A DNA stretch of 64,000 nucleotides, from assembly GCF_040732315.1 (NCBI RefSeq), contig NZ_CP160388.1:2384494-2448493 (forward strand). Reading direction: 5' to 3'. The notes beneath the pieces were generated by a model that saw nothing but the letters and a program-made list of their open reading frames with translations, was not told where the DNA came from and ran no database searches. Positions 1 to 64,000 of the stretch are shown here, piece after piece. The position numbers and the translations under genes are program-made. Positions within the stretch are counted from its first letter, which is position 1. Each line of letters starts with the position of its first letter. The stretch is from Oryzisolibacter sp. LB2S (lineage in GTDB: Bacteria; Pseudomonadota; Gammaproteobacteria; Burkholderiales; Burkholderiaceae_C).

Positions 1-161
1 AAGGCGTCATCAAAGCAGGCGCAAAGGTTGAAGTCTGCGCGCTGTACCTGCCCAACACCGGCCACAAGCCCGCCGACCTGATCGAAGGAGTGACCCCTGC
101 CAAGCCGCCAGAGGTCGCCGCACACCTGCTCAAGCCAGGCGTCAAGACGCTCGCGTTCTGA
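1..161 (+). CDS. DsrE family protein, C-terminal part only
   Basis: The window opens inside this gene; reading from base 3 gives 53 codons ending in TGA at 159-161. The visible part contains a Val-Lys-Val-Glu-Val-Cys-Ala-Leu-Tyr segment, a Pro-Asn-Thr-Gly turn and a Lys-Pro-Pro-Glu-Val-Ala motif, a pattern I associate with small DsrE/DsrF-like sulfur-relay proteins. These proteins often carry or sense sulfane sulfur on a conserved cysteine; a cysteine is present in the visible strand. A strong intrinsic terminator follows 20 bases downstream, so this is the last gene of its transcript. The start and most of the fold lie outside the window, so the family call is moderate. Confidence 0.6.
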   Translation, partial: GVIKAGAKVEVCALYLPNTGHKPADLIEGVTPAKPPEVAAHLLKPGVKTLAF

Positions 162-181
162 CCGGCGGCAGGCAAAGCACA

Positions 182-211
182 AGGCGTCCGTTCACGGGCG
201 CCTGTTTTTTT
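182..211 (+). terminator. Intrinsic terminator after the DsrE gene
   Basis: An 8-base stem AGGCGTCC / GGGCGCCT (one G-U pair) with a 6-base loop is followed by seven T residues. It lies 20 bases after the DsrE stop codon. On the other strand it would also end transcription coming from the decayed sbp remnant. Confidence 0.85.
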
Positions 212-238
212 GTCCTGCGCGGCATCACCCTTGTAGGG

Positions 239-408
239 AAATCCGGGTTGAATTCAGCATACAGCTCGCGCGTCGGGTCATAGGTCATAGGACAGGTTCA
301 GAATCTGTACGGCCTGTTGTGCGCGCGCCGGCAGGGAAAGGCCCCACCCGGGGTAGCGGCAGGGGCGGCTGCAAGGGGAAACTTGATAAAGTGGCGGCGA
401 TTTTTCAT
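239..408 (-). pseudogene. sbp: Decayed 5' fragment of a sulfate-binding protein gene (sbp/cysP)
   Basis: On the minus strand an ATG at 408 opens a reading frame starting [10 protein letters not shown] and running into an Ala-rich stretch, typical of a Tat/Sec signal peptide of a periplasmic binding protein. The frame then shifts, and LPARAQQAVQILNLSYD follows in a second frame. A 7-base direct duplication (TATGACC twice, about 279-292) breaks the frame again, and YDPTRELYAEFN continues in a third. The segment with SYDPTREL is the well-known mature N-terminus of Sbp/CysP sulfate-binding proteins. Nothing matching the remaining roughly 290 residues is visible before the terminator at 182-211, so the gene is truncated and multiply frameshifted. 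The rest of the 212-533 gap (409-533) shows only the yggX leader and possible promoter. The call rests on remembered family motifs, not a search. Confidence 0.7.
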
Positions 409-533
409 GGACTGCCTTCGTTGCGTTGAATGTCAATGGAACGCATTCTGGAAGTCACTCTTCAAAACTGAAACCAATAAGATTTCAGTTCGTTATTACC
501 AACACATCCGAAACACTCCAAGGATCTCCCGCC

Positions 534-806
534 ATGGCACGCACCGTCCACTGCATCAAGCTCGGCAAGGAGGCTGAAGGCCTCGACTTCCCCCCCTACC
601 CCGGCGAGCTGGGCAAGCGCATCTTCGAGAGCGTGAGCAAGCAGGCCTGGGGTGAGTGGCTCAAGCACCAGACCATGCTGGTCAACGAGAACCGCCTGAA
701 CCTGGCCGACGCCCGCGCCCGCCAATACTTGGCGCGGCAGATGGAGAATCATTTCTTTGGCAGCGGCGCAGACGCTGCGGCGGGCTACGTACCGCCGAGC
801 GCGTAA
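534..806 (+). CDS. yggX: Fe(2+)-trafficking protein / oxidative damage protection protein YggX
   Basis: Encodes 90 residues, the usual length of YggX. The protein begins [10 protein letters not shown] with the conserved cysteine at position 7, has the Pro-Pro-Tyr-Pro-Gly motif near residue 23, and the [18 protein letters not shown] segment characteristic of the family. YggX is a small cytoplasmic protein thought to move iron into Fe-S proteins and to limit oxidative damage to them. The ATG at 534 was chosen because the match starts there and AGGA lies about 10 bases upstream; longer upstream reading frames do not resemble the family. A strong terminator follows at once, so it is probably monocistronic. 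Confidence 0.95.
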
Positions 807-825
807 GCACTTCGCCCTGCCCGCC

Positions 826-862
826 CTGCCGCCACTGCCAACGCAGGAGGCGGCAGTTTTTT
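826..862 (+). terminator. Intrinsic terminator after yggX
   Basis: A perfect 8-base stem CTGCCGCC / GGCGGCAG with a 15-base loop is followed by six T residues. It lies 20 bases after the yggX stop. Its T-run overlaps the TTG at 861 that could otherwise be taken as the next gene's start, which argues for a later start for that gene. Confidence 0.85.
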
Positions 863-926
863 GCCCACCGGATCTTTCACCTTGCTTCCATCGACCTCGC
901 TGCTGGAGTCGTTCCAGGCCTCGCAG

Positions 927-1547
927 ATGAGCTTCATGCTCGCCATCTACCTGCTGGCCATCACGGCCGAGGCCATGTCCGGGGCGCTCGCGGCCGGGCG
1001 GCGCAACATGGACATCTTCGGCGTGTCGGTGATCGCCTTCGTCACTGCCCTGGGCGGCGGCACGATACGCGACATGATTCTGGGCCACTACCCTCTGGGC
1101 TGGACGCAGCACCCCGAATACGTGTACCTGGTGATCGGCGCGGGCCTGCTGACCACTCTGGTGGCGCATTACATGATCCGCCTCAAGCGCGTCTTTCTGG
1201 TGCTCGACGCGCTGGGGCTGGTCGCGTTCTCGCTGATCGGCTGCAGTGTGGCGCTGGAGCTGTCCTACCCCCAGCTCGTGGTTGTCATGGCCGGCATGAT
1301 CACCGGCATCAGCGGCGGCATTCTGCGCGACGTGCTGTGCAACCAGGTGCCCGTGGTGTTCCGGCGCGAGCTCTATGCCAGCGTCTCGCTTGCCGTGTGC
1401 CTGCTGTTCCTCGCACTGCGCGCCTGGGACGTTGACCATGACCTGAGCGTCGCCGTGTGCTTTGCCCTGGGCCTGGCGCTCAGGCTGGCGGCCATACGCT
1501 GGCACTGGCGACTGCCCGTTTTCTCCTACCAGCAGCGCTGGGAATGA
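927..1547 (+). CDS. TRIC-like (UPF0126/YicG) membrane cation channel family protein
   Basis: About 206 residues with seven hydrophobic segments and two copies of the family's Gly-rich signature: ALGGGTIRDMILG and, about 90 residues later, ISGGILRDVLCNQVP. The AITAEAMSGALAAGRR segment near the start is a hallmark. Prokaryotic TRIC proteins are inner-membrane trimeric channels passing K+ or other cations; the physiological role of this member is unknown. I chose ATG 927, which gives the usual family length. An in-frame TTG at 861 lies on the T-run of the yggX terminator, although an AGGAGG 10 bases before it keeps that start possible. mnmC follows after 12 bases. Confidence 0.85.
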   Translation: MSFMLAIYLLAITAEAMSGALAAGRRNMDIFGVSVIAFVTALGGGTIRDMILGHYPLGWTQHPEYVYLVIGAGLLTTLVAHYMIRLKRVFLVLDALGLVAFSLIGCSVALELSYPQLVVVMAGMITGISGGILRDVLCNQVPVVFRRELYASVSLAVCLLFLALRAWDVDHDLSVAVCFALGLALRLAAIRWHWRLPVFSYQQRWE

Positions 1548-1559
1548 TGGCCTTGCCCC

Positions 1560-3431
1560 ATGTCTGATTCCGTATCCTGGCTGCCCGACGGCACGCCGTT
1601 TTGCAACCGGTTTGGCGACCGCTACCACGGCGAGCAGGGCCTGGCCCAGGCGCGCGACGTTTTCCTCAAGGGCTGCGGCCTGCCTGAGGCCTGGGCCGGC
1701 GCGCAGCAGTGGCGCATCCTCGAGACGGGCTTTGGCTTCGGCCTGAACTTCCTCACCACCTGGGCCGCGTGGCGCGCCGACCCCCAGCGCCCGCGACTGC
1801 TGCATTTCGTCTCGCTCGAGGCCTGGCCCGTCACGGGCGACGACCTGCTGCAGGCGGCCCGGCGCTTCCCCGAGCTCCTGCCTCTGGCCCAGCAGCTGCA
1901 CGCCCAGTACTGGGGCCTGCTGCCCGGCGTGCACCGCCTGTGGTTCGAGGACGGGCGCGTGCTGCTGACCCTGTGCGTGGGCGACGCCCAGACCCAGCTG
2001 CGCCAGCAACTGTGGGAGGTCGACTCGGTCTTCCTCGACGGCTTCGCCCCCGAGCGCAACCCCGAGATCTGGAGCCTGGAGACGCTCAAGGCCATGGCGC
2101 GCCACTGCCGCCGTGGCACGCGGCTGGCCACCTGGTCGGTGGCACGCGGCGTGCGCAATGCGCTCACGCAATGCGGCTTTGAGGTCAGCAAGGTGCCCGG
2201 CCTGCCCCCGAAGCGCGACAACCTGCGGGCCAGTTTCGATCCACGCTGGGAACCGCGCAGCAGCCGCCAGCCCGCGGCGTTCACGCAGCCCGCGCGCTGC
2301 CTGGTGCTGGGCGCGGGCCTGGCCGGCGCGACCGCTGCCGCCAGCCTGGCGCGCCGCGGCTGGCAGGTGACGGTGCTGGACGCCGCGGCCACGCCCGCGG
2401 CGGGCGCCTCGGGCCTGCCCGCGGGACTGTTTGCGCCCCACCTCTCGCCCGACGACAACCTGTTCGCGCGCGTCTCGCGCGCCGGCGTGCGCGCCATGCT
2501 GCAGCAGTCCGCCGCGCTCCTGCAGCAGGGCGTGGACTGGAACCCGGCCGGCGTGCTCGAACGCCGCCCCGCGGGCCAGCTGGGCCTGCCCGCCGACTGG
2601 CAGGACGGCCCAGGCAGCGACTGGAGCATGCCGGCCGACGCCGAACACCTCGCCGCCGCCGGCCTGCCCGCCGACGCCAGCGCCTGCTGGCACGCACGCG
2701 CGGGCTGGGTGCGGCCGGCGCGCTTCATCGCGCGGCTGCTCGCACAGCCCGGCATCACCTGGCGCCCGCACAGCGCCGTGGCCCGCCTCGTGCCCACCAG
2801 CGGTGGGCCGTGGCAGGCGCTGGACGAGGCCGGCACTGCACTGACCGAGGCCGAGCTGGTCATCCTGGCCACGGGCCCGGCCAGCAATGCCCTGCTGGCG
2901 CCGCTGGGGGCCGCCCCCCTGCCGCTGCAGCCGGTGCGCGGCCAGATGTCCTGGGGCCTGCAGCCCCCGCATGCCGACGGCCTGCCGCCGTTTGCCGTGA
3001 ACGGCGGCGGTGCACTCGCGGCCCATGTGCCCTGCGAGGGCGGCCTGGCCTGGCACATGGGTGCGACCTTCGAGCGCGACATGGACAGGCTGCCGCTGAC
3101 GGCAGACGAGCAGGCGGCGGCCCACGCCCACAACTGGCAGCGCCTGAAGGCCCTGGTGCCGCAGGCCGCCGAAGCGCTGCGCCCGGCCTTCGAGGCGGGC
3201 GGCGACCTGCGCGCCTGGGCCGGCGTGCGCTGCACGGCGCACGACCGCATGCCCATCGTCGGCCCCGTGGCGCCGGCCGCCCTGCCCGGCCTGTGGATCA
3301 GCACCGCCATGGGCGCGCGCGGCCTCACGCGCGCCGTGCTGTGCGCCGAGCTGCTGGCGGCACGCCTGATGGGCGAGCCCCTGCCCGTGGAGGCCAAACT
3401 GGCCCAGGCCATGGGCTGCGAGCGGCTGTAG
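1560..3431 (+). CDS. mnmC: MnmC: bifunctional tRNA mnm5s2U34 methyltransferase / cmnm5s2U34 oxidoreductase
   Basis: Encodes 623 residues. The N-terminal part (about 1-230) is the SAM-dependent methyltransferase, with LETGFGFGLNFL near residue 60 as the SAM-binding loop and VFLDGFAPERNPEIW near residue 160 as its active-site motif. The C-terminal part (about 245-620) is the FAD-dependent oxidase, beginning CLVLGAGLAGATAAASLARRGW, with a dinucleotide-binding GxGxxG, and ending with RCTAHDRMPIVG and AMGARGLTRAVLCAELLA. Together the domains convert carboxymethylaminomethyl-2-thiouridine at the tRNA wobble position first to the aminomethyl and then the methylaminomethyl form. Domain order and length fit the E. 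coli enzyme (about 670 residues). It lies 12 bases after the TRIC gene and is probably cotranscribed with it. Confidence 0.95.
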   Translation: MSDSVSWLPDGTPFCNRFGDRYHGEQGLAQARDVFLKGCGLPEAWAGAQQWRILETGFGFGLNFLTTWAAWRADPQRPRLLHFVSLEAWPVTGDDLLQAARRFPELLPLAQQLHAQYWGLLPGVHRLWFEDGRVLLTLCVGDAQTQLRQQLWEVDSVFLDGFAPERNPEIWSLETLKAMARHCRRGTRLATWSVARGVRNALTQCGFEVSKVPGLPPKRDNLRASFDPRWEPRSSRQPAAFTQPARCLVLGAGLAGATAAASLARRGWQVTVLDAAATPAAGASGLPAGLFAPHLSPDDNLFARVSRAGVRAMLQQSAALLQQGVDWNPAGVLERRPAGQLGLPADWQDGPGSDWSMPADAEHLAAAGLPADASACWHARAGWVRPARFIARLLAQPGITWRPHSAVARLVPTSGGPWQALDEAGTALTEAELVILATGPASNALLAPLGAAPLPLQPVRGQMSWGLQPPHADGLPPFAVNGGGALAAHVPCEGGLAWHMGATFERDMDRLPLTADEQAAAHAHNWQRLKALVPQAAEALRPAFEAGGDLRAWAGVRCTAHDRMPIVGPVAPAALPGLWISTAMGARGLTRAVLCAELLAARLMGEPLPVEAKLAQAMGCERL

Positions 3432-3466
3432 CGCCGCACCCTGGCGCAGGCCGCGCCAGCGCTTGT

Positions 3467-3519
3467 GCATAAGCTTATTTGCATAAGGGAAGCACAAAAC
3501 AATAGTTTGAACTCATAAG
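3467..3519 (+). promoter_or_regulatory. Possible operator region of the sulfur-assimilation cluster
   Basis: The AT-rich gap before the TauE gene contains a perfect 10-base palindrome ATAAGCTTAT (3469-3478) and the heptamer GCATAAG twice (3467-3473, 3481-3487), plus a variant TCATAAG (3513-3519). This is the only AT-rich patch before a 6-kb run of sulfur genes. A CysB-type regulator site is a guess from position; no consensus was tested. Confidence 0.3.
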
Positions 3520-3541
3520 CCGCACTTCTACAGTCGCGGCC

Positions 3542-4345
3542 ATGCCTGATTTCGCGTTCATCCTCGCTGGTTTCGCCGTCGGCCTCATCGTGGGGCTGAC
3601 GGGCGTGGGCGGCGGCTCGCTGATGACGCCCATCCTGATCTTCTTCTTCGGCATCAAGCCCTATCTGGCCGTGGGCACAGACCTGTTGTTTGCGGCCTTC
3701 ACCAAGCTCGGCGGCACCGTGAGTCTGGCACGCCAGCGCCTCGTGCCCTGGCGCGTGGTGGCGCTGCTGTGCGCGGGCAGCATCCCGGCCGCCCTGGCCG
3801 CCCTGTGGGCGCTGCGCCACCTGGGGCCGGACAGCGCCGCCGCCCAGCGCCTCATGACCAGCACCCTGGGCGTGGCCCTGCTGCTCACGGCCGCGGCCAC
3901 CTTCTACAAGGTGCTGGTGTTCTCACCCGAGCGCGCGGCCGCCGAGGCCGCACGCCGCAGCGCCCAGTTCGCCCACGCCAGCGCGCCGCGCCACTGGAGC
4001 CTGCCCGTGCTGCTGGGCGCGGTCATCGGCCTGCTGGTCACCTTCACCTCGGTGGGCGCGGGTGCGATCGGCGTGAGCGTGCTGCTGCTCGTCTTTCCGC
4101 ACCTGCCGCTGCCGCGCATCATCGCCGCCGACATTGCCTACGCCGTGCCGCTGACCCTGGTCGCGGGCCTGGGCCATGCGTCCCTGGGCTCGGTCGACTG
4201 GCCGCTGCTCGCTCAGCTGCTCATGGGCTCGCTGCCGGGCATCTGGCTGGGCTCGCGCCTGGTCAGCCGCACGCCCGAGCGGCTGATCCGCTCCATCCTC
4301 TCGCTGCTGCTGGCCTGGGCCGGCGCCAAGCTGGTCCTGATCTGA
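3542..4345 (+). CDS. Sulfite exporter TauE/SafE family protein
   Basis: A 267-residue polytopic inner-membrane protein. The N-terminus holds the family's Gly-rich repeat (GLIVGLTGVGGGSLMTPILI), and a second related repeat begins near residue 160 (AVIGLLVTFTSVGAGAIGV). TauE/SafE proteins are proposed to export sulfite, sulfoacetate or related organosulfur anions. Position immediately upstream of sulfite reductase (26-base gap, same strand) suggests a role in sulfite balance during sulfate assimilation. The ATG at 3542 is the only good start in a typical position. The substrate is inferred from context. Confidence 0.85.
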   Translation: MPDFAFILAGFAVGLIVGLTGVGGGSLMTPILIFFFGIKPYLAVGTDLLFAAFTKLGGTVSLARQRLVPWRVVALLCAGSIPAALAALWALRHLGPDSAAAQRLMTSTLGVALLLTAAATFYKVLVFSPERAAAEAARRSAQFAHASAPRHWSLPVLLGAVIGLLVTFTSVGAGAIGVSVLLLVFPHLPLPRIIAADIAYAVPLTLVAGLGHASLGSVDWPLLAQLLMGSLPGIWLGSRLVSRTPERLIRSILSLLLAWAGAKLVLI

Positions 4346-4371
4346 ATACCTGATTTCTCCCTCCCCACGCC

Positions 4372-6156
4372 ATGTACCAATACACCGACTTCGACAAGCA
4401 ATTCGTCAAGCTGCGTGCCCAGCAGTTCCGCGACCAACTGGAGCGCTGGCAGCGCGGCGAGCTCACCGACGAGCAGATGCTGCCGCTGCGCCTGCAGAAC
4501 GGCTGGTACATCCAGCGCTACGCGCCCATGGCCCGCATCGCCGTGCCTTATGGCGAGATCAGCAGCCTGCAGCTGCGCACGCTGGGCCGCATCGCGCGCG
4601 AATACGACCAGCCCACGCCCGAGCTGCTGGCCCACGCCCAGGCGACGCAGGATGCGCTGGAAGCGAGCCAACCCGGCGCCACGCTGGCGGCCAAGCCGCT
4701 GAAATACGGCTACGGCCACTTCACCACGCGCACCAACTGCCAGTTCAACTGGATTCCGATCACCAAGGCGGCGGACGTAATGGACCTGCTGGCCAGCGTG
4801 CACATGCACGGCATTCAGACCAGTGGCAACGACATCCGCAACATCACCTGCGACGCCTGGGAGGGCATTGCCGAGGACGGCATCGTCGACTGCCGCCCGT
4901 TTGCCGAAATCACGCGCCAGTGGAGCTCGCTGCACCCCGAGTTCAGCTACCTGCCGCGCAAGTTCAAGATCGCCTTCAACGGCGCCGTGGAAGACCGCGC
5001 GGCGATTGGCTGGTACGACATCGGCCTGCAGGCGGCGAAGAACGAGGCCGGCGAGGTGGGCTTCACCGTCAAGGTGGGCGGCGGCATGGGGCGCACGCCC
5101 ATCGTCGGCACGACTGTGCGCGAGTTTCTGCCCTGGGCGCAGCTGCTCAACTACATCGAGGCCATCGTGCGCGTGTACAACGGCTACGGCCGGCGCGACA
5201 ACAAGTGGAAGGCGCGCATCAAGATTCTGGTCAAGAGCGAGGGCCAGGGCTTCATCGACGCGGTGGAGAAGGAATACCGCGACATTGTCGAGCTCGACGG
5301 CGCGCCGCATACCATCACCCAGGCCGAGCTCGACCGCGTGGCCAGCCACTTCGTCGTGCCCGAATTGAAGCCCGCCAACCTGCCCAGCAAAGTCGACCCC
5401 CAGGGCCAGCTCTACCGGCGCTGGCTGCAGCAGAACGTGCGCGGCCACAAGCTCGCAGGCATGAAGACCGTGACCCTGTCGTTCAAGCGCGTGGGCTTTG
5501 CCCCGGGCGACGCCGATGCCGACACCATGGACGCCCTGGCCCAGCTGGCCGAGCAGTTCAGCGCCGGCGAGGCACGCCTGACACACGAGCAGAACCTGCT
5601 GCTGCCCTGGGTGTTCGAGAGCGACCTGCCCGCGCTCTACGAGGCCGCGCGCAAGCTGGGCCTGGCCCAGCCCAACATCGGCCTCTTGACCGACATGATC
5701 GCCTGCCCGGGCGGGGACTTCTGCTCGCTGGCCAACGCGCGCTCGCTGCACATCGCCGCGGCCGTGACCGAGCGCTACCAGGATCTGGACGAGCTTTTCG
5801 ACCTCGGCCCCATCGACCTGCACATGAGCGGCTGCATCAACAGCTGCGGCCACCACCACAGCGGCCATATCGGCATCCTCGGCGTCGACAAGGACGGCAA
5901 GGAGTGGTACCAGATCACGCTGGGCGGTGCCGACGGCTCGCAGCTCTCGGGCCCCGCCATCGGCGGCAAGGTCGTCGGCCCCTCGTTCACCGCGGCCGAG
6001 GTGCCCGGCGTGATCGAGGCCATTCTGGACACCTACCGCGAGCTGCGCCAACCGGGCGAGTTCTTCATCGACGCCCTGCGCCGCATCGGCCACGACCCCT
6101 TCAAGCAGGCCGCCAACGCCGCGCGCCATGCCAAGGCCGAGGAAGCCCTGCACTGA
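4372..6156 (+). CDS. cysI: Assimilatory nitrite/sulfite reductase hemoprotein (CysI-like)
   Basis: Encodes 594 residues. The siroheme/4Fe-4S binding cysteines are visible around residues 444-490 as CPGGDFCSL and SGCINSCGHHH, the C-x5-C...C-x3-C pattern of the family. YGYGHFTTRTNCQFNW near residue 117 is the N-terminal substrate/siroheme region. It reduces sulfite to sulfide with six electrons. Its neighbours cysH, cysD and cysN make sulfite reduction far more likely than nitrite reduction. No CysJ flavoprotein gene is present nearby; ferredoxin and ferredoxin-NADP reductase genes follow the cluster and could be the electron route. DUF934 follows after 20 bases. Confidence 0.88.
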   Translation: MYQYTDFDKQFVKLRAQQFRDQLERWQRGELTDEQMLPLRLQNGWYIQRYAPMARIAVPYGEISSLQLRTLGRIAREYDQPTPELLAHAQATQDALEASQPGATLAAKPLKYGYGHFTTRTNCQFNWIPITKAADVMDLLASVHMHGIQTSGNDIRNITCDAWEGIAEDGIVDCRPFAEITRQWSSLHPEFSYLPRKFKIAFNGAVEDRAAIGWYDIGLQAAKNEAGEVGFTVKVGGGMGRTPIVGTTVREFLPWAQLLNYIEAIVRVYNGYGRRDNKWKARIKILVKSEGQGFIDAVEKEYRDIVELDGAPHTITQAELDRVASHFVVPELKPANLPSKVDPQGQLYRRWLQQNVRGHKLAGMKTVTLSFKRVGFAPGDADADTMDALAQLAEQFSAGEARLTHEQNLLLPWVFESDLPALYEAARKLGLAQPNIGLLTDMIACPGGDFCSLANARSLHIAAAVTERYQDLDELFDLGPIDLHMSGCINSCGHHHSGHIGILGVDKDGKEWYQITLGGADGSQLSGPAIGGKVVGPSFTAAEVPGVIEAILDTYRELRQPGEFFIDALRRIGHDPFKQAANAARHAKAEEALH

Positions 6157-6176
6157 AACGACAAGCCACCCCGGTG

Positions 6177-6578
6177 ATGACTATGAAAATACTAGCTAGC
6201 GACGCTCTCCCCACAAGCGCTGAAGCCGAAAAAACCTTGCAAATTGCCAACGACGCCAACCTGGCCGAGCTGGCCGCCAGCGGCGCGTTCGAGGGCGTCG
6301 AGCGCATCGAGCTGCAATTCCCCAAGTTCACCGACGGCCGCGCCTACAGCCAGGCCCTGCTGCTGCGCAGGCGCTACAAGTTCGCGGGCGACATCCGCGC
6401 CACGGGCGACGTGCTGATCGACCAGCTCGTACACATGCACCGCAGTGGTTTTTCCAGCGCCGTGCTCGCCGAGGGCGTGAACGCCAGCGCCGCCCAGCGC
6501 CAGTTCGAGCGTTTCGCCGCCTTCTACCAAGGCGACGTGCACGAACCCCGCCCCCTGTTTGCCCGGGAGGCCGCATGA
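6177..6578 (+). CDS. DUF934 family protein of the sulfite-reductase operon
   Basis: Encodes 133 residues with no membrane segment. The core QFPKFTDGRAYSQALLLRRR and the later GDVLIDQLVHMHRSGF are the conserved blocks of DUF934, a family found almost only next to sulfite reductase and cysH; its biochemical role is unknown to me, and an accessory part in electron delivery to sulfite reductase is inference. The start is ATG 6177 (another in-frame ATG lies at 6183). The first about 18 codons coincide with a degenerate copy of the dispersed palindromic repeat, so the N-terminus is probably not functional sequence. The last 4 bases overlap cysH, indicating translational coupling. Confidence 0.85.
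   Translation: MTMKILASDALPTSAEAEKTLQIANDANLAELAASGAFEGVERIELQFPKFTDGRAYSQALLLRRRYKFAGDIRATGDVLIDQLVHMHRSGFSSAVLAEGVNASAAQRQFERFAAFYQGDVHEPRPLFAREAA
6183..6236 (+). repeat. Dispersed palindromic repeat, copy A (inside DUF934 gene)
   Basis: Degenerate copy: TAGCT, then CGCT, an 8-base loop, AAGCGCT and GAAGCC, ending in an A-run. It lies in the first 18 codons of the DUF934 gene and is translated. Confidence 0.5.
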
Positions 6579-7207
6579 GCCACGCACAAGATATGGACCT
6601 CGACCGCATCAACGCCGAGCTCGGCCACGACGCTTCGGCCCTGGTCGCCTGGGCCCTGGGCCTGGGCAAAAAAGCCATCGTCACGACGAACTTTCGCCCC
6701 TTCGAGGCCGTGATCCTGCACCTGGTCACGCGCGTGCAGCCCGATGTGCCCGTGGTCTGGATGGACAACGGCTACAACACCGAGGCGACCTACCGCTATG
6801 CCGACGAGGTGACGCGCCTGCTCGGGCTGAACCTCAAGATCTACCTGCCGCTGCGCAGCCGCGCCCACCGCGAGGCCGTGGACGGCCCCACGCCCGCCAT
6901 TGGCGCACCGGGCCATGCCGCGTTCACGCAGGAAGTGAAGCTCGAACCCTTCGCCCGCGCCCTGCGCGAGACGGCACCCCAGGTGTGGTTCACCGCCCTG
7001 CGCGCCAGCGACAGCGCCGTGCGCGCGCAGATGCAGCCCGTCTCCATCAACCCCGACGGGCTCATCAAGGTGGCGCCGCTGCTGCACTGGTCCTCCAAGG
7101 ACCTGCACGAATATTGCAAGGCGCACGGCCTGCCCAACAACTTCGACTACGTGGACCCGACCAAGGGCGAAGAACAGCGCGAATGCGGTCTTCACCTCGC
7201 CCACTGA
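6575..7207 (+). CDS. cysH: Phosphoadenylyl-sulfate reductase (CysH family)
   Basis: Encodes 210 residues of the PAPS/APS reductase family. Visible motifs are the nucleotide-binding TTNFRPFEAVILHL near residue 38, VVWMDNGYNTEATYRYAD near residue 60, and the C-terminal ECGLH that carries the catalytic cysteine. The paired CC...CxxC cysteines of Fe-S APS reductases are absent, so this resembles the PAPS-type enzyme, although no cysC kinase is in the window. The enzyme reduces activated sulfate to sulfite with thioredoxin or glutaredoxin. It overlaps the DUF934 gene by 4 bases and precedes cysD by 22 bases. Confidence 0.9.
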   Translation: MSHAQDMDLDRINAELGHDASALVAWALGLGKKAIVTTNFRPFEAVILHLVTRVQPDVPVVWMDNGYNTEATYRYADEVTRLLGLNLKIYLPLRSRAHREAVDGPTPAIGAPGHAAFTQEVKLEPFARALRETAPQVWFTALRASDSAVRAQMQPVSINPDGLIKVAPLLHWSSKDLHEYCKAHGLPNNFDYVDPTKGEEQRECGLHLAH

Positions 7208-7229
7208 CCCCACCGCCGGAAACCCAACG

Positions 7230-8174
7230 ATGAACGCCCGTACCGACACCGCCGTGCTGCAACCCGCCGCCCACCACCTGAGCAACCGCCACCTCGATGC
7301 GCTCGAGGAGGAAACCATCTTCATCCTGCGCGAGGTCGCCGCCGCCTTCGAGCGCCCGGCCCTGCTGTTCTCGGGCGGCAAGGATTCGCTGGTCATGCTC
7401 AAGTGCGCGGAGAAGGCATTTGGCACAGGCCGCATCCCCTACCCGCTCCTGATGATCGACACCGGCCACAACTTCCCCGAGGTGACCGACTTCCGCGACT
7501 TTCGCGCTAAAGAATTGGGCGCCGAGCTCATCGTGCGCAGCGTGGAGGATTCCATGGCGCGCGGCACGGTGCGCCTGTCCCACCCCGGCGAGAGCCGTAA
7601 CGTGCACCAGTCGGTCACGCTGCTCGAGGCCATCGAGGAATTCCGCTTCGACGCGCTGATCGGCGGCGCGCGCCGCGACGAGGAAAAGGCCCGCGCCAAG
7701 GAGCGCATCTTTTCGCACCGCGACAGCTTTGGCCAATGGCAACCGAAGGCCCAGCGCCCCGAGCTATGGACGCTGTTCAACACGCGCCTGGCGCCGGGCG
7801 AGCATTTCCGCGTCTTTCCGATCAGCAATTGGACCGAGCTCGACGTCTGGCAATACATCGACCGCGAGAACATCGCCCTGCCCAGCCTGTACTACGCCCA
7901 CCAGCGCCAGGTGGTCGAGCGCCGGGGCCTCTTGGTGCCCGTCACGCCGCTGACGCCGGCCAAGGAGGGCGAACAGATCGAGACCCGCACCGTGCGCTTT
8001 CGCACCGTGGGCGACATCACCTGCACCTGCCCCGTGGAGAGCCCGGCCGCCAGCGCCGCAGACATCGTCGTCGAGACCCTGGCGGCCGAGGTCAGCGAGC
8101 GCGGGGCCACGCGCATGGACGACAAGACCAGCGACGCCTCGATGGAAAAGCGCAAGAAGGACGGGTATTTCTGA
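7230..8174 (+). CDS. cysD: Sulfate adenylyltransferase subunit 2 (CysD)
   Basis: Encodes 314 residues. The PP-loop ATP pyrophosphatase motif LLFSGGKDSLVML is near residue 45, and the family segments PLLMIDTGHNFPEVTDFRD and IGGARRDEEKARAKER follow. The C-terminus ends in the conserved MEKRKKDGYF. CysD catalyses adenylation of sulfate to APS, driven by GTP hydrolysis in its partner CysN, whose gene follows and overlaps by one base (TGATG). Length and motif order match the family. Confidence 0.95.
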   Translation: MNARTDTAVLQPAAHHLSNRHLDALEEETIFILREVAAAFERPALLFSGGKDSLVMLKCAEKAFGTGRIPYPLLMIDTGHNFPEVTDFRDFRAKELGAELIVRSVEDSMARGTVRLSHPGESRNVHQSVTLLEAIEEFRFDALIGGARRDEEKARAKERIFSHRDSFGQWQPKAQRPELWTLFNTRLAPGEHFRVFPISNWTELDVWQYIDRENIALPSLYYAHQRQVVERRGLLVPVTPLTPAKEGEQIETRTVRFRTVGDITCTCPVESPAASAADIVVETLAAEVSERGATRMDDKTSDASMEKRKKDGYF

Positions 8175-9547
8175 TGAGCACGAACACTATGACTACGATA
8201 GCTACCGGCGCGCTCCAGGCAAGCGCCAACGGCATAAATGACCATGCATCCGCCCTGCGCTTCATCACCTGCGGCAGCGTGGACGACGGCAAGAGCACGC
8301 TGATCGGGCGCCTCTTGGTCGACAGCCGCGCCGTGCTGCAGGACCACATCGCCGGCGTCACGCGCTCGGGCGAGGTGGATCTCGCGCTGCTCACCGACGG
8401 CCTGTCGGCCGAGCGCGAGCAGGGCATCACCATCGACGTGGCCTACCGCTACTTCGCCACCGAGGAGCGCAAGTTCATCATCGGCGACGCCCCCGGCCAC
8501 GAGCAGTACACGCGCAACATGGTCACGGCCGCATCGCAGGCCGACGCGGCCGTGGTGCTGGTCGATGCCACCAAGCTCGATTGGCAAAGCCCCGCCCTGC
8601 AACTGCTCGCACAGACGCGCCGCCACAGCCTGCTGGTGCACCTGCTGCGCGTGCACTCGCTGGTGTTCGCCGTGAACAAGCTCGACGCCGTGGCCGACCC
8701 GGCCCTGGCCTTCGCCCATATCCGCGCCGCGCTCGCGCGCTTTGCGCAGGAGGCGGGCATAGAGGTCGCCGCCACCGTGCCCGTCTCGGCCCTGAAGGGC
8801 TGGAACGTGGTCACGCCGGAGCCCGGCTGGGGCGGCTACGAGGGCCCGAGCCTGCTGCAAATCCTCGAGCGCCTGCCCAACCAGCCCGCCGACACCGCCC
8901 TGCCCCTGGCCTTCCCCGTGCAGTGGGTGGAAAAGTCCGCCTCCTCCTCGGCCGACACCTCCCAGGGCCGGCGCGTGTTCTGGGGCCGCATCGCCGCCGG
9001 CGGCGCCCAGGTGGGCGCGCAGGTGCAGGTCTTCCCCAGCGGCCAGAGCGCACGCATCGCCCAGGTGCTCGACCACGCGCGCCGCCCGCAGGACGTGGCC
9101 GCGGGTCTGTCGGCGGGCATAGTGCTCGACCGCGAGGTGGACGTCTCGCGCGGCGACTGGCTGCTGGCCGCGCCCGCTGCCGTGCAGGCCACCGAGGACG
9201 ACTTCGACACCCCCGCGCCGCAAAGCCCCTGGCCCGCGCGGCGCGAGATCGAGGCCACCGTCGCCTGGATGGACGACGAGCCCCTGGTCGTCGGCCGCGT
9301 GTACTGGGCGCTGCATGGCCACCGCTGGGTCAAGGCCAAGGTGCGCCGCGTGGTGCACCAGCTCGACATCCACACCCTGGCCGAGCAGCAGGCCGAGCAG
9401 CTTGCGCCCAACGCCATAGGCCATGTGGAACTGCTGCTGCAGGAGCCCCTGCCCGCGGCGCCGTTTGAGCGCGCACGCGTGCTGGGCTCGCTCATCCTGG
9501 TCGACACGGCCAGCCACAAGACGGCGGGCGCGGTGCTCGTGCGATAG
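8174..9547 (+). CDS. cysN: Sulfate adenylyltransferase subunit 1 (CysN, GTPase)
   Basis: Encodes 457 residues. The GTPase motifs are clear: G1 [15 protein letters not shown] near residue 36, G3 [12 protein letters not shown] near residue 108 and G4 VNKLDAV near residue 166, followed by EF-Tu-like beta-barrel domains. It couples GTP hydrolysis to sulfate activation by CysD. There is no fused CysC kinase domain. The first about 25 codons coincide with a degenerate copy of the dispersed repeat, so the poorly conserved N-terminal tail may have been built from it. The next gene is 122 bases away across a perfect hairpin. Confidence 0.95.
8196..8242 (+). repeat. Dispersed palindromic repeat, copy B (inside cysN)
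   Basis: GATAGCT, then GCGCGCT, a short loop, AAGCGCC and GGC, followed by an A/T-rich end. GCGCT and AGCGC can pair. It lies within codons 8-23 of cysN. Confidence 0.5.
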
Positions 9548-9590
9548 GCCCCTCGCGGCTTGACTGCCGTCAATGTTTCCGCGCCACAGG

Positions 9591-9621
9591 CATGGTCGTC
9601 CCGCCTCTCGGGACGACCATG
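9591..9621. repeat. Perfect 12-base inverted repeat between cysN and fdxA
   Basis: CATGGTCGTCCC (9591-9602) and GGGACGACCATG (9610-9621) are exact reverse complements with a 7-base loop. No T-run follows, so it is not a classical terminator. It lies 49 bases before the fdxA start and could act as a leader hairpin, an mRNA-stability element or a protein site. Confidence 0.75.
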
Positions 9622-9669
9622 GCCCTAGAATTGCGGGTTACACCCAATAGCTATACCTACAGAGATCCC

Positions 9670-9993
9670 ATGACCCACGTCGTTGTCGAAAACTGCATCA
9701 AGTGCAAATACACCGATTGCGTGGATGTGTGCCCGGTGGACTGCTTCCGCGAAGGCCCGAACTTCCTCGTGATCGACCCCGATGAGTGCATCGACTGTGC
9801 CGTCTGCGTGCCCGAGTGCCCCGCCAACGCCATCTTTGCCGAGGAGGACCTGCCCAGCGACCAGTTGTCCTTCATCAAGCTGAACGCCGAGCTCACGCCC
9901 AAGTTCAAGAGCATCACCAAGCGCAAGGCCGCCCTGCCCGACGCCGACGAGTGGAACGGCACGCCGGGCAAGCTGCAACATCTGGAGCGCTGA
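9670..9993 (+). CDS. fdxA: Ferredoxin FdxA (7Fe, 3Fe-4S/4Fe-4S type)
   Basis: Encodes 107 residues. Two iron-sulfur motifs are visible: [17 protein letters not shown] near residue 9 and [12 protein letters not shown] near residue 40, the layout of Azotobacter-type seven-iron ferredoxins. The C-terminal extension ([18 protein letters not shown]) is typical of this group. It acts as a soluble low-potential electron carrier. The ATG at 9670 gives the standard [12 protein letters not shown] start. A ferredoxin-NADP reductase gene begins 15 bases downstream, suggesting a reductase-ferredoxin pair, possibly serving the sulfite reductase encoded upstream. Confidence 0.95.
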
Positions 9994-10007
9994 TCCAGGC
10001 CCCCTTC

Positions 10008-11075
10008 ATGCAACCCGCCGCAGGCAACGCGCCCGCAACAACCGATGCCGTGATCATCGGCGCGGGCCCGGCCGGCCTGTTCCAGGTCTTTCAGCTCGGC
10101 CTGCAGGGCCTGCGCACGCATCTGTTCGATGCCCTTCCCTTCGCGGGCGGGCAATGCGCCGAGCTCTACGGCGACAAACCCATCTACGACATTCCGGCCA
10201 TGGCCGCCTGCACCGGCCATGAGCTGGTGCAGCGCCTGTGCGCGCAGATCCGCCCGTTCGCACCCGGCTGGCACCTGGGCCAGCGCGTCAACCACATCGA
10301 GCCCCTGGCCCAGGGGGGCTTTCTCGTGGCCGGCGCCCATGGCACGCGGCTGCATGCGCGCGCAGTGTTCATCGCCAGCGGCGTGGGCGCCTTCGAGCCG
10401 CGCGCGCTCAAGCTGCCCGGCCTGGAGGCGTTTGCCGGCACGCAGATGCTGCACGCGCTGGCCGCCGACACCCGCCTGACGGGCCTGCGCGTGCTAGTGC
10501 ATGGCGGCGGCGAGGCGGCCGTGCGGCAGGCCATCGCCTGCGCCACGGCGCCCGAGGCGCTGCGCGCCGCGCATGTCACGCTGCAGCACCGGCGCGACCA
10601 GTTCGAGGCCCCACCCGCGCTGCTCGAGGAACTGCAGGCGCTGCGCGCGGCCGGGCGCATCGAGGTCGCGGTCGGCGTGGCCAGCGCCATCGTGCAACGC
10701 CAGGAGCGGCTTGCGGCGCTGGAAATCATCACCCCCGACGGCCAGCCGCGGCAGATACCCGCCGACCGCCTCGTCGTGCGCCTGGGCCTGGTGCCGCGCC
10801 TGGGGCCAATTGCCGACTGGGGCCTGCAGCTTGAGCGCAAGCAGCTCGTGGTGGACCCGGCCACCATGGCCACCAGCATGCCCGGCATCTACGCCGTGGG
10901 CGACGCCATCAGCTACCCCGGCAAGCGCAAGCTCATCGTGAGCGCCTTTCACGAGGCCACGCTGGCCGCCTTCGGCGCCGCCGAATGGCTGGCCGGCGGC
11001 AGCATCCCGCTGGAATACACGACCAGCAGCAGGCGGCTGCAGGACCTGCTGGGCGTGGCGCCAGGCGACAGCTGA
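10008..11075 (+). CDS. Ferredoxin-NADP(+) reductase, thioredoxin-reductase-like type
   Basis: Encodes 355 residues with an N-terminal FAD motif (VIIGAGPAGLFQVFQLGLQG, about 15-34), the GGQCAELYGDKPIYDIPA segment near residue 46, an NAD(P) motif RVLVHGGGEAAVRQA near residue 165 and the C-terminal YAVGDAISYPGKRKLIVSAFHEA. These segments are typical of TrxR-like FNRs; the CxxC redox pair of true thioredoxin reductases is absent. It would reduce ferredoxin with NADPH or the reverse. It lies 15 bases after fdxA, so the two are most likely cotranscribed. Confidence 0.85.
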   Translation: MQPAAGNAPATTDAVIIGAGPAGLFQVFQLGLQGLRTHLFDALPFAGGQCAELYGDKPIYDIPAMAACTGHELVQRLCAQIRPFAPGWHLGQRVNHIEPLAQGGFLVAGAHGTRLHARAVFIASGVGAFEPRALKLPGLEAFAGTQMLHALAADTRLTGLRVLVHGGGEAAVRQAIACATAPEALRAAHVTLQHRRDQFEAPPALLEELQALRAAGRIEVAVGVASAIVQRQERLAALEIITPDGQPRQIPADRLVVRLGLVPRLGPIADWGLQLERKQLVVDPATMATSMPGIYAVGDAISYPGKRKLIVSAFHEATLAAFGAAEWLAGGSIPLEYTTSSRRLQDLLGVAPGDS

Positions 11076-11092
11076 GCACCTCGTCACGCGGC

Positions 11093-11147
11093 TGTCACGG
11101 CGATGCCATGAAAATGTCATCGTATTGACACATGTCATTTCGATACT
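11093..11147 (+). promoter_or_regulatory. Pho box and -10 element before ppk1
   Basis: Four hexamers repeat with an 11-base period: TGTCAC (11093), TGCCAT (11104), TGTCAT (11115) and TGACAC (11126). A -10-like GATACT starts at 11142, 27 bases after the start of the third unit. The same TGTCAT/-10 spacing is found before pstS and before ppk2. This matches known PhoB box architecture, in which PhoB replaces the -35 element. Confidence 0.7.
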
Positions 11148-11175
11148 CGTCAGGTCGCTCTCCGCAGCCTGATAC

Positions 11176-13407
11176 ATGCTCTCCTTCACGCCTCCCGATC
11201 CCCTCGCCGCTGCCGAACGCGTCGAGGCCGCCACCGTTCCCCTGCAGCCCGCAGAACTGCCGCCCCCGACGGCCGCAACCCCACCCGCTCCTCCGGCGGC
11301 CGCAACGCCCCCTGCGCCCCCGGCGCGGCTGAGCTTCCTCGATCGCGACCAGAGCATCCTGGCCTTCAACGAGCGCGTCTTTCACTGGGCCGAGCGCGCC
11401 GACGTGCCGCTGCTCGAGCGGCTGCGCTACCTGTGCATCGTCTCCTCCAACCTCGACGAGTTCTTCGAGGTGCGCGCCGCCGCGCACAGCCCCGGTCCCC
11501 ATGGCACCCATGGCCCCCATGGCGAGAACGCGGCCGGCGCCGTCACCAGCGCCGCGTTCGAGGCGCTCATGGCCCATGCCCAGAGTCTGGTGGCGCGCCA
11601 GTACCGGCTCTACAACGAGACCCTGACACCGGCCCTGGCCGCGCAGGGGCTGCGCATCGTCTCGCATGGCGAGCGCAACGCCGAGCAGCGCCGCTGGGTG
11701 CAGGACTACTTCCAGCGCCAGGTGCGCCCCCTGCTCGTGCCCGTGGGGCTGGACCCGGCCCATCCGTTTCCGCGCGTCGCCAACAAGTCGCTCAACTTCA
11801 TCGTGCGCCTCAAAGGCCAGGATGCCTTTGGCCGCGCCAACGAGGTCGCCATCGTGCGCGTGCCGCGCGCTCTGCCGCGCGTCATCCGCATGCCCGCGCG
11901 CGTGGCGCCGCCCAAGGAGCAGCTGTTCGTGCTGCTCTCGAGCGTCATCCGCGCGCACCTCGAGGAGCTGTTCCCGGGCCGCGAGGTGACGGAGTTCTCG
12001 CAGTTTCGCGTCACGCGCCACTCCGACCTGGCCGTGGACGAGGAGGACGTGCGCAACCTGCGCACCGCCCTGCGCCAGGGCCTGCAGCAGCGCCACTTCG
12101 GCCAGGCCGTGCGGCTGGAGGTGTCGGCGGGCTGCTCGCGCTTTCTCTCGGACTTCCTGCAGACGCAGTTCGGCCTCGCGCCCGCGGCCGTGTTTCGCGT
12201 GCCCGGCCCGGTGAACCTCGTGCGCCTGTCGCAGCTCGTGGACCTCGCGGGCAATGCGGCGCTGCTGTTTCCCCCCTGGCGCGGGGCCTGGCCCCAGGCC
12301 ATGGTGGCGGGCATGCCCGTCATGGAGCAGATGCGCGAACGCGACCTGCTGCTGCACCACCCCTTCGAGAGCTTCGACGCCGTGCTCGCCTTTCTGCGCG
12401 AGGCCGTCAACGACCCCGACGTGCTCGTCATCAAGCAGACCATCTACCGCACGGGCGCCGACTCCGAGCTCATGGAGCTGCTGCGCGAGGCCGTGCGCCG
12501 CGGCAAGGAGGTCATGGCCGTGGTCGAGCTCAAGGCCCGCTTTGACGAGGAGGCCAACATCAACTGGGCAGAGGCCCTCGAGGCCATAGGCGCGCAGGTG
12601 GTGTACGGCGTGGTCGGCCTCAAGACCCACGCCAAGATGCTGCTCGTCACGCGCCGCGAGGGGCGCACGCTGCGCCGCTACGGCCACCTGTCCACCGGCA
12701 ACTACAACCCGCGCACGGCGCGCCTGTACACCGATCTGGGACTGCTCACGGCCGACGAGGACATCACGGCCGACATGGATGGCGTCTTCAACCACCTGGC
12801 CAGCCAGAACCGCCCGCCCCGGCTGCGCCGACTCATGCTCGCGCCGTTCCAGCTGCAAAGGCGCATGCTCGAGAAGATCGACCAAGTCGGCCAGGCCGCA
12901 CGCGAGCGCCGGTACGCGCGCATCGTGCTCAAGATGAACGCCCTGACCGACGAGGCCCTGATGCGCGCCCTGGTGCGTGCCGGGCAGCAGGGCGCGCACA
13001 TCGACCTCATCGTGCGCGGCGCCTGCATGCTGCCGGCGCAGCTGCCGGGCGTCACGGACAACATCCGCGTGCGCTCGGTCATCGGGCGCTTTCTCGAGCA
13101 CACGCGGGTGTTCTACTTCGGCGCGGGCGACCATGAGGACCTGTACCTGTCGAGCGCCGACTGGATGAACCGCAACATGCTGCGCCGTGTGGAGCTGGCC
13201 TGGCCCGTCACCGACCCCGCGCTGCGCCAGCGCATCATCGACGAATGCCTCACGGCCTACCTGCACGACGACCAAGGCGCATGGCTGCAAGGCCCGGACG
13301 GCCGCTACACCCCGCCCGCCTGCACGCCGGACGGCGCGGGCGCGCAGGCCGCGCTCATGGCGCGCTACGCGCAGGCGCCCAAGGCAGCCCGCAAGAAGCG
13401 CAAATGA
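11176..13407 (+). CDS. ppk1: Polyphosphate kinase 1
   Basis: Encodes 743 residues. After a Pro/Ala-rich tail (about 1-50) the PPK1 N-terminal domain starts with LSFLDRDQSILAFNERVFHWA and continues to LCIVSSNLDEFFEVR. The catalytic PLD-like domains carry VIKQTIYRTG and GHLSTGNYN, whose histidine at about residue 504 is the autophosphorylated residue. The enzyme reversibly makes long-chain polyphosphate from ATP. An unusual His/Gly/Pro-rich insertion (HGTHGPHGENAAG) lies near residue 112. A Pho box precedes it; sixA overlaps its stop codon by 4 bases. ATG 11176 gives the start with the long tail; no better-placed start was evident. Confidence 0.95.
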   Translation: MLSFTPPDPLAAAERVEAATVPLQPAELPPPTAATPPAPPAAATPPAPPARLSFLDRDQSILAFNERVFHWAERADVPLLERLRYLCIVSSNLDEFFEVRAAAHSPGPHGTHGPHGENAAGAVTSAAFEALMAHAQSLVARQYRLYNETLTPALAAQGLRIVSHGERNAEQRRWVQDYFQRQVRPLLVPVGLDPAHPFPRVANKSLNFIVRLKGQDAFGRANEVAIVRVPRALPRVIRMPARVAPPKEQLFVLLSSVIRAHLEELFPGREVTEFSQFRVTRHSDLAVDEEDVRNLRTALRQGLQQRHFGQAVRLEVSAGCSRFLSDFLQTQFGLAPAAVFRVPGPVNLVRLSQLVDLAGNAALLFPPWRGAWPQAMVAGMPVMEQMRERDLLLHHPFESFDAVLAFLREAVNDPDVLVIKQTIYRTGADSELMELLREAVRRGKEVMAVVELKARFDEEANINWAEALEAIGAQVVYGVVGLKTHAKMLLVTRREGRTLRRYGHLSTGNYNPRTARLYTDLGLLTADEDITADMDGVFNHLASQNRPPRLRRLMLAPFQLQRRMLEKIDQVGQAARERRYARIVLKMNALTDEALMRALVRAGQQGAHIDLIVRGACMLPAQLPGVTDNIRVRSVIGRFLEHTRVFYFGAGDHEDLYLSSADWMNRNMLRRVELAWPVTDPALRQRIIDECLTAYLHDDQGAWLQGPDGRYTPPACTPDGAGAQAALMARYAQAPKAARKKRK

Positions 13408-13868
13408 TGGACCTCATCCTGTGGCGTCACGCCGAGGCACATGACGGCCGCGAAGGCCAGGACGACCTCACCCGCGCCCTGACGCCGCGCGGTGAAAAAC
13501 AGGCCGCACGCATGGCCGCATGGCTCGATCGCCAGCTGCCCGACGGCCTGCGCGTCATGTCCAGCCCGGCCCTGCGTGCCGAGCAGACGGCCCTGGCGCT
13601 CAAGCGCAAGTTCAAGCGCCGCGCCGAGCTGCTGCCCGGCGGCCTGCCCGAGGACCTGCTCGAACTCGTGCAATGGCCCCGGGCCAAGGGCGCCGTGCTG
13701 GTCGTGGGCCACCAGCCCCAGTTGGGCCAGACGGCTGCCCGGCTGCTGGGCATGGGCAGCGGCGCCTGTTCCATACGCAAGGGTTCGGTCTGGTGGCTGC
13801 GCCAGCGCCAGCGCCTCGAGCAGAGCGAAACCGTGCTGCTCGCCGTGATGACGCCCAACTATCTGTAA
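13404..13868 (+). CDS. sixA: Histidine phosphatase SixA-like protein
   Basis: Encodes 154 residues with the phosphoglycerate-mutase-type motif LWRHAEAHDG near the start (RHG-like), SSPALRAEQTA near residue 50 and VVGHQPQLGQTA near residue 99. This order matches SixA-type protein phosphohistidine phosphatases, which remove phosphate from histidine residues of signalling proteins. It starts inside the ppk1 stop (ATGATG at 13404; either ATG is possible), so it is translationally coupled to ppk1. The link to polyphosphate metabolism is positional. A hairpin repeat follows in the gap to the convergent ppx. Confidence 0.85.
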   Translation: MMDLILWRHAEAHDGREGQDDLTRALTPRGEKQAARMAAWLDRQLPDGLRVMSSPALRAEQTALALKRKFKRRAELLPGGLPEDLLELVQWPRAKGAVLVVGHQPQLGQTAARLLGMGSGACSIRKGSVWWLRQRQRLEQSETVLLAVMTPNYL

Positions 13869-13923
13869 ACGCCGTTCATGGCACCCCGCGCTTGCCTGGC
13901 GTGGGCCTTCTCCCTCACCCCCA

Positions 13924-13947
13924 CCCTCTCCCGCGTGCGGGAGAGGG
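13924..13947. terminator. Strong hairpin between convergent sixA and ppx
   Basis: CCCTCTCCCGC and GCGGGAGAGGG form a perfect 11-base stem with a 2-base loop, preceded by a C-rich CCCTCACCCCCA segment. It lies between two converging genes and can act in both directions, although the T-run is missing. Related units occur between pstB and phoU, so it is also a member of a dispersed repeat type. Confidence 0.6.
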
Positions 13948-13968
13948 AGCATTGGCTGCGCGCCTTTT

Positions 13969-15441
13969 TCAGTCCTGCACGCCCACGGCCCAGGGCGTGC
14001 GCTGCCAGTCCTCGCATTCGTCGCGCAGCAGATGGGCCGACTGGGGATAGGCCGCGGCCCAGCCCGCGCGCGTGCACAACTGCAGCCGCTGGCCGCGGCG
14101 CACGAGCTCCATGCCCTGCATGTCGGGCATGCAGCGCGCGTGGCACAGGGCAACCGCCAGGCGCAGGCAGGCAAGCTGCAGCATGAAGCCCGCGTCCTCC
14201 CAGTCCAGCTCGAGCTTGCGCAGCTTGCCGCGGTGCGCGCGCACCAGGCGTGCCAGGGCCTCGAGCTCGCCCTGGGCGAAGCCCGCGGCGTCGGTGTGCT
14301 CGAGGATGTAGGCGCCATGGCGGTGATAGCCGCTGTGGGCGATGCGGCAGCCGAGCTCGTGCAGCTCAGCGGCCCAGCCCAGCTGCTGGGCCACGGCATC
14401 CTGGCCGGGGGCCACCTGTGCAAACAGCCGCATGGCCACGTCGGCGACGCGCCGGGCCTGGGCCTCGTCCACACAGAAGCGCCGCGACAGGGCCGCCACG
14501 GCGGCCGAGCGCAGGTCCGTCGCGGGGGACTCGCGGCTCACCATGTCGTAGAGAACGCCCTGGCGCAGCGCGCCCTGGGCGACCTGCAGCTCCTCGATAT
14601 CGAGCGCGTCGAACAGCGCCCGCAGCACGCACAGCCCGCCGCCGATCACGGGACGGCGGTCGTCCTTGAGCCCGGCGAGCTGCACGCGGCTCACATGGCC
14701 CGCGCGCAGCAGCTGCTGCTCCAGCCAGAGCAGGTCCGCGCGCTGAATGCGTCCCGCCGTGCGGCCGCACTGGGCCAGGATGTCGCCCACGGCACCGACC
14801 GTCCCCGATGAGCCATAGGCCACGTCCCAGAGCGAGCGCCGAAACAGCGCCTGCACCTCGTCTATCTGCGCCCTGGCGGCCGTCTGGGCGTCCGCGAAGG
14901 CGCGCTCGGTGAGCTGGCCCTCGGCAAAGAAGCGCGTGGACCAGGCCACGCTGCCCAGGCGCAGCGAGGTCATGTCCTGCGCCTCGTACTGCCGGCCCAG
15001 GATGAGCTCGGTCGAGCGCCCTCCGATGTCGAGCACCAGGCGCCGCTCCTCGGAGGGCGGCAGCAGATGCGACACGCCCTGGTAGATCAGGCGCGCCTCC
15101 TCGGGGCCGCTGACGACCTCGATGGGGTGGCCGAGCAGCGCGCTGCCGCGCGCGATGAACTCGTCGCGGTTGCGCGCCTCGCGCAGGGTCTGCGTGGCCA
15201 CGGCCCGCACCTGCGCGGGGGCCACGCCCTGCAGGCGCTCGGCAAAGCGCTCGAGGCAGTCCCAGCCGCGCTGCAGGGCCTGGGCGCTGAGGTTGCGGTC
15301 CTCATCGAGCCCCGCGCCCTGGCGCACGGTTTCCTTGAGGTAGTGCACGCGCTGGATGTAGCCATGCTCGTAGCGGCCGATTTCGAGGCGAAAGCTGTTG
15401 GAGCCGAGGTCTACGGCAGCGAGCAATGTTCCTTCTTGCAT
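13969..15441 (-). CDS. ppx: Exopolyphosphatase (Ppx/GppA family)
   Basis: Encodes 490 residues. The N-terminal actin-like ATPase fold is shown by AAVDLGSNSFRLEIGRYEHG (about 9-28), ATQTLREARNRDEF near residue 83, the VSGPEEARLIYQGV signature and VLDIGGRSTELILG near residue 140. The C-terminal HD-like helical domain contains ELHELGCRIAHSGYHRHGAYI. It removes phosphate from polyphosphate ends or hydrolyses pppGpp; the neighbouring ppk genes favour the first. It is transcribed toward sixA and away from ppk2, from a 334-base gap filled with repeats. Confidence 0.93.
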   Translation of the reverse strand: MQEGTLLAAVDLGSNSFRLEIGRYEHGYIQRVHYLKETVRQGAGLDEDRNLSAQALQRGWDCLERFAERLQGVAPAQVRAVATQTLREARNRDEFIARGSALLGHPIEVVSGPEEARLIYQGVSHLLPPSEERRLVLDIGGRSTELILGRQYEAQDMTSLRLGSVAWSTRFFAEGQLTERAFADAQTAARAQIDEVQALFRRSLWDVAYGSSGTVGAVGDILAQCGRTAGRIQRADLLWLEQQLLRAGHVSRVQLAGLKDDRRPVIGGGLCVLRALFDALDIEELQVAQGALRQGVLYDMVSRESPATDLRSAAVAALSRRFCVDEAQARRVADVAMRLFAQVAPGQDAVAQQLGWAAELHELGCRIAHSGYHRHGAYILEHTDAAGFAQGELEALARLVRAHRGKLRKLELDWEDAGFMLQLACLRLAVALCHARCMPDMQGMELVRRGQRLQLCTRAGWAAAYPQSAHLLRDECEDWQRTPWAVGVQD

Positions 15442-15513
15442 GGTGTTGCGCCCCCACGGGCGTTGAATGACTCAATGAACTTTGTGGAAGATGTGCCGTG
15501 CAGTGTCGGCAAT

Positions 15514-15654
15514 GGCCGTCATCCCAGCGAACGCGATCGAGGTGCCACCGGGTGCGCCACACCCGTCATTCCCGCGCAGGCGGGGATCGAGGTGCGACGC
15601 GGCCGTCGTTTCGTCACCGCGGTGGATCCCCGCGTTCGCGGGGATGACGGGGAC
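15514..15654. repeat. Cluster of GTCATCCC-type hairpin units between ppk2 and ppx
   Basis: Three units related to the GTCAT(C/T)CCCGC...GCGGGGATGAC element occur: 15518-15535 (degenerate), 15563-15590 (GTCATTCCCGCG, then GCGGGGATCGAGG) and 15622-15651 (GGATCCCCGCG, then CGCGGGGATGACGG). The second and third are in opposite orientation and could pair over about 20 bases. Hairpins of this type are dispersed in many proteobacterial genomes. No gene was found in 15442-15775. Confidence 0.75.
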
Positions 15655-15696
15655 TGTTGACGGGGACTGGTGACGGAGACTGGTGATGGGGACCGG
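15645..15696 (+). repeat. Four tandem copies of a 13-base unit
   Basis: TGACGGGGACTGT, TGACGGGGACTGG, TGACGGAGACTGG and TGATGGGGACCGG follow each other with exact 13-base period. The array grows directly out of the end of the last hairpin unit (GATGACGGGG). It is a possible variable-number repeat in the gap downstream of ppk2 and upstream of ppx. Confidence 0.85.
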
Positions 15697-15775
15697 CACA
15701 GGCTGCGGCCAAGGCCGCTGCATCGACACGTTGAACCATGCCGCGCAGGATAGCAGCCCGGGAGCGCGCGCCGCC

Positions 15776-16696
15776 TCAATACCGCTGCGGCACCAGCATG
15801 TCCGGCGGAACCGGGTGGCGGATGTAGTCGGCGTTGCGCACGCGCTCGGGCAGCAGCACCTGGGGGCGCTGCACCTCGGCGTAGGGGAACTGCGACAGCA
15901 GGTGGCTGATGCAGTTGAGCCGGGCCTGCTTCTTGTCGTCGGCCGGCACCACCCACCAGGGCGCCTCGGGGATATGCGTCTGCTCGAGCATCGCCTCCTT
16001 GGCGCGCGTGTAGTCCTCCCAGCGGCGGCGGCTCTCGAGGTCCATGGGGCTGAGCTTCCACTGCTTGAGCGGGTCGTGGATGCGCCCGAGAAAGCGCAGG
16101 TGCTGCTCCTCGTCGGTGATGGAGAACCAGTACTTGATGACGCGTATGCCCGAGCGCACCAGCATGCGCTCGAACTCGGGCACGGAGCGGAAGAACTCCT
16201 CGTACTCCTCGTCGGAACAAAAGCCCATGACGCGCTCGACCCCGGCGCGGTTGTACCAGCTGCGGTCGAACAGCACCATCTCGCCGGCCGCGGGCAGGTG
16301 GGCCGCGTAGCGCTGAAAGTACCACTGCGTGCGCTCGCGGTCGTTGGGCGCGGGCAGCGCCACGACACGGCACACGCGCGGGTTCAGGCGCTGGGTGATG
16401 CGCTTGATGACACCGCCCTTGCCCGCGGCGTCGCGCCCCTCGAAGACGATGACGGCCTTCTGCCGCGTCGATGCCACCCAGTCCTGCAGCTTCACGAGCT
16501 CGCCCTGCAGGCGAAACAACTCCTTGAAGTAGGCCACGCGCCGCTCATGGGCCTCGCGCCGGGGCGGGCCGCCGTCCTGGGCGCCCACGCCCGAGGGCGG
16601 GCGGTCTTCGATCTCCAGCTCCAGCTCCTCGTCCAGGCCGTCGAGCAGGTCGCTCTCGATACGCTGCAACAGTTCATCGGTGTTGTCGAAGGTCAT
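15776..16696 (-). CDS. ppk2: Polyphosphate kinase 2 (PPK2 family)
   Basis: Encodes 306 residues with one PPK2 domain. The Walker A motif GRDAAGKGG is at about 87-95, Walker B MVLFDRSWYNRAGVERVMGF near 142, and the lid region ITDEEQHLRFLGRIHDPLKQWKLS near 195. PPK2 transfers phosphate from polyphosphate to nucleoside diphosphates or monophosphates. The N-terminal 50 residues are acidic and poorly conserved. It is divergent from pstS and has its own Pho box upstream, so it is probably induced by phosphate starvation together with ppk1 and pst. Confidence 0.93.
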   Translation of the reverse strand: MTFDNTDELLQRIESDLLDGLDEELELEIEDRPPSGVGAQDGGPPRREAHERRVAYFKELFRLQGELVKLQDWVASTRQKAVIVFEGRDAAGKGGVIKRITQRLNPRVCRVVALPAPNDRERTQWYFQRYAAHLPAAGEMVLFDRSWYNRAGVERVMGFCSDEEYEEFFRSVPEFERMLVRSGIRVIKYWFSITDEEQHLRFLGRIHDPLKQWKLSPMDLESRRRWEDYTRAKEAMLEQTHIPEAPWWVVPADDKKQARLNCISHLLSQFPYAEVQRPQVLLPERVRNADYIRHPVPPDMLVPQRY

Positions 16697-16726
16697 GGTC
16701 GTCTTTCACGTTCACGGGCTGCGCGC

Positions 16727-16759
16727 AGCGTAGGCAGCGCCTGTGAAAACTTCATGACA
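16727..16759 (-). promoter_or_regulatory. Pho box and -10 element before ppk2
   Basis: Read on the minus strand, TGTCAT (16759-16754) is followed 11 bases later by TTTCAC (16748-16743) and, 27 bases after the first unit's start, by a -10-like TACGCT (16732-16727). This is the same geometry as before ppk1 and pstS. The -10 is weak, as expected for an activator-dependent promoter. Confidence 0.6.
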
Positions 16760-16785
16760 GCAGCCTCATGGACCTGCCTTTCACT

Positions 16786-16839
16786 ATTTTTGTGATAGCT
16801 GCACGCGCTTGTCTGTAAAGCGCAAATGCCGTTTTTTCC
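16786..16839 (+). repeat. Dispersed palindromic repeat, copy C (ppk2-pstS gap)
   Basis: GTGATAGCTG, then GCGCTT, a 6-7 base loop, AAGCGC, ATGCC and a T-run. It lies between the two divergent Pho boxes of ppk2 and pstS. Confidence 0.8.
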
Positions 16840-16872
16840 TGTTTGTTTCAACCCCTGAGAGCGACGCCCGCA

Positions 16873-16905
16873 TGTCATACGGCCGTCACAAAGCCTGCCT
16901 ACAGT
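16873..16905 (+). promoter_or_regulatory. Pho box and -10 element before pstS
   Basis: TGTCAT (16873) and CGTCAC (16884) are 11 bases apart and a -10-like TACAGT starts at 16900, 27 bases after the first unit's start. The spacing is identical to the ppk1 and ppk2 boxes. The pstS start codon lies 37 bases further on. Confidence 0.72.
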
Positions 16906-16941
16906 CGCCGGCATTCCTTCCACAACCGCAGAGGTTTCCAC

Positions 16942-17997
16942 ATGAAGTTTTCCTTGTCCCGCGTTCTGGTCACCGGTGTGCTGTCGGCCTCGGTGCTGCC
17001 CCATGCCATGGCCCAGGAAGCCACGGGCGCAGGTGCCAGCTTTCCCGCGCCGCTGTACTCCAAGTGGGCGGCCGACTACCACAAGGCCACCGGCGTGAAG
17101 ATCAACTACCAGTCCGTGGGCTCGAGCGCGGGCGTCAAGCAGATCGATGCCAAGACCGTGGACTTCGGCGCCTCCGATGCCCCGCTGACCGATGAGGAAC
17201 TGGCCAAGAAGGGCCTGCTGCAGTTCCCCACGGTGGTCGGCGGCGTGATTCCGGTGGTCAACATCGCGGGCATCAAGGCCGGCGAGCTCAAGCTCTCGGG
17301 CGCCGTGCTCGGCGACATCTACCTGGGCAAGATCACCAAGTGGAATGACCCGGCGATCACCGCGCTCAACCCCGGCGTCAAGCTGCCCGACGCAACGATA
17401 GCCCCCGTGCGCCGCGCCGACGGCTCGGGCACGACCAACGCCTTCACCAACTACCTGAGCCAGGTCAACCCCGAGTGGAAGGCCAAGGTCGGCGAAGGCA
17501 CGGCCGTCAACTGGCCCACGGGCGCGGGCGGCAAGGGCAACGAGGGCGTGGCCGCCTTCGTGGGCCGCCTGCCCAACTCCATCGGCTATGTGGAGTACGC
17601 CTACGTCAAGCAGAACAAGATGAACTACGTGCAGCTGCAGAACGCGGCCGGCAAGTTCGTGAGCCCGGGCGACGCCAACTTCAAGGCCGCTGCCGCGGGC
17701 GCGGACTGGTCGCGCTCGTTCTACCAGGTGCTCAACAACAAGCCCGGCGAGGCCTCCTGGCCCATCACCAGCGCCACCTACATCCTGATGCACAAGAACC
17801 AGGACAAGCCGGCGCAGGCCGCCACGGTGCTCAAGTTCTTCGAATGGGCCTACCAGAACGGCGACGCCACGGCCGACGCCCTGGACTATGTGCCCATGCC
17901 TGCCAGCGTCAAGGAGCTGATCTACAAGTCCTGGGGCGAGATCAAGGACGGCGCGGGCAAGCCGGTCGCGCCTGCCGCGCCGGTCGCGCTGAAATAA
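16942..17997 (+). CDS. pstS: Phosphate ABC transporter, periplasmic substrate-binding protein PstS
   Basis: Encodes 351 residues. A signal peptide (residues 1-24, ending in MAQ) precedes the mature start [16 protein letters not shown], the hallmark of PstS. Phosphate-binding segments are visible: [20 protein letters not shown] and the [12 protein letters not shown] loop. It captures phosphate in the periplasm for PstCAB. ATG 16942 lies after GAGG with good spacing. It is the first gene of the pst-pho operon, under a Pho box, and is followed by a 13-base stem that may protect its message. Confidence 0.96.
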
Positions 17998-18003
17998 TCC
18001 GCA

Positions 18004-18034
18004 GGCGGCGGGCGCGCACATCGCGCCCGCCGCC
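18004..18034 (+). other. Perfect 13-base stem-loop between pstS and pstC
   Basis: GGCGGCGGGCGCG (18004-18016) and CGCGCCCGCCGCC (18022-18034) pair perfectly around a 5-base loop with no T-run after it. This is the type of intercistronic hairpin that stabilises the upstream message of binding-protein genes and lowers downstream expression; that role is inference. Confidence 0.7.
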
Positions 18035-18063
18035 GCACCATGCAAGACCACAAAGGCATTCCC

Positions 18064-19089
18064 GTGTCCATTACGCTGACCGCCCCCCCCATGCCGCAGC
18101 CCGTGCGGCAGTCCGGCTCCGGCCAGACCCTGCCCCCCGCGCGCGGGCCGGTGCTCTCCAACAGCATGGCCGACCGCCTCTTTGCCTGGCTCGCACGATC
18201 GGCCGCATTGCTCACGCTGGCCACGCTGCTGGGCATATTGATTTCTCTCGTGGTGGGGGCATGGCCCTCCATCACCACCTATGGCCTGGGCTTTCTCACG
18301 AGCAGCGCCTGGGACCCCGTGCAGAACGACTACGGCGGCCTGGTGATGATCTACGGCACGCTGGCCACCTCGGCCATCGCCCTTTTCATCGCCGTGCCCG
18401 TGAGCTTTGGCATCGCGCTGTTCCTCACCGAGCTGTCCCCTGCCTGGCTCAAGCGCCCGCTGGGCACGGCCATCGAGCTGCTGGCCGCCGTGCCCTCCAT
18501 CGTCTATGGCATGTGGGGGCTGATGGTGTTCGGCCCGCTGCTGGCCACCTGGGTGCAGCAGCCGCTGCAGAACCTGCTCTCGGGCGTGCCCTATCTGGGC
18601 GCGCTGGTCTCGGGCCCGCCCGTGGGCATAGGCATTCTGTCGGCCGGCATCATCCTCGCGATCATGATCATTCCGTTCATCGCCTCGGTCATGCGCGATG
18701 TGTTCGAGGTGACTCCGGCGCTCCTCAAGGAATCGGCCTACGGCCTGGGCGCCACGACCTGGGAGGTGATCTGGAAGGTCGTCCTGCCCTACACCAAGGC
18801 CGGCGTGCTCGGCGGCATCATGCTCGGCCTGGGCCGCGCCCTCGGTGAGACCATGGCCGTGACCTTCGTGATCGGCAACATGAACCAGCTCGCCTCGCTG
18901 TCGGTGTTCGAGGCCGCCAACAGCATCACCTCGGCCCTGGCCAACGAGTTCGCCGAGGCCGGCGAGGGCCTGCACCAGGCGTCGCTGATCTATCTGGGCC
19001 TGGTGCTGTTCTTCATCACCTTCGTGGTGCTGTCGGCCTCCAAGCTGTTGCTCTCCCGCCTGCAGAAGGCCGAAGGAGCACGCGCATGA
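18064..19089 (+). CDS. pstC: Phosphate ABC transporter permease PstC
   Basis: About 341 residues with six membrane segments. The permease signature is in [19 protein letters not shown], followed by [17 protein letters not shown], both typical of PstC. I prefer GTG 18064, which has AAAGG 9 bases upstream; an in-frame ATG at 18040 begins right at the base of the pstS-pstC hairpin without a ribosome binding site. The N-terminal about 30 residues are Pro-rich and cytoplasmic. With PstA it forms the inner-membrane channel. It overlaps pstA by 4 bases. Confidence 0.93.
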
Positions 19090-19976
19090 ATGCCGCCACC
19101 ACGTCACAAAAATTGCTGAGCCGGGCCGCACTGGAGCAGGCACGCGGCCGGCGCTACGCGGCGCGCAAGCGCGTCAACCGGGTGGCGCTGACGCTGTCGC
19201 TCGCCGCCATGGCCTTCGGCGTGTTCTGGCTGGTGTGGATTCTCTGGGAGACGCTGCGCCTGGGCCTGGGCGGCCTGTCGCTGTCGCTGTTCACCGAGAT
19301 GACGCCCCCGCCCAACGAGGCCGGCGGCCTGGCCAACGCGCTCTACGGCTCGTTCATGATGGTGCTGCTGGCCACCTTCGTGGGCACGCCCGTCGGCATT
19401 CTGGCCGGCATCTACCTGGCCGAATATGGCAAGCGCGGCTGGCTGGCGCCGGCCACGCGCTTCGTCAACGACATCCTGCTGTCGGCGCCCTCCATCGTCA
19501 TCGGCCTGTTCGTCTACACGGTGGTCGTGGTGCGCTTCAAGAGCTTCTCCGGCTGGGCCGGCGTCGTGGCCCTGGCGCTCATCGTCGTGCCCGTGGTCAT
19601 CCGCACGACGGAAAACATGCTGCTGCTCGTGCCCGCCAGCCTGCGCGAGGCCGCCTACGCCCTGGGCACGCCGAAGTGGAAGGTCATCACCATGGTGACG
19701 CTGCGCGCCGCCCGCGCCGGCGTGATCACCGGCGTGCTCTTGGCCGTGGCGCGCATCGCGGGCGAGACCGCGCCGCTCTTGTTCACCGCGCTGAACAACC
19801 AGTTCTGGAGCGGCGACCTGTCCAAGCCGCTGGCCAACCTGCCCGTGACCATCTTCAAGTTCGCCATGAGCCCCTACGAGAACTGGCAACAGCTCGCCTG
19901 GGCGGCCGTGTTCCTCATCACCGTCGCGGTGCTGGGCCTGAACATCCTGGCGCGCGTGCTGACCCGTCAAAAGTAA
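19086..19976 (+). CDS. pstA: Phosphate ABC transporter permease PstA
   Basis: Encodes 296 residues with six predicted membrane segments. The PstA signature is shown by [16 protein letters not shown] near residue 136 and by [21 protein letters not shown] followed by [17 protein letters not shown]. It pairs with PstC in the inner membrane. Its ATG lies inside the pstC stop (ATGA), so translation is coupled. pstB follows after 24 bases. Confidence 0.95.
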
Positions 19977-20000
19977 CCCCTTCTTTTCCGGAAGACATTC

Positions 20001-20780
20001 ATGCCCCCCACCACCCCCCCCGCCGTGCCCTCCAAGATCGCGGTGCGTGACCTGAACTTCTATTACGGCAAGTTCCACGCGCTCAAGGGCATCAACCTGG
20101 ACATCCCCGAGAAGAAGGTCACGGCCTTCATCGGGCCATCGGGCTGCGGCAAGTCCACGCTCCTGCGCACCTTCAACCGCATGTTCGAGCTCTACCCCGA
20201 GCAGCGCGCCGAGGGCCAGATCGTGCTGGACGGCGAGAACCTGCTGCAGTCCAAGCAGGACGTGGCGCTGATACGTGCCAAGGTTGGCATGGTGTTCCAG
20301 AAGCCCACGCCGTTCCCGATGTCGATCTACGACAACATCGCCTTCGGCGTGAAGCTGTTCGAGAACCTGAACGCGTCCGACATGGACGAGCGCGTCGAAT
20401 GGGCGCTCAGAAAGGCCGCACTGTGGAACGAGGTCAAGGACAAGCTCACGCAAAGCGGCGCGGGCCTGTCGGGCGGCCAGCAGCAGCGCCTGTGCATCGC
20501 GCGCGGCATTGCGGTGCTGCCCGAGGTGCTGCTGCTCGACGAGCCCTGCTCGGCGCTCGACCCCATCTCCACGGCAAAAATCGAGGAGCTGATCGCCGAG
20601 CTCAAGAACGACTACACCGTCGTCATCGTCACGCACAACATGCAGCAGGCCGCGCGCTGCAGCGACTACACGGCCTACATGTACCTGGGTGACCTCGTGG
20701 AGTTCGGCGCCACCGAGCAGATGTTCTTCAAGCCCCAGCGCAAGGAAACGGAAGACTACATCACGGGCCGCTTTGGCTGA
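20001..20780 (+). CDS. pstB: Phosphate ABC transporter ATP-binding protein PstB
   Basis: Encodes 259 residues. Walker A is GPSGCGKST near residue 47, the ABC signature is [14 protein letters not shown] near residue 157 and Walker [13 protein letters not shown] near residue 177. [18 protein letters not shown] at the start and [26 protein letters not shown] at the end are specific for PstB. It energises phosphate uptake and, with PhoU, passes the phosphate signal to PhoR. A large inverted repeat separates it from phoU. Confidence 0.96.
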
Positions 20781-20788
20781 CAGCGGAA

Positions 20789-20889
20789 CTCCCTCTCCCG
20801 CGTGCGGGAGAGGGCGGGGGTGAGGGTCTCGGCAAGAGGCGCTGCGCCCCCCTCACCCCCACCCTCTCCCCCAAGGGGGAGAGGGAGTC
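20789..20889. repeat. Long inverted repeat between pstB and phoU
   Basis: One block contains CCCTCTCCCGC/GCGGGAGAGGG as a small hairpin and continues as CGGGGGTGAGGG. The other contains CCCTCACCCCCACCC and CTCTCCCCCAAGGGGGAGAG. The 21-base arms GGGAGAGGG-C-GGGGGTGAGGG and CCCTCACCCCC-A-CCCTCTCCC pair with one mismatch. It is related to the hairpin between sixA and ppx and lies inside the pst-pho operon without a T-run. Confidence 0.75.
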
Positions 20890-20902
20890 AAGAAAGAACA
20901 CC

Positions 20903-21604
20903 ATGACAGACAAACATCTCTCCACCCAGTTCGACAGCGAACTCAACCAGGTCTCGGCCCGCGTGATGGAGCTCGGGGGCCTCGTCGAATCGCAGATCCG
21001 CGAGGCGATTGCCGCGCTCTCGCATTTCAGCCTGGAGGCGGCCGCGCAGGTCGAGTCGATCGAAAGCCGCGTCAACCAGATGGAGGTGGACATCGACCAC
21101 GAGCTCATCACCATCATCGCGCGGCGTCAGCCCACGGCGCGCGACCTGCGCCTGTTGATGGCCTTCTCCAAGGCCACGGCCAACCTCGAGCGCATGGGCG
21201 ACGAGGCCGCACGCATGGCGCGCATGGTGCGCTCCATCATCGAAAGCGGCGCGGCGCGCTCGCTGCCAAGCTCCGACCTGCGCGTGGCGGCCGACCTGGC
21301 TTCGGGCCTGCTGCGCAAGGCGCTCGATTCGTTCGCGCGCCTGGACGTGAAGGCGGCGGTCGCCATCCTCAAGGAGGACGACCTCATCGACCGCGAGTTC
21401 GACGGCTTTGTGCGCAAGCTCATCACCTACATGATGGAGGACGCGCGCACCATCTCGGCCAGCCTCGATCTGCTGTTCCTGGCCAAGGCCATAGAGCGCA
21501 TCGGCGACCATTCCAAGAACATCGCCGAGCTCATCATCTACCTCGTCGAGGGCAAGGACGTGCGCCACCGCCCCGTCGCCGACATCGAATCCACCATCCA
21601 ATGA
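20903..21604 (+). CDS. phoU: Phosphate signalling protein PhoU
   Basis: Encodes 233 residues, all helical, with the two related PhoU domains: residues about 20-105 with the first, and about 125-215 with the second. LMAFSKATANLERMGDEAARMARM and LFLAKAIERIGDHSKNIAELIIY are the conserved metal-binding E/D-rich motifs. PhoU links Pst transport status to the PhoR kinase, holding the Pho regulon off when phosphate is plentiful. The start follows an A-rich leader (AAGAA). It overlaps phoB by 4 bases. Confidence 0.95.
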   Translation: MTDKHLSTQFDSELNQVSARVMELGGLVESQIREAIAALSHFSLEAAAQVESIESRVNQMEVDIDHELITIIARRQPTARDLRLLMAFSKATANLERMGDEAARMARMVRSIIESGAARSLPSSDLRVAADLASGLLRKALDSFARLDVKAAVAILKEDDLIDREFDGFVRKLITYMMEDARTISASLDLLFLAKAIERIGDHSKNIAELIIYLVEGKDVRHRPVADIESTIQ

Positions 21605-22302
21605 GAAAGCTGCCCACGATCCTGATCGTCGAGGACGAGCCGGCGATTGCCGAGCTGATTTCCGTGAACCTGCGCCACAACGGCTTCGCGCCCATCTGGG
21701 CCGAGGACGGCGACAGCGCCCAGCGCGAGCTCGACGCCGTGCTGCCCGACATGATCCTGCTCGACTGGATGCTGCCGGGCCAGAGCGGCCTGGAACTGTC
21801 GCGCAAATGGCGCGGCCACCCGCGCACGCGCGCCGTGCCCATCATCATGCTGACCGCCCGCGGCGACGAGCCGGACAAGATCGCCGGCCTGGACGCGGGC
21901 GCCGATGACTACATCACCAAGCCGTTCTCCACCCAGGAAATGCTCGCGCGCATCCGCGCCGTGCTGCGCCGGCGCGCGCCCGAGCACAGCGGCGAGAGCG
22001 TGGCCATCGGCGCGCTCTCGCTCGACCCGGCCACGCACCGCGTGAGCCACGCGGGCCAGCCGCTCAAGCTCGGCCCCACCGAGTTCAAGCTGCTGCACTA
22101 CCTGATGCGCAACGCCGAGCGCGTGCACAGCCGCGGCCAGCTGCTCGACAAGGTCTGGGGCGACCATGTCTACATCGAGGAGCGCACCGTGGACGTGCAC
22201 GTCAAGCGCCTGCGCGAGGCCCTGGGCGAGGCCGCCGCCATGGTCGAGACCGTGCGCGGCGCGGGCTATCGCATCACGGCCCAGGAGCACCAACAAAAAT
22301 GA
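21601..22302 (+). CDS. phoB: Phosphate regulon response regulator PhoB
   Basis: Encodes 233 residues: a receiver domain (1-120) with acidic pocket Glu-Asp-Glu near residues 11-13, phospho-acceptor Asp near residue 55 (MILLDWMLPG) and Lys in DDYITKPF; and an OmpR-type winged-helix domain (about 135-230) with EFKLLHYLMRN and RTVDVHVKRLREAL. It binds the Pho boxes seen before ppk1, ppk2 and pstS (inference from family). Its TGA stop lies inside copy D of the dispersed repeat (AAAATGATAGC), which links phoB to phoR. Confidence 0.96.
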   Translation: MRKLPTILIVEDEPAIAELISVNLRHNGFAPIWAEDGDSAQRELDAVLPDMILLDWMLPGQSGLELSRKWRGHPRTRAVPIIMLTARGDEPDKIAGLDAGADDYITKPFSTQEMLARIRAVLRRRAPEHSGESVAIGALSLDPATHRVSHAGQPLKLGPTEFKLLHYLMRNAERVHSRGQLLDKVWGDHVYIEERTVDVHVKRLREALGEAAAMVETVRGAGYRITAQEHQQK

Positions 22303-22346
22303 TAGCTGTAAGCGCCCGTCATCACTGGGCGGAGGCCGATTTTTCA
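22297..22346 (+). repeat. Dispersed palindromic repeat, copy D (phoB-phoR junction)
   Basis: AAAATGATAGCTG, then GCGCCC, a loop, GGGCG, GAGGCC and a T-run. The stem bases that are TT/AA in other copies are CC/GG here, so pairing is kept by paired changes. The copy supplies the phoB stop codon and a GGAGG 13 bases before the phoR ATG. Confidence 0.8.
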
Positions 22347-22348
22347 TC

Positions 22349-23701
22349 ATGTTCCTGCTTGCGCTGACCCTGCTCTGCGTCCAGCTGCTGTGCGGCGCGG
22401 CGGGTGCCTGGGCGGGCGGGCCCTGGGGCGCGGCCGCGGGCGTGGCCCTGGGCTCCTGGCTGTACTGGCTCTGGCAGGGCTGGCGCGGCCTGCGCGTGCT
22501 GGCCTGGCTGCGCCAGCAGGGCGAGCCGCCGGTGCTGCACGGCGTGCGCGGCCTGTGGGGCGAGGCCCTGGACCGCACGCGCCGGCTGCTGCGCCAGCAC
22601 GAACGCCACGTGGCCGCGAGCGATGCGCGCCTGCAGGCCTTTCTGCAGGCGCTGCAGGCCTCGCCCAACGGCGTCATCCTGCTCGACGCGCGGGGCCAGA
22701 TCGAATGGTGCAACCAGACGGCGGCCGAGCATTTCGGCCTGGACGCCGAGCGCGACCTCATGCAGTCGATAGGCAATCTGCTGCGTGCGCCCGAGTTCAG
22801 CGCCTATCTCGCCGCGGGCGATTTCCGGCAAGACGTGCAGCTGACCGGGAGCGCCAGCACATCCACACACCCGGTGCGCCTGTCGGTGCACCTGCATCCC
22901 TATGGCGAGGGGCGCAGGCTCATGCTCTCGCGCGACATCACACAGGTCGAGCAGGCCGACGCCATGCGGCGCGACTTCGTCGCCAATGTCTCGCACGAGA
23001 TCCGCACGCCGCTCACGGTGCTGGCAGGCTTTGTCGAAACCCTGCAGACCCTGCCGCTGGAGGAGGACGAGCGCGCGCGCTACCTCGCCCTCATGGCGCA
23101 GCAGGCCCAGCGCATGCAGCACTTGGTACAGGACCTGCTGACGCTCTCGCGTCTGGAGGGCAGCGCGCTGCCGGGCCTGGACAACTGGACCGACGTGCGT
23201 CAGCTGCTCGCCCGCTGCGAGCAGGAGGCGCGCACGCTGTCGGCGCAGGTCACGCCAGCGGGCGCCCCACCCCAGCGCCTGACGTTTCCCACGGCACAGC
23301 AGCTCGCGCAATGCGGCGCACTCGCCGGAAACCCCGAGGAGCTGCACAGCGCGCTCTCCAACCTCATCGGCAACGCCGTGCGCTACACGCCCGCGGGCGG
23401 CAGCATCAGCGTGGACTGGCAATGCCTGCCCGACGGCGGCGCGCGCTTTGCCGTGCGCGACAGCGGCCCGGGCATCGCGCCCGAGCATCTGCCGCGCCTG
23501 ACCGAGCGCTTCTACCGTGTGGACCGCAGCCGCTCGCGCGACTCTGGCGGCACGGGCCTGGGCCTGGCCATCGTCAAGCACAGCCTGCAGCGCCACGGCG
23601 CCACGCTGCAGATCCGCAGCGTGCTGGGCCAGGGCTCGGAATTCAGCGCGCTGTTTCCCGCGCGGCGGGTGCGCGGCGCCGCGGCCTCAGAAAAGGTGTG
23701 A
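22349..23701 (+). CDS. phoR: Phosphate regulon sensor histidine kinase PhoR
   Basis: Encodes 450 residues. Two membrane segments lie in the first 43 residues, a PAS-like domain at about 90-180 (ALQASPNGVILLDARGQIEW), the H-box VANVSHEIRTPLTVLAGFVETL near residue 217, then the N-box LHSALSNLIGNAVRYTP, G1 DSGPGIAPEHL and G2 GGTGLGLAIVKHSL. It phosphorylates PhoB under phosphate limitation. The ATG at 22349 lies 13 bases after the GGAGG of repeat copy D, so the repeat probably provides the ribosome binding site. The gene ends 63 bases before the convergent thiD. Confidence 0.95.
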   Translation: MFLLALTLLCVQLLCGAAGAWAGGPWGAAAGVALGSWLYWLWQGWRGLRVLAWLRQQGEPPVLHGVRGLWGEALDRTRRLLRQHERHVAASDARLQAFLQALQASPNGVILLDARGQIEWCNQTAAEHFGLDAERDLMQSIGNLLRAPEFSAYLAAGDFRQDVQLTGSASTSTHPVRLSVHLHPYGEGRRLMLSRDITQVEQADAMRRDFVANVSHEIRTPLTVLAGFVETLQTLPLEEDERARYLALMAQQAQRMQHLVQDLLTLSRLEGSALPGLDNWTDVRQLLARCEQEARTLSAQVTPAGAPPQRLTFPTAQQLAQCGALAGNPEELHSALSNLIGNAVRYTPAGGSISVDWQCLPDGGARFAVRDSGPGIAPEHLPRLTERFYRVDRSRSRDSGGTGLGLAIVKHSLQRHGATLQIRSVLGQGSEFSALFPARRVRGAAASEKV

Positions 23702-23764
23702 ACGTTCCTGGGCAGGCCGGGGCAAGCTGTGCGAGCCCAGCGCGGTCAGAGGCTCCCGCCTGAG

Positions 23765-24604
23765 CTACACGACGATCTGCGCCACCGGCGCATGGCCATG
23801 GTTGAGCGGCCCATGGCCCCGGCCCGTGCGCACATGGGCCCCGGCCTCAATGGCGCCGAGGATGTAGCGGCGCGCCTCCTGCACCGCCTGCACCAGCGGC
23901 AGGCCGCGCGCCAGATGCGCTGCAATCGCCGAGGACAGCGTGCAGCCCGTGCCATGGCCGTTGTGCGTGGCAATGCGCGCCGAGGCCAGGCGGTGGCGCT
24001 CGCCGCCGGGCAGGGCCAGCAGATCGACCACGCGCTCGCCCGGCAGATGGCCGCCCTTGAGCAGCACGGCGCGCGCGCCCAGCGCCAGCAGGTCGCCGGC
24101 GGCCGCGTCCAGCTCCTCCTCGCGCGTGATCGGGCGGCCCAGCAGCCAGCCGCCCTCGTCCAAGTTGGGCGTGACCAGCGCGGCCAACGGGAACAGCTCG
24201 CGCACCAGCACGGCCACGGTCTCCTCGGCGATCAGGCGGTCGCCGCTGGTGGCCACCATCACCGGGTCCAGCACCACGTTGGGCAGGCGGTGACGGCGGA
24301 TGGCGTCGGCCACCACCTGCACCACCTCGGGCGCGTGCAGCATGCCGATCTTGACGGCATCGACGCCTATGTCCTCGACCACGGCATCGATCTGCGCACG
24401 CAGCATGTCGGGCGGCACGCCGTGGATGGCGCGCACGCCCTCGGTGTTCTGCGCCGTGATGGCGGTAATCGCCGTCATGCCGAAGCAGCCCAGCGCGCTG
24501 AAGGTCTTGAGGTCGGCCTGTATGCCCGCGCCGCCCCCGCTGTCGGAGCCGGCGATCGTCAGTACGCGCACGTAGCGTGGCGCTGCAGGAGGGTTGTGGT
24601 TCAT
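23765..24604 (-). CDS. thiD: Hydroxymethylpyrimidine/phosphomethylpyrimidine kinase ThiD
   Basis: Encodes 279 residues. The ribokinase-like start [21 protein letters not shown], the TAITAQNT segment, [14 protein letters not shown] and the ATP-binding/anion-hole motif [15 protein letters not shown] near residue 217 are typical. It phosphorylates HMP and HMP-P to HMP-PP for thiamine synthesis. It is divergent from the riboswitch-controlled thiO gene; I see no second riboswitch on its own strand, so its regulation may differ. Confidence 0.95.
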
Positions 24605-24687
24605 GGCAAAAATTATGGCGGAAGCAGGCTCTGTCCCAGGTCAAGGCCAGGGGCTTGGCTGCTGTGCTGTAATCCCCGTCCACGGAC

Positions 24688-24769
24688 GAAACAGGGGTGT
24701 CCCCAGCCACACTGGGCGACTGAGAAACACCCTCCGCACCCGATCCAGGTCATGCTGGCGTGGGGAGTT
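24688..24769 (+). promoter_or_regulatory. TPP riboswitch (thi box) upstream of thiO
   Basis: The conserved TPP-aptamer blocks are present in order: CAGGGGTGTCC (24692-24702), the pyrimidine-sensing ACTGAGAAACACCC (24719-24732), ACCCGATCCAGGTCATG (24738-24754) and CTGGCGTGGGGAG (24755-24767). The spacing fits the family. It lies 73 bases before thiO. It should lower expression of thiO-thiS-thiG-thiE when thiamine pyrophosphate is high; whether by termination or by hiding the start site cannot be told by eye. Confidence 0.9.
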
Positions 24770-24841
24770 TTCAACCGCAGCACCTGCTCCGGCGCCTGTC
24801 TTGTCCATTCACGGTTTCGATTGGTTTGCGGACAAGACACC

Positions 24842-25948
24842 ATGCAGCAGCTGCTCTCTCCCTCCTCCTCCATCACCATCCTGGGCGCAGGCCTGCTGGG
24901 CAGCCTCATGGCCACCAGCCTCGCGCGCCAGGGCCATCGCGTGCGCGTCTACGAGGCGGGCGGCCCGTCGGGCGTGGCGGCGGCCGCGCATGTGGCCGCG
25001 GCCATGGTGGCGCCGCTGGCCGAATCCGTGGTGGCCGAGCCCGGCATCGTGCGCATGGGCCAGCATGCGCTCGAGCGCTGGCCCGAGCTCATCGCGCCGC
25101 TGCCCGCGCCCGTGTACTGGCAGCGCGAGGGCACGCTCATCGTCTGGCACCGCCAGGACGCGGGCGACGCCGCGCGCCTGCGCGGCCTGTTCGAGCACAA
25201 GCGCGCCGAGGTACCCGGCCTGCCCGCCATGCAGCCGCTCGACGCCGCGGGTCTGGCCGCGGCCGACCCGGGCCTGGCCGGCCGCTTCGCCCAGGGCCTG
25301 CTGCTGCCCGGCGAGGGGCAGCTCGACAACCGCCAGCTGTTTGCCGCGCTCACGCTGGCCATGCGGCAGCTGGGCGTGGAGCTGCACTACGACAGCCCGC
25401 GCGAGGTGACGGACTTCGCGCCGGGCACGGCCGGCGACTGCGACTGGCTCATCGACTGCCGCGGCCTGGGCGCGCGCGCGCAGTGGCGCGAGCTGCGCGG
25501 CGTGCGCGGCGAAGTGGTGCGCATCCACGCGCCCGAGGTCACGCTCGCGCGCCCCACGCGCCTCGTTCACCCGCGCTACTCGATCTACGTGGCGCCCAAG
25601 CAGGACCACATGTTCGTCATAGGCGCGACCGAGATCGAATCCGACGACCGCTCGGCCATGAGCGTGCGCTCGGCGCTCGAGCTGCTGTCGGCCGCCTACA
25701 CCATCCACAGCGGCTTTGCCGAGGCGCGCATCCTCGAGCTCAACACCCAGTGCCGCCCCACCCTGCCCGACAACCGGCCCGCCATCCGCATCGCCCGGCC
25801 GCGCGTGCTGGAGATCAACGGCATGTACCGCCACGGCTTCATGGAGGCGCCCGCGCTGCACGATGTGGCGCTCGAGCTGCTGAACCGGGGACAATCGCCG
25901 CTCGCCTCCGAGTTCGAACTGGCCCTCGAGGGCCCCGCCTTTGCATGA
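24842..25948 (+). CDS. thiO: Glycine oxidase-like FAD enzyme ThiO
   Basis: Encodes 368 residues of the D-amino-acid-oxidase/glycine oxidase fold. The FAD motif ITILGAGLLGSLMATSLARQG is near residue 11, GEGQLDNRQLFAALTLAM near 160, and the C-terminal VIGATEIESDD and INGMYRHGFMEAP carry the family's conserved residues. ThiO oxidises glycine to dehydroglycine, which ThiG uses to make the thiazole ring. It is the first gene after the TPP riboswitch and overlaps thiS by 4 bases. Confidence 0.9.
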   Translation: MQQLLSPSSSITILGAGLLGSLMATSLARQGHRVRVYEAGGPSGVAAAAHVAAAMVAPLAESVVAEPGIVRMGQHALERWPELIAPLPAPVYWQREGTLIVWHRQDAGDAARLRGLFEHKRAEVPGLPAMQPLDAAGLAAADPGLAGRFAQGLLLPGEGQLDNRQLFAALTLAMRQLGVELHYDSPREVTDFAPGTAGDCDWLIDCRGLGARAQWRELRGVRGEVVRIHAPEVTLARPTRLVHPRYSIYVAPKQDHMFVIGATEIESDDRSAMSVRSALELLSAAYTIHSGFAEARILELNTQCRPTLPDNRPAIRIARPRVLEINGMYRHGFMEAPALHDVALELLNRGQSPLASEFELALEGPAFA

Positions 25949-26142
25949 ACGTCTTCATCAACCAGCAGCCCACCGAGCTGCCCGAGCCGGCCAGCGTGCA
26001 GGACGCGCTCGCCGCGCTCGCGCCCACGCCACCGTTTGCCGTGGCCGTGAACACGGTCTTCGTCCCGCGCACGCAGTACGCCAGCCACCCGCTGCACGAG
26101 GGCGACCAGGTGGAGGTCATCGCCCCCGTCACCGGCGGCTAG
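25945..26142 (+). CDS. thiS: Sulfur carrier protein ThiS
   Basis: Encodes 65 residues with the ubiquitin-like fold pattern and the essential C-terminal Gly-Gly (VIAPVTGG). The C-terminal glycine is thiocarboxylated and donates sulfur to the thiazole. VAVNTVFVPRTQ and EGDQVEVIAPV are conserved. Its ATG lies in the thiO stop codon. A 242-base gap with two repeat elements separates it from thiG. Confidence 0.93.
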   Translation: MNVFINQQPTELPEPASVQDALAALAPTPPFAVAVNTVFVPRTQYASHPLHEGDQVEVIAPVTGG

Positions 26143-26152
26143 GCGATTTCGA

Positions 26153-26206
26153 ATCAAATCAGCCTCCAGCCCTTATTCAGCAAGCGCAAGCAGCTATCAA
26201 ATTGAA
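26153..26206 (-). repeat. Dispersed palindromic repeat, copy E (thiS-thiG gap)
   Basis: Read on the minus strand: TTTGATAGCTG, then GCGCTTG, a loop, AAGGGCT, GGAGGC and TGATTT. It starts 11 bases after the thiS stop. Confidence 0.8.
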
Positions 26207-26255
26207 GGATAAATTAGCGATACCTCTTGATGACACGCGATGCTTGCAAAACCCA

Positions 26256-26345
26256 CCGTCATCCCCGCGCAAGCGGGGATCCACAGCAGTGACGAATCAA
26301 CTGCCTGGTGTGGCTCCTGGATCCCCGCTTGCGCGGGGATGACGG
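26256..26345. repeat. Perfect 28-base inverted repeat between thiS and thiG
   Basis: Arms at 26256-26283 and 26318-26345 are exact reverse complements (they begin CCGTCATCCCCGCG and end CGCGGGGATGACGG), with a 34-base spacer. Each arm is itself a palindrome around ATCCCCGC/GCGGGGAT. The same unit type occurs near 15.6 kb and 38.0 kb. It lies within the thiamine operon, 40 bases before thiG. Confidence 0.9.
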
Positions 26346-26384
26346 GGCCAACAGATATCGCTACCGAGCCCAATTGAAGATCGA

Positions 26385-27203
26385 ATGATGAACACCACCA
26401 CCGCCACCGCCCCAGACCCGCTCGTCCTCTACGGCCAGACCTTTGCCAGCCGCCTGCTGCTGGGCACGGCGCGCTATCCCTCGCCCACCGTGCTCGAGGC
26501 CGCCGTGCAGCGCGCCCGGCCCGCCATGGTCACGGCCTCGCTGCGCCGCCAGGGCATCAACGCGACGAATGCCGGCAACAACTTCTGGGGCCTGCTCAAG
26601 AGCCTGAACGTGCCCGTGCTGCCCAACACCGCGGGCTGCCACAGCGTGCAGGAGGCCGTGACCACGGCGCAGATGGCGCGCGAGGTGTTCGACACGCCCT
26701 GGATCAAGCTCGAGGTCATAGGCGACGACTACACGCTGCAGCCCGACACCCAGCAGACCGTGGAGGCCGCGGCCATCCTCATCAAGGACGGCTTTCAGGT
26801 GCTGCCCTATTGCACCGAGGACCTGGTGCAGTGCCAGCGCCTCATCGACGTGGGCTGCCAGGCCGTCATGCCCTGGGCCGCGCCCATAGGCACGGGCCGC
26901 GGCCCCATGAACCCCTATGCGCTGCAGCTGCTGCGCGAGCGCCTGACCGTGCCGCTCCTGGTGGACGCGGGCCTGGGCCTGCCCTCGCACGCCTGCACGG
27001 TCATGGAATGGGGCTTTGACGGCGTGCTGCTGAACACCGCCGTGGCCCTGTCGCAGGACCCCGTGGCCATGGCCGGGGCCTTTGCCGATGCCGTGGCCGC
27101 GGGCCGCGCGGCGCGCCTGTCCGGCGCCATGGAGCAGCAGCACAGCGCCCAGCCCAGCACCCCGGTGCTGGGCACGCCATTCTGGCACCACGACAAGGCC
27201 TGA
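26385..27203 (+). CDS. thiG: Thiazole synthase ThiG
   Basis: Encodes 272 residues. The TIM-barrel enzyme is shown by [18 protein letters not shown] near residue 25, [16 protein letters not shown] near residue 106 (with the Schiff-base lysine), [17 protein letters not shown] and the C-terminal [19 protein letters not shown]. It condenses 1-deoxyxylulose 5-phosphate, dehydroglycine and ThiS thiocarboxylate. The start is ATGATG at 26385/26388. It precedes thiE by 2 bases. Confidence 0.95.
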
Positions 27204-27205
27204 CC

Positions 27206-28117
27206 ATGAGCACGACCCAGCCCGGCATCGCAGACATGGAGCGGGCCATCATCGACAGCCATGGCGCGGCCTTTGCCGACTTCCCGGCCCAGCCCGCGCC
27301 GCCCCCTGCGTCGGACGAGCCCGTCTACCGCGCGGCTCTCGCCGCCTGCAGCACCCTGGGCTTCATCGCCCAGGACGCCGAATGCCTGGCGCGCGCCTGG
27401 GCCGCGCAGACGCGGCGCCTGGGCGCCTTCGACGCCGCCCACTGGCCCGACGCGCCGCAGGACTTCGGCCTGCAGCCGCGCCCGCATGCCAACGCCTTCG
27501 CGCCCTGCCCGCAGGCGCTGGGCCTGTATGCCGTGCTGCCCGACGCGGCCTGGGTGGGCCGCATGGCGCGCGCCGGCGTGCCCACGGTGCAGCTGCGCTA
27601 CAAGTCGGGCGACGCCGCCGCCATCGCGCGCGAGGTGCGTGCCGCGGTCGAGGCCGTGCGCGGCACGCCCGCGCTGCTGTTCATCAACGACCATTGGCGC
27701 GAGGCCATCGCCGCCGGCGCCTACGGCGTGCACCTGGGCCAGGAGGATCTGGACGCGCTCGCGCCCGATGACCTCGAGCGGCTGCGCGCCAGCGGCCTGC
27801 GCCTGGGCGTGAGCACCCATGGCTACGCCGAGATGCTGCGCGCCGACGCGGCGCGCCCGAGCTACATCGCCATGGGCGCGGTGTTCCCGACCACGCTCAA
27901 GAAGATGGCCACCGTGCCCCAGGGCGTGGCACGCCTGGCTGCCTATGCGCGACTCATGCGCGGCTATCCGCAGGTGGCCATCGGCGGCATAGGGCTGGAA
28001 CAATTTGCGCAGGTGCTGGCCACGGGCGTGGGCTCGGTGGCCGTGGTGCGCGCCATCGTCAACGCCGCCGATCCCGAGGCCGCGGCCGCGCGGCTGATGG
28101 CGGCGCTCGGGGGCTGA
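27206..28117 (+). CDS. thiE: Thiamine phosphate synthase ThiE with a long N-terminal extension
   Basis: Encodes 303 residues, while ThiE is usually about 210. Residues about 105-300 hold the catalytic barrel: LYAVLPDAAWVGRMARAGV, VQLRYKSGD, LLFINDHWREAIAAGAYGVHLGQEDL, YIAMGAVFPTTLKK and VAIGGIGLEQFAQVL. It joins HMP-PP and the thiazole phosphate to thiamine phosphate. The first about 100 residues have no motif I recognise and are Ala/Pro-rich. Convergent with the FimV-like gene 9 bases away. Confidence 0.9.
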   Translation: MSTTQPGIADMERAIIDSHGAAFADFPAQPAPPPASDEPVYRAALAACSTLGFIAQDAECLARAWAAQTRRLGAFDAAHWPDAPQDFGLQPRPHANAFAPCPQALGLYAVLPDAAWVGRMARAGVPTVQLRYKSGDAAAIAREVRAAVEAVRGTPALLFINDHWREAIAAGAYGVHLGQEDLDALAPDDLERLRASGLRLGVSTHGYAEMLRADAARPSYIAMGAVFPTTLKKMATVPQGVARLAAYARLMRGYPQVAIGGIGLEQFAQVLATGVGSVAVVRAIVNAADPEAAAARLMAALGG

Positions 28118-28126
28118 GGGCGGCGC

Positions 28127-30115
28127 TCAGGGGCGCTTGGGGTCCATCTGAGCGAGCTCCAGGCGCAGGTCAAGCCCGTCGTCATCGATGCCCGGCCCGC
28201 CCCCCAGGGCGATGTCGGGCACGCGCGCCTGCGACAGGTCCACGTCCAGCACGGGCTCGGGCGCCACGCCGTCGTAGCCCGAGGGCATGAGCGACAAATC
28301 CCCGGCGATGGAGTCCAGGCTGCGGTCGGCCGGCAGCGCGGCATGGCCCGCCCTGGGCGTGGTGCGCGCGCGCGGTGGCGGCGCGCCGCGCAGATGTGCG
28401 GGCGTGGTCTGCACGATGGCCAGCAACAGCAGCAGATCGTCGAAGGCCGCGAGGTCGAAGCTCTCGCCGACGCGCTCATGGTCGCGCCGGAACAGAAAGC
28501 CGTCGAGCACCGCCATCGCCTCGGGCGAGGACCATTGCGCCTCGATCTGCGCGAGCGCCTCGGGATAGTCCTCCAGCGTGCGGCCGCTGTCGTGGAACTG
28601 CGCCAGGTCGGGGATGCGCACGTTGAAGCGCTCCTCGAACTGCGCGCGCAGGCGCCTGAAGTCCTCGGGGCGCCCGAGCATGTGGAACAGGCGCAGCGCC
28701 TCCAGATAGGCCCAGGGCATGGCGTCGCCCTGCTCCTGGATATAGGCACGAAGGACCTCGATGGCCTGCTCGTGCTCGCCAATGGAGATATAGAACTCGG
28801 CCTGTTGCTGAATGTCGAACAGCGCCTCGGGCGGTGCGATCTGCTGCGCGCGCTGCACCCGGGGTGCGGGCGCGGGCGGCTCAGGCTCCGCAGCTTCGAC
28901 CGGAATGGTGTCCGGTGCATCCACGGGCAGGTGCAGGTGTTCCTGCTCGGGCAGCGGCGCGCTGGGTATCCAGGTGTCGGCCGCGTCGGGTTCGACCTGC
29001 CAATGCTCCTGCCCGTCGGGCCCCTGGGTCACCACGCCACCGCCATTGCCGGCCGCACTGCGCGCCACGGAATCGCTCCATGCGCGCTCGCGCTCGCCGC
29101 GCTGGCGCCGCAGCAGCCATGCCATGCCGCCTACGGCCAGCGCCAGCAGGCCGCCCAGCCCATAGACCCAGCCCGCGCCATAGCGCTCGCGCTGCGCCTG
29201 CTCCAGGCGCTCGCGCAGCCCGGCCGCCGTCGCGCGCTCGGCCGCAAGCTGCGCGGCGTGGGCCTTGGCGTCGGCCTGCAGCCGGTCGAGTTGGGCCATG
29301 GCCTGCTGCAGGTCCTCGGGCGAGGCGCTGAGCGTCTTCCACAGCGCGGCCGCCTCTGCACGCCGGCCCTCGTCGACGGGCGACAGCGTCAGGTTCTCGT
29401 TGCGCGTGAGGCGCAGGGTCAGCGGTGTATCGAGCCACAGGTCCAGCGGCTCCACGAGCAGGCGCGGGCCGGCCGTGGGAGCCGCCTGGGGCGCCGCGGC
29501 CAGCGTCCGCACACGCGGGCGCGCGGCCGGCGTCTGCGCAGCCGCTGCCTGGCGGCCGGTCTGGGGCCGGGCGCTGCCGCCCGCTGTTGCCGCAGCCTGC
29601 CCATCTGCGTTTTGCGCCGGCACGCGGCCGGCCAGGTCGCGCGGCCGGTTCTCCGCAATGGCGGGAGTGACGGCAGCAGCGAAGCCGGCGCCGCCCGACA
29701 GGCGCGGGGCGACCGCGACGGTGCGGTCGACGGCCCCGGGCGTGGCGGCGGCCGATGCCGGCGGATCGACGAGGAAGGTGTAGGTCCGCGTCACACGCCC
29801 CTGACAACCGGCCGCCAGCGTCACGGTGAGCACGGGTTCGTCGGCCGCCACGCGCGTCTGCACGCGCACCATGGGCGAGGGCCCGCCGAGCATGGGCGTC
29901 ACCTGCACGCGCGCGTCCGACAGCCGCTGGGATCCCAGCACCATCTGGGCCGACAGGCAGGACGATGCCAGGTCCTGGCCCGGGTCGGGTCGGACCTCGA
30001 ACATCAGATCGACGGGCGAACCCAGCACCACTGCGCCGCGGCTCGGCCCCAGCGACAATGCCGCCACACCCGACGCCGCGGTGCATAAGCAGACACCTGT
30101 TAGTAGCTTACGCAT
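28127..30115 (-). CDS. FimV-like envelope protein with TPR-type C-terminus
   Basis: About 662 residues. A signal peptide (1-20) precedes a periplasmic region starting LSLGPSRGAVVLGSPVDLMFEV, which is typical of FimV-type proteins. Then come a low-complexity Ala/Gln linker, a coiled-coil stretch (about 265-310), one membrane segment (about 318-335, GLLALAVGGMAWLL) and an acidic cytoplasmic tail with TPR-like helices (QQAEFYISIGEHEQAIEVLR). FimV-type proteins organise polar type IV pilus and cell-pole complexes; no LysM domain or FimV C-terminal signature is certain here. ATG 30115 was chosen; an in-frame GTG lies at 30121. The neighbouring genes give no clue. Confidence 0.7.
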   Translation of the reverse strand: MRKLLTGVCLCTAASGVAALSLGPSRGAVVLGSPVDLMFEVRPDPGQDLASSCLSAQMVLGSQRLSDARVQVTPMLGGPSPMVRVQTRVAADEPVLTVTLAAGCQGRVTRTYTFLVDPPASAAATPGAVDRTVAVAPRLSGGAGFAAAVTPAIAENRPRDLAGRVPAQNADGQAAATAGGSARPQTGRQAAAAQTPAARPRVRTLAAAPQAAPTAGPRLLVEPLDLWLDTPLTLRLTRNENLTLSPVDEGRRAEAAALWKTLSASPEDLQQAMAQLDRLQADAKAHAAQLAAERATAAGLRERLEQAQRERYGAGWVYGLGGLLALAVGGMAWLLRRQRGERERAWSDSVARSAAGNGGGVVTQGPDGQEHWQVEPDAADTWIPSAPLPEQEHLHLPVDAPDTIPVEAAEPEPPAPAPRVQRAQQIAPPEALFDIQQQAEFYISIGEHEQAIEVLRAYIQEQGDAMPWAYLEALRLFHMLGRPEDFRRLRAQFEERFNVRIPDLAQFHDSGRTLEDYPEALAQIEAQWSSPEAMAVLDGFLFRRDHERVGESFDLAAFDDLLLLLAIVQTTPAHLRGAPPPRARTTPRAGHAALPADRSLDSIAGDLSLMPSGYDGVAPEPVLDVDLSQARVPDIALGGGPGIDDDGLDLRLELAQMDPKRP

Positions 30116-30192
30116 ATTCACAATGGTTTCAAAATGTTTATGGATTTTGACACAAACCGCGGCCTGTCCCTACACCTTTGGATGATTTGACC

Positions 30193-31713
30193 ATGAATGT
30201 GAGCTTTCACTCGGCAGCCATCGTCGGCACGGGCGCCATGGGGCGCGGAATCGCGCAGATAGCGGCCCAATCGGGCAGCACGGTGTATCTTTTTGACACC
30301 AAACCCGGGGCGGCCGATGCCGCCCGGACCGATATCCATGCGCAATGGCAGCGTCTTGCCGACAAGGGACGCATCACGCCCGCCCAGGTGACCGAGTGGC
30401 TTGCCAGGCTGGTGCCCGTGGCCGCGCTGCACGAGCTGGCGGCCTGCGATCTGGTGGTGGAGGCCATCGTCGAGCGCCTGGATGCCAAGCAGGCGCTGCT
30501 CCTTGAGTTGGAGGCCCTCGTCGCTCCCCATGCGGTGCTGGCGAGCAACACATCGTCGCTGTCGATCACGGCCGTGGCCGCGCCGCTGCGCCACCCCGAG
30601 CGCGTGGCGGGCTTTCATTTCTTCAACCCCGTGCCGCTCATGAAGGTGGTCGAGGTGGTGGCCGGCCTGCGCACCGACCCGACCATCTGCACGCGCCTGG
30701 CCGACTACGCGCGCGCCATGGGCCATACGCCGGTGATGGCGCAGGACACACCGGGCTTCATCGTCAACCACGCGGGACGCGGCTTTGGCACCGAGGCGCT
30801 GCGCATCGTGAGCGAGGGCGTGGCCGACTTCGCGACGGTGGACCGCATCCTGCGCGACCAGGCGGGCTTCAGGCTCGGGCCGTTCGAGCTCATGGATCTG
30901 ACGGCACTGGACGTCTCGCACCCGGCCATGGAGTCCATCTACCACCAGTACTACGAGGAGCCGCGCTTTCGCCCCAGCGCGATCACGGCGCAGCGCCTGG
31001 CCGGCGGCCTGCTCGGGCGCAAGACGGGCGAGGGCTTTTACCGCTACGTGGATGGCGTGGCCCAACTGCCCGCCGAGCCCGCCGCGCCCGAGGTGGCGGA
31101 GCCGCCGCCGGTCTGGGTGTCGCCGCGCGCGGCGCGCCGCGCCGACTTGTACCAACTGCTCAAGAACCTGGGCGCGCGCATCGAGACCGGCGCCTCGCCC
31201 TCGGCCGGCGCCCTGACGCTGGTGGCGCCGCTGGGCTTTGACGTGACCACGGTGGCCGTGGTCGAGCGCCTCGATCCCACGCGCACCATTGGCATCGACA
31301 TGCTGATCGACGACGCCGCCACGCGCCGGCGCGTGCTGGCCACCAACCCGGCCACGCGCGAGGACATGCGCCGCGCCGCGCATGCGCTGTTCGCGCGCGA
31401 TGGCAAGGCCGTGAGCGTGATCCGCGACTCGGGCGGCTTCGTCACGCAGCGCGTCGTGGCCACCATCGTGAACATCGCCGCCGACATCTGCCAGCAGCGC
31501 ATCTGCAGCCCCAGGGACCTGGAGACGGCCGTCACCCTGGGCCTGGGCTACCCGCTCGGGCCGCTCGCCATGGGTGACCGCTGGGGGCCGAGCAGCATTC
31601 TGGAGGTGCTGTTCAACATGCAGACCGTCTATGGCGACCCGCGCTACCGCCCCAGCCCCTGGCTGCGCAGGCGCGGTGCCATCGGCCTGAGCCTGATGCA
31701 CGAAGAGCCCTGA
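30193..31713 (+). CDS. paaH: 3-hydroxyacyl-CoA dehydrogenase, PaaH-type
   Basis: Encodes 506 residues. The N-terminal NAD-binding domain opens with AAIVGTGAMGRGIAQIAAQSG, followed by NTSSLSITAVAA and FHFFNPVPLMKVVEVV, which carries the catalytic His/Glu neighbourhood, and DTPGFIVNHAGRGFGTEALR. Two C-terminal dimerisation domains follow (about 190-290 and 405-500), the layout of the PaaH/PaaC group. It oxidises 3-hydroxyacyl-CoA to 3-oxoacyl-CoA with NAD+. No other paa or fad genes are in the window, so the pathway (phenylacetate or fatty acid) is uncertain. Confidence 0.85.
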   Translation: MNVSFHSAAIVGTGAMGRGIAQIAAQSGSTVYLFDTKPGAADAARTDIHAQWQRLADKGRITPAQVTEWLARLVPVAALHELAACDLVVEAIVERLDAKQALLLELEALVAPHAVLASNTSSLSITAVAAPLRHPERVAGFHFFNPVPLMKVVEVVAGLRTDPTICTRLADYARAMGHTPVMAQDTPGFIVNHAGRGFGTEALRIVSEGVADFATVDRILRDQAGFRLGPFELMDLTALDVSHPAMESIYHQYYEEPRFRPSAITAQRLAGGLLGRKTGEGFYRYVDGVAQLPAEPAAPEVAEPPPVWVSPRAARRADLYQLLKNLGARIETGASPSAGALTLVAPLGFDVTTVAVVERLDPTRTIGIDMLIDDAATRRRVLATNPATREDMRRAAHALFARDGKAVSVIRDSGGFVTQRVVATIVNIAADICQQRICSPRDLETAVTLGLGYPLGPLAMGDRWGPSSILEVLFNMQTVYGDPRYRPSPWLRRRGAIGLSLMHEEP

Positions 31714-31744
31714 CGGGGCGCGCGGGCTGGGCCTCTAAACACTC

Positions 31745-31798
31745 TCAAAACAATAGCTTTCAGCGCTTTTCCACAAAGCGCCAGAGGCAATTTTCACC
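31745..31798 (+). repeat. Dispersed palindromic repeat, copy F
   Basis: AAAACAATAGCT, then GCGCTT, a loop, AAAGCGC, AGAGGC and ATTTTCA. GCGCTT/AAGCGC pair perfectly. It lies between the dehydrogenase gene and the Crp/Fnr gene. Confidence 0.8.
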
Positions 31799-31815
31799 AT
31801 ATATCCGTGTGCCCT

Positions 31816-31841
31816 GATGGTGGGGCGGAGGCTCCCCCATC
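31816..31841 (+). other. Imperfect hairpin before the Crp/Fnr gene
   Basis: GATGGTGGGG and CTCCCCCATC pair at 8 of 10 positions around a 6-base loop. It lies about 90 bases before the proposed ATG and could be a leader hairpin. The rest of 31714-31932 shows nothing else recognisable. Confidence 0.4.
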
Positions 31842-31932
31842 GGGCCAGGGGACACCCATGCGACAGCCCCACGCCGGCCCGCCCCTGCCCGGCACGACAA
31901 TAGTCCCCACCGCGTCACGTAAACGACAGACC

Positions 31933-32652
31933 ATGGACGAACCGATTCTTACCATGGAGGAACGCGAGGCGATCAACAACGGTCGCTGGTTCTCCTCCCT
32001 CTCCCCTTCCCTGCGCCACGACATACTGCGATGCGCCACGGTCAAACGCTACAAGGACGGCGCCCTGCTGGCGGCGCGCGGCGACCAGCCCGAGGGCTGG
32101 ATCGGCTGCGCACGCGGCGCGGTGCGCGTGAGCTCGACCTCGCTGTCGGGCAAGCAGATCACGCTGACCTATGTGGAGCCGGGCATCTGGTTCGGCGATG
32201 TGGCGCTGTTCGACGGCGACCGGCGCACGCACGACGCCTACGCCCATGGCGACACCACCATCCTCAGCGTCTCGCGCGCGGACTTCAAGAACATCCTCGC
32301 CCAGCACACCGAGTTCTACGAAGCCATGCTGCGCCTGCAGGCGCGGCGCATACGCCAGCTGTTCGGCCTGGTGGAAGACCTCAACACCCTGCCCCTGCGC
32401 GCGCGCCTGGCCAAGCAGCTGCTGCACCTGGTGCGCAGCTATGGCGTGCCCAGCCTGCAGGACGGCAGCGAGATCCGCATCGGCCTGCAGCTGGCCCAGG
32501 AGGAGCTGGCCCAGCTGCTGGGCGCCTCGCGCCAGCGCGTGAACCAGGAGCTCAAGGCCATGGAACGCGAGGGCGCCATCCGCATCGAGCCGGGCGGCCT
32601 GGTGGTACGCGAGCGCGACGCGCTGCTGCGCATCGCCGAGACCGCCGCCTGA
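31933..32652 (+). CDS. Crp/Fnr family transcriptional regulator
   Basis: Encodes 239 residues. A cyclic-nucleotide-binding-type beta-roll (about 30-125, with YVEPGIWFGDVALFDGDRRTHDAYA) is followed by the long dimerisation helix and a winged helix (about 165-225) with LQLAQEELAQLLGASRQRVNQELKAMEREGAI. The four N-terminal cysteines of FNR are absent, so it is not a 4Fe-4S oxygen sensor. The ligand is unknown. ATG 31933 gives the usual family length; an in-frame ATG at 31861 would add a Pro-rich tail. A phosphotransferase gene follows after 34 bases. Confidence 0.88.
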   Translation: MDEPILTMEEREAINNGRWFSSLSPSLRHDILRCATVKRYKDGALLAARGDQPEGWIGCARGAVRVSSTSLSGKQITLTYVEPGIWFGDVALFDGDRRTHDAYAHGDTTILSVSRADFKNILAQHTEFYEAMLRLQARRIRQLFGLVEDLNTLPLRARLAKQLLHLVRSYGVPSLQDGSEIRIGLQLAQEELAQLLGASRQRVNQELKAMEREGAIRIEPGGLVVRERDALLRIAETAA

Positions 32653-32686
32653 ACCCATCACCATCACCCCAAGGACATTGCCACCC

Positions 32687-33775
32687 ATGAGCCAGTTCGA
32701 GCATTTCATCGGCACCCGCCCCGTCTCCGACCAGCACGCGTTCGACACGGCCGCCCTCGGCGCCTGGCTGCAGCGGCATGTGCCGGACTTTGCCGGGCCG
32801 CTCACGGTGGAGATGTTCAAGGGCGGCCAGTCCAACCCCACCTACAGGCTGGTCACGCCCACACGCAGCTTCGTCATGCGCACCAAGCCCGGCCCGGTGG
32901 CCAAGCTGCTGCCCTCGGCCCATGCCATAGAGCGCGAATACGCCGTCATGCGTGGCCTGGCGGGCAGCGGCGTGCCCGTGCCGCAGATGCTGGCGCTGTG
33001 CGAGGACGAATCCGTCATCGGCCGCGCCTTCTACATCATGGAGTTCATGCAGGGCCGCGTGCTCTGGGACCAGACCCTGCCCGACATGAGCCAGGCCGAG
33101 CGCGGCCCCATCTACGACGAGATGAACCGCGTGATCGCCGCGCTGCACTCGGTGGACTTCGCCGCGCGGGGCCTGGCCGACTATGGCAAGCCCGGCAACT
33201 ACTTCGAGCGCCAGATCGGCCGCTGGAGCAAGCAGTACCAGGCCTCCATCACCGAGCCGATCGCCGAGATGGACCGGCTCATGGACTGGCTGCCCGCGCA
33301 CATGCCCGCGAGCGCGCGCGACGACAGCCGCGTGGCCATCGTGCACGGCGACTACCGGCTGGACAACCTCATGTTCCACCCCACCGAGCCGCGCGTGATC
33401 GCCGTGCTCGACTGGGAGCTGTCCACGCTCGGCCACCCGCTGGCGGACTTCGCCTACCACTGCATGAGCTGGCATATCCCCGCATCGCTCTCGCGCGGCA
33501 TAGGCGGCTGCGACCTGAAGGCGCTGGGCATCCCCGAGGAAGAGGACTACATCCGCCGCTACTGCGCGCGCACGGGCATCGCCGACGTGGACGGCCTGCT
33601 GGCGGACTGGAACTTCTACCTCGCCTACAACATGTTCCGCATCGCCGCCATCCTGCAGGGCATCGCCAAGCGCGTGGAGGCCGGCACCGCGGCCAGCGCC
33701 CAGGCCCGTGCCGCCGGCGCCACGGCCCGCCCCCTGGCGCAGCTGGCCTGGTCGTTCGCGCAGAAGACCGCCTGA
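32687..33775 (+). CDS. Phosphotransferase of the APH / acyl-CoA dehydrogenase-associated family
   Basis: Encodes 362 residues with a protein-kinase-like fold. MFKGGQSNPTYRL near residue 40 is the nucleotide loop, VAIVHGDYRLDNLMFHP near residue 215 the catalytic HGDxxxxN motif and VIAVLDWELSTLGHPLADFAYH the metal-binding Asp segment. Relatives (FadE36/ACAD10 N-terminal type) are thought to phosphorylate hydroxyacyl substrates in unusual fatty-acid oxidation. With the 3-hydroxyacyl-CoA dehydrogenase upstream this hints at acyl-CoA metabolism. The substrate is unknown. ATG 32687 follows AAGGA. Confidence 0.83.
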   Translation: MSQFEHFIGTRPVSDQHAFDTAALGAWLQRHVPDFAGPLTVEMFKGGQSNPTYRLVTPTRSFVMRTKPGPVAKLLPSAHAIEREYAVMRGLAGSGVPVPQMLALCEDESVIGRAFYIMEFMQGRVLWDQTLPDMSQAERGPIYDEMNRVIAALHSVDFAARGLADYGKPGNYFERQIGRWSKQYQASITEPIAEMDRLMDWLPAHMPASARDDSRVAIVHGDYRLDNLMFHPTEPRVIAVLDWELSTLGHPLADFAYHCMSWHIPASLSRGIGGCDLKALGIPEEEDYIRRYCARTGIADVDGLLADWNFYLAYNMFRIAAILQGIAKRVEAGTAASAQARAAGATARPLAQLAWSFAQKTA

Positions 33776-33817
33776 GGGCCACCTGAGAACCGCCTGGGGC
33801 AGACGCCAGCGGTGCTT

Positions 33818-33911
33818 TGCAACAACAGGTAAACCCAAACATTCGTTCAAGGGTTTACCCTGTAGTCATAAAAGCGCAACCTTGCGATAGTCGCGACCAC
33901 TATTGGTTGCA
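33818..33911 (+). promoter_or_regulatory. putA control region with PutA-type operator motifs
   Basis: The known PutA operator core GTTGCA is present at 33906-33911 and, inverted, as TGCAAC at 33818-33823; a one-mismatch copy GCGCAAC is at 33874-33880. Between them lies a bulged palindrome ACAGGTAAACCC (33825-33836) / GGGTTTACCCTGT (33851-33863). A -10-like CATAAA follows near 33868. PutA of this kind has an N-terminal ribbon-helix-helix and represses its own gene in other bacteria, so autoregulation is a reasonable inference. Confidence 0.55.
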
Positions 33912-33923
33912 CCTATTCGCATC

Positions 33924-36900
33924 ATGAGCACTACCGTTGGCATCAAGGTCGATGACCTGCTGCGCGAGCGCATTCGCAACGCCGCGCAGAATCTCAACCG
34001 CACACCGCACTGGCTGATCAAGCAGGCCGTCGTCCAATATGTGGACGCGCTCGAGCGCGGCGCGACCACCATCCGCGTCCTCGGCGCCGACGAGGCCACG
34101 CCCGAGGACGGCCGGGAGGAGGTGCAACCCACCGCCCCGCAGGAGGCGCAACCCTTCCTCGCCTTCGCCCAGTCCATCCTGCCGCAGACGCCGCTGCGCG
34201 CCGCCATCACGGCCGCCTGGCATCGGCCCGAGACCGAATGCCTGCCCGCGCTGCTGCCGCTGGCACGCACGCAGGACGAGGCCCAGGCCGCCAAGGTGCG
34301 CGAGCTGGCCACGCGCCTGGTGCAGGGCCTGCGCGACGCGCCCGTGACCAGCGGCGTGGCCGCGCTGGTGCAGGAGTTTTCGCTCTCCAGCCAGGAGGGC
34401 GTGGCGCTGATGTGCCTGGCCGAGGCGCTGCTGCGCATCCCCGACAAGGCCACGCGCGACGCGCTGATTCGCGACAAGATCAGCAAGGGCGATTGGAAGT
34501 CGCATGTGGGCCGCTCGCCGTCCCTCTTCGTCAACGCCGCCGCCTGGGGCCTGGTGCTCACAGGCAAGCTGACTTCCACCAACAGCGAGAAGAGCCTGTC
34601 GTCTGCGCTCACGCGCGTCATCGGCAAGGGCGGCGAGCCGCTGATCCGCCAGGGCGTGCACCGCGCCATGAAGCTCATGGGCGAGCAGTTCGTCACCGGC
34701 CAGAACATCTCCGAGGCCCTGGCCAACAGCCGCAAATACGAGGCCCAGGGCTTTCGCTACAGCTACGACATGCTGGGCGAGGCCGCCGCGACGGAAGCCG
34801 ACGCCCAGCGCTACCTCCGCGACTACGAGCAGGCCATCCACGCCATTGGCGCCGCCTCGGCCGGGCGCGGCATCTTCGAGGGCCCGGGCATCTCCATCAA
34901 GCTCTCGGCCCTGCACCCGCGCTATTCGCGCGCGCAGTACGACCGCGTGATGGGCGAGTTGCTGCCGCGCGTGCTGCACCTGGCGGAACTGGCCAAGCAG
35001 TACGACATCGGCATGAACATCGACGCCGAGGAAGCCGACCGCCTGGAGCTCTCGCTCGACCTGATGGAGGCGCTGTGCGCCGCGCCCAGTCTCAAGGGCT
35101 GGAGCGGCATAGGCTTTGTGGTGCAGGCGTATCAAAAGCGCTGCCCGCATGTCATCGAATACCTGATCGATCTGGCGCGGCGCAGCCGCCGGCGCCTCAT
35201 GATCCGCCTGGTCAAGGGCGCGTACTGGGACAGCGAGATCAAGCGCGCCCAGCTCGACGGCCTGGCCGGCTACCCGGTCTACACGCGCAAGGTCTATACC
35301 GACGTGAGCTACCTGGCCTGCGCGAGAAAGCTGCTGGAGGCGCCCGACGCCGTCTACCCGCAGTTCGCCACGCACAACGCCCAGACGCTCGCCAGCATCT
35401 ACCAGCTGGCCGCCAGCGTGGGCGGTAGCTACTACAGCGGCCAGTACGAGTTTCAATGCCTGCATGGCATGGGCGAACCGCTGTACGCGCAGGTCACCGG
35501 CCCCGCAGCCGAGGGCAAGCTCGCGCGCCCCTGCCGCATCTACGCCCCCGTGGGCAGTCACGAGACGCTGCTCGCCTACCTGGTGCGGCGCCTGTTGGAA
35601 AACGGCGCCAACACCTCGTTCGTCAACCGCATCGGTGACGCCAGCGTGCCCGTGGCCGAGCTCGTGAGCGACCCGGTCGAGGACGTACTCGCCATCGCCC
35701 GAGACGAAGGCCGCCTGGGCGCACCGCACCCGCGCATTGCCCTGCCCCACGACCTGTTCGCGGGCGAGGGCCGGCTGGCGCGCGCCAACTCCCAGGGCCT
35801 GAACCTGGCGCACGAGCAGCAGCTCGCATCGCTCGCCGCCGCCCTGCTCTACAGCACGCGCCAGACCTATCTGGCCGCTGCGCCCCAGACCCCGCTGCCC
35901 GCCAACCCGGCGCAGACGCCGGGCTGGGAGCCGCTGCGCAACCCGGCCGAGCTTTCCGACATCGTGGGCTGGGTGCGCGAGGCCAGCGCCGACGAGGCCC
36001 AGGCCGCCGCCGAGCGCGCCGCCCAGGCCGCGCCCATCTGGGCCGGCACGCCCCCGGCCGCGCGCGCCGATGCGCTGGCCCGCGCGGCCGACCTGCTCGA
36101 GCAGCGCAGCCAGCCGCTCATGGGCCTGATCCAGCGCGAGGCCGGCAAGACCCTGCCCAACGCCGTGGCCGAGATCCGCGAGGCCGTGGACTTCCTGCGC
36201 TACTACGGCGCCCAGGTGGCCGCGCAGTTCGACAACGCCGCACAGCGCCCGCTCGGCGTCATCCTCGCCATCAGCCCCTGGAACTTCCCACTGGCCATCT
36301 TCTGCGGCCAGGTGGCCGCGGCCCTGGCCGCGGGCAACACCGTGCTGGCCAAGCCGGCCGAGCAGACGCCGCTCACGGCCGCGGCCATGGTGCAGATCCT
36401 GCACGAGGCCGGCGTGCCCCAGGGCGCGCTGCAGCTCGTGCCCGGCCGCGGCGAGACCGTGGGCGCGGCCCTGGTGGCGCACCCGCAGGTCGCGGGCGTG
36501 ATGTTCACCGGCTCGACCGAGGTGGCGCGCCTGATCGCGCGCCAGCTCAGCACCCGCCTCTCGCCCAGCGGCCACCCCATACCGCTGATCGCCGAGACCG
36601 GCGGGCAGAACGCCATGATCGTGGACTCCTCGGCCCTGGCCGAGCAGGTGGTGGCCGACGTGCTGTCCTCGGCCTTCGACTCGGCCGGCCAGCGCTGCTC
36701 GGCGCTGCGCGTGCTTTGCCTGCAGGAGGACGTGGCCGATCGCACCTTGGCCATGCTGCACGGCGCGCTGCAGGAATGGACCATGGGCAACCCCGACCGC
36801 CAGAGCACCGACGTCGGCCCCGTGATCGACGGCGAGGCACGCGCGCAGATCGAGGCGCATATCCAGCGCATGCAGGACGCGGGCCAGAAGGTCACGCGCG

Positions 36901-37925
36901 TGCAGCGCCAGGATGGCCAACTCAACGGCCATTTCGTGGCCCCGGCCATCATTGAAATTGATAGTACGTCGCGCTTGACCCGTGAGGTGTTTGGCCCGGT
37001 TTTGCATGTCATCCGATTCCAGCGCGAGCAGCTCGACGCCCTCATCGACGGCATCAACGCCACGGGCTATGGCCTGACTTTTGGCGTGCACAGCCGCATC
37101 GACGAGACCATTGCCCACCTGAGCGAGCGCGTGCAGGCCGGCAACCTCTATGTGAACCGCAACGTGATCGGCGCCGTGGTGGGCGTGCAGCCCTTTGGCG
37201 GCATGGGCCTGTCGGGCACGGGCCCCAAGGCCGGTGGGCCGCTCTACCTGCACCGCCTGGTGCAGGGCGCGCCCAACACCGCGCTGGCCGCGCTGCCGCA
37301 TTCCGAGGTCGATCACGCGCAGCAGCCCACGCTGCAACTGCTCGCGCGCCTGCAGCAGACGGCCCTGCCCGACGTGGATGCCGCGCTGGCGCGCGCCGCC
37401 TGTGATGCGGCGCTGGCCGCCTCGCGCCAGGGCGCGAGCTGGCTGCTGCCCGGCCCCACGGGTGAGTCCAACCGCTACCGCCTGCTGCCGCGCGGCCCCG
37501 TGTGGGCCCTGCCGCGCACACCGCTGGGCCTGGTGCACCAGCTGGCCGCGGCGCTGGCCAGCGGCAACCGCTGCCATGTGGTGCTGTCCCAGGGCGACTC
37601 CGGGTGCGCCGCCGCCTGGGAGGCCATCGCCGCTGCCCTGGGCGCGGCCGGCCAGGACTTGCTGCGACGCGCCGATGCCGCAAGCCTGCAGGACGCCAGC
37701 ACACCGGTGACGGCCCTGCTGTTCGAAGGTGACGGCGACGCCCTGCTGCAGGTGGGTGCGCTGGTCGCCGCGCGCGAGGGCGCCATCGTGCGCGTGGAAA
37801 GCCGCAGCAGCGACGAGCTCGCCGCAGGCCTGGGCTACGACCTCGCGGCGCTGGTGCACGAGCAGTCCATCAGCACCAACACCGCGGCCGCGGGCGGCAA
37901 CGCCCAGCTCATGACCATGGCGTGA
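33924..37925 (+). CDS. putA: Trifunctional PutA: repressor, proline dehydrogenase, glutamate-semialdehyde dehydrogenase
   Basis: Encodes 1333 residues, the length of trifunctional PutAs. Residues 1-47 form the ribbon-helix-helix (TVGIKVDDLLRERIRNAA, HWLIKQAVVQYVDAL). Proline dehydrogenase spans about 260-560, with LVKGAYWDSEIKRAQ and FATHNAQTLASIYQ. The aldehyde dehydrogenase spans about 650-1130, with ISPWNFPLAIFCGQVAAAL, the Glu in ETGGQNAMIVD and the catalytic Cys near residue 922 (GQRCSALR). It oxidises proline to glutamate and represses put genes when proline is low. The start was chosen for the ribbon-helix-helix. putP follows on the same strand after 178 bases. Confidence 0.96.
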   Translation: MSTTVGIKVDDLLRERIRNAAQNLNRTPHWLIKQAVVQYVDALERGATTIRVLGADEATPEDGREEVQPTAPQEAQPFLAFAQSILPQTPLRAAITAAWHRPETECLPALLPLARTQDEAQAAKVRELATRLVQGLRDAPVTSGVAALVQEFSLSSQEGVALMCLAEALLRIPDKATRDALIRDKISKGDWKSHVGRSPSLFVNAAAWGLVLTGKLTSTNSEKSLSSALTRVIGKGGEPLIRQGVHRAMKLMGEQFVTGQNISEALANSRKYEAQGFRYSYDMLGEAAATEADAQRYLRDYEQAIHAIGAASAGRGIFEGPGISIKLSALHPRYSRAQYDRVMGELLPRVLHLAELAKQYDIGMNIDAEEADRLELSLDLMEALCAAPSLKGWSGIGFVVQAYQKRCPHVIEYLIDLARRSRRRLMIRLVKGAYWDSEIKRAQLDGLAGYPVYTRKVYTDVSYLACARKLLEAPDAVYPQFATHNAQTLASIYQLAASVGGSYYSGQYEFQCLHGMGEPLYAQVTGPAAEGKLARPCRIYAPVGSHETLLAYLVRRLLENGANTSFVNRIGDASVPVAELVSDPVEDVLAIARDEGRLGAPHPRIALPHDLFAGEGRLARANSQGLNLAHEQQLASLAAALLYSTRQTYLAAAPQTPLPANPAQTPGWEPLRNPAELSDIVGWVREASADEAQAAAERAAQAAPIWAGTPPAARADALARAADLLEQRSQPLMGLIQREAGKTLPNAVAEIREAVDFLRYYGAQVAAQFDNAAQRPLGVILAISPWNFPLAIFCGQVAAALAAGNTVLAKPAEQTPLTAAAMVQILHEAGVPQGALQLVPGRGETVGAALVAHPQVAGVMFTGSTEVARLIARQLSTRLSPSGHPIPLIAETGGQNAMIVDSSALAEQVVADVLSSAFDSAGQRCSALRVLCLQEDVADRTLAMLHGALQEWTMGNPDRQSTDVGPVIDGEARAQIEAHIQRMQDAGQKVTRVQRQDGQLNGHFVAPAIIEIDSTSRLTREVFGPVLHVIRFQREQLDALIDGINATGYGLTFGVHSRIDETIAHLSERVQAGNLYVNRNVIGAVVGVQPFGGMGLSGTGPKAGGPLYLHRLVQGAPNTALAALPHSEVDHAQQPTLQLLARLQQTALPDVDAALARAACDAALAASRQGASWLLPGPTGESNRYRLLPRGPVWALPRTPLGLVHQLAAALASGNRCHVVLSQGDSGCAAAWEAIAAALGAAGQDLLRRADAASLQDASTPVTALLFEGDGDALLQVGALVAAREGAIVRVESRSSDELAAGLGYDLAALVHEQSISTNTAAAGGNAQLMTMA

Positions 37926-37990
37926 GGCGGCCATTCACGACAGGGCGGTGCGGGCGGCGGCGCATATGAGTCGCGCCTGACCACCGCCCC

Positions 37991-38016
37991 GTCATCCCCG
38001 CGATAGAGGGGATGAC
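37991..38016. repeat. GTCATCCCC hairpin unit after putA
   Basis: GTCATCCCC (37991-37999) and GGGGATGAC (38008-38016) pair perfectly around an 8-base loop. It is a single short unit of the hairpin family also seen near 15.6 and 26.3 kb. It may weakly terminate putA transcription. Confidence 0.7.
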
Positions 38017-38037
38017 GACAGGCTTATCGATATTTGA

Positions 38038-38088
38038 TTAAAAACTGGCTCTAGCGCTTGCCCAACAAGCGCCGGAAGCTATAAAAAC
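38038..38088 (-). repeat. Dispersed palindromic repeat, copy G (putA-putP gap)
   Basis: Read on the minus strand: TTTTTATAGCT, then GCGCTTG, a 5-base loop, CAAGCGC, TAGAGCC and a T-run. The 7-base stem is perfect. It ends 15 bases before the putP ATG. Confidence 0.85.
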
Positions 38089-38103
38089 CATAGAGATTTC
38101 ACC

Positions 38104-39606
38104 ATGCAACTTTCCTGGAACGACCCCACGGCGATCATGTTCGCCATCTACCTGGTCGCCATGCTCGGCATCGGCGCCCTGGGGTACCTCGGCACCAAGA
38201 ACCTGTCGGACTACATCCTGGGCGGGCGCAGCCTGGGCAGCTTCGTCACGGCGCTGTCGGCCGGCGCCTCGGACATGAGCGGCTGGCTGCTCATGGGCCT
38301 GCCCGGCGCGGTCTATGTCTCGGGCCTGTCCGAGGCCTGGATCGCCATCGGCCTCGTGGCCGGCGCCTACCTCAACTGGCGCCTGGTGGCGGCGCGCCTG
38401 CGCCTGTACACCGAGCGCGCGGGCAACGCCCTCACGCTGCCCGACTACCTGGCCAACCGCTTCGAGGACAAGGGCAATCTGCTGCGCATCGTCACCGCCC
38501 TGGTGATCCTGGTGTTCTTCACGCTCTACTGCGCCTCGGGTGTGGTCGCGGGCGCGCGCCTGTTCGAGAACATGTTCGGCATGCCCTACACCACCGCGCT
38601 GTGGGTGGGCGCGGCCTGCACCATCGCCTATGTGCTGATCGGCGGCTTTCTGGCCGTGAGCTGGACCGACACCATCCAGGCCTCGCTCATGATCACCGCG
38701 CTCATCCTCGCCCCCGTGATCGCCTGGCTGGCCGTGCAGGGCCAGCTGCAGCCGGGGCAGGACTGGCATGCCATCGTGGCGCCCGAGAAGTTCGACATGA
38801 TGCGTGGCGCCAGCCTTGTCGGCATCGTCTCGCTGCTGGCCTGGGGCCTGGGCTATTTCGGCCAGCCGCACATCCTGGTGCGCTTCATGGCGGCCTCGTC
38901 GGTGCAGACCATTCCCGCCGCGCGGCGCATCAGCATGACCTGGATGATTCTGTGCCTCGTGGGTGCGGTGGCCGTGGGCTTCATCGGCATCCCCTACTTC
39001 GCGCTGCACGAGGGCGGCGCGGCCGCGGTCAACGCCAATGCCGAGACGGTGTTCATGGAAATCTCCAAGCAGCTCTTCAACCCCTGGATCGCCGGCGCCC
39101 TGCTGGCCGCCATCCTCGCCGCGGTGATGAGCACGCTGTCGTGCCAGCTGCTGGTGTGCTCGAGCGCGCTGACGGAGGACATCTACCGCGCCTTCCTGCG
39201 CAAGAACGCCAGCCAGCAGGAGCTGGTCTGGGTCGGCCGCATCATGGTGCTGGTGGTGGCCCTCGTGGCCATCGGCATTGCCAGCAACCCCGAGTCCAAG
39301 GTGCTGGGCATGGTCAGCTACGCCTGGGCCGGATTTGGCGCCGCGTTCGGGCCGGTGATCATCCTGTCGCTGTGGTGGGAGCGCATGACGCGCGCGGGAG
39401 CGCTCGCGGGCATCGTCGCCGGCGCCGTCACGGTGCTGGTGTGGAAGCAGTTCGGCTGGCTGGGCCTGTACGAGATCGTGCCCGGCTTCATCCTGGGCTG
39501 GATCGCGGTGATGGTGGTCAGCGTGCTCAGCAGCTCACCCTCCACGAGCATGCGCCAGGCCCATGGCGCGGTGCAGCGCGAGTTCGCACAGCTCAGCGTG
39601 TCTTGA
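38104..39606 (+). CDS. putP: Sodium/proline symporter PutP
   Basis: Encodes 500 residues with about 13 membrane segments, the SSS family layout. LGGRSLGSFVTALSAGASDMSGWLLMGLPG in segment 2 (seen in parts) holds the Na+-site Asp/Ser residues; FGQPHILVRFMAA and the Ser-rich LAAVMSTLSCQLLVCSSALTEDIYR near residue 340 are typical of PutP. It brings proline into the cell for PutA. Only 178 bases separate it from putA, in the same direction. Confidence 0.94.
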   Translation: MQLSWNDPTAIMFAIYLVAMLGIGALGYLGTKNLSDYILGGRSLGSFVTALSAGASDMSGWLLMGLPGAVYVSGLSEAWIAIGLVAGAYLNWRLVAARLRLYTERAGNALTLPDYLANRFEDKGNLLRIVTALVILVFFTLYCASGVVAGARLFENMFGMPYTTALWVGAACTIAYVLIGGFLAVSWTDTIQASLMITALILAPVIAWLAVQGQLQPGQDWHAIVAPEKFDMMRGASLVGIVSLLAWGLGYFGQPHILVRFMAASSVQTIPAARRISMTWMILCLVGAVAVGFIGIPYFALHEGGAAAVNANAETVFMEISKQLFNPWIAGALLAAILAAVMSTLSCQLLVCSSALTEDIYRAFLRKNASQQELVWVGRIMVLVVALVAIGIASNPESKVLGMVSYAWAGFGAAFGPVIILSLWWERMTRAGALAGIVAGAVTVLVWKQFGWLGLYEIVPGFILGWIAVMVVSVLSSSPSTSMRQAHGAVQREFAQLSVS

Positions 39607-39640
39607 CCTCGCTCAGGCCAGCGGCCTGATCCATCCGGGA

Positions 39641-39678
39641 ACGAGGCCCGGCACTGCCACGGCGGTGCCGGGCCTCGT
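39641..39678 (+). terminator. Strong hairpin after putP
   Basis: A perfect 14-base stem ACGAGGCCCGGCAC / GTGCCGGGCCTCGT with a 10-base loop begins 35 bases after the putP stop. A pyrimidine-rich GTCTGC rather than a T-run follows. It probably ends or slows put transcription. Confidence 0.6.
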
Positions 39679-39737
39679 CGTCTGCAGAGATTCTTTTCAC
39701 CAGATAAAATGAACGATTGGTAACCGTTTTCATCACC

Positions 39738-40544
39738 ATGAAGAAGAACCCGGTCGACATGCATGCCAAGCCCAATGTCCAGGTGCTCGAGCGCATGTTC
39801 CAACTGATCGACGTGCTGGCCTCGAAAGAGGAATCCGTCTCGCTCAAGGAGATCAGCGAGCGCACGGGACTGCACCCCTCCACCGCCCACCGCATCCTCA
39901 ACGACCTGACCATAGGCCGCTTCGTCGACCGGCCCGAGTCGGGCAGCTACCGCCTGGGCATGCGGCTGCTGGAGCTGGGCAACCTCGTCAAGGCGCGCCT
40001 GTCGGTGCGCGACGCGGCCATGGCGCCCATGCGCCAGCTGCACAAGCTGATCCAGCAGCCCGTCAACCTGAGCGTGCGCCAGGGCGACGAGATCGTCTAC
40101 GTCGAACGCGCCTACAGCGAGCGCTCGGGCATGCAGGTGGTGCGCGCCATCGGCGGGCATGCGCCGCTGCACCTGACGTCGACGGGCAAGCTGTTTCTCG
40201 CCGCGGACGACCCGCAGCGCGTGCGCGCCTATGCCACGCGCACGGGCCTGCCCGGCCACACGCGCAACAGCATCACACAGCTGGCGACGCTGGAGCGGGA
40301 ACTGGGCAAGGCGCGGCAATACGGCGTGGCGCGCGACAACGAGGAGCTGGAGCTCGGCGTGCGCTGCATGGCGGCGGGGGTATTCGACGACCAGGGCCAG
40401 CTCGTGGCCGGCCTGTCGATCTCGGCGCCCGCCGACCGGCTCGACGACGGCTGGCTGCCCAAGCTGCAGGCTGCCGCCCACGAGATCTCGCTGGCCCTGG
40501 GCTATACCACGGGCCAGCGCACATCACTCTCGGGTACTGCCTGA
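39738..40544 (+). CDS. IclR family transcriptional regulator
   Basis: Encodes 268 residues. The N-terminal winged helix (about 10-75) shows VLERMFQLIDVLASKEESVSLKEISERTGLHPSTAHRILNDL, here cited in parts of the usual IclR pattern. The effector domain (about 90-250) contains VVRAIGGHAPLHLTSTGKLFLA and ELELGVRCMAAGVFDDQGQ. IclR proteins control catabolic genes by binding small acids. The target is unknown; putP is the nearest gene upstream but has its own hairpin in between. ATG 39738 was chosen; ATG 39759 is an alternative. Convergent with pbpG. Confidence 0.88.
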   Translation: MKKNPVDMHAKPNVQVLERMFQLIDVLASKEESVSLKEISERTGLHPSTAHRILNDLTIGRFVDRPESGSYRLGMRLLELGNLVKARLSVRDAAMAPMRQLHKLIQQPVNLSVRQGDEIVYVERAYSERSGMQVVRAIGGHAPLHLTSTGKLFLAADDPQRVRAYATRTGLPGHTRNSITQLATLERELGKARQYGVARDNEELELGVRCMAAGVFDDQGQLVAGLSISAPADRLDDGWLPKLQAAAHEISLALGYTTGQRTSLSGTA

Positions 40545-40566
40545 GCGGCGGTGAGCAGCCGCGGGG

Positions 40567-41649
40567 TCAGCTCCTGGGCCCTGCGACCACGGCGCTCACA
40601 TGGGCGCCGCCGCTGCCGACCGGGGGCAGCTTTTCCACCCAGGAGCGCACGCGCTCGGCGTCGGCCAGACGGCTGAACTTGCCGGCCGAATCCAGGAACA
40701 CCATGATCAGCTTGCGGCCCGCCACCTGGGCCTGCATCACGAGGCAACGCCCCGCCTCGGAGATGTAGCCCGTCTTCTGCAGGCCGATGTCCCAGGCCGG
40801 ATTCTTCACGAGCCGGTTGGTGTTGTTGTACTGCAGCACCCGGCTGCCCACCTGGACCTCATGGCCCGGAGAGGTGGAGAGCTCGCGCAGCAGCGGATCG
40901 CCATGCGCCACGTTCACCAGCGTGGCCAGGTCATGGGCGCTGGACTGGTTCTTGCTGGACAGGCCCGTGGGCTCGACATAGCGCGTCTCGGTCATGCCCA
41001 GCAGCCTGGCCTTGGCGTTCATGCGCTGCACGAAGGCATCGAGCCCGCCCGGATAGGTGCGGCCCAGCGCGTGGGCCGCACGGTTCTCGCTCGACATCAG
41101 CGCCAGGTGCAGCATCTCGCCGCGCGTGAGCGTGGTGCCGACGACCAGGCGCGAGCCGCTGCCCTTCTCGGTGTCCACATCGTCCTGGGTGATGGTGATG
41201 GGTTCGTCCATGGGCAGGTGCGCCTCCGAGATCAGCAGCCCCGTCATGAGCTTGGTAATGGAGGCAATGGGCAGCACCGCATGGTCGTTCTTGCTCAGCA
41301 GCACCTCCTTGGTGTCCTGGTCCATGACCAGCGCCACGCTGGACTTGAGGTCGAGCGGATCATCCACCTGATGCAGGCCCGCGAGCTGCCCGAACGATGG
41401 GCGTGCCGGCACGGCAGCCGCCATGCGCACCGGAGCGCGGGCGCTGCGCGCAGACACGCGCGTGGATTTCGAAGCCGTCGACTTGTGCTTTTGCTTGACC
41501 GCGACGCGTTTGGATACGGTCGCAGCCTTCTTGGCCCCCGCAGGCTTGCGCTGAGCTGCCTCGACCTGGGGAATGGCCAGCGCCAGACCAAGAGCCAGGA
41601 AGGCGACGGCACGGGAAAGGCGAGAGGCGATGCGAAGGCGCGCGTGCAT
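40567..41649 (-). CDS. pbpG: D-alanyl-D-alanine endopeptidase (PBP7-like)
   Basis: Encodes 360 residues. A signal peptide (1-31, ending in VEAA) is followed by a very basic, Lys/Ala-rich linker (about 33-75). The penicillin-binding fold carries SITK (Ser130-Lys133), the second motif Ser-Glu-Asn near residue 185 (MSSENRAAHAL) and Lys-Thr-Gly near residue 298. It cleaves peptide cross-links of peptidoglycan in the periplasm. The linker may bind the sacculus or DNA-like polyanions; that is a guess. A terminator of the leuA operon lies just upstream. Confidence 0.92.
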   Translation of the reverse strand: MHARLRIASRLSRAVAFLALGLALAIPQVEAAQRKPAGAKKAATVSKRVAVKQKHKSTASKSTRVSARSARAPVRMAAAVPARPSFGQLAGLHQVDDPLDLKSSVALVMDQDTKEVLLSKNDHAVLPIASITKLMTGLLISEAHLPMDEPITITQDDVDTEKGSGSRLVVGTTLTRGEMLHLALMSSENRAAHALGRTYPGGLDAFVQRMNAKARLLGMTETRYVEPTGLSSKNQSSAHDLATLVNVAHGDPLLRELSTSPGHEVQVGSRVLQYNNTNRLVKNPAWDIGLQKTGYISEAGRCLVMQAQVAGRKLIMVFLDSAGKFSRLADAERVRSWVEKLPPVGSGGAHVSAVVAGPRS

Positions 41650-41693
41650 CTGAGGCTCCGAACGTAAAAAACTGTACGCGAGTTTATAGAATT

Positions 41694-41728
41694 AAAAAAA
41701 GCCGCGCAAGATCAACACCTTGCACGGC
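41694..41728 (-). terminator. Intrinsic terminator of the leuA operon
   Basis: On the minus strand GCCGTGCAA and TTGCGCGGC pair over 9 bases (one G-U) around a 10-base loop and are followed by seven T residues. It lies about 80 bases after the second leuA stop and before pbpG. Confidence 0.88.
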
Positions 41729-41805
41729 CTTCTTCATTGATCGTCTGAATTATAAACTAGGGAGGGTACTTTTCCCCCTTGCACGGTGATGGTGACGTGT
41801 GGCAG

Positions 41806-43347
41806 TCAGCCCTGCGCGGCAACGCGGTCCGTGTGGCTGTACAGCTTGTTGAGCGCGCTCAAGTAAGCCTTGGCCGAGGCCACGACGATGTCCGGGTCGG
41901 CGCCAACGCCGTTGACGATGCGACCGCTGTTCTGCAGCCGCACCGTCACCTCGCCCTGGCTTTCCGTGTTGCCGCTGATGGCGTTGACCGAGTACAGCAC
42001 CATCTCCGCGCCACTCTTGACCTGGCTCTCGATGGCCTTGAGCGACGCATCGACCGGGCCGTTGCCGTCGGACAGGCCGCGCACCTCGCGCCCGCCGATG
42101 GTGAAGACGATCTCGGCATGCGGCATTTCACCGGTTTCGCTGTGCTGGGCGAGCGAGATGAAGCCGTAATGCTCCTTCTCGGCCGTCACGCTCTCGTCAC
42201 TGACCAGGGCCAGGATGTCCTCGTCGAAGATCTCGCTCTTGCGGTCGGCCAGATCCTTGAACTTGGCGAAGGCGGCCATGATCTCGCCCTCGGATTCGAG
42301 CACCACGCCCAGCTCCTGCAGGCGCTGCTTGAACGCCGTGCGTCCCGAGAGCTTGCCCAGCACGATCTTGTTGGCGCTCCAGCCGACGTCCTCGGCGCGC
42401 ATGATCTCGTAGGTGTCGCGCGCCTTGAGCACGCCATCCTGGTGAATGCCGCTCGCGTGCGCAAAGGCATTGGCGCCCACCACGGCCTTGTTGGGCTGCA
42501 CCACGAAGCCCGTGGTGGTGCTGACCATCTTGCTCGCGGGCACGATCTGGGAGGTGTCAATGCCCACGTCCAGGCCGAAGTAGTCACGCCGGGTCTTGAC
42601 GGCCATGACGATCTCCTCGAGCGAGCAGTTGCCCGCGCGCTCGCCCAGGCCGTTGATGGTGCACTCCACCTGGCGCGCGCCACCGATCTTCACGCCGGCC
42701 AGGCTGTTGGCCACGGCCATGCCCAGGTCGTTGTGGCAGTGCACGCTCCAGATGGCCTTGTCACTGTTGGGGACCTTCTCGCGCAGCGTCTTGATGAAGT
42801 GGCCATAGAGCTCGGGGATGGCATAGCCCACGGTATCGGGGATGTTGATGGTGGTCGCGCCCTCGTTGATCACCACCTCGCACACGCGCGCGAGGAAGTC
42901 GATGTCGCTGCGGTAACCGTCTTCGGCGCTGAATTCGATGTCCTCCATGAGGTTGCGCGCAAAGCGCACGGCCAGGCGCGACTGCTCGAGCACCTCCTCG
43001 GGCGTCATGCGCAGCTTCTTCTCCATGTGCAGCGGGCTGGTGGCGATGAAGGTGTGGATGCGCCCGCGCTGCGCGTCCTTGAGCGCCTCGGCCGCGCGCG
43101 CAATGTCGCGGTCGTTGGCGCGCGAGAGCGAGCACACGGTGGAATCCTTGATGGCGCGCGCGATCGCCTGCACGCACTCGAAGTCGCCATTGCTGCTGGC
43201 GGCAAAGCCGGCCTCGATCACGTCCACCTTCAGGCGCTCGAGCTGGCGTGCGATGCGCAGCTTCTCGTCGCGCGTCATGCTGGCGCCGGGCGACTGCTCG
43301 CCGTCGCGCAAGGTGGTGTCGAAGATGATGAGTTTGTCGGAGCTCAT
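41806..43347 (-). CDS. leuA: 2-isopropylmalate synthase, bacterial short form (LeuA)
   Basis: Encodes 513 residues. The catalytic barrel begins [18 protein letters not shown] (about 7-24), with metal-ligand [16 protein letters not shown] near residue 203 and [18 protein letters not shown] near residue 235. The C-terminal allosteric domain (about 390-510) includes [18 protein letters not shown]. It condenses 2-oxoisovalerate with acetyl-CoA, the first step of leucine synthesis, and is usually inhibited by leucine. It lies 36 bases behind a second, long-form synthase gene in the same attenuator-controlled operon. Confidence 0.93.
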
Positions 43348-43383
43348 GGTGTGCCTTCTGTCGTGGAAGCGAAAACGAGAACT

Positions 43384-45051
43384 TTAAGCGACTGCGGCCT
43401 GCGTCTGTGGTGCACGCTGCAGGCCCGAGAGAATGGCGCGCATGGAGGCCGAGACGATGTTGGCGTCCATGCCCACGCCGTACACCGTGTGCCGCCCGTC
43501 GATGCGCATCTCGACATAGGCCACGGCCTTGGCGCCGGCGCCCTCGCCCACGGCGTGTTCGCTGTAGTCGAGCACGCGGACCTCGCGCTCGAGCGCGGCC
43601 GACATGGCCTGCACGAAGGCGTCGATGGGGCCCGTGCCCTCACCCTCGACCGCCATGCGCTCGCCCTGCCAGTGCAGGCTGGCACTCAGCGAAAAGCCCT
43701 CCTCCTGCTCCTGCATGCGGTAGGCGGGCGCCGCCACGGACTGCAGGCGGTATTCGCGCTCGAACAGGCCCCAGAGGTCATCGGCCGTGAGTTCCTTGCC
43801 GCTCGCGTCCATTTCGCGCTGCACGGTCTGGCTGAATTCGATCTGCAGGCGGCGCGGAAGTTGCAGGCCGTATTCGCTCTCGAGCAGATAGGCGATGCCG
43901 CCCTTGCCCGACTGGCTGTTGACGCGGATCACGGCCTCGTAGCTGCGGCCCAGGTCCTTGGGGTCTATCGGCAGGTAGGGCATGTCCCAGACATCGCCCT
44001 CGCGGCGCGCGGCAAAGGCCTTCCTGATCGCGTCCTGGTGCGAGCCCGAGAACGAGGTGTAGACCAGGTCGCCCACATAGGGGTGGCGCGGGTGCACGGG
44101 CAGCTGGTTGCAGTATTCGACCGTGCTGCGGATGGCGTCGATGTCGGAGAAATCGAGCCCCGGCGACACGCCCTGGGTGTACATGTTGAGCGCCACGTTG
44201 ACCACGTCGAGGTTGCCGGTGCGCTCGCCATTGCCGAACAGACAGCCCTCGAGGCGGTCGGCGCCGGCCATGAGGGCCAGCTCGGCCGTGGCCGTACCGG
44301 TGCCGCGGTCGTTGTGCGGGTGCACGGACAGCACGATGCTGTCCCTGCGCTGCACATGGCGGTGCGTCCACTCCACCATGTCGGCAAAGACATTGGGCGT
44401 GGAATGCTCGACCGTGGTCGGCAGGTTGATGATGCATTTCTTCTGCGGCGTAGGCTGCCAGACGGCGGTCACGGCGTCGATCACGCGCGCGGAGAATGCA
44501 AGCTCGGTGTCCGAGTACATCTCGGGCGAATACTCGAAGGTCCAGTCCGTGGCCGGGTGGCGCGCGGCCATGTCCTTGAACATCTGCGCGTGCTCGGTCG
44601 CCAGGGCCACGATTTCGTCCTCGCTCATACCCAGCACCACGCGGCGCATCACCGGCGCCGTGGCGTTGTACAGGTGGACGATGGCGCGCGGCGCGCCCTC
44701 GAGCGCCTCGAAGGTGCGGCGGATCAGGGGCTCGCGCGCCTGGGTCAGCACCTGGATGGTTACGTCGTCGGGGATGCGGTCTTCCTCGATGAGTTTGCGC
44801 ACAAAGTCGAACTCGACCTGAGAGGCCGATGGGAAGCCGACCTCGATCTCCTTGAAGCCGATTTTCACGAGCTGCTCGAACATGCGCATCTTGCGCGCGA
44901 TGTCCATGGGCTCGATCAGGGCCTGATTGCCGTCGCGCAGATCCACGCTGCACCAGATGGGCGCCTTGGTGATCACCGCATCGGGCCAGCGGCGATCCGT
45001 GAGGCGCACGGGGGCAAAGGGGCGGTACTTGGCGGCGGGGTTCTGCAGCAT
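43384..45051 (-). CDS. leuA: 2-isopropylmalate synthase, long (yeast-like) form
   Basis: About 555 residues. It starts [15 protein letters not shown], and [18 protein letters not shown] near residue 34, [41 protein letters not shown] (in parts) and [21 protein letters not shown] are typical of the long-form family. The regulatory domain is C-terminal. It catalyses the same reaction as the next gene. ATG 45051 has a purine-rich AAGAGAG in front; ATG 45069 is in frame but has no such site. The gene lies 63 bases after the leader terminator. Confidence 0.92.
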
Positions 45052-45113
45052 CGGGGCACTCTCTTTCATGGAACAAGGATATGAATCCGGTCTGTGCTCC
45101 AGCGACCCCGAGG

Positions 45114-45150
45114 AAAACAAAAACGGCCCGTCGCTGGTGCTACGGGCCGT
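45114..45150 (-). terminator. Attenuator terminator in the leuA leader
   Basis: On the minus strand ACGGCCCGT (45150-45142) and ACGGGCCGT (45131-45123) form a perfect 9-base stem with a 10-base loop, followed by TTTTTGTTTT. It lies between the Leu-rich leader peptide and leuA, so it can stop transcription unless ribosome stalling prevents the stem. Confidence 0.9.
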
Positions 45151-45185
45151 GGAAGTAGGTGTGTATGTGTAGGACTGTACGCGCG

Positions 45186-45242
45186 CTACCCTGCCTGCCC
45201 GTGGGACAAGTTCAGTAGTAGCGCTAGGGACAGGAACGACAT
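45186..45242 (-). CDS. leuL: Leucine operon leader peptide LeuL
   Basis: A minus-strand open frame of 18 codons plus TAG encodes [18 protein letters not shown]. Six residues are leucine, four of them in the five codons CTA-GCG-CTA-CTA-CTG; CTA is otherwise very rare in this GC-rich sequence. A strong terminator follows 36 bases downstream and leuA after that. This is the classic layout of transcription attenuation: low charged tRNA-Leu stalls the ribosome at the CTA codons and permits read-through. A TGC-TAGAGT element (45250-45255) seven bases before the ATG could be an extended -10, which would make the leader message leaderless. The gene is seen directly; its role is inferred from the family of such leaders. 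Confidence 0.85.
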
Positions 45243-45249
45243 GCGGGCA

Positions 45250-45255
45250 ACTCTA
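45250..45255 (-). promoter_or_regulatory. Possible extended -10 of the leuL promoter
   Basis: TAGAGT preceded by TGC on the minus strand fits an extended -10. It overlaps the last codons of the LysR gene and would place the transcript start at or next to the leuL ATG. No good -35 is visible. Confidence 0.4.
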
Positions 45256-46155
45256 GCACAAAAGTGAATTCTTCAGCCGCGCCTCGAGAAAACGGCGGAA
45301 CTCCTGCGCCGCAGGCGTCGGCGCCCTGCCCCGGCGCGTGAAGATCCAGAAGCTGCGCTCCACCACCGGATCGCCCACGGGGCGCATGACCAGCCCGAAC
45401 TGCTCGACCAGCGAGCGCGCATAGGGCATGCACAGCGTAATCCCCAGGCCCGCGCGCACCAGCGCCAGCGCCGTGGTCATGAAGGTCACCTGCATGAAGG
45501 CCTCCTTGTGCAGATTGCGTGCGGCCTCGCCCATGTCGGTCACGAGCAGCTCGGTGAACTGCCCCTGCAGCGTGATGAGGGACTGCCCGGACAGGTCGGG
45601 CCACTGCAGGTCGCCACGTGACGCCAGCGCATGGCCCGGCGGCATCACGGCCATGAAGGGCAGGCAGAACAGCTGCTCGGCGTCGATGTCGGAATTGGCA
45701 TCGCGCTCCGGGCCCAGGCCCATGTCCACCTCGCCGGAGAACACGCGCGCCATCACGCTCTCGACGGCACAGTCGACCAGGCGCAGCTGCACGCCCGGGT
45801 GTTGCTCGCGGAACTCCGCCATGAGATCGGGCAGCAGCGTGCAGGCCAGCAGCTGCGGCACGGCCACACGCACGCTGCCGCGCTGCAGCGCCTTGAGGTT
45901 GCCGACCTCGCTGATCACGCCGCCCAGGTCGTTCAGGATTTTCTCGATCTGCGGATACAGCTCGCGCCCGGTGTCCGACAGGCGCAGGCGGCGCGTGCTG
46001 CGGTCGAACAGGCGCAGGCCGAGGATGGATTCGAGCTCCTTGATCAGCCCGCTCAGGGCCGACTGGGTGATGAAGAGGCGCTCGGCCGCCAGCGTGAAGC
46101 TGCCGGTGTCAGCCACGGCCACGAACGCGGACAGCTGACGCAGTGTCACATTCAT
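45253..46155 (-). CDS. LysR family transcriptional regulator of the divergent catabolic operon
   Basis: Encodes 300 residues. The N-terminal helix-turn-helix is LRQLSAFVAVADTGSFTLAAERL with QSALSGLIKELE; the effector-binding domain runs from about 90 to 295 (VRVAVPQLLACTLLPDLMAEF). LysR proteins usually activate a divergent operon in response to a pathway intermediate. It is divergent from the MBL-FAD monooxygenase operon with a 98-base AT-rich gap holding a LysR-type palindrome, so that operon is the likely target. Its end lies only 10 bases from leuL, so the leuA promoter must sit within this gene. Confidence 0.9.
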   Translation of the reverse strand: MNVTLRQLSAFVAVADTGSFTLAAERLFITQSALSGLIKELESILGLRLFDRSTRRLRLSDTGRELYPQIEKILNDLGGVISEVGNLKALQRGSVRVAVPQLLACTLLPDLMAEFREQHPGVQLRLVDCAVESVMARVFSGEVDMGLGPERDANSDIDAEQLFCLPFMAVMPPGHALASRGDLQWPDLSGQSLITLQGQFTELLVTDMGEAARNLHKEAFMQVTFMTTALALVRAGLGITLCMPYARSLVEQFGLVMRPVGDPVVERSFWIFTRRGRAPTPAAQEFRRFLEARLKNSLLC

Positions 46156-46186
46156 AAGTTATTCCTATAAATGAATCACAAAAAAC

Positions 46187-46209
46187 CGTTTGAATAATAA
46201 ATCCAAACG
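46187..46209. promoter_or_regulatory. LysR-type operator between the regulator and the MBL gene
   Basis: CGTTTG (46187-46192) and CAAACG (46204-46209) form an interrupted palindrome with an 11-base AT-only-rich centre, the T-N11-A pattern of LysR binding sites. It is central in the divergent promoter region. Binding is inferred. Confidence 0.65.
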
Positions 46210-46253
46210 ATCTTTAATACAGCCCATACCACGAAACATCACAGGAGCAACCC

Positions 46254-47219
46254 ATGAGTGAAAAAAAATTTGCCTCCCAGGCCGATCTTGAGGAAAAGAA
46301 GGTCAGCTGGGAAAAACTCAGCGACAACGCCTATGCCTACACCGCCGAGGGCGACCCCAACACCGGCGTCATCATTGGCGACGACGGCTGCATGATCATC
46401 GACGCCACGGCCACGCCCGTGGCCGCGCAGGGCGTGATCGCCAAGATCCGCGAGATCACCGACAAGCCCATCAAGTACGTGGTGCTGACCCACTACCACG
46501 CCGTGCGCGTGCTCGGCGCCTCGGGGTACAAGAACGAGGGGCTGGAGCAGATCATCGCCAGCCGCGACACCTACGACCTCATCGTCGAGCGCGGCCAGCA
46601 GGACATGGACTCCGAGATCGGACGCTTCCCGCGCCTGTTCCAGGCCGTCGAGAGCGTGCCCGGCCTGACCTGGCCGACCATGACCTTCGAGGGCGAGATG
46701 GTGCTGTGGCTCGGCAAGCTCGAGGTACGCATCAAGCAGGTCGGCCGCGGCCACACCAAGGGCGATGCCATCGTCTATATCCCGAGCCAGAACATCTGCT
46801 TCTCGGGCGACCTGGTCGAGGCCGACGCAGCCTGCTACACCGGCGACGCCTACCTGGCCGACTGGCCGCAGACGCTGGACAACCTGGCCGCCATGAACTT
46901 CGACAAGCTCGTGCCCGGCCGCGGCCCGGCGCTGATGACGCCCGCCGCAGTGCAAAAGGGCCTGGCCTACACCCGCGACTTCGTCTCCACCCTCTACCAG
47001 AGCGCGCAGCAAGCCGTGGCCCAGGGCATGGACCTGAACGCCTGCATGAAGCACACGCGCAAGGCCATGGATCCGAAGTTCGGCCAGGTCTTCATCTACG
47101 AGCACTGTCTGCCCTTTGACGTGACGCGGGCCCACGACGAGGCCAGTGGCATCCGCGATCCGCGCATCTGGACGGCCGAGCGCGACCAGCAGATGTGGCA
47201 CGCACTTCAGCAGGGTTGA
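46254..47219 (+). CDS. MBL-fold metallo-hydrolase of the catabolic operon
   Basis: Encodes 321 residues. The beta-lactamase-like fold is shown by GVIIGDDGCMIIDATATP near residue 38, the metal motif LTHYHAVRVLGAS (His80, His82), VGRGHTKGDAIVYIP and CFSGDLVEADAAC. The usual HxHxDH motif lacks its Asp-His half here, so one of the two metal sites may be missing or altered. It may hydrolyse a lactone, ester or thioester made in the pathway. It is the first gene after the LysR operator and lies 83 bases before the FAD monooxygenase gene. AGGAGC precedes the ATG. Confidence 0.85.
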   Translation: MSEKKFASQADLEEKKVSWEKLSDNAYAYTAEGDPNTGVIIGDDGCMIIDATATPVAAQGVIAKIREITDKPIKYVVLTHYHAVRVLGASGYKNEGLEQIIASRDTYDLIVERGQQDMDSEIGRFPRLFQAVESVPGLTWPTMTFEGEMVLWLGKLEVRIKQVGRGHTKGDAIVYIPSQNICFSGDLVEADAACYTGDAYLADWPQTLDNLAAMNFDKLVPGRGPALMTPAAVQKGLAYTRDFVSTLYQSAQQAVAQGMDLNACMKHTRKAMDPKFGQVFIYEHCLPFDVTRAHDEASGIRDPRIWTAERDQQMWHALQQG

Positions 47220-47224
47220 AGCCA

Positions 47225-47277
47225 CAAAAACAATAGCTACCCACGCCTTACTGACAAGCGCCAGGGGCCATTTTTGG
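47225..47277 (+). repeat. Dispersed palindromic repeat, copy H
   Basis: AAAAACAATAGCT, then GCCTT, a loop, CAAGCGC, CAGGGGCC and a T-run. It starts 6 bases after the MBL gene stop and lies inside the operon. Confidence 0.8.
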
Positions 47278-47302
47278 CATCACTACAGGATTCAAGAGAC
47301 AA

Positions 47303-48967
47303 ATGCTGAAGACCTACACCTACCCCAAGTTTGACTACGTGCGCCCGCCCGAACTGGCAGAGCAGCGCGACGGCCACTACCCCGTGGTGGTGGTCGGTGC
47401 GGGCCCCGTGGGCCTGACCATGGCTATCGACCTGGCGCAGCAGGGCCAGCGCGTGCTGCTGCTGGACAACGACGACACGGTGTCGATCGGCTCGCGCGGT
47501 GTCTGCTATGCCAAGCGCACGCTTGAGGTGCTTGACCGCCTGGGCTGTGGCACGCCCTGCGTGGACAAGGGCACGTCCTGGGACGTGGGCCGCACCTTCT
47601 TTGGCGAGGGCGAGGTCTTCCACTTCAACCTGCGCCCCCAGGAAGGCCACCAGCGCCCCGGCATGGTGAACCTGCAGCAGTACTACCTGGAGGACTACCT
47701 GGTCCAGCGCGCCCGCGCGCTGCCCAACCTGGAGATACGCTTCAAGAACAACGTCATCGCCGTGGAGCAGGACGCCGAGAAGGCCACGCTGCGCGTGGAG
47801 ACGCCCGACGGCGCCTACACCCTGACGACCGACTGGCTCGTGGTGGCCGACGGCGCGCGCTCGCCCATCCGCCGCATGCTGGGCCTCGATATCGAGGGCA
47901 AGATCTTCATGGACCGCTTCCTGATCGCCGACGTGGTCATGAAGGCCGATTACCCGGCCGAGCGCTGGTTCTGGTTCGACCCACCGTTTCACCGCAACCA
48001 GTCGGTGCTGCTGCACAAGCAGGCGGACAACGTCTGGCGCATCGACTTCCAGCTCGGCTGGGACGCCGACCCCGAGGTCGAGAAGAGGCCCGAGAACGTC
48101 ATCCCGCGCATCAAGGCCATGCTGGGCGACGAGCGCGAGTTCGAGCTCGAGTGGGTCAGCGTCTACACCTTCCAGTGCCGACGCATGGGACGCTTCAACC
48201 ACAACCGCGTGCTCTTCGTGGGCGACGCCGCGCACCAGGTCTCGCCCTTTGGCGCACGCGGCGCCAACAGCGGCATCCAGGACGCGGACAATCTGGCCTG
48301 GAAGCTCAAGCTCGTGCTCGACGGCAAGGCGCCCGCATCGCTCCTGGACAGCTACAGCGCCGAGCGCTGCTATGCCGCCGACGAGAACATCATGAACTCG
48401 ACGCGCTCGACCGACTTCATCACGCCCAAGAGCAAGACCAGCAAGGCCTTCCGCAACGCGGTGCTCGAGCTCGCGCAGGACTACCCGTTTGCGCGCGCCC
48501 TGGTCAACTCGGGCCGCCTGTCGGTGCCCACCTGGCTCGTCGAATCACCACTGAACACGCCCGATGCCGATGCCTTTGCCGGCAACATGATTCCCGGCGC
48601 CCCCATGGACGACGCTCCCGTGCAGGGCGGCCGCGGCAGCTGGCTGCTCGCCGGCATGGACTCGCAGTTCCAGCTGCTGTACTACGTGGAGGACGCGGGC
48701 AGCCTGGACGCCGCCACCGTCCAGTCCCTGGCCGCGCTGGCCGATGCCCCGATACCCGTGCTTGCGACCGTGGTCGCCGCCCGTGGCCAGGCCCCCGCGC
48801 CACTGCCCACGCTGATCGACGCGCAAGAAGCGATCCGCAGCCGCTACGACATGCAGCACGGCACCTGCTACCTGCTGCGCCCCGACCAGCATGTGGCCGC
48901 GCGCTGGCGCCAGCTGGACGCCGCCCAGGTACGCGCCGCCGTGGCCCGTGCCACGGGCAACGCCTGA
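47303..48967 (+). CDS. FAD-dependent aromatic monooxygenase (MhpA-like)
   Basis: Encodes 554 residues of the class A flavoprotein hydroxylases. The FAD motif VVVVGAGPVGLTMAIDLAQQG has GxGxxG at 32-37; LVVADGARSPIRRMLGL near residue 182 is the DG motif, and VLFVGDAAHQVSPFGARGANSG near residue 303 the GD motif. The C-terminus (about 420-554) is a thioredoxin-like domain as in phenol and 3-(3-hydroxyphenyl)propionate hydroxylases. It probably adds a hydroxyl to a phenolic ring with NAD(P)H and O2. The substrate is unknown. A DUF2783-like gene follows after 21 bases. Confidence 0.87.
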   Translation: MLKTYTYPKFDYVRPPELAEQRDGHYPVVVVGAGPVGLTMAIDLAQQGQRVLLLDNDDTVSIGSRGVCYAKRTLEVLDRLGCGTPCVDKGTSWDVGRTFFGEGEVFHFNLRPQEGHQRPGMVNLQQYYLEDYLVQRARALPNLEIRFKNNVIAVEQDAEKATLRVETPDGAYTLTTDWLVVADGARSPIRRMLGLDIEGKIFMDRFLIADVVMKADYPAERWFWFDPPFHRNQSVLLHKQADNVWRIDFQLGWDADPEVEKRPENVIPRIKAMLGDEREFELEWVSVYTFQCRRMGRFNHNRVLFVGDAAHQVSPFGARGANSGIQDADNLAWKLKLVLDGKAPASLLDSYSAERCYAADENIMNSTRSTDFITPKSKTSKAFRNAVLELAQDYPFARALVNSGRLSVPTWLVESPLNTPDADAFAGNMIPGAPMDDAPVQGGRGSWLLAGMDSQFQLLYYVEDAGSLDAATVQSLAALADAPIPVLATVVAARGQAPAPLPTLIDAQEAIRSRYDMQHGTCYLLRPDQHVAARWRQLDAAQVRAAVARATGNA

Positions 48968-48988
48968 GACCAACAAGGAGACAACACC

Positions 48989-49219
48989 ATGCCCCTGATC
49001 ACCGAACCCCACCTCAAGGAACCCGGCAAGCGCTACTTCCAGGCCTACTCGCCCGGCGACGACTTCTACGAGGCCCTGATCGACACCCACCAGGGATTGA
49101 GCGACGAGCAAAGCCTGGCCGTGAACGCACGCCTGGTGCTGCTGCTGGCCAACCATATCGGCGACATCACCGTGCTGCGCGAGGCCATGGCCATTGCGCG
49201 CAAACCCTTCAACGACTGA
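48989..49219 (+). CDS. Small DUF2783-like protein
   Basis: Encodes 76 residues, soluble and mildly acidic, without cysteines. GDDFYEALIDTHQGLSDEQSLAVNARL fits (seen in parts) the small family I remember as DUF2783, which occurs next to flavoprotein monooxygenases of this type. No biochemical role is known to me; a subunit or stabiliser of the monooxygenase is a guess from its constant position. AAGGAG precedes the ATG. The VOC gene starts 25 bases later. Confidence 0.75.
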   Translation: MPLITEPHLKEPGKRYFQAYSPGDDFYEALIDTHQGLSDEQSLAVNARLVLLLANHIGDITVLREAMAIARKPFND

Positions 49220-49244
49220 CCCACAACCATCCAAGGAGACAACC

Positions 49245-49799
49245 ATGGCCTTTCTGAACGGCGTCCACCATGTCGCCTACCGCTGCAAGAACGCAAAGCA
49301 AACCGTGGAGTGGTACCAGAAATACCTGGACGCCAACTTCATCCTGGCGATTGCGGAGAACGAGGTGCCCTCCACCAAGGAGCCCGACCCGTACATGCAC
49401 ATCTTCATCGACATCGGCGGCGGCAACATCCTGGCCTTCTTCGAGCTGCCGACCAAGCCCGAGATGATCGCGCCCTCGGATGCCAATACGCCCTCGTGGA
49501 CGCAGCATCTGGCGCTCAAGGTCGATTCGATCGACACCATGATGAAAGTGAAGGCCAAGATGGAGGCCGACGGCATCCAGGTCATTGGCCCCACCAATCA
49601 CACCATCTTCCAGTCAATCTACTTCCGCGACCCCTCGGGCCACCGTCTGGAACTGGCCGTCAACACGGCCACGCCGCAGATGGACAAGGCGCTCGACGAC
49701 GTGAAGTGGGACATGCTCAATGAATGGGACCGCACCAAGAAGGCGCCCGAGCATGCACGCTGGATGCACGACGGCTCGGGCCGCGTAGGCCCGCACTGA
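49245..49799 (+). CDS. VOC-superfamily protein, candidate ring-cleavage dioxygenase or isomerase
   Basis: Encodes 184 residues with paired VOC modules. Possible metal ligands are His8/His9 (GVHHVAYRC), His88 (WTQHLALKV) and Glu136 (GHRLELAVN), the 2-His-1-Glu set of extradiol dioxygenases and glyoxalases. Its place between an aromatic hydroxylase and genes for fumarylacetoacetate hydrolase and maleylacetoacetate isomerase suggests ring cleavage, because no cupin-type homogentisate or gentisate dioxygenase is present. It is shorter than typical extradiol dioxygenases (about 290), so a lyase or isomerase role is also possible. AAGGAG precedes the ATG. Confidence 0.8.
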   Translation: MAFLNGVHHVAYRCKNAKQTVEWYQKYLDANFILAIAENEVPSTKEPDPYMHIFIDIGGGNILAFFELPTKPEMIAPSDANTPSWTQHLALKVDSIDTMMKVKAKMEADGIQVIGPTNHTIFQSIYFRDPSGHRLELAVNTATPQMDKALDDVKWDMLNEWDRTKKAPEHARWMHDGSGRVGPH

Positions 49800-49807
49800 A
49801 GCCCGCC

Positions 49808-49826
49808 GTGGGCTGAGGCAGCCCAC
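49808..49826 (+). other. Hairpin between the VOC and MFS genes
   Basis: GTGGGCT and AGCCCAC pair perfectly around a 5-base loop 9 bases after the VOC stop; no T-run follows. The rest of the 147-base gap (49800-49946) is GC-rich without a gene. It may mark partial termination inside the operon. Confidence 0.45.
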
Positions 49827-49946
49827 CGCTTTCCCAACCTGCCCAAGCACAGGCGCCCAGGCGCCCTGTGCCGGGCGTTGCTGCGCCCAATGCAGCAGAA
49901 CAGACACACCAAGGGTGCGGCAAGCACCCGCCCCAGGAGACACCCC

Positions 49947-51326
49947 ATGCCCCGCACGCAGCACGCGTCAGCCGTAGACATAGGCCACACACTCGACCAT
50001 GGCCCCTTCAGCAGCCTGCAGAAGTGGGTGGTGCTGATGGCCGCGCTGTCCATCATCCTCGACGGCTTCGATGGCCAGCTCATCGGTTTTGCCATTCCCG
50101 TGATCATCAAGGAATGGGGCATAGAGCGCAGCGCCTTCGCCCCGGCCGTGGCCTCGGGCCTGATCGGCATGGCGCTGGGCAGCGCGTTCGCTGGCTACAT
50201 GGCCGACCGCATCGGACGCCGGCTCGTCATCGCCGCCAGCGTGGCGCTGTTCGGCGCCACCACCATCGCCATCGGCTTTGCACCCAACATCCTCGCCATC
50301 ACCATGCTGCGCTTCATTGCCGGTCTGGGCATTGGCGGCGCCCTTCCCAGCGCCTCCACGCTGACGGCGGAGTTCACCCCACTGCGCTACCGCACCATCG
50401 CCGTCACCGCCACCATCGTGAGCTATCCGCTGGGCGGCATGCTGGCCGGCCTGTTTGCCAGTACCGTGCTGCCCAGCCTGGGCTGGCGCGCCATGTTCTG
50501 GATTGGCGGTGCCCTGCCCCTGGCCTACAGCCTGGTATTGCTGGCCCGCCTACCCGAGTCGCCGCGCCTGATGGCACGCCACAGCGCCCAATGGCCGCAG
50601 TTGCGCGCGCTGCTCACCCGCATGCAGCGCCCCACGGCGGCCGATGCCGGCTTCGTCGATGCCGCGGAGCAGCTGGTGGGCCAGCAGCAGCGCGCAGGCT
50701 TCGGCGCGCTGTTCAAGGACGGTCTGGCGCGCGACACCCTGGCCATCTGGATGGGCTTCTTCATGGTCATGCTGGCGTCCTACAGCGCCTTCAGCTGGCT
50801 GCCCTCCATGCTCACGGCAGAAGGCCTGCCGGTGTCCATGGCCAGCTCCGGACTGACGGCCTACAACCTGGGCGGCGTGCTCGGCGCCCTGGGCTGCGCC
50901 TGGGCCATGGCGCGCTTCGGCTCGCGCTGGCCGCTGATGCTGGCCTGCGCCGGTGCGGCTGCAAGCGCTCTGCTGCTCAAGGGCGTGGACTTTCACAGAG
51001 ACGCAAGTCTGCTGATGCTGGGCCTGGGCGTGCACGGCATGTTCGTCAACGGCGTGCAGGCCCCCATGTATGCGCTCTGTGCCCATGTCTACGCCACGCA
51101 GATTCGCGCCACGGGCACGGCCGCGGGCCTGGCCTTCGGCCGCCTCGGGGCCATCCTGAGCTCGTTTGCCGGCGCTGCCATCATCACCTCCAACGGCGCC
51201 TCCGGCTACCTGTCGCTGCTGGGCTATGCCATGGTGGCTGCCCTGGTCGCGCTGGCGCTGGTGCAGCGCCACATCCACCGTCCGCGCACGCCGGACAATA
51301 CCCGCACCGCGTCGCAGTCGGCATGA
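49947..51326 (+). CDS. MFS transporter, aromatic acid:H+ symporter (AAHS) type
   Basis: Encodes 459 residues with 12 membrane segments. ILDGFDGQLIGFAIPVI in segment 1 carries the DGxD motif typical of aromatic-acid symporters (PcaK/MhpT type); GYMADRIGRRLVI after segment 2 is the MFS signature, and LPESPRLMARH lies in the central loop. It probably brings the aromatic substrate of this operon into the cell. CCAGGAGA precedes the ATG. The FAH gene follows after 46 bases. Confidence 0.87.
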   Translation: MPRTQHASAVDIGHTLDHGPFSSLQKWVVLMAALSIILDGFDGQLIGFAIPVIIKEWGIERSAFAPAVASGLIGMALGSAFAGYMADRIGRRLVIAASVALFGATTIAIGFAPNILAITMLRFIAGLGIGGALPSASTLTAEFTPLRYRTIAVTATIVSYPLGGMLAGLFASTVLPSLGWRAMFWIGGALPLAYSLVLLARLPESPRLMARHSAQWPQLRALLTRMQRPTAADAGFVDAAEQLVGQQQRAGFGALFKDGLARDTLAIWMGFFMVMLASYSAFSWLPSMLTAEGLPVSMASSGLTAYNLGGVLGALGCAWAMARFGSRWPLMLACAGAAASALLLKGVDFHRDASLLMLGLGVHGMFVNGVQAPMYALCAHVYATQIRATGTAAGLAFGRLGAILSSFAGAAIITSNGASGYLSLLGYAMVAALVALALVQRHIHRPRTPDNTRTASQSA

Positions 51327-51372
51327 GCCGATCGCCCCACACGTCACACACCATAAGCAAAGGAGTCACACC

Positions 51373-52386
51373 ATGAAACTCGCAACCCTGCAGCAAGGCG
51401 GCCGCGACGGCACGCTGGTCGTCGTCAGCCGGGACCTCAAGCGCTGCCGCGCCGTTCCCGCCATTGCGCGCACCATGCTGGCCGCGCTCGATGACTGGGC
51501 CACCGTGGAGCCGCAGCTGCGCCAGGTCTACGAGGCCCTCAACAGCGGCGCCATCGAGGGCGAGGCCTTCGACCAAGCCGCCTGCCACAGCCCGCTGCCG
51601 CGCACCTGGCAATGGGCCGACGGCTCGGCCTACATCAACCATGTGGAGCTGGTGCGCCGCGCGCGCAATGCAGAGGTGCCCGAGAGCTTCTACACCGACC
51701 CGCTGATGTACCAAGGCGGCAGCGACGGATTCATCCCGCCGCGCGGGGAGGTGGTGGCCCAGGAGGCCTGGGGCATCGACTTCGAGGCCGAGGTCACCGT
51801 GGTCACGGGTGACGTGCCCCAGGGCGCCACGCCCGAGCAGGCGGCCAAGGCCATCCGTCTGGTGATGCTGGTCAACGACGTGAGCCTGCGCAACCTGATC
51901 CCTGCCGAGCTCGCCAAGGGCTTTGGCTTCTTCCAGAGCAAGCCCGCGAGCGCCTTCAGCCCCGTGGCCGTCACGCCCGACGAGCTGGGCGCCGCCTGGC
52001 AGGACGCCAAGGTGCACCTGCCGCTCGTCGTGCACCTCAACGATCAGCTCTTCGGCAAGCCCAACGCGGGCGTGGACATGACCTTCGACTTCGGCCGGCT
52101 CGTCGCCCATGTGGCCAAGACGCGCACGCTGTGCGCGGGCTCCATCGTCGGCTCGGGCACGGTGTCGAACAAGCAGGGCAATCTGTGGGGCTCGTCGATC
52201 GCCAACGGCGGCGTGGGCTACTGCTGCCTGGCCGAGGTGCGCACCTACGAAACCATAGAGCAGGGCAAGCCCATCACGCCCTTCATGAAGCATGGCGACA
52301 AGGTGCGCATCGAGATGTTCGATGCCGAGGGCCAGAGCATCTTCGGCGCCATAGAGAACCAGGTGAACACCGCCAAGGCCGCCTGA
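51373..52386 (+). CDS. Fumarylacetoacetate hydrolase family protein
   Basis: Encodes 337 residues. The metal-binding segments are WGIDFEAEVTVVTGDV (Glu-x-Glu) near residue 134 and VMLVNDVSLRNLIP (Asp) near residue 168; GKPNAGVDMTFDFGRLVAHV and SIVGSGTVSNKQG follow. This matches the short bacterial fumarylacetoacetase type that splits a fumaryl-oxo acid into fumarate and an oxo acid. Together with the next gene it forms the last two steps of a homogentisate- or gentisate-like pathway. AGGAG precedes the ATG; maiA follows after 8 bases. Confidence 0.9.
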   Translation: MKLATLQQGGRDGTLVVVSRDLKRCRAVPAIARTMLAALDDWATVEPQLRQVYEALNSGAIEGEAFDQAACHSPLPRTWQWADGSAYINHVELVRRARNAEVPESFYTDPLMYQGGSDGFIPPRGEVVAQEAWGIDFEAEVTVVTGDVPQGATPEQAAKAIRLVMLVNDVSLRNLIPAELAKGFGFFQSKPASAFSPVAVTPDELGAAWQDAKVHLPLVVHLNDQLFGKPNAGVDMTFDFGRLVAHVAKTRTLCAGSIVGSGTVSNKQGNLWGSSIANGGVGYCCLAEVRTYETIEQGKPITPFMKHGDKVRIEMFDAEGQSIFGAIENQVNTAKAA

Positions 52387-52394
52387 GGCGCACC

Positions 52395-53048
52395 ATGCTC
52401 AAGCTCTATTCGTACTTTCGCAGCTCGGCCGCCTACCGCGTGCGCATTGCGCTGGCCCTCAAGGGGCTGGCGTATGACACCATCCCTGTGCACCTGCTGA
52501 AGGACGGTGGCCAGCAGCACACGAACGCCTTTCGCAGCGCCAACCCGCAGGGGCTGGTGCCGGCGCTGCAGCTCTCTGCCGAGGGCCCGGTGCTGGCGCA
52601 GTCGCTGGCCATCATCGAGTACCTCGACGAAACCCAGGGCGGCCCCGCCCTGCTGCCCAAGGATGCCCTGGGCCGCGCGCGCGTGCGCGCCCTGGCGCAG
52701 ATGGTGGCCTGCGAGATCCATCCCCTGAACAATCTGCGCGTGCTCAAGTACCTCAAGCGCAACCTAGGCATATCCGACGCCCAAAAGGACGCCTGGTACG
52801 CCCACTGGGTGGCACTGGGCCTGCAGGCCGTGGAGGACACGCTGACGCGCGGCAACGAGACGGGGCGCTTCTGCCATGGCGAAAGCCCCGGCCTGGCCGA
52901 CTGCTGCCTCGTGCCTCAAGTATTCAACGCCAGGCGCTTCAACTGCGCGCTGGATGCCTACCCCACGATCAACCGCATCGTCGAGGCCTGCGAGCAGCTG
53001 CCGGCCTTCCAGCAGGCCGCGCCCGACATGCAGCCCGACGCGGAATGA
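52395..53048 (+). CDS. maiA: Maleylacetoacetate isomerase (zeta-class GST)
   Basis: Encodes 217 residues. The N-terminal thioredoxin-like domain has YSYFRSSAAYRVRIALALKG, including the zeta-GST SSxxYRVRIAL motif, and NPQGLVPALQ for glutathione binding; the helical domain has ACEIHPLNNLRVLKYL and a C-terminal PGLADCCLVPQVFNARRF. It isomerises maleyl- to fumaryl-oxo acids using glutathione, feeding the FAH-family hydrolase encoded just upstream. It is the last gene of the operon and ends 4 bases from the convergent pssA. Confidence 0.92.
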   Translation: MLKLYSYFRSSAAYRVRIALALKGLAYDTIPVHLLKDGGQQHTNAFRSANPQGLVPALQLSAEGPVLAQSLAIIEYLDETQGGPALLPKDALGRARVRALAQMVACEIHPLNNLRVLKYLKRNLGISDAQKDAWYAHWVALGLQAVEDTLTRGNETGRFCHGESPGLADCCLVPQVFNARRFNCALDAYPTINRIVEACEQLPAFQQAAPDMQPDAE

Positions 53049-53052
53049 GGGT

Positions 53053-53889
53053 TCAGTGGTGCAGCCCCTGCTCGTCCGGCTCGTCGGTCGAGGTGCTGAT
53101 CACGCTGGTCTGCTGGCCCTTGGCCTTGCGCCAGGCATAGAGCACATAGCCCGACAGACCGTAGAGCACAAAAATGCCGAACAGCACCGTGGGCGGGTGG
53201 ATGTTGACCACGGCAATGCCCAGCGCAATCAGCACGATGACGGCAAAGGGCACGCTCTTCTTCATGTGCAGGTCCTTGAAGCTGTAGAACGGCACATTGG
53301 TGACCATGGTCAGCCCCGCGTAGAGCGTGAAGCCGAACATCACCCAGGTGATGTGCTGCCAGGACAGGCCCAGCACCGGCTGGCCCGGATGCACGCCGGC
53401 GTCGGTGAGCAGCCAGATGAAGCCCATGACCAGCGCCGCGGCCGCGGGCGACGGCAGGCCCTGGAAGTAGCGCTTGTCCACCACGCCCGTGTTCACGTTG
53501 AAGCGAGCCAGACGCAGCGCCGCACAGGCGCAGTAGACGAAGGCCGCAATCCAGCCCCAGCGTCCCAGGCCCTGCAGCGCCCAGATGTAGGCAATGAGCG
53601 CGGGCGCGGCGCCAAACGACACCATGTCGGACAGCGAATCCATCTGCTCGCCAAAGGCGCTCTGCGTGTTCGTCATGCGCGCCACGCGGCCGTCCAGGCT
53701 GTCGAGCACCATGGCGCAGAACACGCCGATGGAGGCGAGCTCGAAGCGCCCGTTCATGGCCATGACGATGGCATAGAACCCGCCGAACAGGGCCGCCAGC
53801 GTGAACAGGTTGGGCAACACATAAATGCCCTTGCGGCGCTTGTGGACCAGCACCTCGGCGACTTCGGCGGCTTCGTTGCCATCATGCAT
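53053..53889 (-). CDS. pssA: CDP-diacylglycerol--serine O-phosphatidyltransferase PssA
   Basis: Encodes 278 residues with about eight membrane segments. The CDP-alcohol phosphotransferase motif DGRVARMTNTQSAFGEQMD followed by SLSD (residues about 64-86) shows all required Asp and Gly residues. It makes phosphatidylserine, the precursor of phosphatidylethanolamine, in the inner membrane. Its ATG lies 8 bases after a GGAGG that belongs to copy I of the dispersed repeat, so the repeat appears to supply its ribosome binding site. It lies downstream of ilvC on the same strand, past a terminator. Confidence 0.93.
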   Translation of the reverse strand: MHDGNEAAEVAEVLVHKRRKGIYVLPNLFTLAALFGGFYAIVMAMNGRFELASIGVFCAMVLDSLDGRVARMTNTQSAFGEQMDSLSDMVSFGAAPALIAYIWALQGLGRWGWIAAFVYCACAALRLARFNVNTGVVDKRYFQGLPSPAAAALVMGFIWLLTDAGVHPGQPVLGLSWQHITWVMFGFTLYAGLTMVTNVPFYSFKDLHMKKSVPFAVIVLIALGIAVVNIHPPTVLFGIFVLYGLSGYVLYAWRKAKGQQTSVISTSTDEPDEQGLHH

Positions 53890-53891
53890 TC

Positions 53892-53943
53892 AATCGACCT
53901 CCAGCGCTTTGTACACAAGTACAAGCAGCTACATAACTCATAG
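53892..53943 (-). repeat. Dispersed palindromic repeat, copy I (pssA leader)
   Basis: Read on the minus strand: TGTAGCTG, TTGTAC, a short loop, GTACAA, AGCGCT and GGAGGTCGATTG. The stem is shifted to TTGTAC/GTACAA. Its GGAGG is at ribosome-binding distance from the pssA ATG. Confidence 0.75.
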
Positions 53944-54003
53944 TAAAAACACACCCTGCAGGGTGCGCGGGAGGGGGCAGTGTAGCCCCGACCCGCAGCA
54001 CGC

Positions 54004-54027
54004 AAAAAAGGCCACCGAGGTGGCCTT
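54004..54027 (-). terminator. Intrinsic terminator of the ilvBNC operon
   Basis: On the minus strand AAGGCCAC and GTGGCCTT form an 8-base stem with a 4-base loop, followed by a T-run (six Ts counting the last two stem bases). It lies 43 bases after the ilvC stop. Confidence 0.9.
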
Positions 54028-54069
54028 GGCAGTTGCATCGGCGCGGGCCAGAGCCGCGCCGCGCACGCA

Positions 54070-55770
<1,701 letters not shown>

Positions 55771-57563
55771 TTAGAGATCTTCAGATCCCAGCAGCATCTC
55801 GGTAATGCCCTTGCCGGCCTGCACCATGGGGAAGACGTTCTCGGTCGGGTCGGTGCGGAAGTCCAGGAACACGGTGCGGTCCTTGAGCTTGCGCGCCTCG
55901 CGCAGCGCGGGCTCCACGTCCTGCGGGCGCTCGATGAGCATGCCCACATGGCCATAGGCCTCGGCCAGCTTCACGAAGTTGGGCAGCGCGTCCATGTAGC
56001 TGTGGCTGTAGCGGCCCGAGTACTCGATCTCCTGCCACTGGCGCACCATGCCCAGGTAGCGGTTGTTCAGCGACAGGATCTTGATCGGCGTGTTGTACTG
56101 CAGGCAGGTGGACAGCTCCTGGATGTTCATCTGCACCGAGCCCTCGCCCGTCACGCAGAACACCTCGGACTCGGGCTTGGCGAGCTTGATGCCCATGGCG
56201 TAGGGAATGCCCACGCCCATGGTGCCCAGACCGCCCGAGTTGATCCAGCGGCGCGGCTCGTCGAACTTGTAGAACTGCGCGGCCCACATCTGGTGCTGGC
56301 CCACGTCGGAGGTGATGTAGGCGTCGGCGTCCTTCGTCATGTTCCACAGCGTCTCGATGACGTACTGCGGCTTGATGACCTCGGTGTTGCCCCGGTCGTA
56401 CTTGAGGCAGTCGCGGCCGCGCCAGGCCTCGATCTGGTTCCACCACGCGGCCAGCGCGCCGGCGTCGGCACGCTGGGTGGTTTCGCGGATCATGGAGATC
56501 AGCTCGGACAGCACCTCCTTGACATCGCCCACGATGGGAATGTCCACCTTCACACGCTTGGAGATGCTTGACGGGTCGATGTCGATGTGGATGATCTTGC
56601 GGTCGTTCTGCGCGAAATGCTTGGGGTTGCCGATCACGCGATCGTCAAAGCGCGCCCCCACGGCCAGCAGCACATCGCAGTTCTGCATGGCGTTGTTGGC
56701 CTCGATCGTGCCGTGCATGCCAAGCATGCCCAGGAAGCGCTGGTCGGTCGCCGGGAAGCCCCCCAGGCCCATCAGCGTGTTCGTGACCGGGTAGCCCAGC
56801 AGGTCGACCAGGGTGCGCAGTTCGGCCGTGGCATTGCCCAGCAGCACGCCGCCGCCGGTATAGATATAGGGGCGCTTGGCCGTGAGCAGCAGCTGCAGCG
56901 CCTTGCGGATCTGGCCCGCATGGCCCTTTCTGACGGGGTTGTAGGAGCGCATCTCCACGCTCTGCGGATAGCCGTGAAAGCTCGTCTTCTTGAACGACAC
57001 ATCCTTGGGGATGTCCACCACCACGGGGCCGGGGCGGCCGGTGCGCGCGATGTGGAAGGCCTTCTTCAGCGTCATGGCCAGGTCGCGCACATCCTTGACC
57101 AGGAAGTTGTGCTTGACGATGGGGCGCGTGATGCCCACGGTGTCGCATTCCTGGAAGGCGTCGAGCCCGATGGCGGGCGTGGGCACCTGGCCGGAGATGA
57201 TGACCATGGGGATGGAATCCATGTAGGCCGTGGCAATGCCCGTCACGGCGTTCGTCAGGCCCGGGCCCGAGGTGACCAGCGCCACCCCCACCTCGCCCGT
57301 GGCGCGGGCGTAGCCGTCGGCCGCATGCACGGCCGCCTGTTCGTGGCGCACCAGCACATGCTGAATGGTTCCTGCTTGTAGAGCGCGTCGTAGATGTAGA
57401 GGACGGCGCCGCCGGGATAGCCCCACATGTACTGCACGTTCTCGGCCTGCAGGGCCTTGACGAGGATTTCGGCACCCATGAGTTCCTGGGAGCCGGAGGC
57501 GTGGGAGTGGTTGCCGCGAGCGGCCTGTGCTGCCGAGTGGAGTTCGGCCTTGGAGATTTCCAT
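55771..57563 (-). pseudogene. ilvB: Acetolactate synthase large subunit gene with a single-base frameshift
   Basis: The frame from ATG 57563 encodes MEISKAELHSAAQAARG and the start of the TPP-binding domain up to LYIYDALYKQ (residue about 65), then runs into unrelated sequence. The rest, from TIQHVLVRHEQAAVHAADGY to LLGSEDL at the TAA at 55771, is intact in the next frame. The total length is 1793 bases, one short of a whole number of codons (1794 would give 597 residues). The deletion lies at about 57367-57371, where homologs have Gln-Asp-Thr-Ile and one C of GACACC is missing. All later motifs are present (GDVGQHQMWAAQ-type region, GTMGVGIPYAMG, and the FAD and TPP segments). A free-living cell needs this gene unless a second synthase exists, so a sequencing error is as likely as a real mutation. 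The 285-base gap upstream shows no clear leader peptide or terminator. Confidence 0.85.
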
Positions 57564-57848
57564 GATCAACCTTTGCGAATTTCTCTGACGAAAAACCTTG
57601 GGTGCCCCTCGTGCGCGCTCTTGTGAAGCCGACTTGGAACTTAAGGCCTCGGCCATGGGCGAGATGAGTGTGACGCCGAACCGGGACCCGTTTGCCTTTT
57701 TGAACTGCAGCCGCGATTATTGCACTGCACACACAGTCTTGCGCATGGCAACGATAAAAATACCACCCCAATGCCATAATCCGCCCTTCGCGACGGGGCT
57801 CACGCCCGCTGCACCGCATCAACCGGCCTGTCTCCGGCCTATCGTCTT

Positions 57849-58418
57849 TTGGCAACCGAACAAGAGCTTTCCGACTTCCTCAAGAGCGTGGACAAACGCG
57901 CGTTCAAGCGCACGCTTTACCACGTCCGCAACGAGGAAGCGGCCCTGGACATCGTCCAGGACAGCATGCTCAAGCTGGCCGAGCACTATGGAGACAAGCC
58001 CGTGGGCGAGCTGCCCATGCTGTTTCAGCGCATTCTCACGAACTGCACGCTGGACTGGTTCCGCCGGCAGAAGACTCGCAACGCGCTGTTTTCCAGCATG
58101 AGCGACTTCGAGGGCCCGGGCGAGGACGGGGCGGATTTCGATCTGCTGGAAGTCCACGCGGGCAAGCCCGAAGGCGACGCGGCGCAGAGTGCCGAGGATG
58201 CCCTGCGGCAGACACAGGTTTTACAAGCGATTGAGACCGAGATACAACTGTTGCCCGCGCGTCAACGCGAAGCGTTTCTGATGCGTTACTGGGAGGAAAT
58301 GGACGTCGCGGAAACGGCAGCCGCCATGGGCTGCTCGGAGGGCAGCGTCAAGACCCACTGCTTTCGCGCCGTCCAGACGCTCAGCAAGGCCCTCAAGGCC
58401 AAAGGAATCGTGCCATGA
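57849..58418 (+). CDS. ECF-type RNA polymerase sigma factor
   Basis: Encodes 189 residues. Region 2 lies at about 15-75 (NEEAALDIVQDSMLKLAEHY, then ILTNCTLDWFRRQ) and region 4 at about 125-185 (LPARQREAFLMRYWEEMDV and the helix-turn-helix AAAMGCSEGSVKTHCFRA). It directs RNA polymerase to a specific promoter set. The start is TTG 57849; upstream there is no ATG in frame at a fitting distance. It overlaps the DUF3619 gene by 4 bases, the usual coupling of ECF sigma factors with a membrane anti-sigma partner. Confidence 0.9.
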   Translation: MATEQELSDFLKSVDKRAFKRTLYHVRNEEAALDIVQDSMLKLAEHYGDKPVGELPMLFQRILTNCTLDWFRRQKTRNALFSSMSDFEGPGEDGADFDLLEVHAGKPEGDAAQSAEDALRQTQVLQAIETEIQLLPARQREAFLMRYWEEMDVAETAAAMGCSEGSVKTHCFRAVQTLSKALKAKGIVP

Positions 58419-58876
58419 ATCGCACCACCGAACCGACCCTGCAGGCCGCCGAGGCGGCGGACGCCTATGCGCGCCGCGTGGCTGCGCATCTGACGCACGG
58501 CAACGCCGACCTGCCCTACGACATCACGGAGCGCCTGCGCGCCGCGCGCATGCAGGCCCTGGCCAGGCGCAAGCGCCCCATGGTGGAGACGGTGCGCCAT
58601 GCCGAGGCCGCGACACAGATTCAGGCCAGCGGCCACAGCGCAAGCCTGAGCGGCTGGGGTGGCGAGGGCGGCAATTGGTGGCGTGCGCTGATCTCGGCCA
58701 TTCCCGTGGCGGCCATGGTCATCGGCGTGTTCGTCGTCAACACCGAGCAGGATGCCACCATCACGCATGAGATCGCGGAAGTCGACGCGGCCCTGCTGAC
58801 GGGCGACCTCCCTCCGGCCGCCTACACCGATCCAGGTTTTGCGCAGTTCCTCAAGACCTCGAGCCAAACTCCCTGA
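58415..58876 (+). CDS. DUF3619 membrane protein, candidate anti-sigma factor
   Basis: Encodes 153 residues. Residues 1-85 are hydrophilic and likely cytoplasmic (with DLPYDITERLRAARMQALARRK near 32), one membrane segment lies at about 88-110 (WWRALISAIPVAAMVIGVFVV), and a 40-residue acidic tail would be periplasmic. This topology and the 4-base overlap with the sigma gene fit an anti-sigma factor, but no zinc-binding anti-sigma motif is present. DUF3619 is a family of unknown function found in this position in related bacteria. Confidence 0.8.
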   Translation: MNRTTEPTLQAAEAADAYARRVAAHLTHGNADLPYDITERLRAARMQALARRKRPMVETVRHAEAATQIQASGHSASLSGWGGEGGNWWRALISAIPVAAMVIGVFVVNTEQDATITHEIAEVDAALLTGDLPPAAYTDPGFAQFLKTSSQTP

Positions 58877-58905
58877 CCATCCCCATTCGGCGTAGCCGCG
58901 CCTGC

Positions 58906-59733
58906 ATGCACGCATCCCGTACCCGCAACATCACGCGCACAGTGCCAGCATTCGTGCTGGCTTTTGTGTTGCTGGGCCTGCTCGCCGCCGGCGGCTGGTG
59001 GATGGCGGTCTATACCCGGGTGGCGCCGAGCACGCCCGTACCGGTGCAGGCGCTCGGTGGTGGCCGGCTCAAGGCGCACGGTGGCGCGCGCCCCGTCGTG
59101 CAGCCCGAGGTGGGACCGCCCTGGTCCTCCCTCACCACCCGGCAAAAGGAGGCCCTGTACCCGCTGGCCAACCGCTGGGCGCTGCTCAGCGAGGTGCAAA
59201 AGCGCAACTGGCTCAATCTCGCTGCGGGCTTTCACGCCCTCTCGCCCGATGAGCAGGCCAAGATGCTCGAGCGCATCACCGACTGGGCCAGCCTCAGTGC
59301 CCAGCAGCGCAGCCAGGCGCGGCTCAACTACGCCGCGGCCGCCAGGCTGCCCGCCGATACGCGGCGCGCGCAATGGGAGGCCTACCAGGCGCTGAGCGAG
59401 GAAGAAAAGGCCCGCCTCGCGGCCAAGGCCGCGCCCAGGCCCAAGGGCGCGGCCACCGCGGTGCGCCCGGTTCCGCCCAAGAAGCTGGCCCGCGTACCCG
59501 CGGCTGCGAGCGCCCCACCCGCAGCGCCCAACCCGCCCAAGATCGTGCCACCGGCCGATATCCAGCCACCCGCGCCCGCGCTGCCGCCGGCGCCGGTCAA
59601 GGTGGAAACGGCGCCGATCGTTGTGCCCTCGGCCGTGTCCACGCCCCTGCCGCCACTGGAGCCGGCGGCGGCGCCCGCCGAAGCCCCGGCCGAGCCCCGG
59701 CGCGACAATCCGCCGCTGTACACACCCGGATAA
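58906..59733 (+). CDS. DUF3106 protein, membrane-anchored and exported
   Basis: Encodes 275 residues. A membrane anchor or signal segment lies at about 10-35. The DUF3106 region (about 65-165) has several Trp-centred helical repeats: WSSLTTRQKEALYPLANRW, RNWLNLAAGFHALSPDEQ and ITDWASLSAQQRSQAR. The C-terminal 110 residues are Pro/Ala-rich, like a flexible envelope linker. Function unknown; it follows the sigma/DUF3619 pair by 29 bases and may be one of its envelope targets or a signal partner. The ATG at 58906 gives the membrane segment. Confidence 0.8.
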   Translation: MHASRTRNITRTVPAFVLAFVLLGLLAAGGWWMAVYTRVAPSTPVPVQALGGGRLKAHGGARPVVQPEVGPPWSSLTTRQKEALYPLANRWALLSEVQKRNWLNLAAGFHALSPDEQAKMLERITDWASLSAQQRSQARLNYAAAARLPADTRRAQWEAYQALSEEEKARLAAKAAPRPKGAATAVRPVPPKKLARVPAAASAPPAAPNPPKIVPPADIQPPAPALPPAPVKVETAPIVVPSAVSTPLPPLEPAAAPAEAPAEPRRDNPPLYTPG

Positions 59734-59802
59734 GATTCGGTCGTTCCATCCATCCACCCCTACAGTGCCCTCGAGGCCGAGGCCTGCCGCGTTTCTCATT
59801 GC

Positions 59803-60357
59803 ATGTCCCGCTCCACCTCTTCAGGCGCCCCCCACTCCGGCAGCACCGTCGCCGGCGCAGCCAATGGCATGGCGCCGCCACTGCTGCGCCGCATGGCCTG
59901 CTGGCTCTATGAGGGCATGCTGCTGTTTGGCGTGGTGTTCATCGCCGGCTACCTCTTCAGCACGCTGACGCAGACGCGCCATGCGCTGGACAACCGCCAT
60001 GCGCTGCAGGGCTTTCTGTTCGTCGTCTTCAGCATCTACTTCGTCTGGTTCTGGTCGCGCGGCTACACGCTGGCGATGAAGACCTGGCATATCAGGGTCG
60101 TCGACGCCCAGGGCCGCCCCCTGAGCCAGACGCGCGCATTGCTGCGCTATGTGCTGTGCTGGCTGTGGTTTCTGCCGCCCCTGGCTGCCTATGCGGCGGG
60201 TGTGCCCGTGCTCACCACCCTGCTGCTGCAGGTGCTGTGGGTGCTGCTCTGGGCGGCGGCCAGCCGGCTCCATCCGCAGCGCCAGTTCTGGCACGATGCG
60301 CTCGCCGGCACGCGCCTGGTGCATCTCGAGCTGCCGACGCCACGCAAGAAGAACTGA
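59803..60357 (+). CDS. RDD family membrane protein
   Basis: Encodes 184 residues with three or four membrane segments. The RDD pattern is present: LLRRMACWLYEGMLLFGVVF (here Arg-Met in the usual Arg...Asp region), SRGYTLAMKTWHIRVVDAQGRPLS and the final WHDALAGTRLVHL. RDD proteins are of mostly unknown function, some linked to Na+/H+ transport. It follows the DUF3106 gene by 69 bases and is probably part of the same transcript. Confidence 0.85.
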   Translation: MSRSTSSGAPHSGSTVAGAANGMAPPLLRRMACWLYEGMLLFGVVFIAGYLFSTLTQTRHALDNRHALQGFLFVVFSIYFVWFWSRGYTLAMKTWHIRVVDAQGRPLSQTRALLRYVLCWLWFLPPLAAYAAGVPVLTTLLLQVLWVLLWAAASRLHPQRQFWHDALAGTRLVHLELPTPRKKN

Positions 60358-60387
60358 CGACCTGCCCGACAGGCCGCGAAGGCTCCC

Positions 60388-60777
60388 ATGTCTGATGCAC
60401 AACACCCCCACAAGCAGCGCACCGGCCTGAACCGCCTGTGGCACGCCACGGCCTATTCGCTCGCCGGGCTGCGCGCGGGCTGGGGTGAGAAGGCCTTTCG
60501 CCTGGAGGCCATGCTCGGCGCCCCATTGCTGGTGCTGGCGCTCTGGCTCGGGCGCAGCTGGGTGGAGGTGGCCATGCTCGCGGGCAGCGTGATGCTGGTG
60601 CTGATCACCGAGCTGCTCAACTCAGGCATAGAGGCGGCGATCGACCGCATCGGCCCCGAGCTGCACGACCTGTCCAAACGCGCCAAAGACATGGGCAGCG
60701 CGGCCGTGCTGCTGAGTCTGCTGCTGTGCGGCGCCGTCTGGGCCGCCGCGCTCTACCAAAGGTTTTCTCATGGCTGA
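60388..60777 (+). CDS. dgkA: Diacylglycerol kinase DgkA
   Basis: Encodes 129 residues with three membrane helices. SLAGLRAGWGEKAFRLEAML near residue 28 and the active-site segment LLNSGIEAAIDRIGPELHDLSKRAKDMGSAAV (seen in parts) near residue 70 are diagnostic. It phosphorylates diacylglycerol in the inner membrane, recycling it to phospholipid synthesis. It overlaps the next gene by 8 bases. Confidence 0.94.
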   Translation: MSDAQHPHKQRTGLNRLWHATAYSLAGLRAGWGEKAFRLEAMLGAPLLVLALWLGRSWVEVAMLAGSVMLVLITELLNSGIEAAIDRIGPELHDLSKRAKDMGSAAVLLSLLLCGAVWAAALYQRFSHG

Positions 60778-61363
60778 CCCCGCCTTCTCCATCTGCGTCT
60801 ACCTGGGCTCACGCCCCGGGGACAACCCCTTGTTCACCGAAGCCGCCGTGGCCGTGGGCCGCTGGATAGGCGCGCATGGCGGGCAACTCGTCTATGGCGG
60901 CGGGCGCAGCGGCCTCATGGGCACCGTGGCCGAGGCCACGCGCACGGCCGGCGGACGCGTGGTCGGCGTCATCCCCCAGGCGCTTGTCGACAAGGAACTG
61001 GCCAACCACCTGTGCGACGAGCTGCACATCGTCACGAGCATGCACGAGCGCAAGGCCATGATGGCCGAGCGCAGCGATGCCTTTCTGGCACTGCCGGGCG
61101 GGATCGGCACGCTGGAGGAGCTGTTCGAGGTCTGGACCTGGCGCCAGCTCGGCTACCACGACAAGCCCATAGGCGTGCTCGACACCGATGGCTATTACCA
61201 AGGCCTGATGGGCTTCATGGAGCACGCCGTGAAGAACGGCCTGATGGGCGAATGGCAGATGGGTCTGATACGCACGGGCACCGAGCCCGGCGCGCTGCTC
61301 GCCGCACTGGTGCAGGATGCCGGCCTGAACGCCAGCACCGGCGCCCTGCGCGATGTGATCTAG
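60770..61363 (+). CDS. LOG family protein (TIGR00730 type)
   Basis: Encodes 197 residues. The Rossmann-type fold shows SICVYLGSRPGDNPLF, LVYGGGRSGLMGTVAEA and the catalytic/nucleotide motif ALPGGIGTLEELFEVWTWRQLG near residue 105. LOG proteins hydrolyse nucleoside 5'-monophosphates to base and ribose phosphate and make cytokinin bases in plants; the bacterial role is not settled. It overlaps dgkA by 8 bases and converges on glnK 16 bases away. Confidence 0.9.
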   Translation: MADPAFSICVYLGSRPGDNPLFTEAAVAVGRWIGAHGGQLVYGGGRSGLMGTVAEATRTAGGRVVGVIPQALVDKELANHLCDELHIVTSMHERKAMMAERSDAFLALPGGIGTLEELFEVWTWRQLGYHDKPIGVLDTDGYYQGLMGFMEHAVKNGLMGEWQMGLIRTGTEPGALLAALVQDAGLNASTGALRDVI

Positions 61364-61379
61364 AAAATCCGGTCGGCCT

Positions 61380-63426
<2,047 letters not shown>

Positions 63427-63517
63427 AGGGCGAGGAGAAAAGAACGCGGTCGATTATGCCCGCAGGCCCCAGGCCACGCGGGGCCACGGTTTTGGCGCCA
63501 TCATCGCCCTTTGCACG

Positions 63518-64000
63518 ATGAACACCACGAGCTTGTCCACCCCGCCCACCGACTACGAACTGCGCCTGCACGGGCAGGCCTCCCAGGTCGACGCCGCCGC
63601 CTGGGACGCGCTGCTGGCGCTGCAGCCCCGGCCCACGCCCTTCATGCGCCATGCCTATCTGGCGGCGCTGGAGGCCAGTGGCAGCGCCACGGCGCGCACC
63701 GGCTGGGCGCCGCGCTTTTTCACACTCTGGCGCGCAGGCACGCTGCACGCGGCCTGCGCGCTCTACGTGAAGTCGCATTCCTGGGGCGAATATGTCTTCG
63801 ACTGGACCTGGGCCGAGGCGCACGAACGCCACGGCCTGCCCTACTACCCCAAGGCCGTGGTCGCCGTACCCTTCACGCCCGTGCCCGGCACGCGCCTGCT
63901 GGCGCGCAGCGATGAGGCGCGCACCGCGCTCATGCGCGCGCTCCTGGCCTGGGCGGGCGAGTCGAGACTCTCGTCCCTGCACCTGCTGTTTGCGGCCGAG
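63518..64000 (+). CDS. GNAT/FemAB-like N-acyltransferase, N-terminal part
   Basis: The gene starts at ATG 63518 and runs off the window after 161 codons without a stop. DALLALQPRPTPFMRHAYLAALEASG and WGEYVFDWTWAEAHERHGLPYYPKAVVAVPFTPVPG (seen in parts) fit the peptidoglycan-biosynthesis-like GNAT family once called DUF482. Such proteins have a FemAB-like fold, and the substrate is unknown. It is divergent from nadE, 91 bases apart. Confidence 0.8.
   Translation, partial: MNTTSLSTPPTDYELRLHGQASQVDAAAWDALLALQPRPTPFMRHAYLAALEASGSATARTGWAPRFFTLWRAGTLHAACALYVKSHSWGEYVFDWTWAEAHERHGLPYYPKAVVAVPFTPVPGTRLLARSDEARTALMRALLAWAGESRLSSLHLLFAAE

Follow-up and report, generated by a model that had tools for sequence, protein, structure and literature searches.

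Seven co-directed genes lie at 46254-53048 of the window, the whole 64,000-nucleotide stretch of DNA analysed here, and a gene for a LysR-type protein, probably the operon regulator judging from its position, is divergently oriented at 45253-46155. The genes named in the first-pass annotation, their order and their coordinates were all recovered, as follows.

45253..46155, minus strand: LysR-type regulator (Pfam HTH_1 and LysR_substrate)
46254..47219, plus strand: MBL-fold protein, 321 aa (Lactamase_B)
47303..48967, plus strand: FAD-dependent aromatic hydroxylase, MhaA-like, 554 aa (NF006002 (PRK08132), FAD_binding_3)
48989..49219, plus strand: DUF2783 protein, 76 aa (PF10932, 100.2 bits against a cut-off of 25)
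49245..49799, plus strand: VOC protein, 184 aa (9u42_A match, invariant residues, gene neighbourhoods)
49947..51326, plus strand: AAHS-like MFS aromatic acid transporter, 459 aa (TIGR00895)
51373..52386, plus strand: fumarylacetoacetate hydrolase (FAH), short type, 337 aa (Pfam FAA_hydro_N_2 and FAA_hydrolase)
52395..53048, plus strand: maleylacetoacetate isomerase MaiA, 217 aa (TIGR01262)

Intergenic gaps, in order from the MBL gene to maiA, are 83, 21, 25, 147, 46 and 8 bases, and GGAG is located directly 5' of the start codon in five of the seven genes. Family scans used a VOC sequence two codons over-long and MFS and MaiA sequences one codon short at the start. The transporter matched TIGR00895 at E 5.9e-90 with 302 bits, under the AAHS cut-off of 418.55; it is AAHS-like. 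MaiA exceeds the curated TIGR01262 cut-off (300.5 against 171.05 bits) and is the only one of ten matches in the genome to do so. The solved chain nearest to the FAH is 3lzk_A (E 6.2e-134), an entry matched to a 'fumarylacetoacetate hydrolase' in the tabulated part of PMC9115942. The MBL protein is nearest to 8d2z_A (E 6e-151), for which a literature search by entry code only found no published account; motif counts over 64 rows indicate that metal ligands H80, H82, H167 and D186 are kept and that second-site positions are replaced (HYHAVR, PGRG), leaving a one-metal ligand set only.

No cupin dioxygenase is encoded among the operon genes, as the first-pass annotation had remarked, and profile searches of the whole genome at E <= 0.01 with two ring-cleavage models, the HgmA C-terminal domain (HgmA_C, PF04209) and gentisate 1,2-dioxygenase (TIGR02272), gave zero matches each. 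The possibility, raised by that annotation, that another part of the genome encodes a cupin HgmA or a gentisate dioxygenase was rejected on this basis, as was a gentisate route, given the lack of a gentisate dioxygenase match and a hydrolase nearest to 3lzk. 4-Hydroxyphenylpyruvate dioxygenase (HPD) is present in the genome, unlinked to the operon.

The candidate for ring cleavage is the VOC protein, labelled just 'VOC family protein' by annotation software. Residues 4-176 align with 9u42_A (E 1.5e-64; 54% identity over 173 columns), from a PDB entry titled 'Homogentisate 1,2-Dioxygenase from Acinetobacter' and carrying the phmmer label 'Glyoxalase', a protein which it also resembles in length (182 against 184 aa) and in the His/His/Glu set; a published account of 9U42 was not found in literature searched by entry code only. 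This set, noted previously, is real, as H9, H88 and E136 show no variation across all 118 aligned VOC rows, the window protein and duplicates counted, with H52, H119 and Y126 likewise invariant. By analogy, the former are probably the metal ligands and the latter probably form the second shell. Invariant second-shell residues beside a metal triad are the expectation for an extradiol-type centre. Structure comparison adds little past the fold, the useful result being the 9U42 sequence match and title: Foldseek placed 9u42 as the top match to the VOC model but with poor superposition (TM 0.44, rmsd 17.2), and in a second aligner 9u42 was not among the 50 rows listed and methylmalonyl-CoA epimerases outscored extradiol enzymes (Z 12.6 vs 11.2). 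No cupin family was matched by the VOC protein in Pfam. Assignment as a catechol dioxygenase was rejected, catechol 2,3-dioxygenase TIGR03211 being matched at E 6.2e-9 with 35.6 bits against a cut-off of 320.2, and assignment as a fosfomycin or thiol transferase was rejected because matches were weak only.

Comparison of gene neighbourhoods, which the first-pass annotation had proposed, indicated that VOC relatives directly adjoin HPD and fumarylacetoacetase, consistent, together with the 9U42 match, with its choice of this protein as the candidate ring-cleaving enzyme. The order is hppD-VOC-fahA in Ideonella and fahA-maiA-VOC-IclR, with hppD, in Acinetobacter baumannii, with no hmgA in the stretch shown for either, and close relatives 72-78% identical to the window VOC accompany HPD. 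HPD adjoins VOC in eight of 20 VOC regions outside the host's family, drawn from 37 genomes with a match, and HgmA is found in none of these eight. FAH is present at 47 and HgmA at none of the 56 VOC loci having 5 kb on both sides. Among 83 VOC loci, 14 have no FAH within 5 kb and 14 have no feeder enzyme among the kinds looked for. Sister operons contain a different hydroxylase (33-38% identical) in the same position and, at one locus, a VOC 97% identical to that of the window occurs with a hydroxylase only 33% identical, suggesting that the VOC is kept while the feeding hydroxylase changes. The window VOC adjoins the hydroxylase, not HPD, and its substrate could therefore differ from that of the HPD-linked relatives.

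The cupin and VOC enzymes are mostly alternatives at related hydroxylase loci. Across the 150 such loci listed in the host's family, 59 have VOC only, 44 HgmA only, 15 both and 32 neither (Fisher p 2.5e-6), a pattern retained with one genome per genus (25, 24, 5 and 14, respectively; p 1.7e-4). Exchange within the slot is also observed, Sphaerotilus having MBL-FAD-DUF2783-VOC-fahA and Loktanella and Roseomonas having the same hydroxylase-DUF2783 pair adjoining cupin hmgA, with no VOC in the stretch shown. VOC and HgmA occur together in three of the 20 VOC regions outside the family; at these and the 15 family loci with both dioxygenases, the VOC would thus be redundant or have another role, which speaks against a simple swap. 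Sampling of 398 Pseudomonadota genomes yielded a close VOC in 41; within the family, 138 of 299 genomes have one by the chosen cut-off, including 13 of the 52 that are HPD-negative. MaiA failed as a discriminating marker, being found in 272 of the 299.

The hydroxylase scores 854.7 bits against NF006002 (PRK08132; cut-off 416), an annotation at subfamily level, and its gene is adjacent to that of the DUF2783 protein. MhaA (566 aa) and MhaB (60 aa) are likewise encoded by adjacent genes, beside hmg genes, in the clusters described in the consulted portion of PMC3053370. By size and gene order, the pair would fit a two-component MhaAB 3-hydroxyphenylacetate 6-hydroxylase in which DUF2783 may be an MhaB-like coupling protein, and 3-hydroxyphenylacetate is probably the substrate. 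Near close VOC genes, DUF2783 accompanies the window hydroxylase type at 46 of the 48 HPD-free loci and the other hydroxylase type at 0 of 11. The first-pass annotation had regarded both DUF2783 and the MBL protein as extra parts without an assigned step, a description which still holds for the MBL protein but need not hold for DUF2783.

The set of genes, their homologies, the invariant residues, the exchange with HmgA in relatives and the lack of a genomic HgmA match were all directly observed; from these we infer a scheme for transport, hydroxylation, ring cleavage and regulation, as well as any contribution of the MBL protein. The MFS protein would bring in a phenolic acid, and the flavin hydroxylase with its DUF2783 partner would form homogentisate by hydroxylating 3-hydroxyphenylacetate. 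With Fe(II) on H9/H88/E136, the VOC protein would insert O2 and open the ring, yielding maleylacetoacetate, MaiA would isomerise this to fumarylacetoacetate and FAH would release fumarate and acetoacetate. Tyrosine would share the lower part of the route via the unlinked HPD. The VOC protein is thus very probably a non-cupin homogentisate 1,2-dioxygenase replacing HmgA in the operon. The homogentisate-like route proposed earlier agrees with MaiA and FAH in the operon and with the HPD-linked VOC relatives. The accompanying suggestion of a so far undescribed route acting on a substituted phenol or hydroquinone is not supported, as the 9U42 title and the HPD and fumarylacetoacetase neighbours indicate the homogentisate pathway instead. 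Most likely, the pathway itself is known and the VOC protein is another member of a recently recognised, widespread kind of enzyme.

Cleavage by the VOC protein of another 2,5-dihydroxy compound, such as gentisate or a substituted hydroquinone, would make the operon gentisate-like or new. MaiA-type isomerases act on maleylpyruvate too, the hydroxylase is annotated to subfamily level only and some operons retain VOC and HgmA together, all of which would be compatible with such a substrate. It is nevertheless improbable, as the title of 9U42 names homogentisate dioxygenase, close VOC relatives accompany HPD, cupin hmgA and fahA occur in related operons and the hydrolase is nearest to the chain tabulated as a fumarylacetoacetate hydrolase. 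More improbable still is a non-oxygenase role for the VOC protein, for example as an isomerase, epimerase or glutathione-dependent enzyme, with the ring cleaved by an unrecognised enzyme encoded elsewhere or by the one-metal MBL protein. VOC folds do include epimerases and thiol transferases, which are matched as well, and the MBL protein retains a one-metal site; however, the MBL gene is absent from nine of nine HPD-VOC loci without the hydroxylase, and both the PDB title and the invariance of H52, H119 and Y126 in addition to the metal triad argue for an oxygenase.

Use by the hydroxylase pair of a different homogentisate-yielding phenolic acid, for example 4-hydroxyphenylacetate (by 1-hydroxylation) or 2-hydroxyphenylacetate, is a variant of the preferred explanation and not exclusive of it, since the remaining scheme stands. 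Likeness to MhaA rests on size and gene order, the slot accepts the divergent hydroxylase of the sister operons, and DUF2783 is not bound to one hydroxylase, as it adjoins a 37-43% identical hydroxylase beside a distant VOC at 5 of 15 loci. Furthermore, C-1 hydroxylation of 4-hydroxyphenylacetate is mentioned in the sections consulted of PMC3053370, and a P450 route for 2-hydroxyphenylacetate in those of PMC8449657. The agreement in size, order and small partner with MhaAB, as given in PMC3053370, and the restriction of DUF2783 to the window hydroxylase type near close VOC genes make such a substrate less likely, and 3-hydroxyphenylacetate is preferred.

As described in the available part of PMC3053370, the mhaAB-hmgABC clusters of Pseudomonas putida U and Paraburkholderia xenovorans LB400 combine a ~560 aa flavoprotein, a small partner and hmg genes with homogentisate as the central compound, as proposed here, whereas the window has VOC in place of cupin HmgA and, in addition, the MBL protein, an AAHS-like transporter and a short FAH. 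Cupin HmgA (PF04209) occupies the same slot in related operons and presumably performs the same reaction with an unrelated fold. The window VOC shares its superfamily and metal ligand pattern with type I extradiol dioxygenases such as catechol 2,3-dioxygenase and BphC, and weakly matches BphC and LapB; in contrast to them, it has one VOC module instead of two and would act on a para-dihydroxy acid, not a catechol. The window also differs from the A. baumannii locus of the 9U42 family, where HPD is adjacent and the regulator is IclR, in having the flavin hydroxylase as feeder and a LysR regulator. Two observations on Acinetobacter speak against the proposed function: in the passages seen of PMC7646211 the homologue of this genus is called probably inactive, and one transcript comparison in A. 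baumannii gave a 1.02-fold change for the 'glyoxalase', without a rise alongside its neighbours. PMC9431530 attributes a loss of pigment in one strain of A. baumannii to 'hmgA', the reading frame being left open in the passages concerned, and the 'hmgA' coordinates in PMC11945678 (633 bases, 14-base overlap with hmgB) fit maiA as arranged at the A. baumannii locus; neither report was therefore used as proof. A search of the open-access literature, most subscription journals lying outside its scope, found no article describing a homogentisate dioxygenase of the VOC type. Textbooks present homogentisate cleavage as a cupin reaction, so that a genome without hmgA may be taken to have a broken tyrosine pathway. 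The proposed function, if true, would account for the 'missing hmgA' of A. baumannii discussed in that portion of PMC7646211, assign a role to proteins annotated only as 'VOC family protein', link DUF2783 with a hydroxylase and make a compact substitute enzyme available for studies of homogentisate and pyomelanin.

A distant VOC group, ~36-42% identical, was set apart from the close matches and is not evidence for the function of the window VOC. Among the 138 HPD-positive, HgmA-negative family genomes, 48 lack a close VOC, which again speaks against a simple swap; 43 of these have a distant VOC only and five have none, so that 133 carry one or the other. It is conceivable, if rather doubtful, that two related VOC subfamilies together supply homogentisate ring cleavage in nearly all such relatives, in which case a non-cupin solution could rival the classical one in frequency within the family. 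If so, annotation leaves a common non-cupin enzyme unnamed, one whose Acinetobacter form is that termed inactive in PMC7646211, as far as its available text goes. At six distant-VOC loci read by eye (L129, L130, L134, L135, L137 and L139), no homogentisate gene was recognised alongside. A valS-like gene was seen by eye near the distant VOC in L130, L137 and L139, and a galU-like gene in L130, L135, L137 and L139.

The aromatic-catabolism genes form a run of seven on a single 3.84 Mb contig, with a divergent LysR gene beside them, and most likely make up a homogentisate operon whose dioxygenase is not of the cupin kind.

46254-53048, plus strand: the seven-gene run, in the following order
46254-47219, plus strand: MBL protein
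47303-48967, plus strand: flavin hydroxylase (MhaA-like)
next, plus strand: DUF2783 protein
49245-49799, plus strand: VOC protein, the candidate homogentisate 1,2-dioxygenase
next, plus strand: AAHS-like MFS transporter
next, plus strand: fumarylacetoacetate hydrolase (FAH)
last, plus strand: maleylacetoacetate isomerase (MaiA)

The gene calls, gene order, VOC length and His/His/Glu set of the first-pass annotation are all correct, and its observation of an aromatic operon without a cupin dioxygenase is sound. Whole-genome searches at E ≤ 0.01 returned no match to HgmA_C or to gentisate 1,2-dioxygenase, the absence holding within reach of these two models. 4-Hydroxyphenylpyruvate dioxygenase (HPD) is present above its family cut-off about 0.9 Mb from the operon, with no other reference gene recognised within 18.5 kb around it; since the genome has HPD, tyrosine should be converted to homogentisate in this organism. 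The operon's MaiA is the genome's only one above cut-off. Judged by VOC identity, the closest named relatives are assemblies of Alicycliphilus and Comamonas. By eye, the operon flanks resemble leuA (43384-45120) and pssA-ilvC-ilvH-ilvB (53053-57855), a core biosynthesis stretch.

The VOC protein was well chosen as the candidate ring-cleaving enzyme. The neighbourhoods in Ideonella (hppD-VOC-fahA) and A. baumannii (locus L093, fahA-maiA-VOC-IclR adjoining hppD), with hmgA absent from the stretch shown in each, pointed to homogentisate before the title of the matching structure came up. Sequence search against solved structures gave a single strong match, 9u42_A (E 1.5e-64, 54% identity), labelled only 'Glyoxalase'; the fold search gave the 9U42 title, 'Crystal Structure of Homogentisate 1,2-Dioxygenase from Acinetobacter in Complex with Zn ion'. 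Because this structure carries the name, VOC-type homogentisate dioxygenase is already a known, though little described, kind. The earlier proposal that the pathway is undescribed finds no support. No paper naming such an enzyme was found in an open-access literature search. Residues H9, H88, E136, H52, H119 and Y126 are identical in 118 of 118 aligned rows, which take in the window itself and duplicate loci, and an alignment of 33 rows, five of them distant members, keeps them too; we take them, by analogy with two-module extradiol enzymes, to be metal ligands and an extradiol-type second shell. The predicted model is confident (pLDDT 87.2) and has a VOC fold, but fold comparison does not favour oxygenases in particular, with epimerases at Z 12.6 and the best extradiol enzyme at 11.2. 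Its superposition on 9u42 is poor (rmsd 17.2), perhaps reflecting a different module pairing in the crystal.

PMC7646211 describes A. baumannii AB4353 as lacking an hmgA homologue but having, between hmgC and hmgR, a gene with a type I ring-cleaving dioxygenase domain, which it reads as inactive on the ground that the strain produces pyomelanin; this position is that of the VOC gene in L093. In an A. baumannii transcriptome table from PMC3758355, A1S_3414, A1S_3415, A1S_3416 and A1S_3418 (fumarylacetoacetase, isomerase, 'glyoxalase' and HPD) are 60-, 24-, 24- and 79-fold up in the first column, while in the second the 'glyoxalase' is flat (1.02) and the other three are up. The pyomelanin papers PMC11945678, PMC9431530 and PMC7646211 may not all mean the same A. 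baumannii gene by hmgA; the 'hmgA' coordinates in the first fit maiA.

According to PMC3053370, 3-hydroxyphenylacetate 6-hydroxylase comprises the flavoprotein MhaA (566 aa) and the coupling protein MhaB (60 aa), adjoining hmg genes, and LB400 MhaA was formerly annotated as MhpA. In their size, order and company, the hydroxylase and DUF2783 protein of the operon (554 and 76 aa, 21 bases apart) fit this description of MhaAB. Near close VOC homologues, 46 of the 48 HPD-free loci with the MhaA-like hydroxylase also carry DUF2783, which is found in 0 of 11 with the other hydroxylase type; near distant VOC homologues it lies beside a 37-43% identical hydroxylase in 5 of 15. The MBL gene occurs in 44/48 loci with the MhaA-like hydroxylase, in 4/11 with the other type and in 0/9 HPD-only VOC loci. 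Because it accompanies hydroxylases and not HPD-only loci, the MBL protein probably acts in the upper pathway. It keeps ligands H80, H82, H167 and D186, with V84, R85 and R223 at the usual second metal site, and its motifs recur in 64 aligned rows (HYHAVR in 61, PGRG in all 64). This one-metal MBL protein is conserved and linked to hydroxylase operons.

Of 115 close VOC loci, part of them chosen for HPD or cupin HgmA, 83 have 5 kb on both sides; these hold FAH in 69 (no hydrolase within reach in 14), MhaA-like hydroxylase in 49, HPD in 10 and HgmA in 6, with HgmA in none of the 10 HPD loci. In the 56 fully flanked loci taken from the VOC identity search alone, the counts are 47, 38, 4 and 0, respectively. 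Outside the family, 20 VOC regions from 37 genomes with a match comprise 8 with HPD beside VOC and no HgmA, 4 with hydroxylase and no HgmA, 3 with hydroxylase and HgmA, and 5 with no other reference gene. A thinned tree built from 83 VOC proteins, its bootstrap not fully settled, shows feeder labels that cluster in part but intermix: they change 8 times for HPD (shuffled mean 10.6) and 14 for MhaA-like (25.2), with at least 4 and at least 5 changes, respectively, required by well-supported branches. In L002, the closest relative to carry a different hydroxylase, the VOC protein shares 97% identity with that of the window and the hydroxylase 33%. VOC thus travels with the lower pathway, not with one feeder.

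A different flavin hydroxylase (33-38% identical), perhaps for another hydroxyphenylacetate isomer, occupies the MhaA-like slot in L002 (8402), L006, L007, L009, L017 and L020; the VOC proteins beside it are closely similar, and no DUF2783 was seen at these loci.

VOC and HgmA appear to exchange. Sphaerotilus carries MBL-FAD-DUF2783-(transport)-VOC-fahA, whereas Loktanella and Roseomonas carry the same MBL, FAD and DUF2783 genes with hmgA and fahA, VOC being absent from the stretch shown. The listing for 299 family genomes has 150 MhaA-like places; scored within 9 kb, 59 of these have VOC alone, 44 HgmA alone, 15 both and 32 neither, 24 of the last in genomes with VOC or HgmA elsewhere. Exclusivity exceeds chance (p 2.5e-6) and persists with one genome per genus (VOC only, HgmA only, both and neither 25/24/5/14; p 1.7e-4), both tests ignoring kinship between genera. 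Clusters L123-L128, L181, L185 and L189 hold cupin HgmA and a VOC gene together. MBL and MhaA-like genes at L151-L156 lie near a periplasmic substrate-binding protein, by eye of tripartite tricarboxylate type, in genomes that yielded no HgmA and no close VOC.

At the genome level, HgmA is present in 109 of 247 HPD-positive family genomes, 35 of them also with close VOC; the 138 lacking HgmA have close VOC in 90, distant VOC only in 43 and none in 5. Close VOC occurs in 13 of 52 HPD-negative genomes. With one HPD genome per genus, it is found in 35/62 HgmA-negative versus 14/52 HgmA-positive (p 0.002). Distant VOC may serve in the 48 HPD genomes that lack both HgmA and close VOC; the neighbourhoods examined among L129-L143 do not show a homogentisate role. 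The VOC proteins of these loci belong to a distant subfamily, about 36-42% identical and with the H/H/E set kept; they come from HPD-positive genomes, most without HgmA, and a related hydroxylase and DUF2783 are sometimes adjacent. L089, on a conjugative IncFII plasmid of Enterobacter sp. (NZ_CP074161.1), carries LysR, VOC, MFS, FAH and maiA between transposase genes, a set that may be a mobile module for homogentisate within the Enterobacteriaceae.
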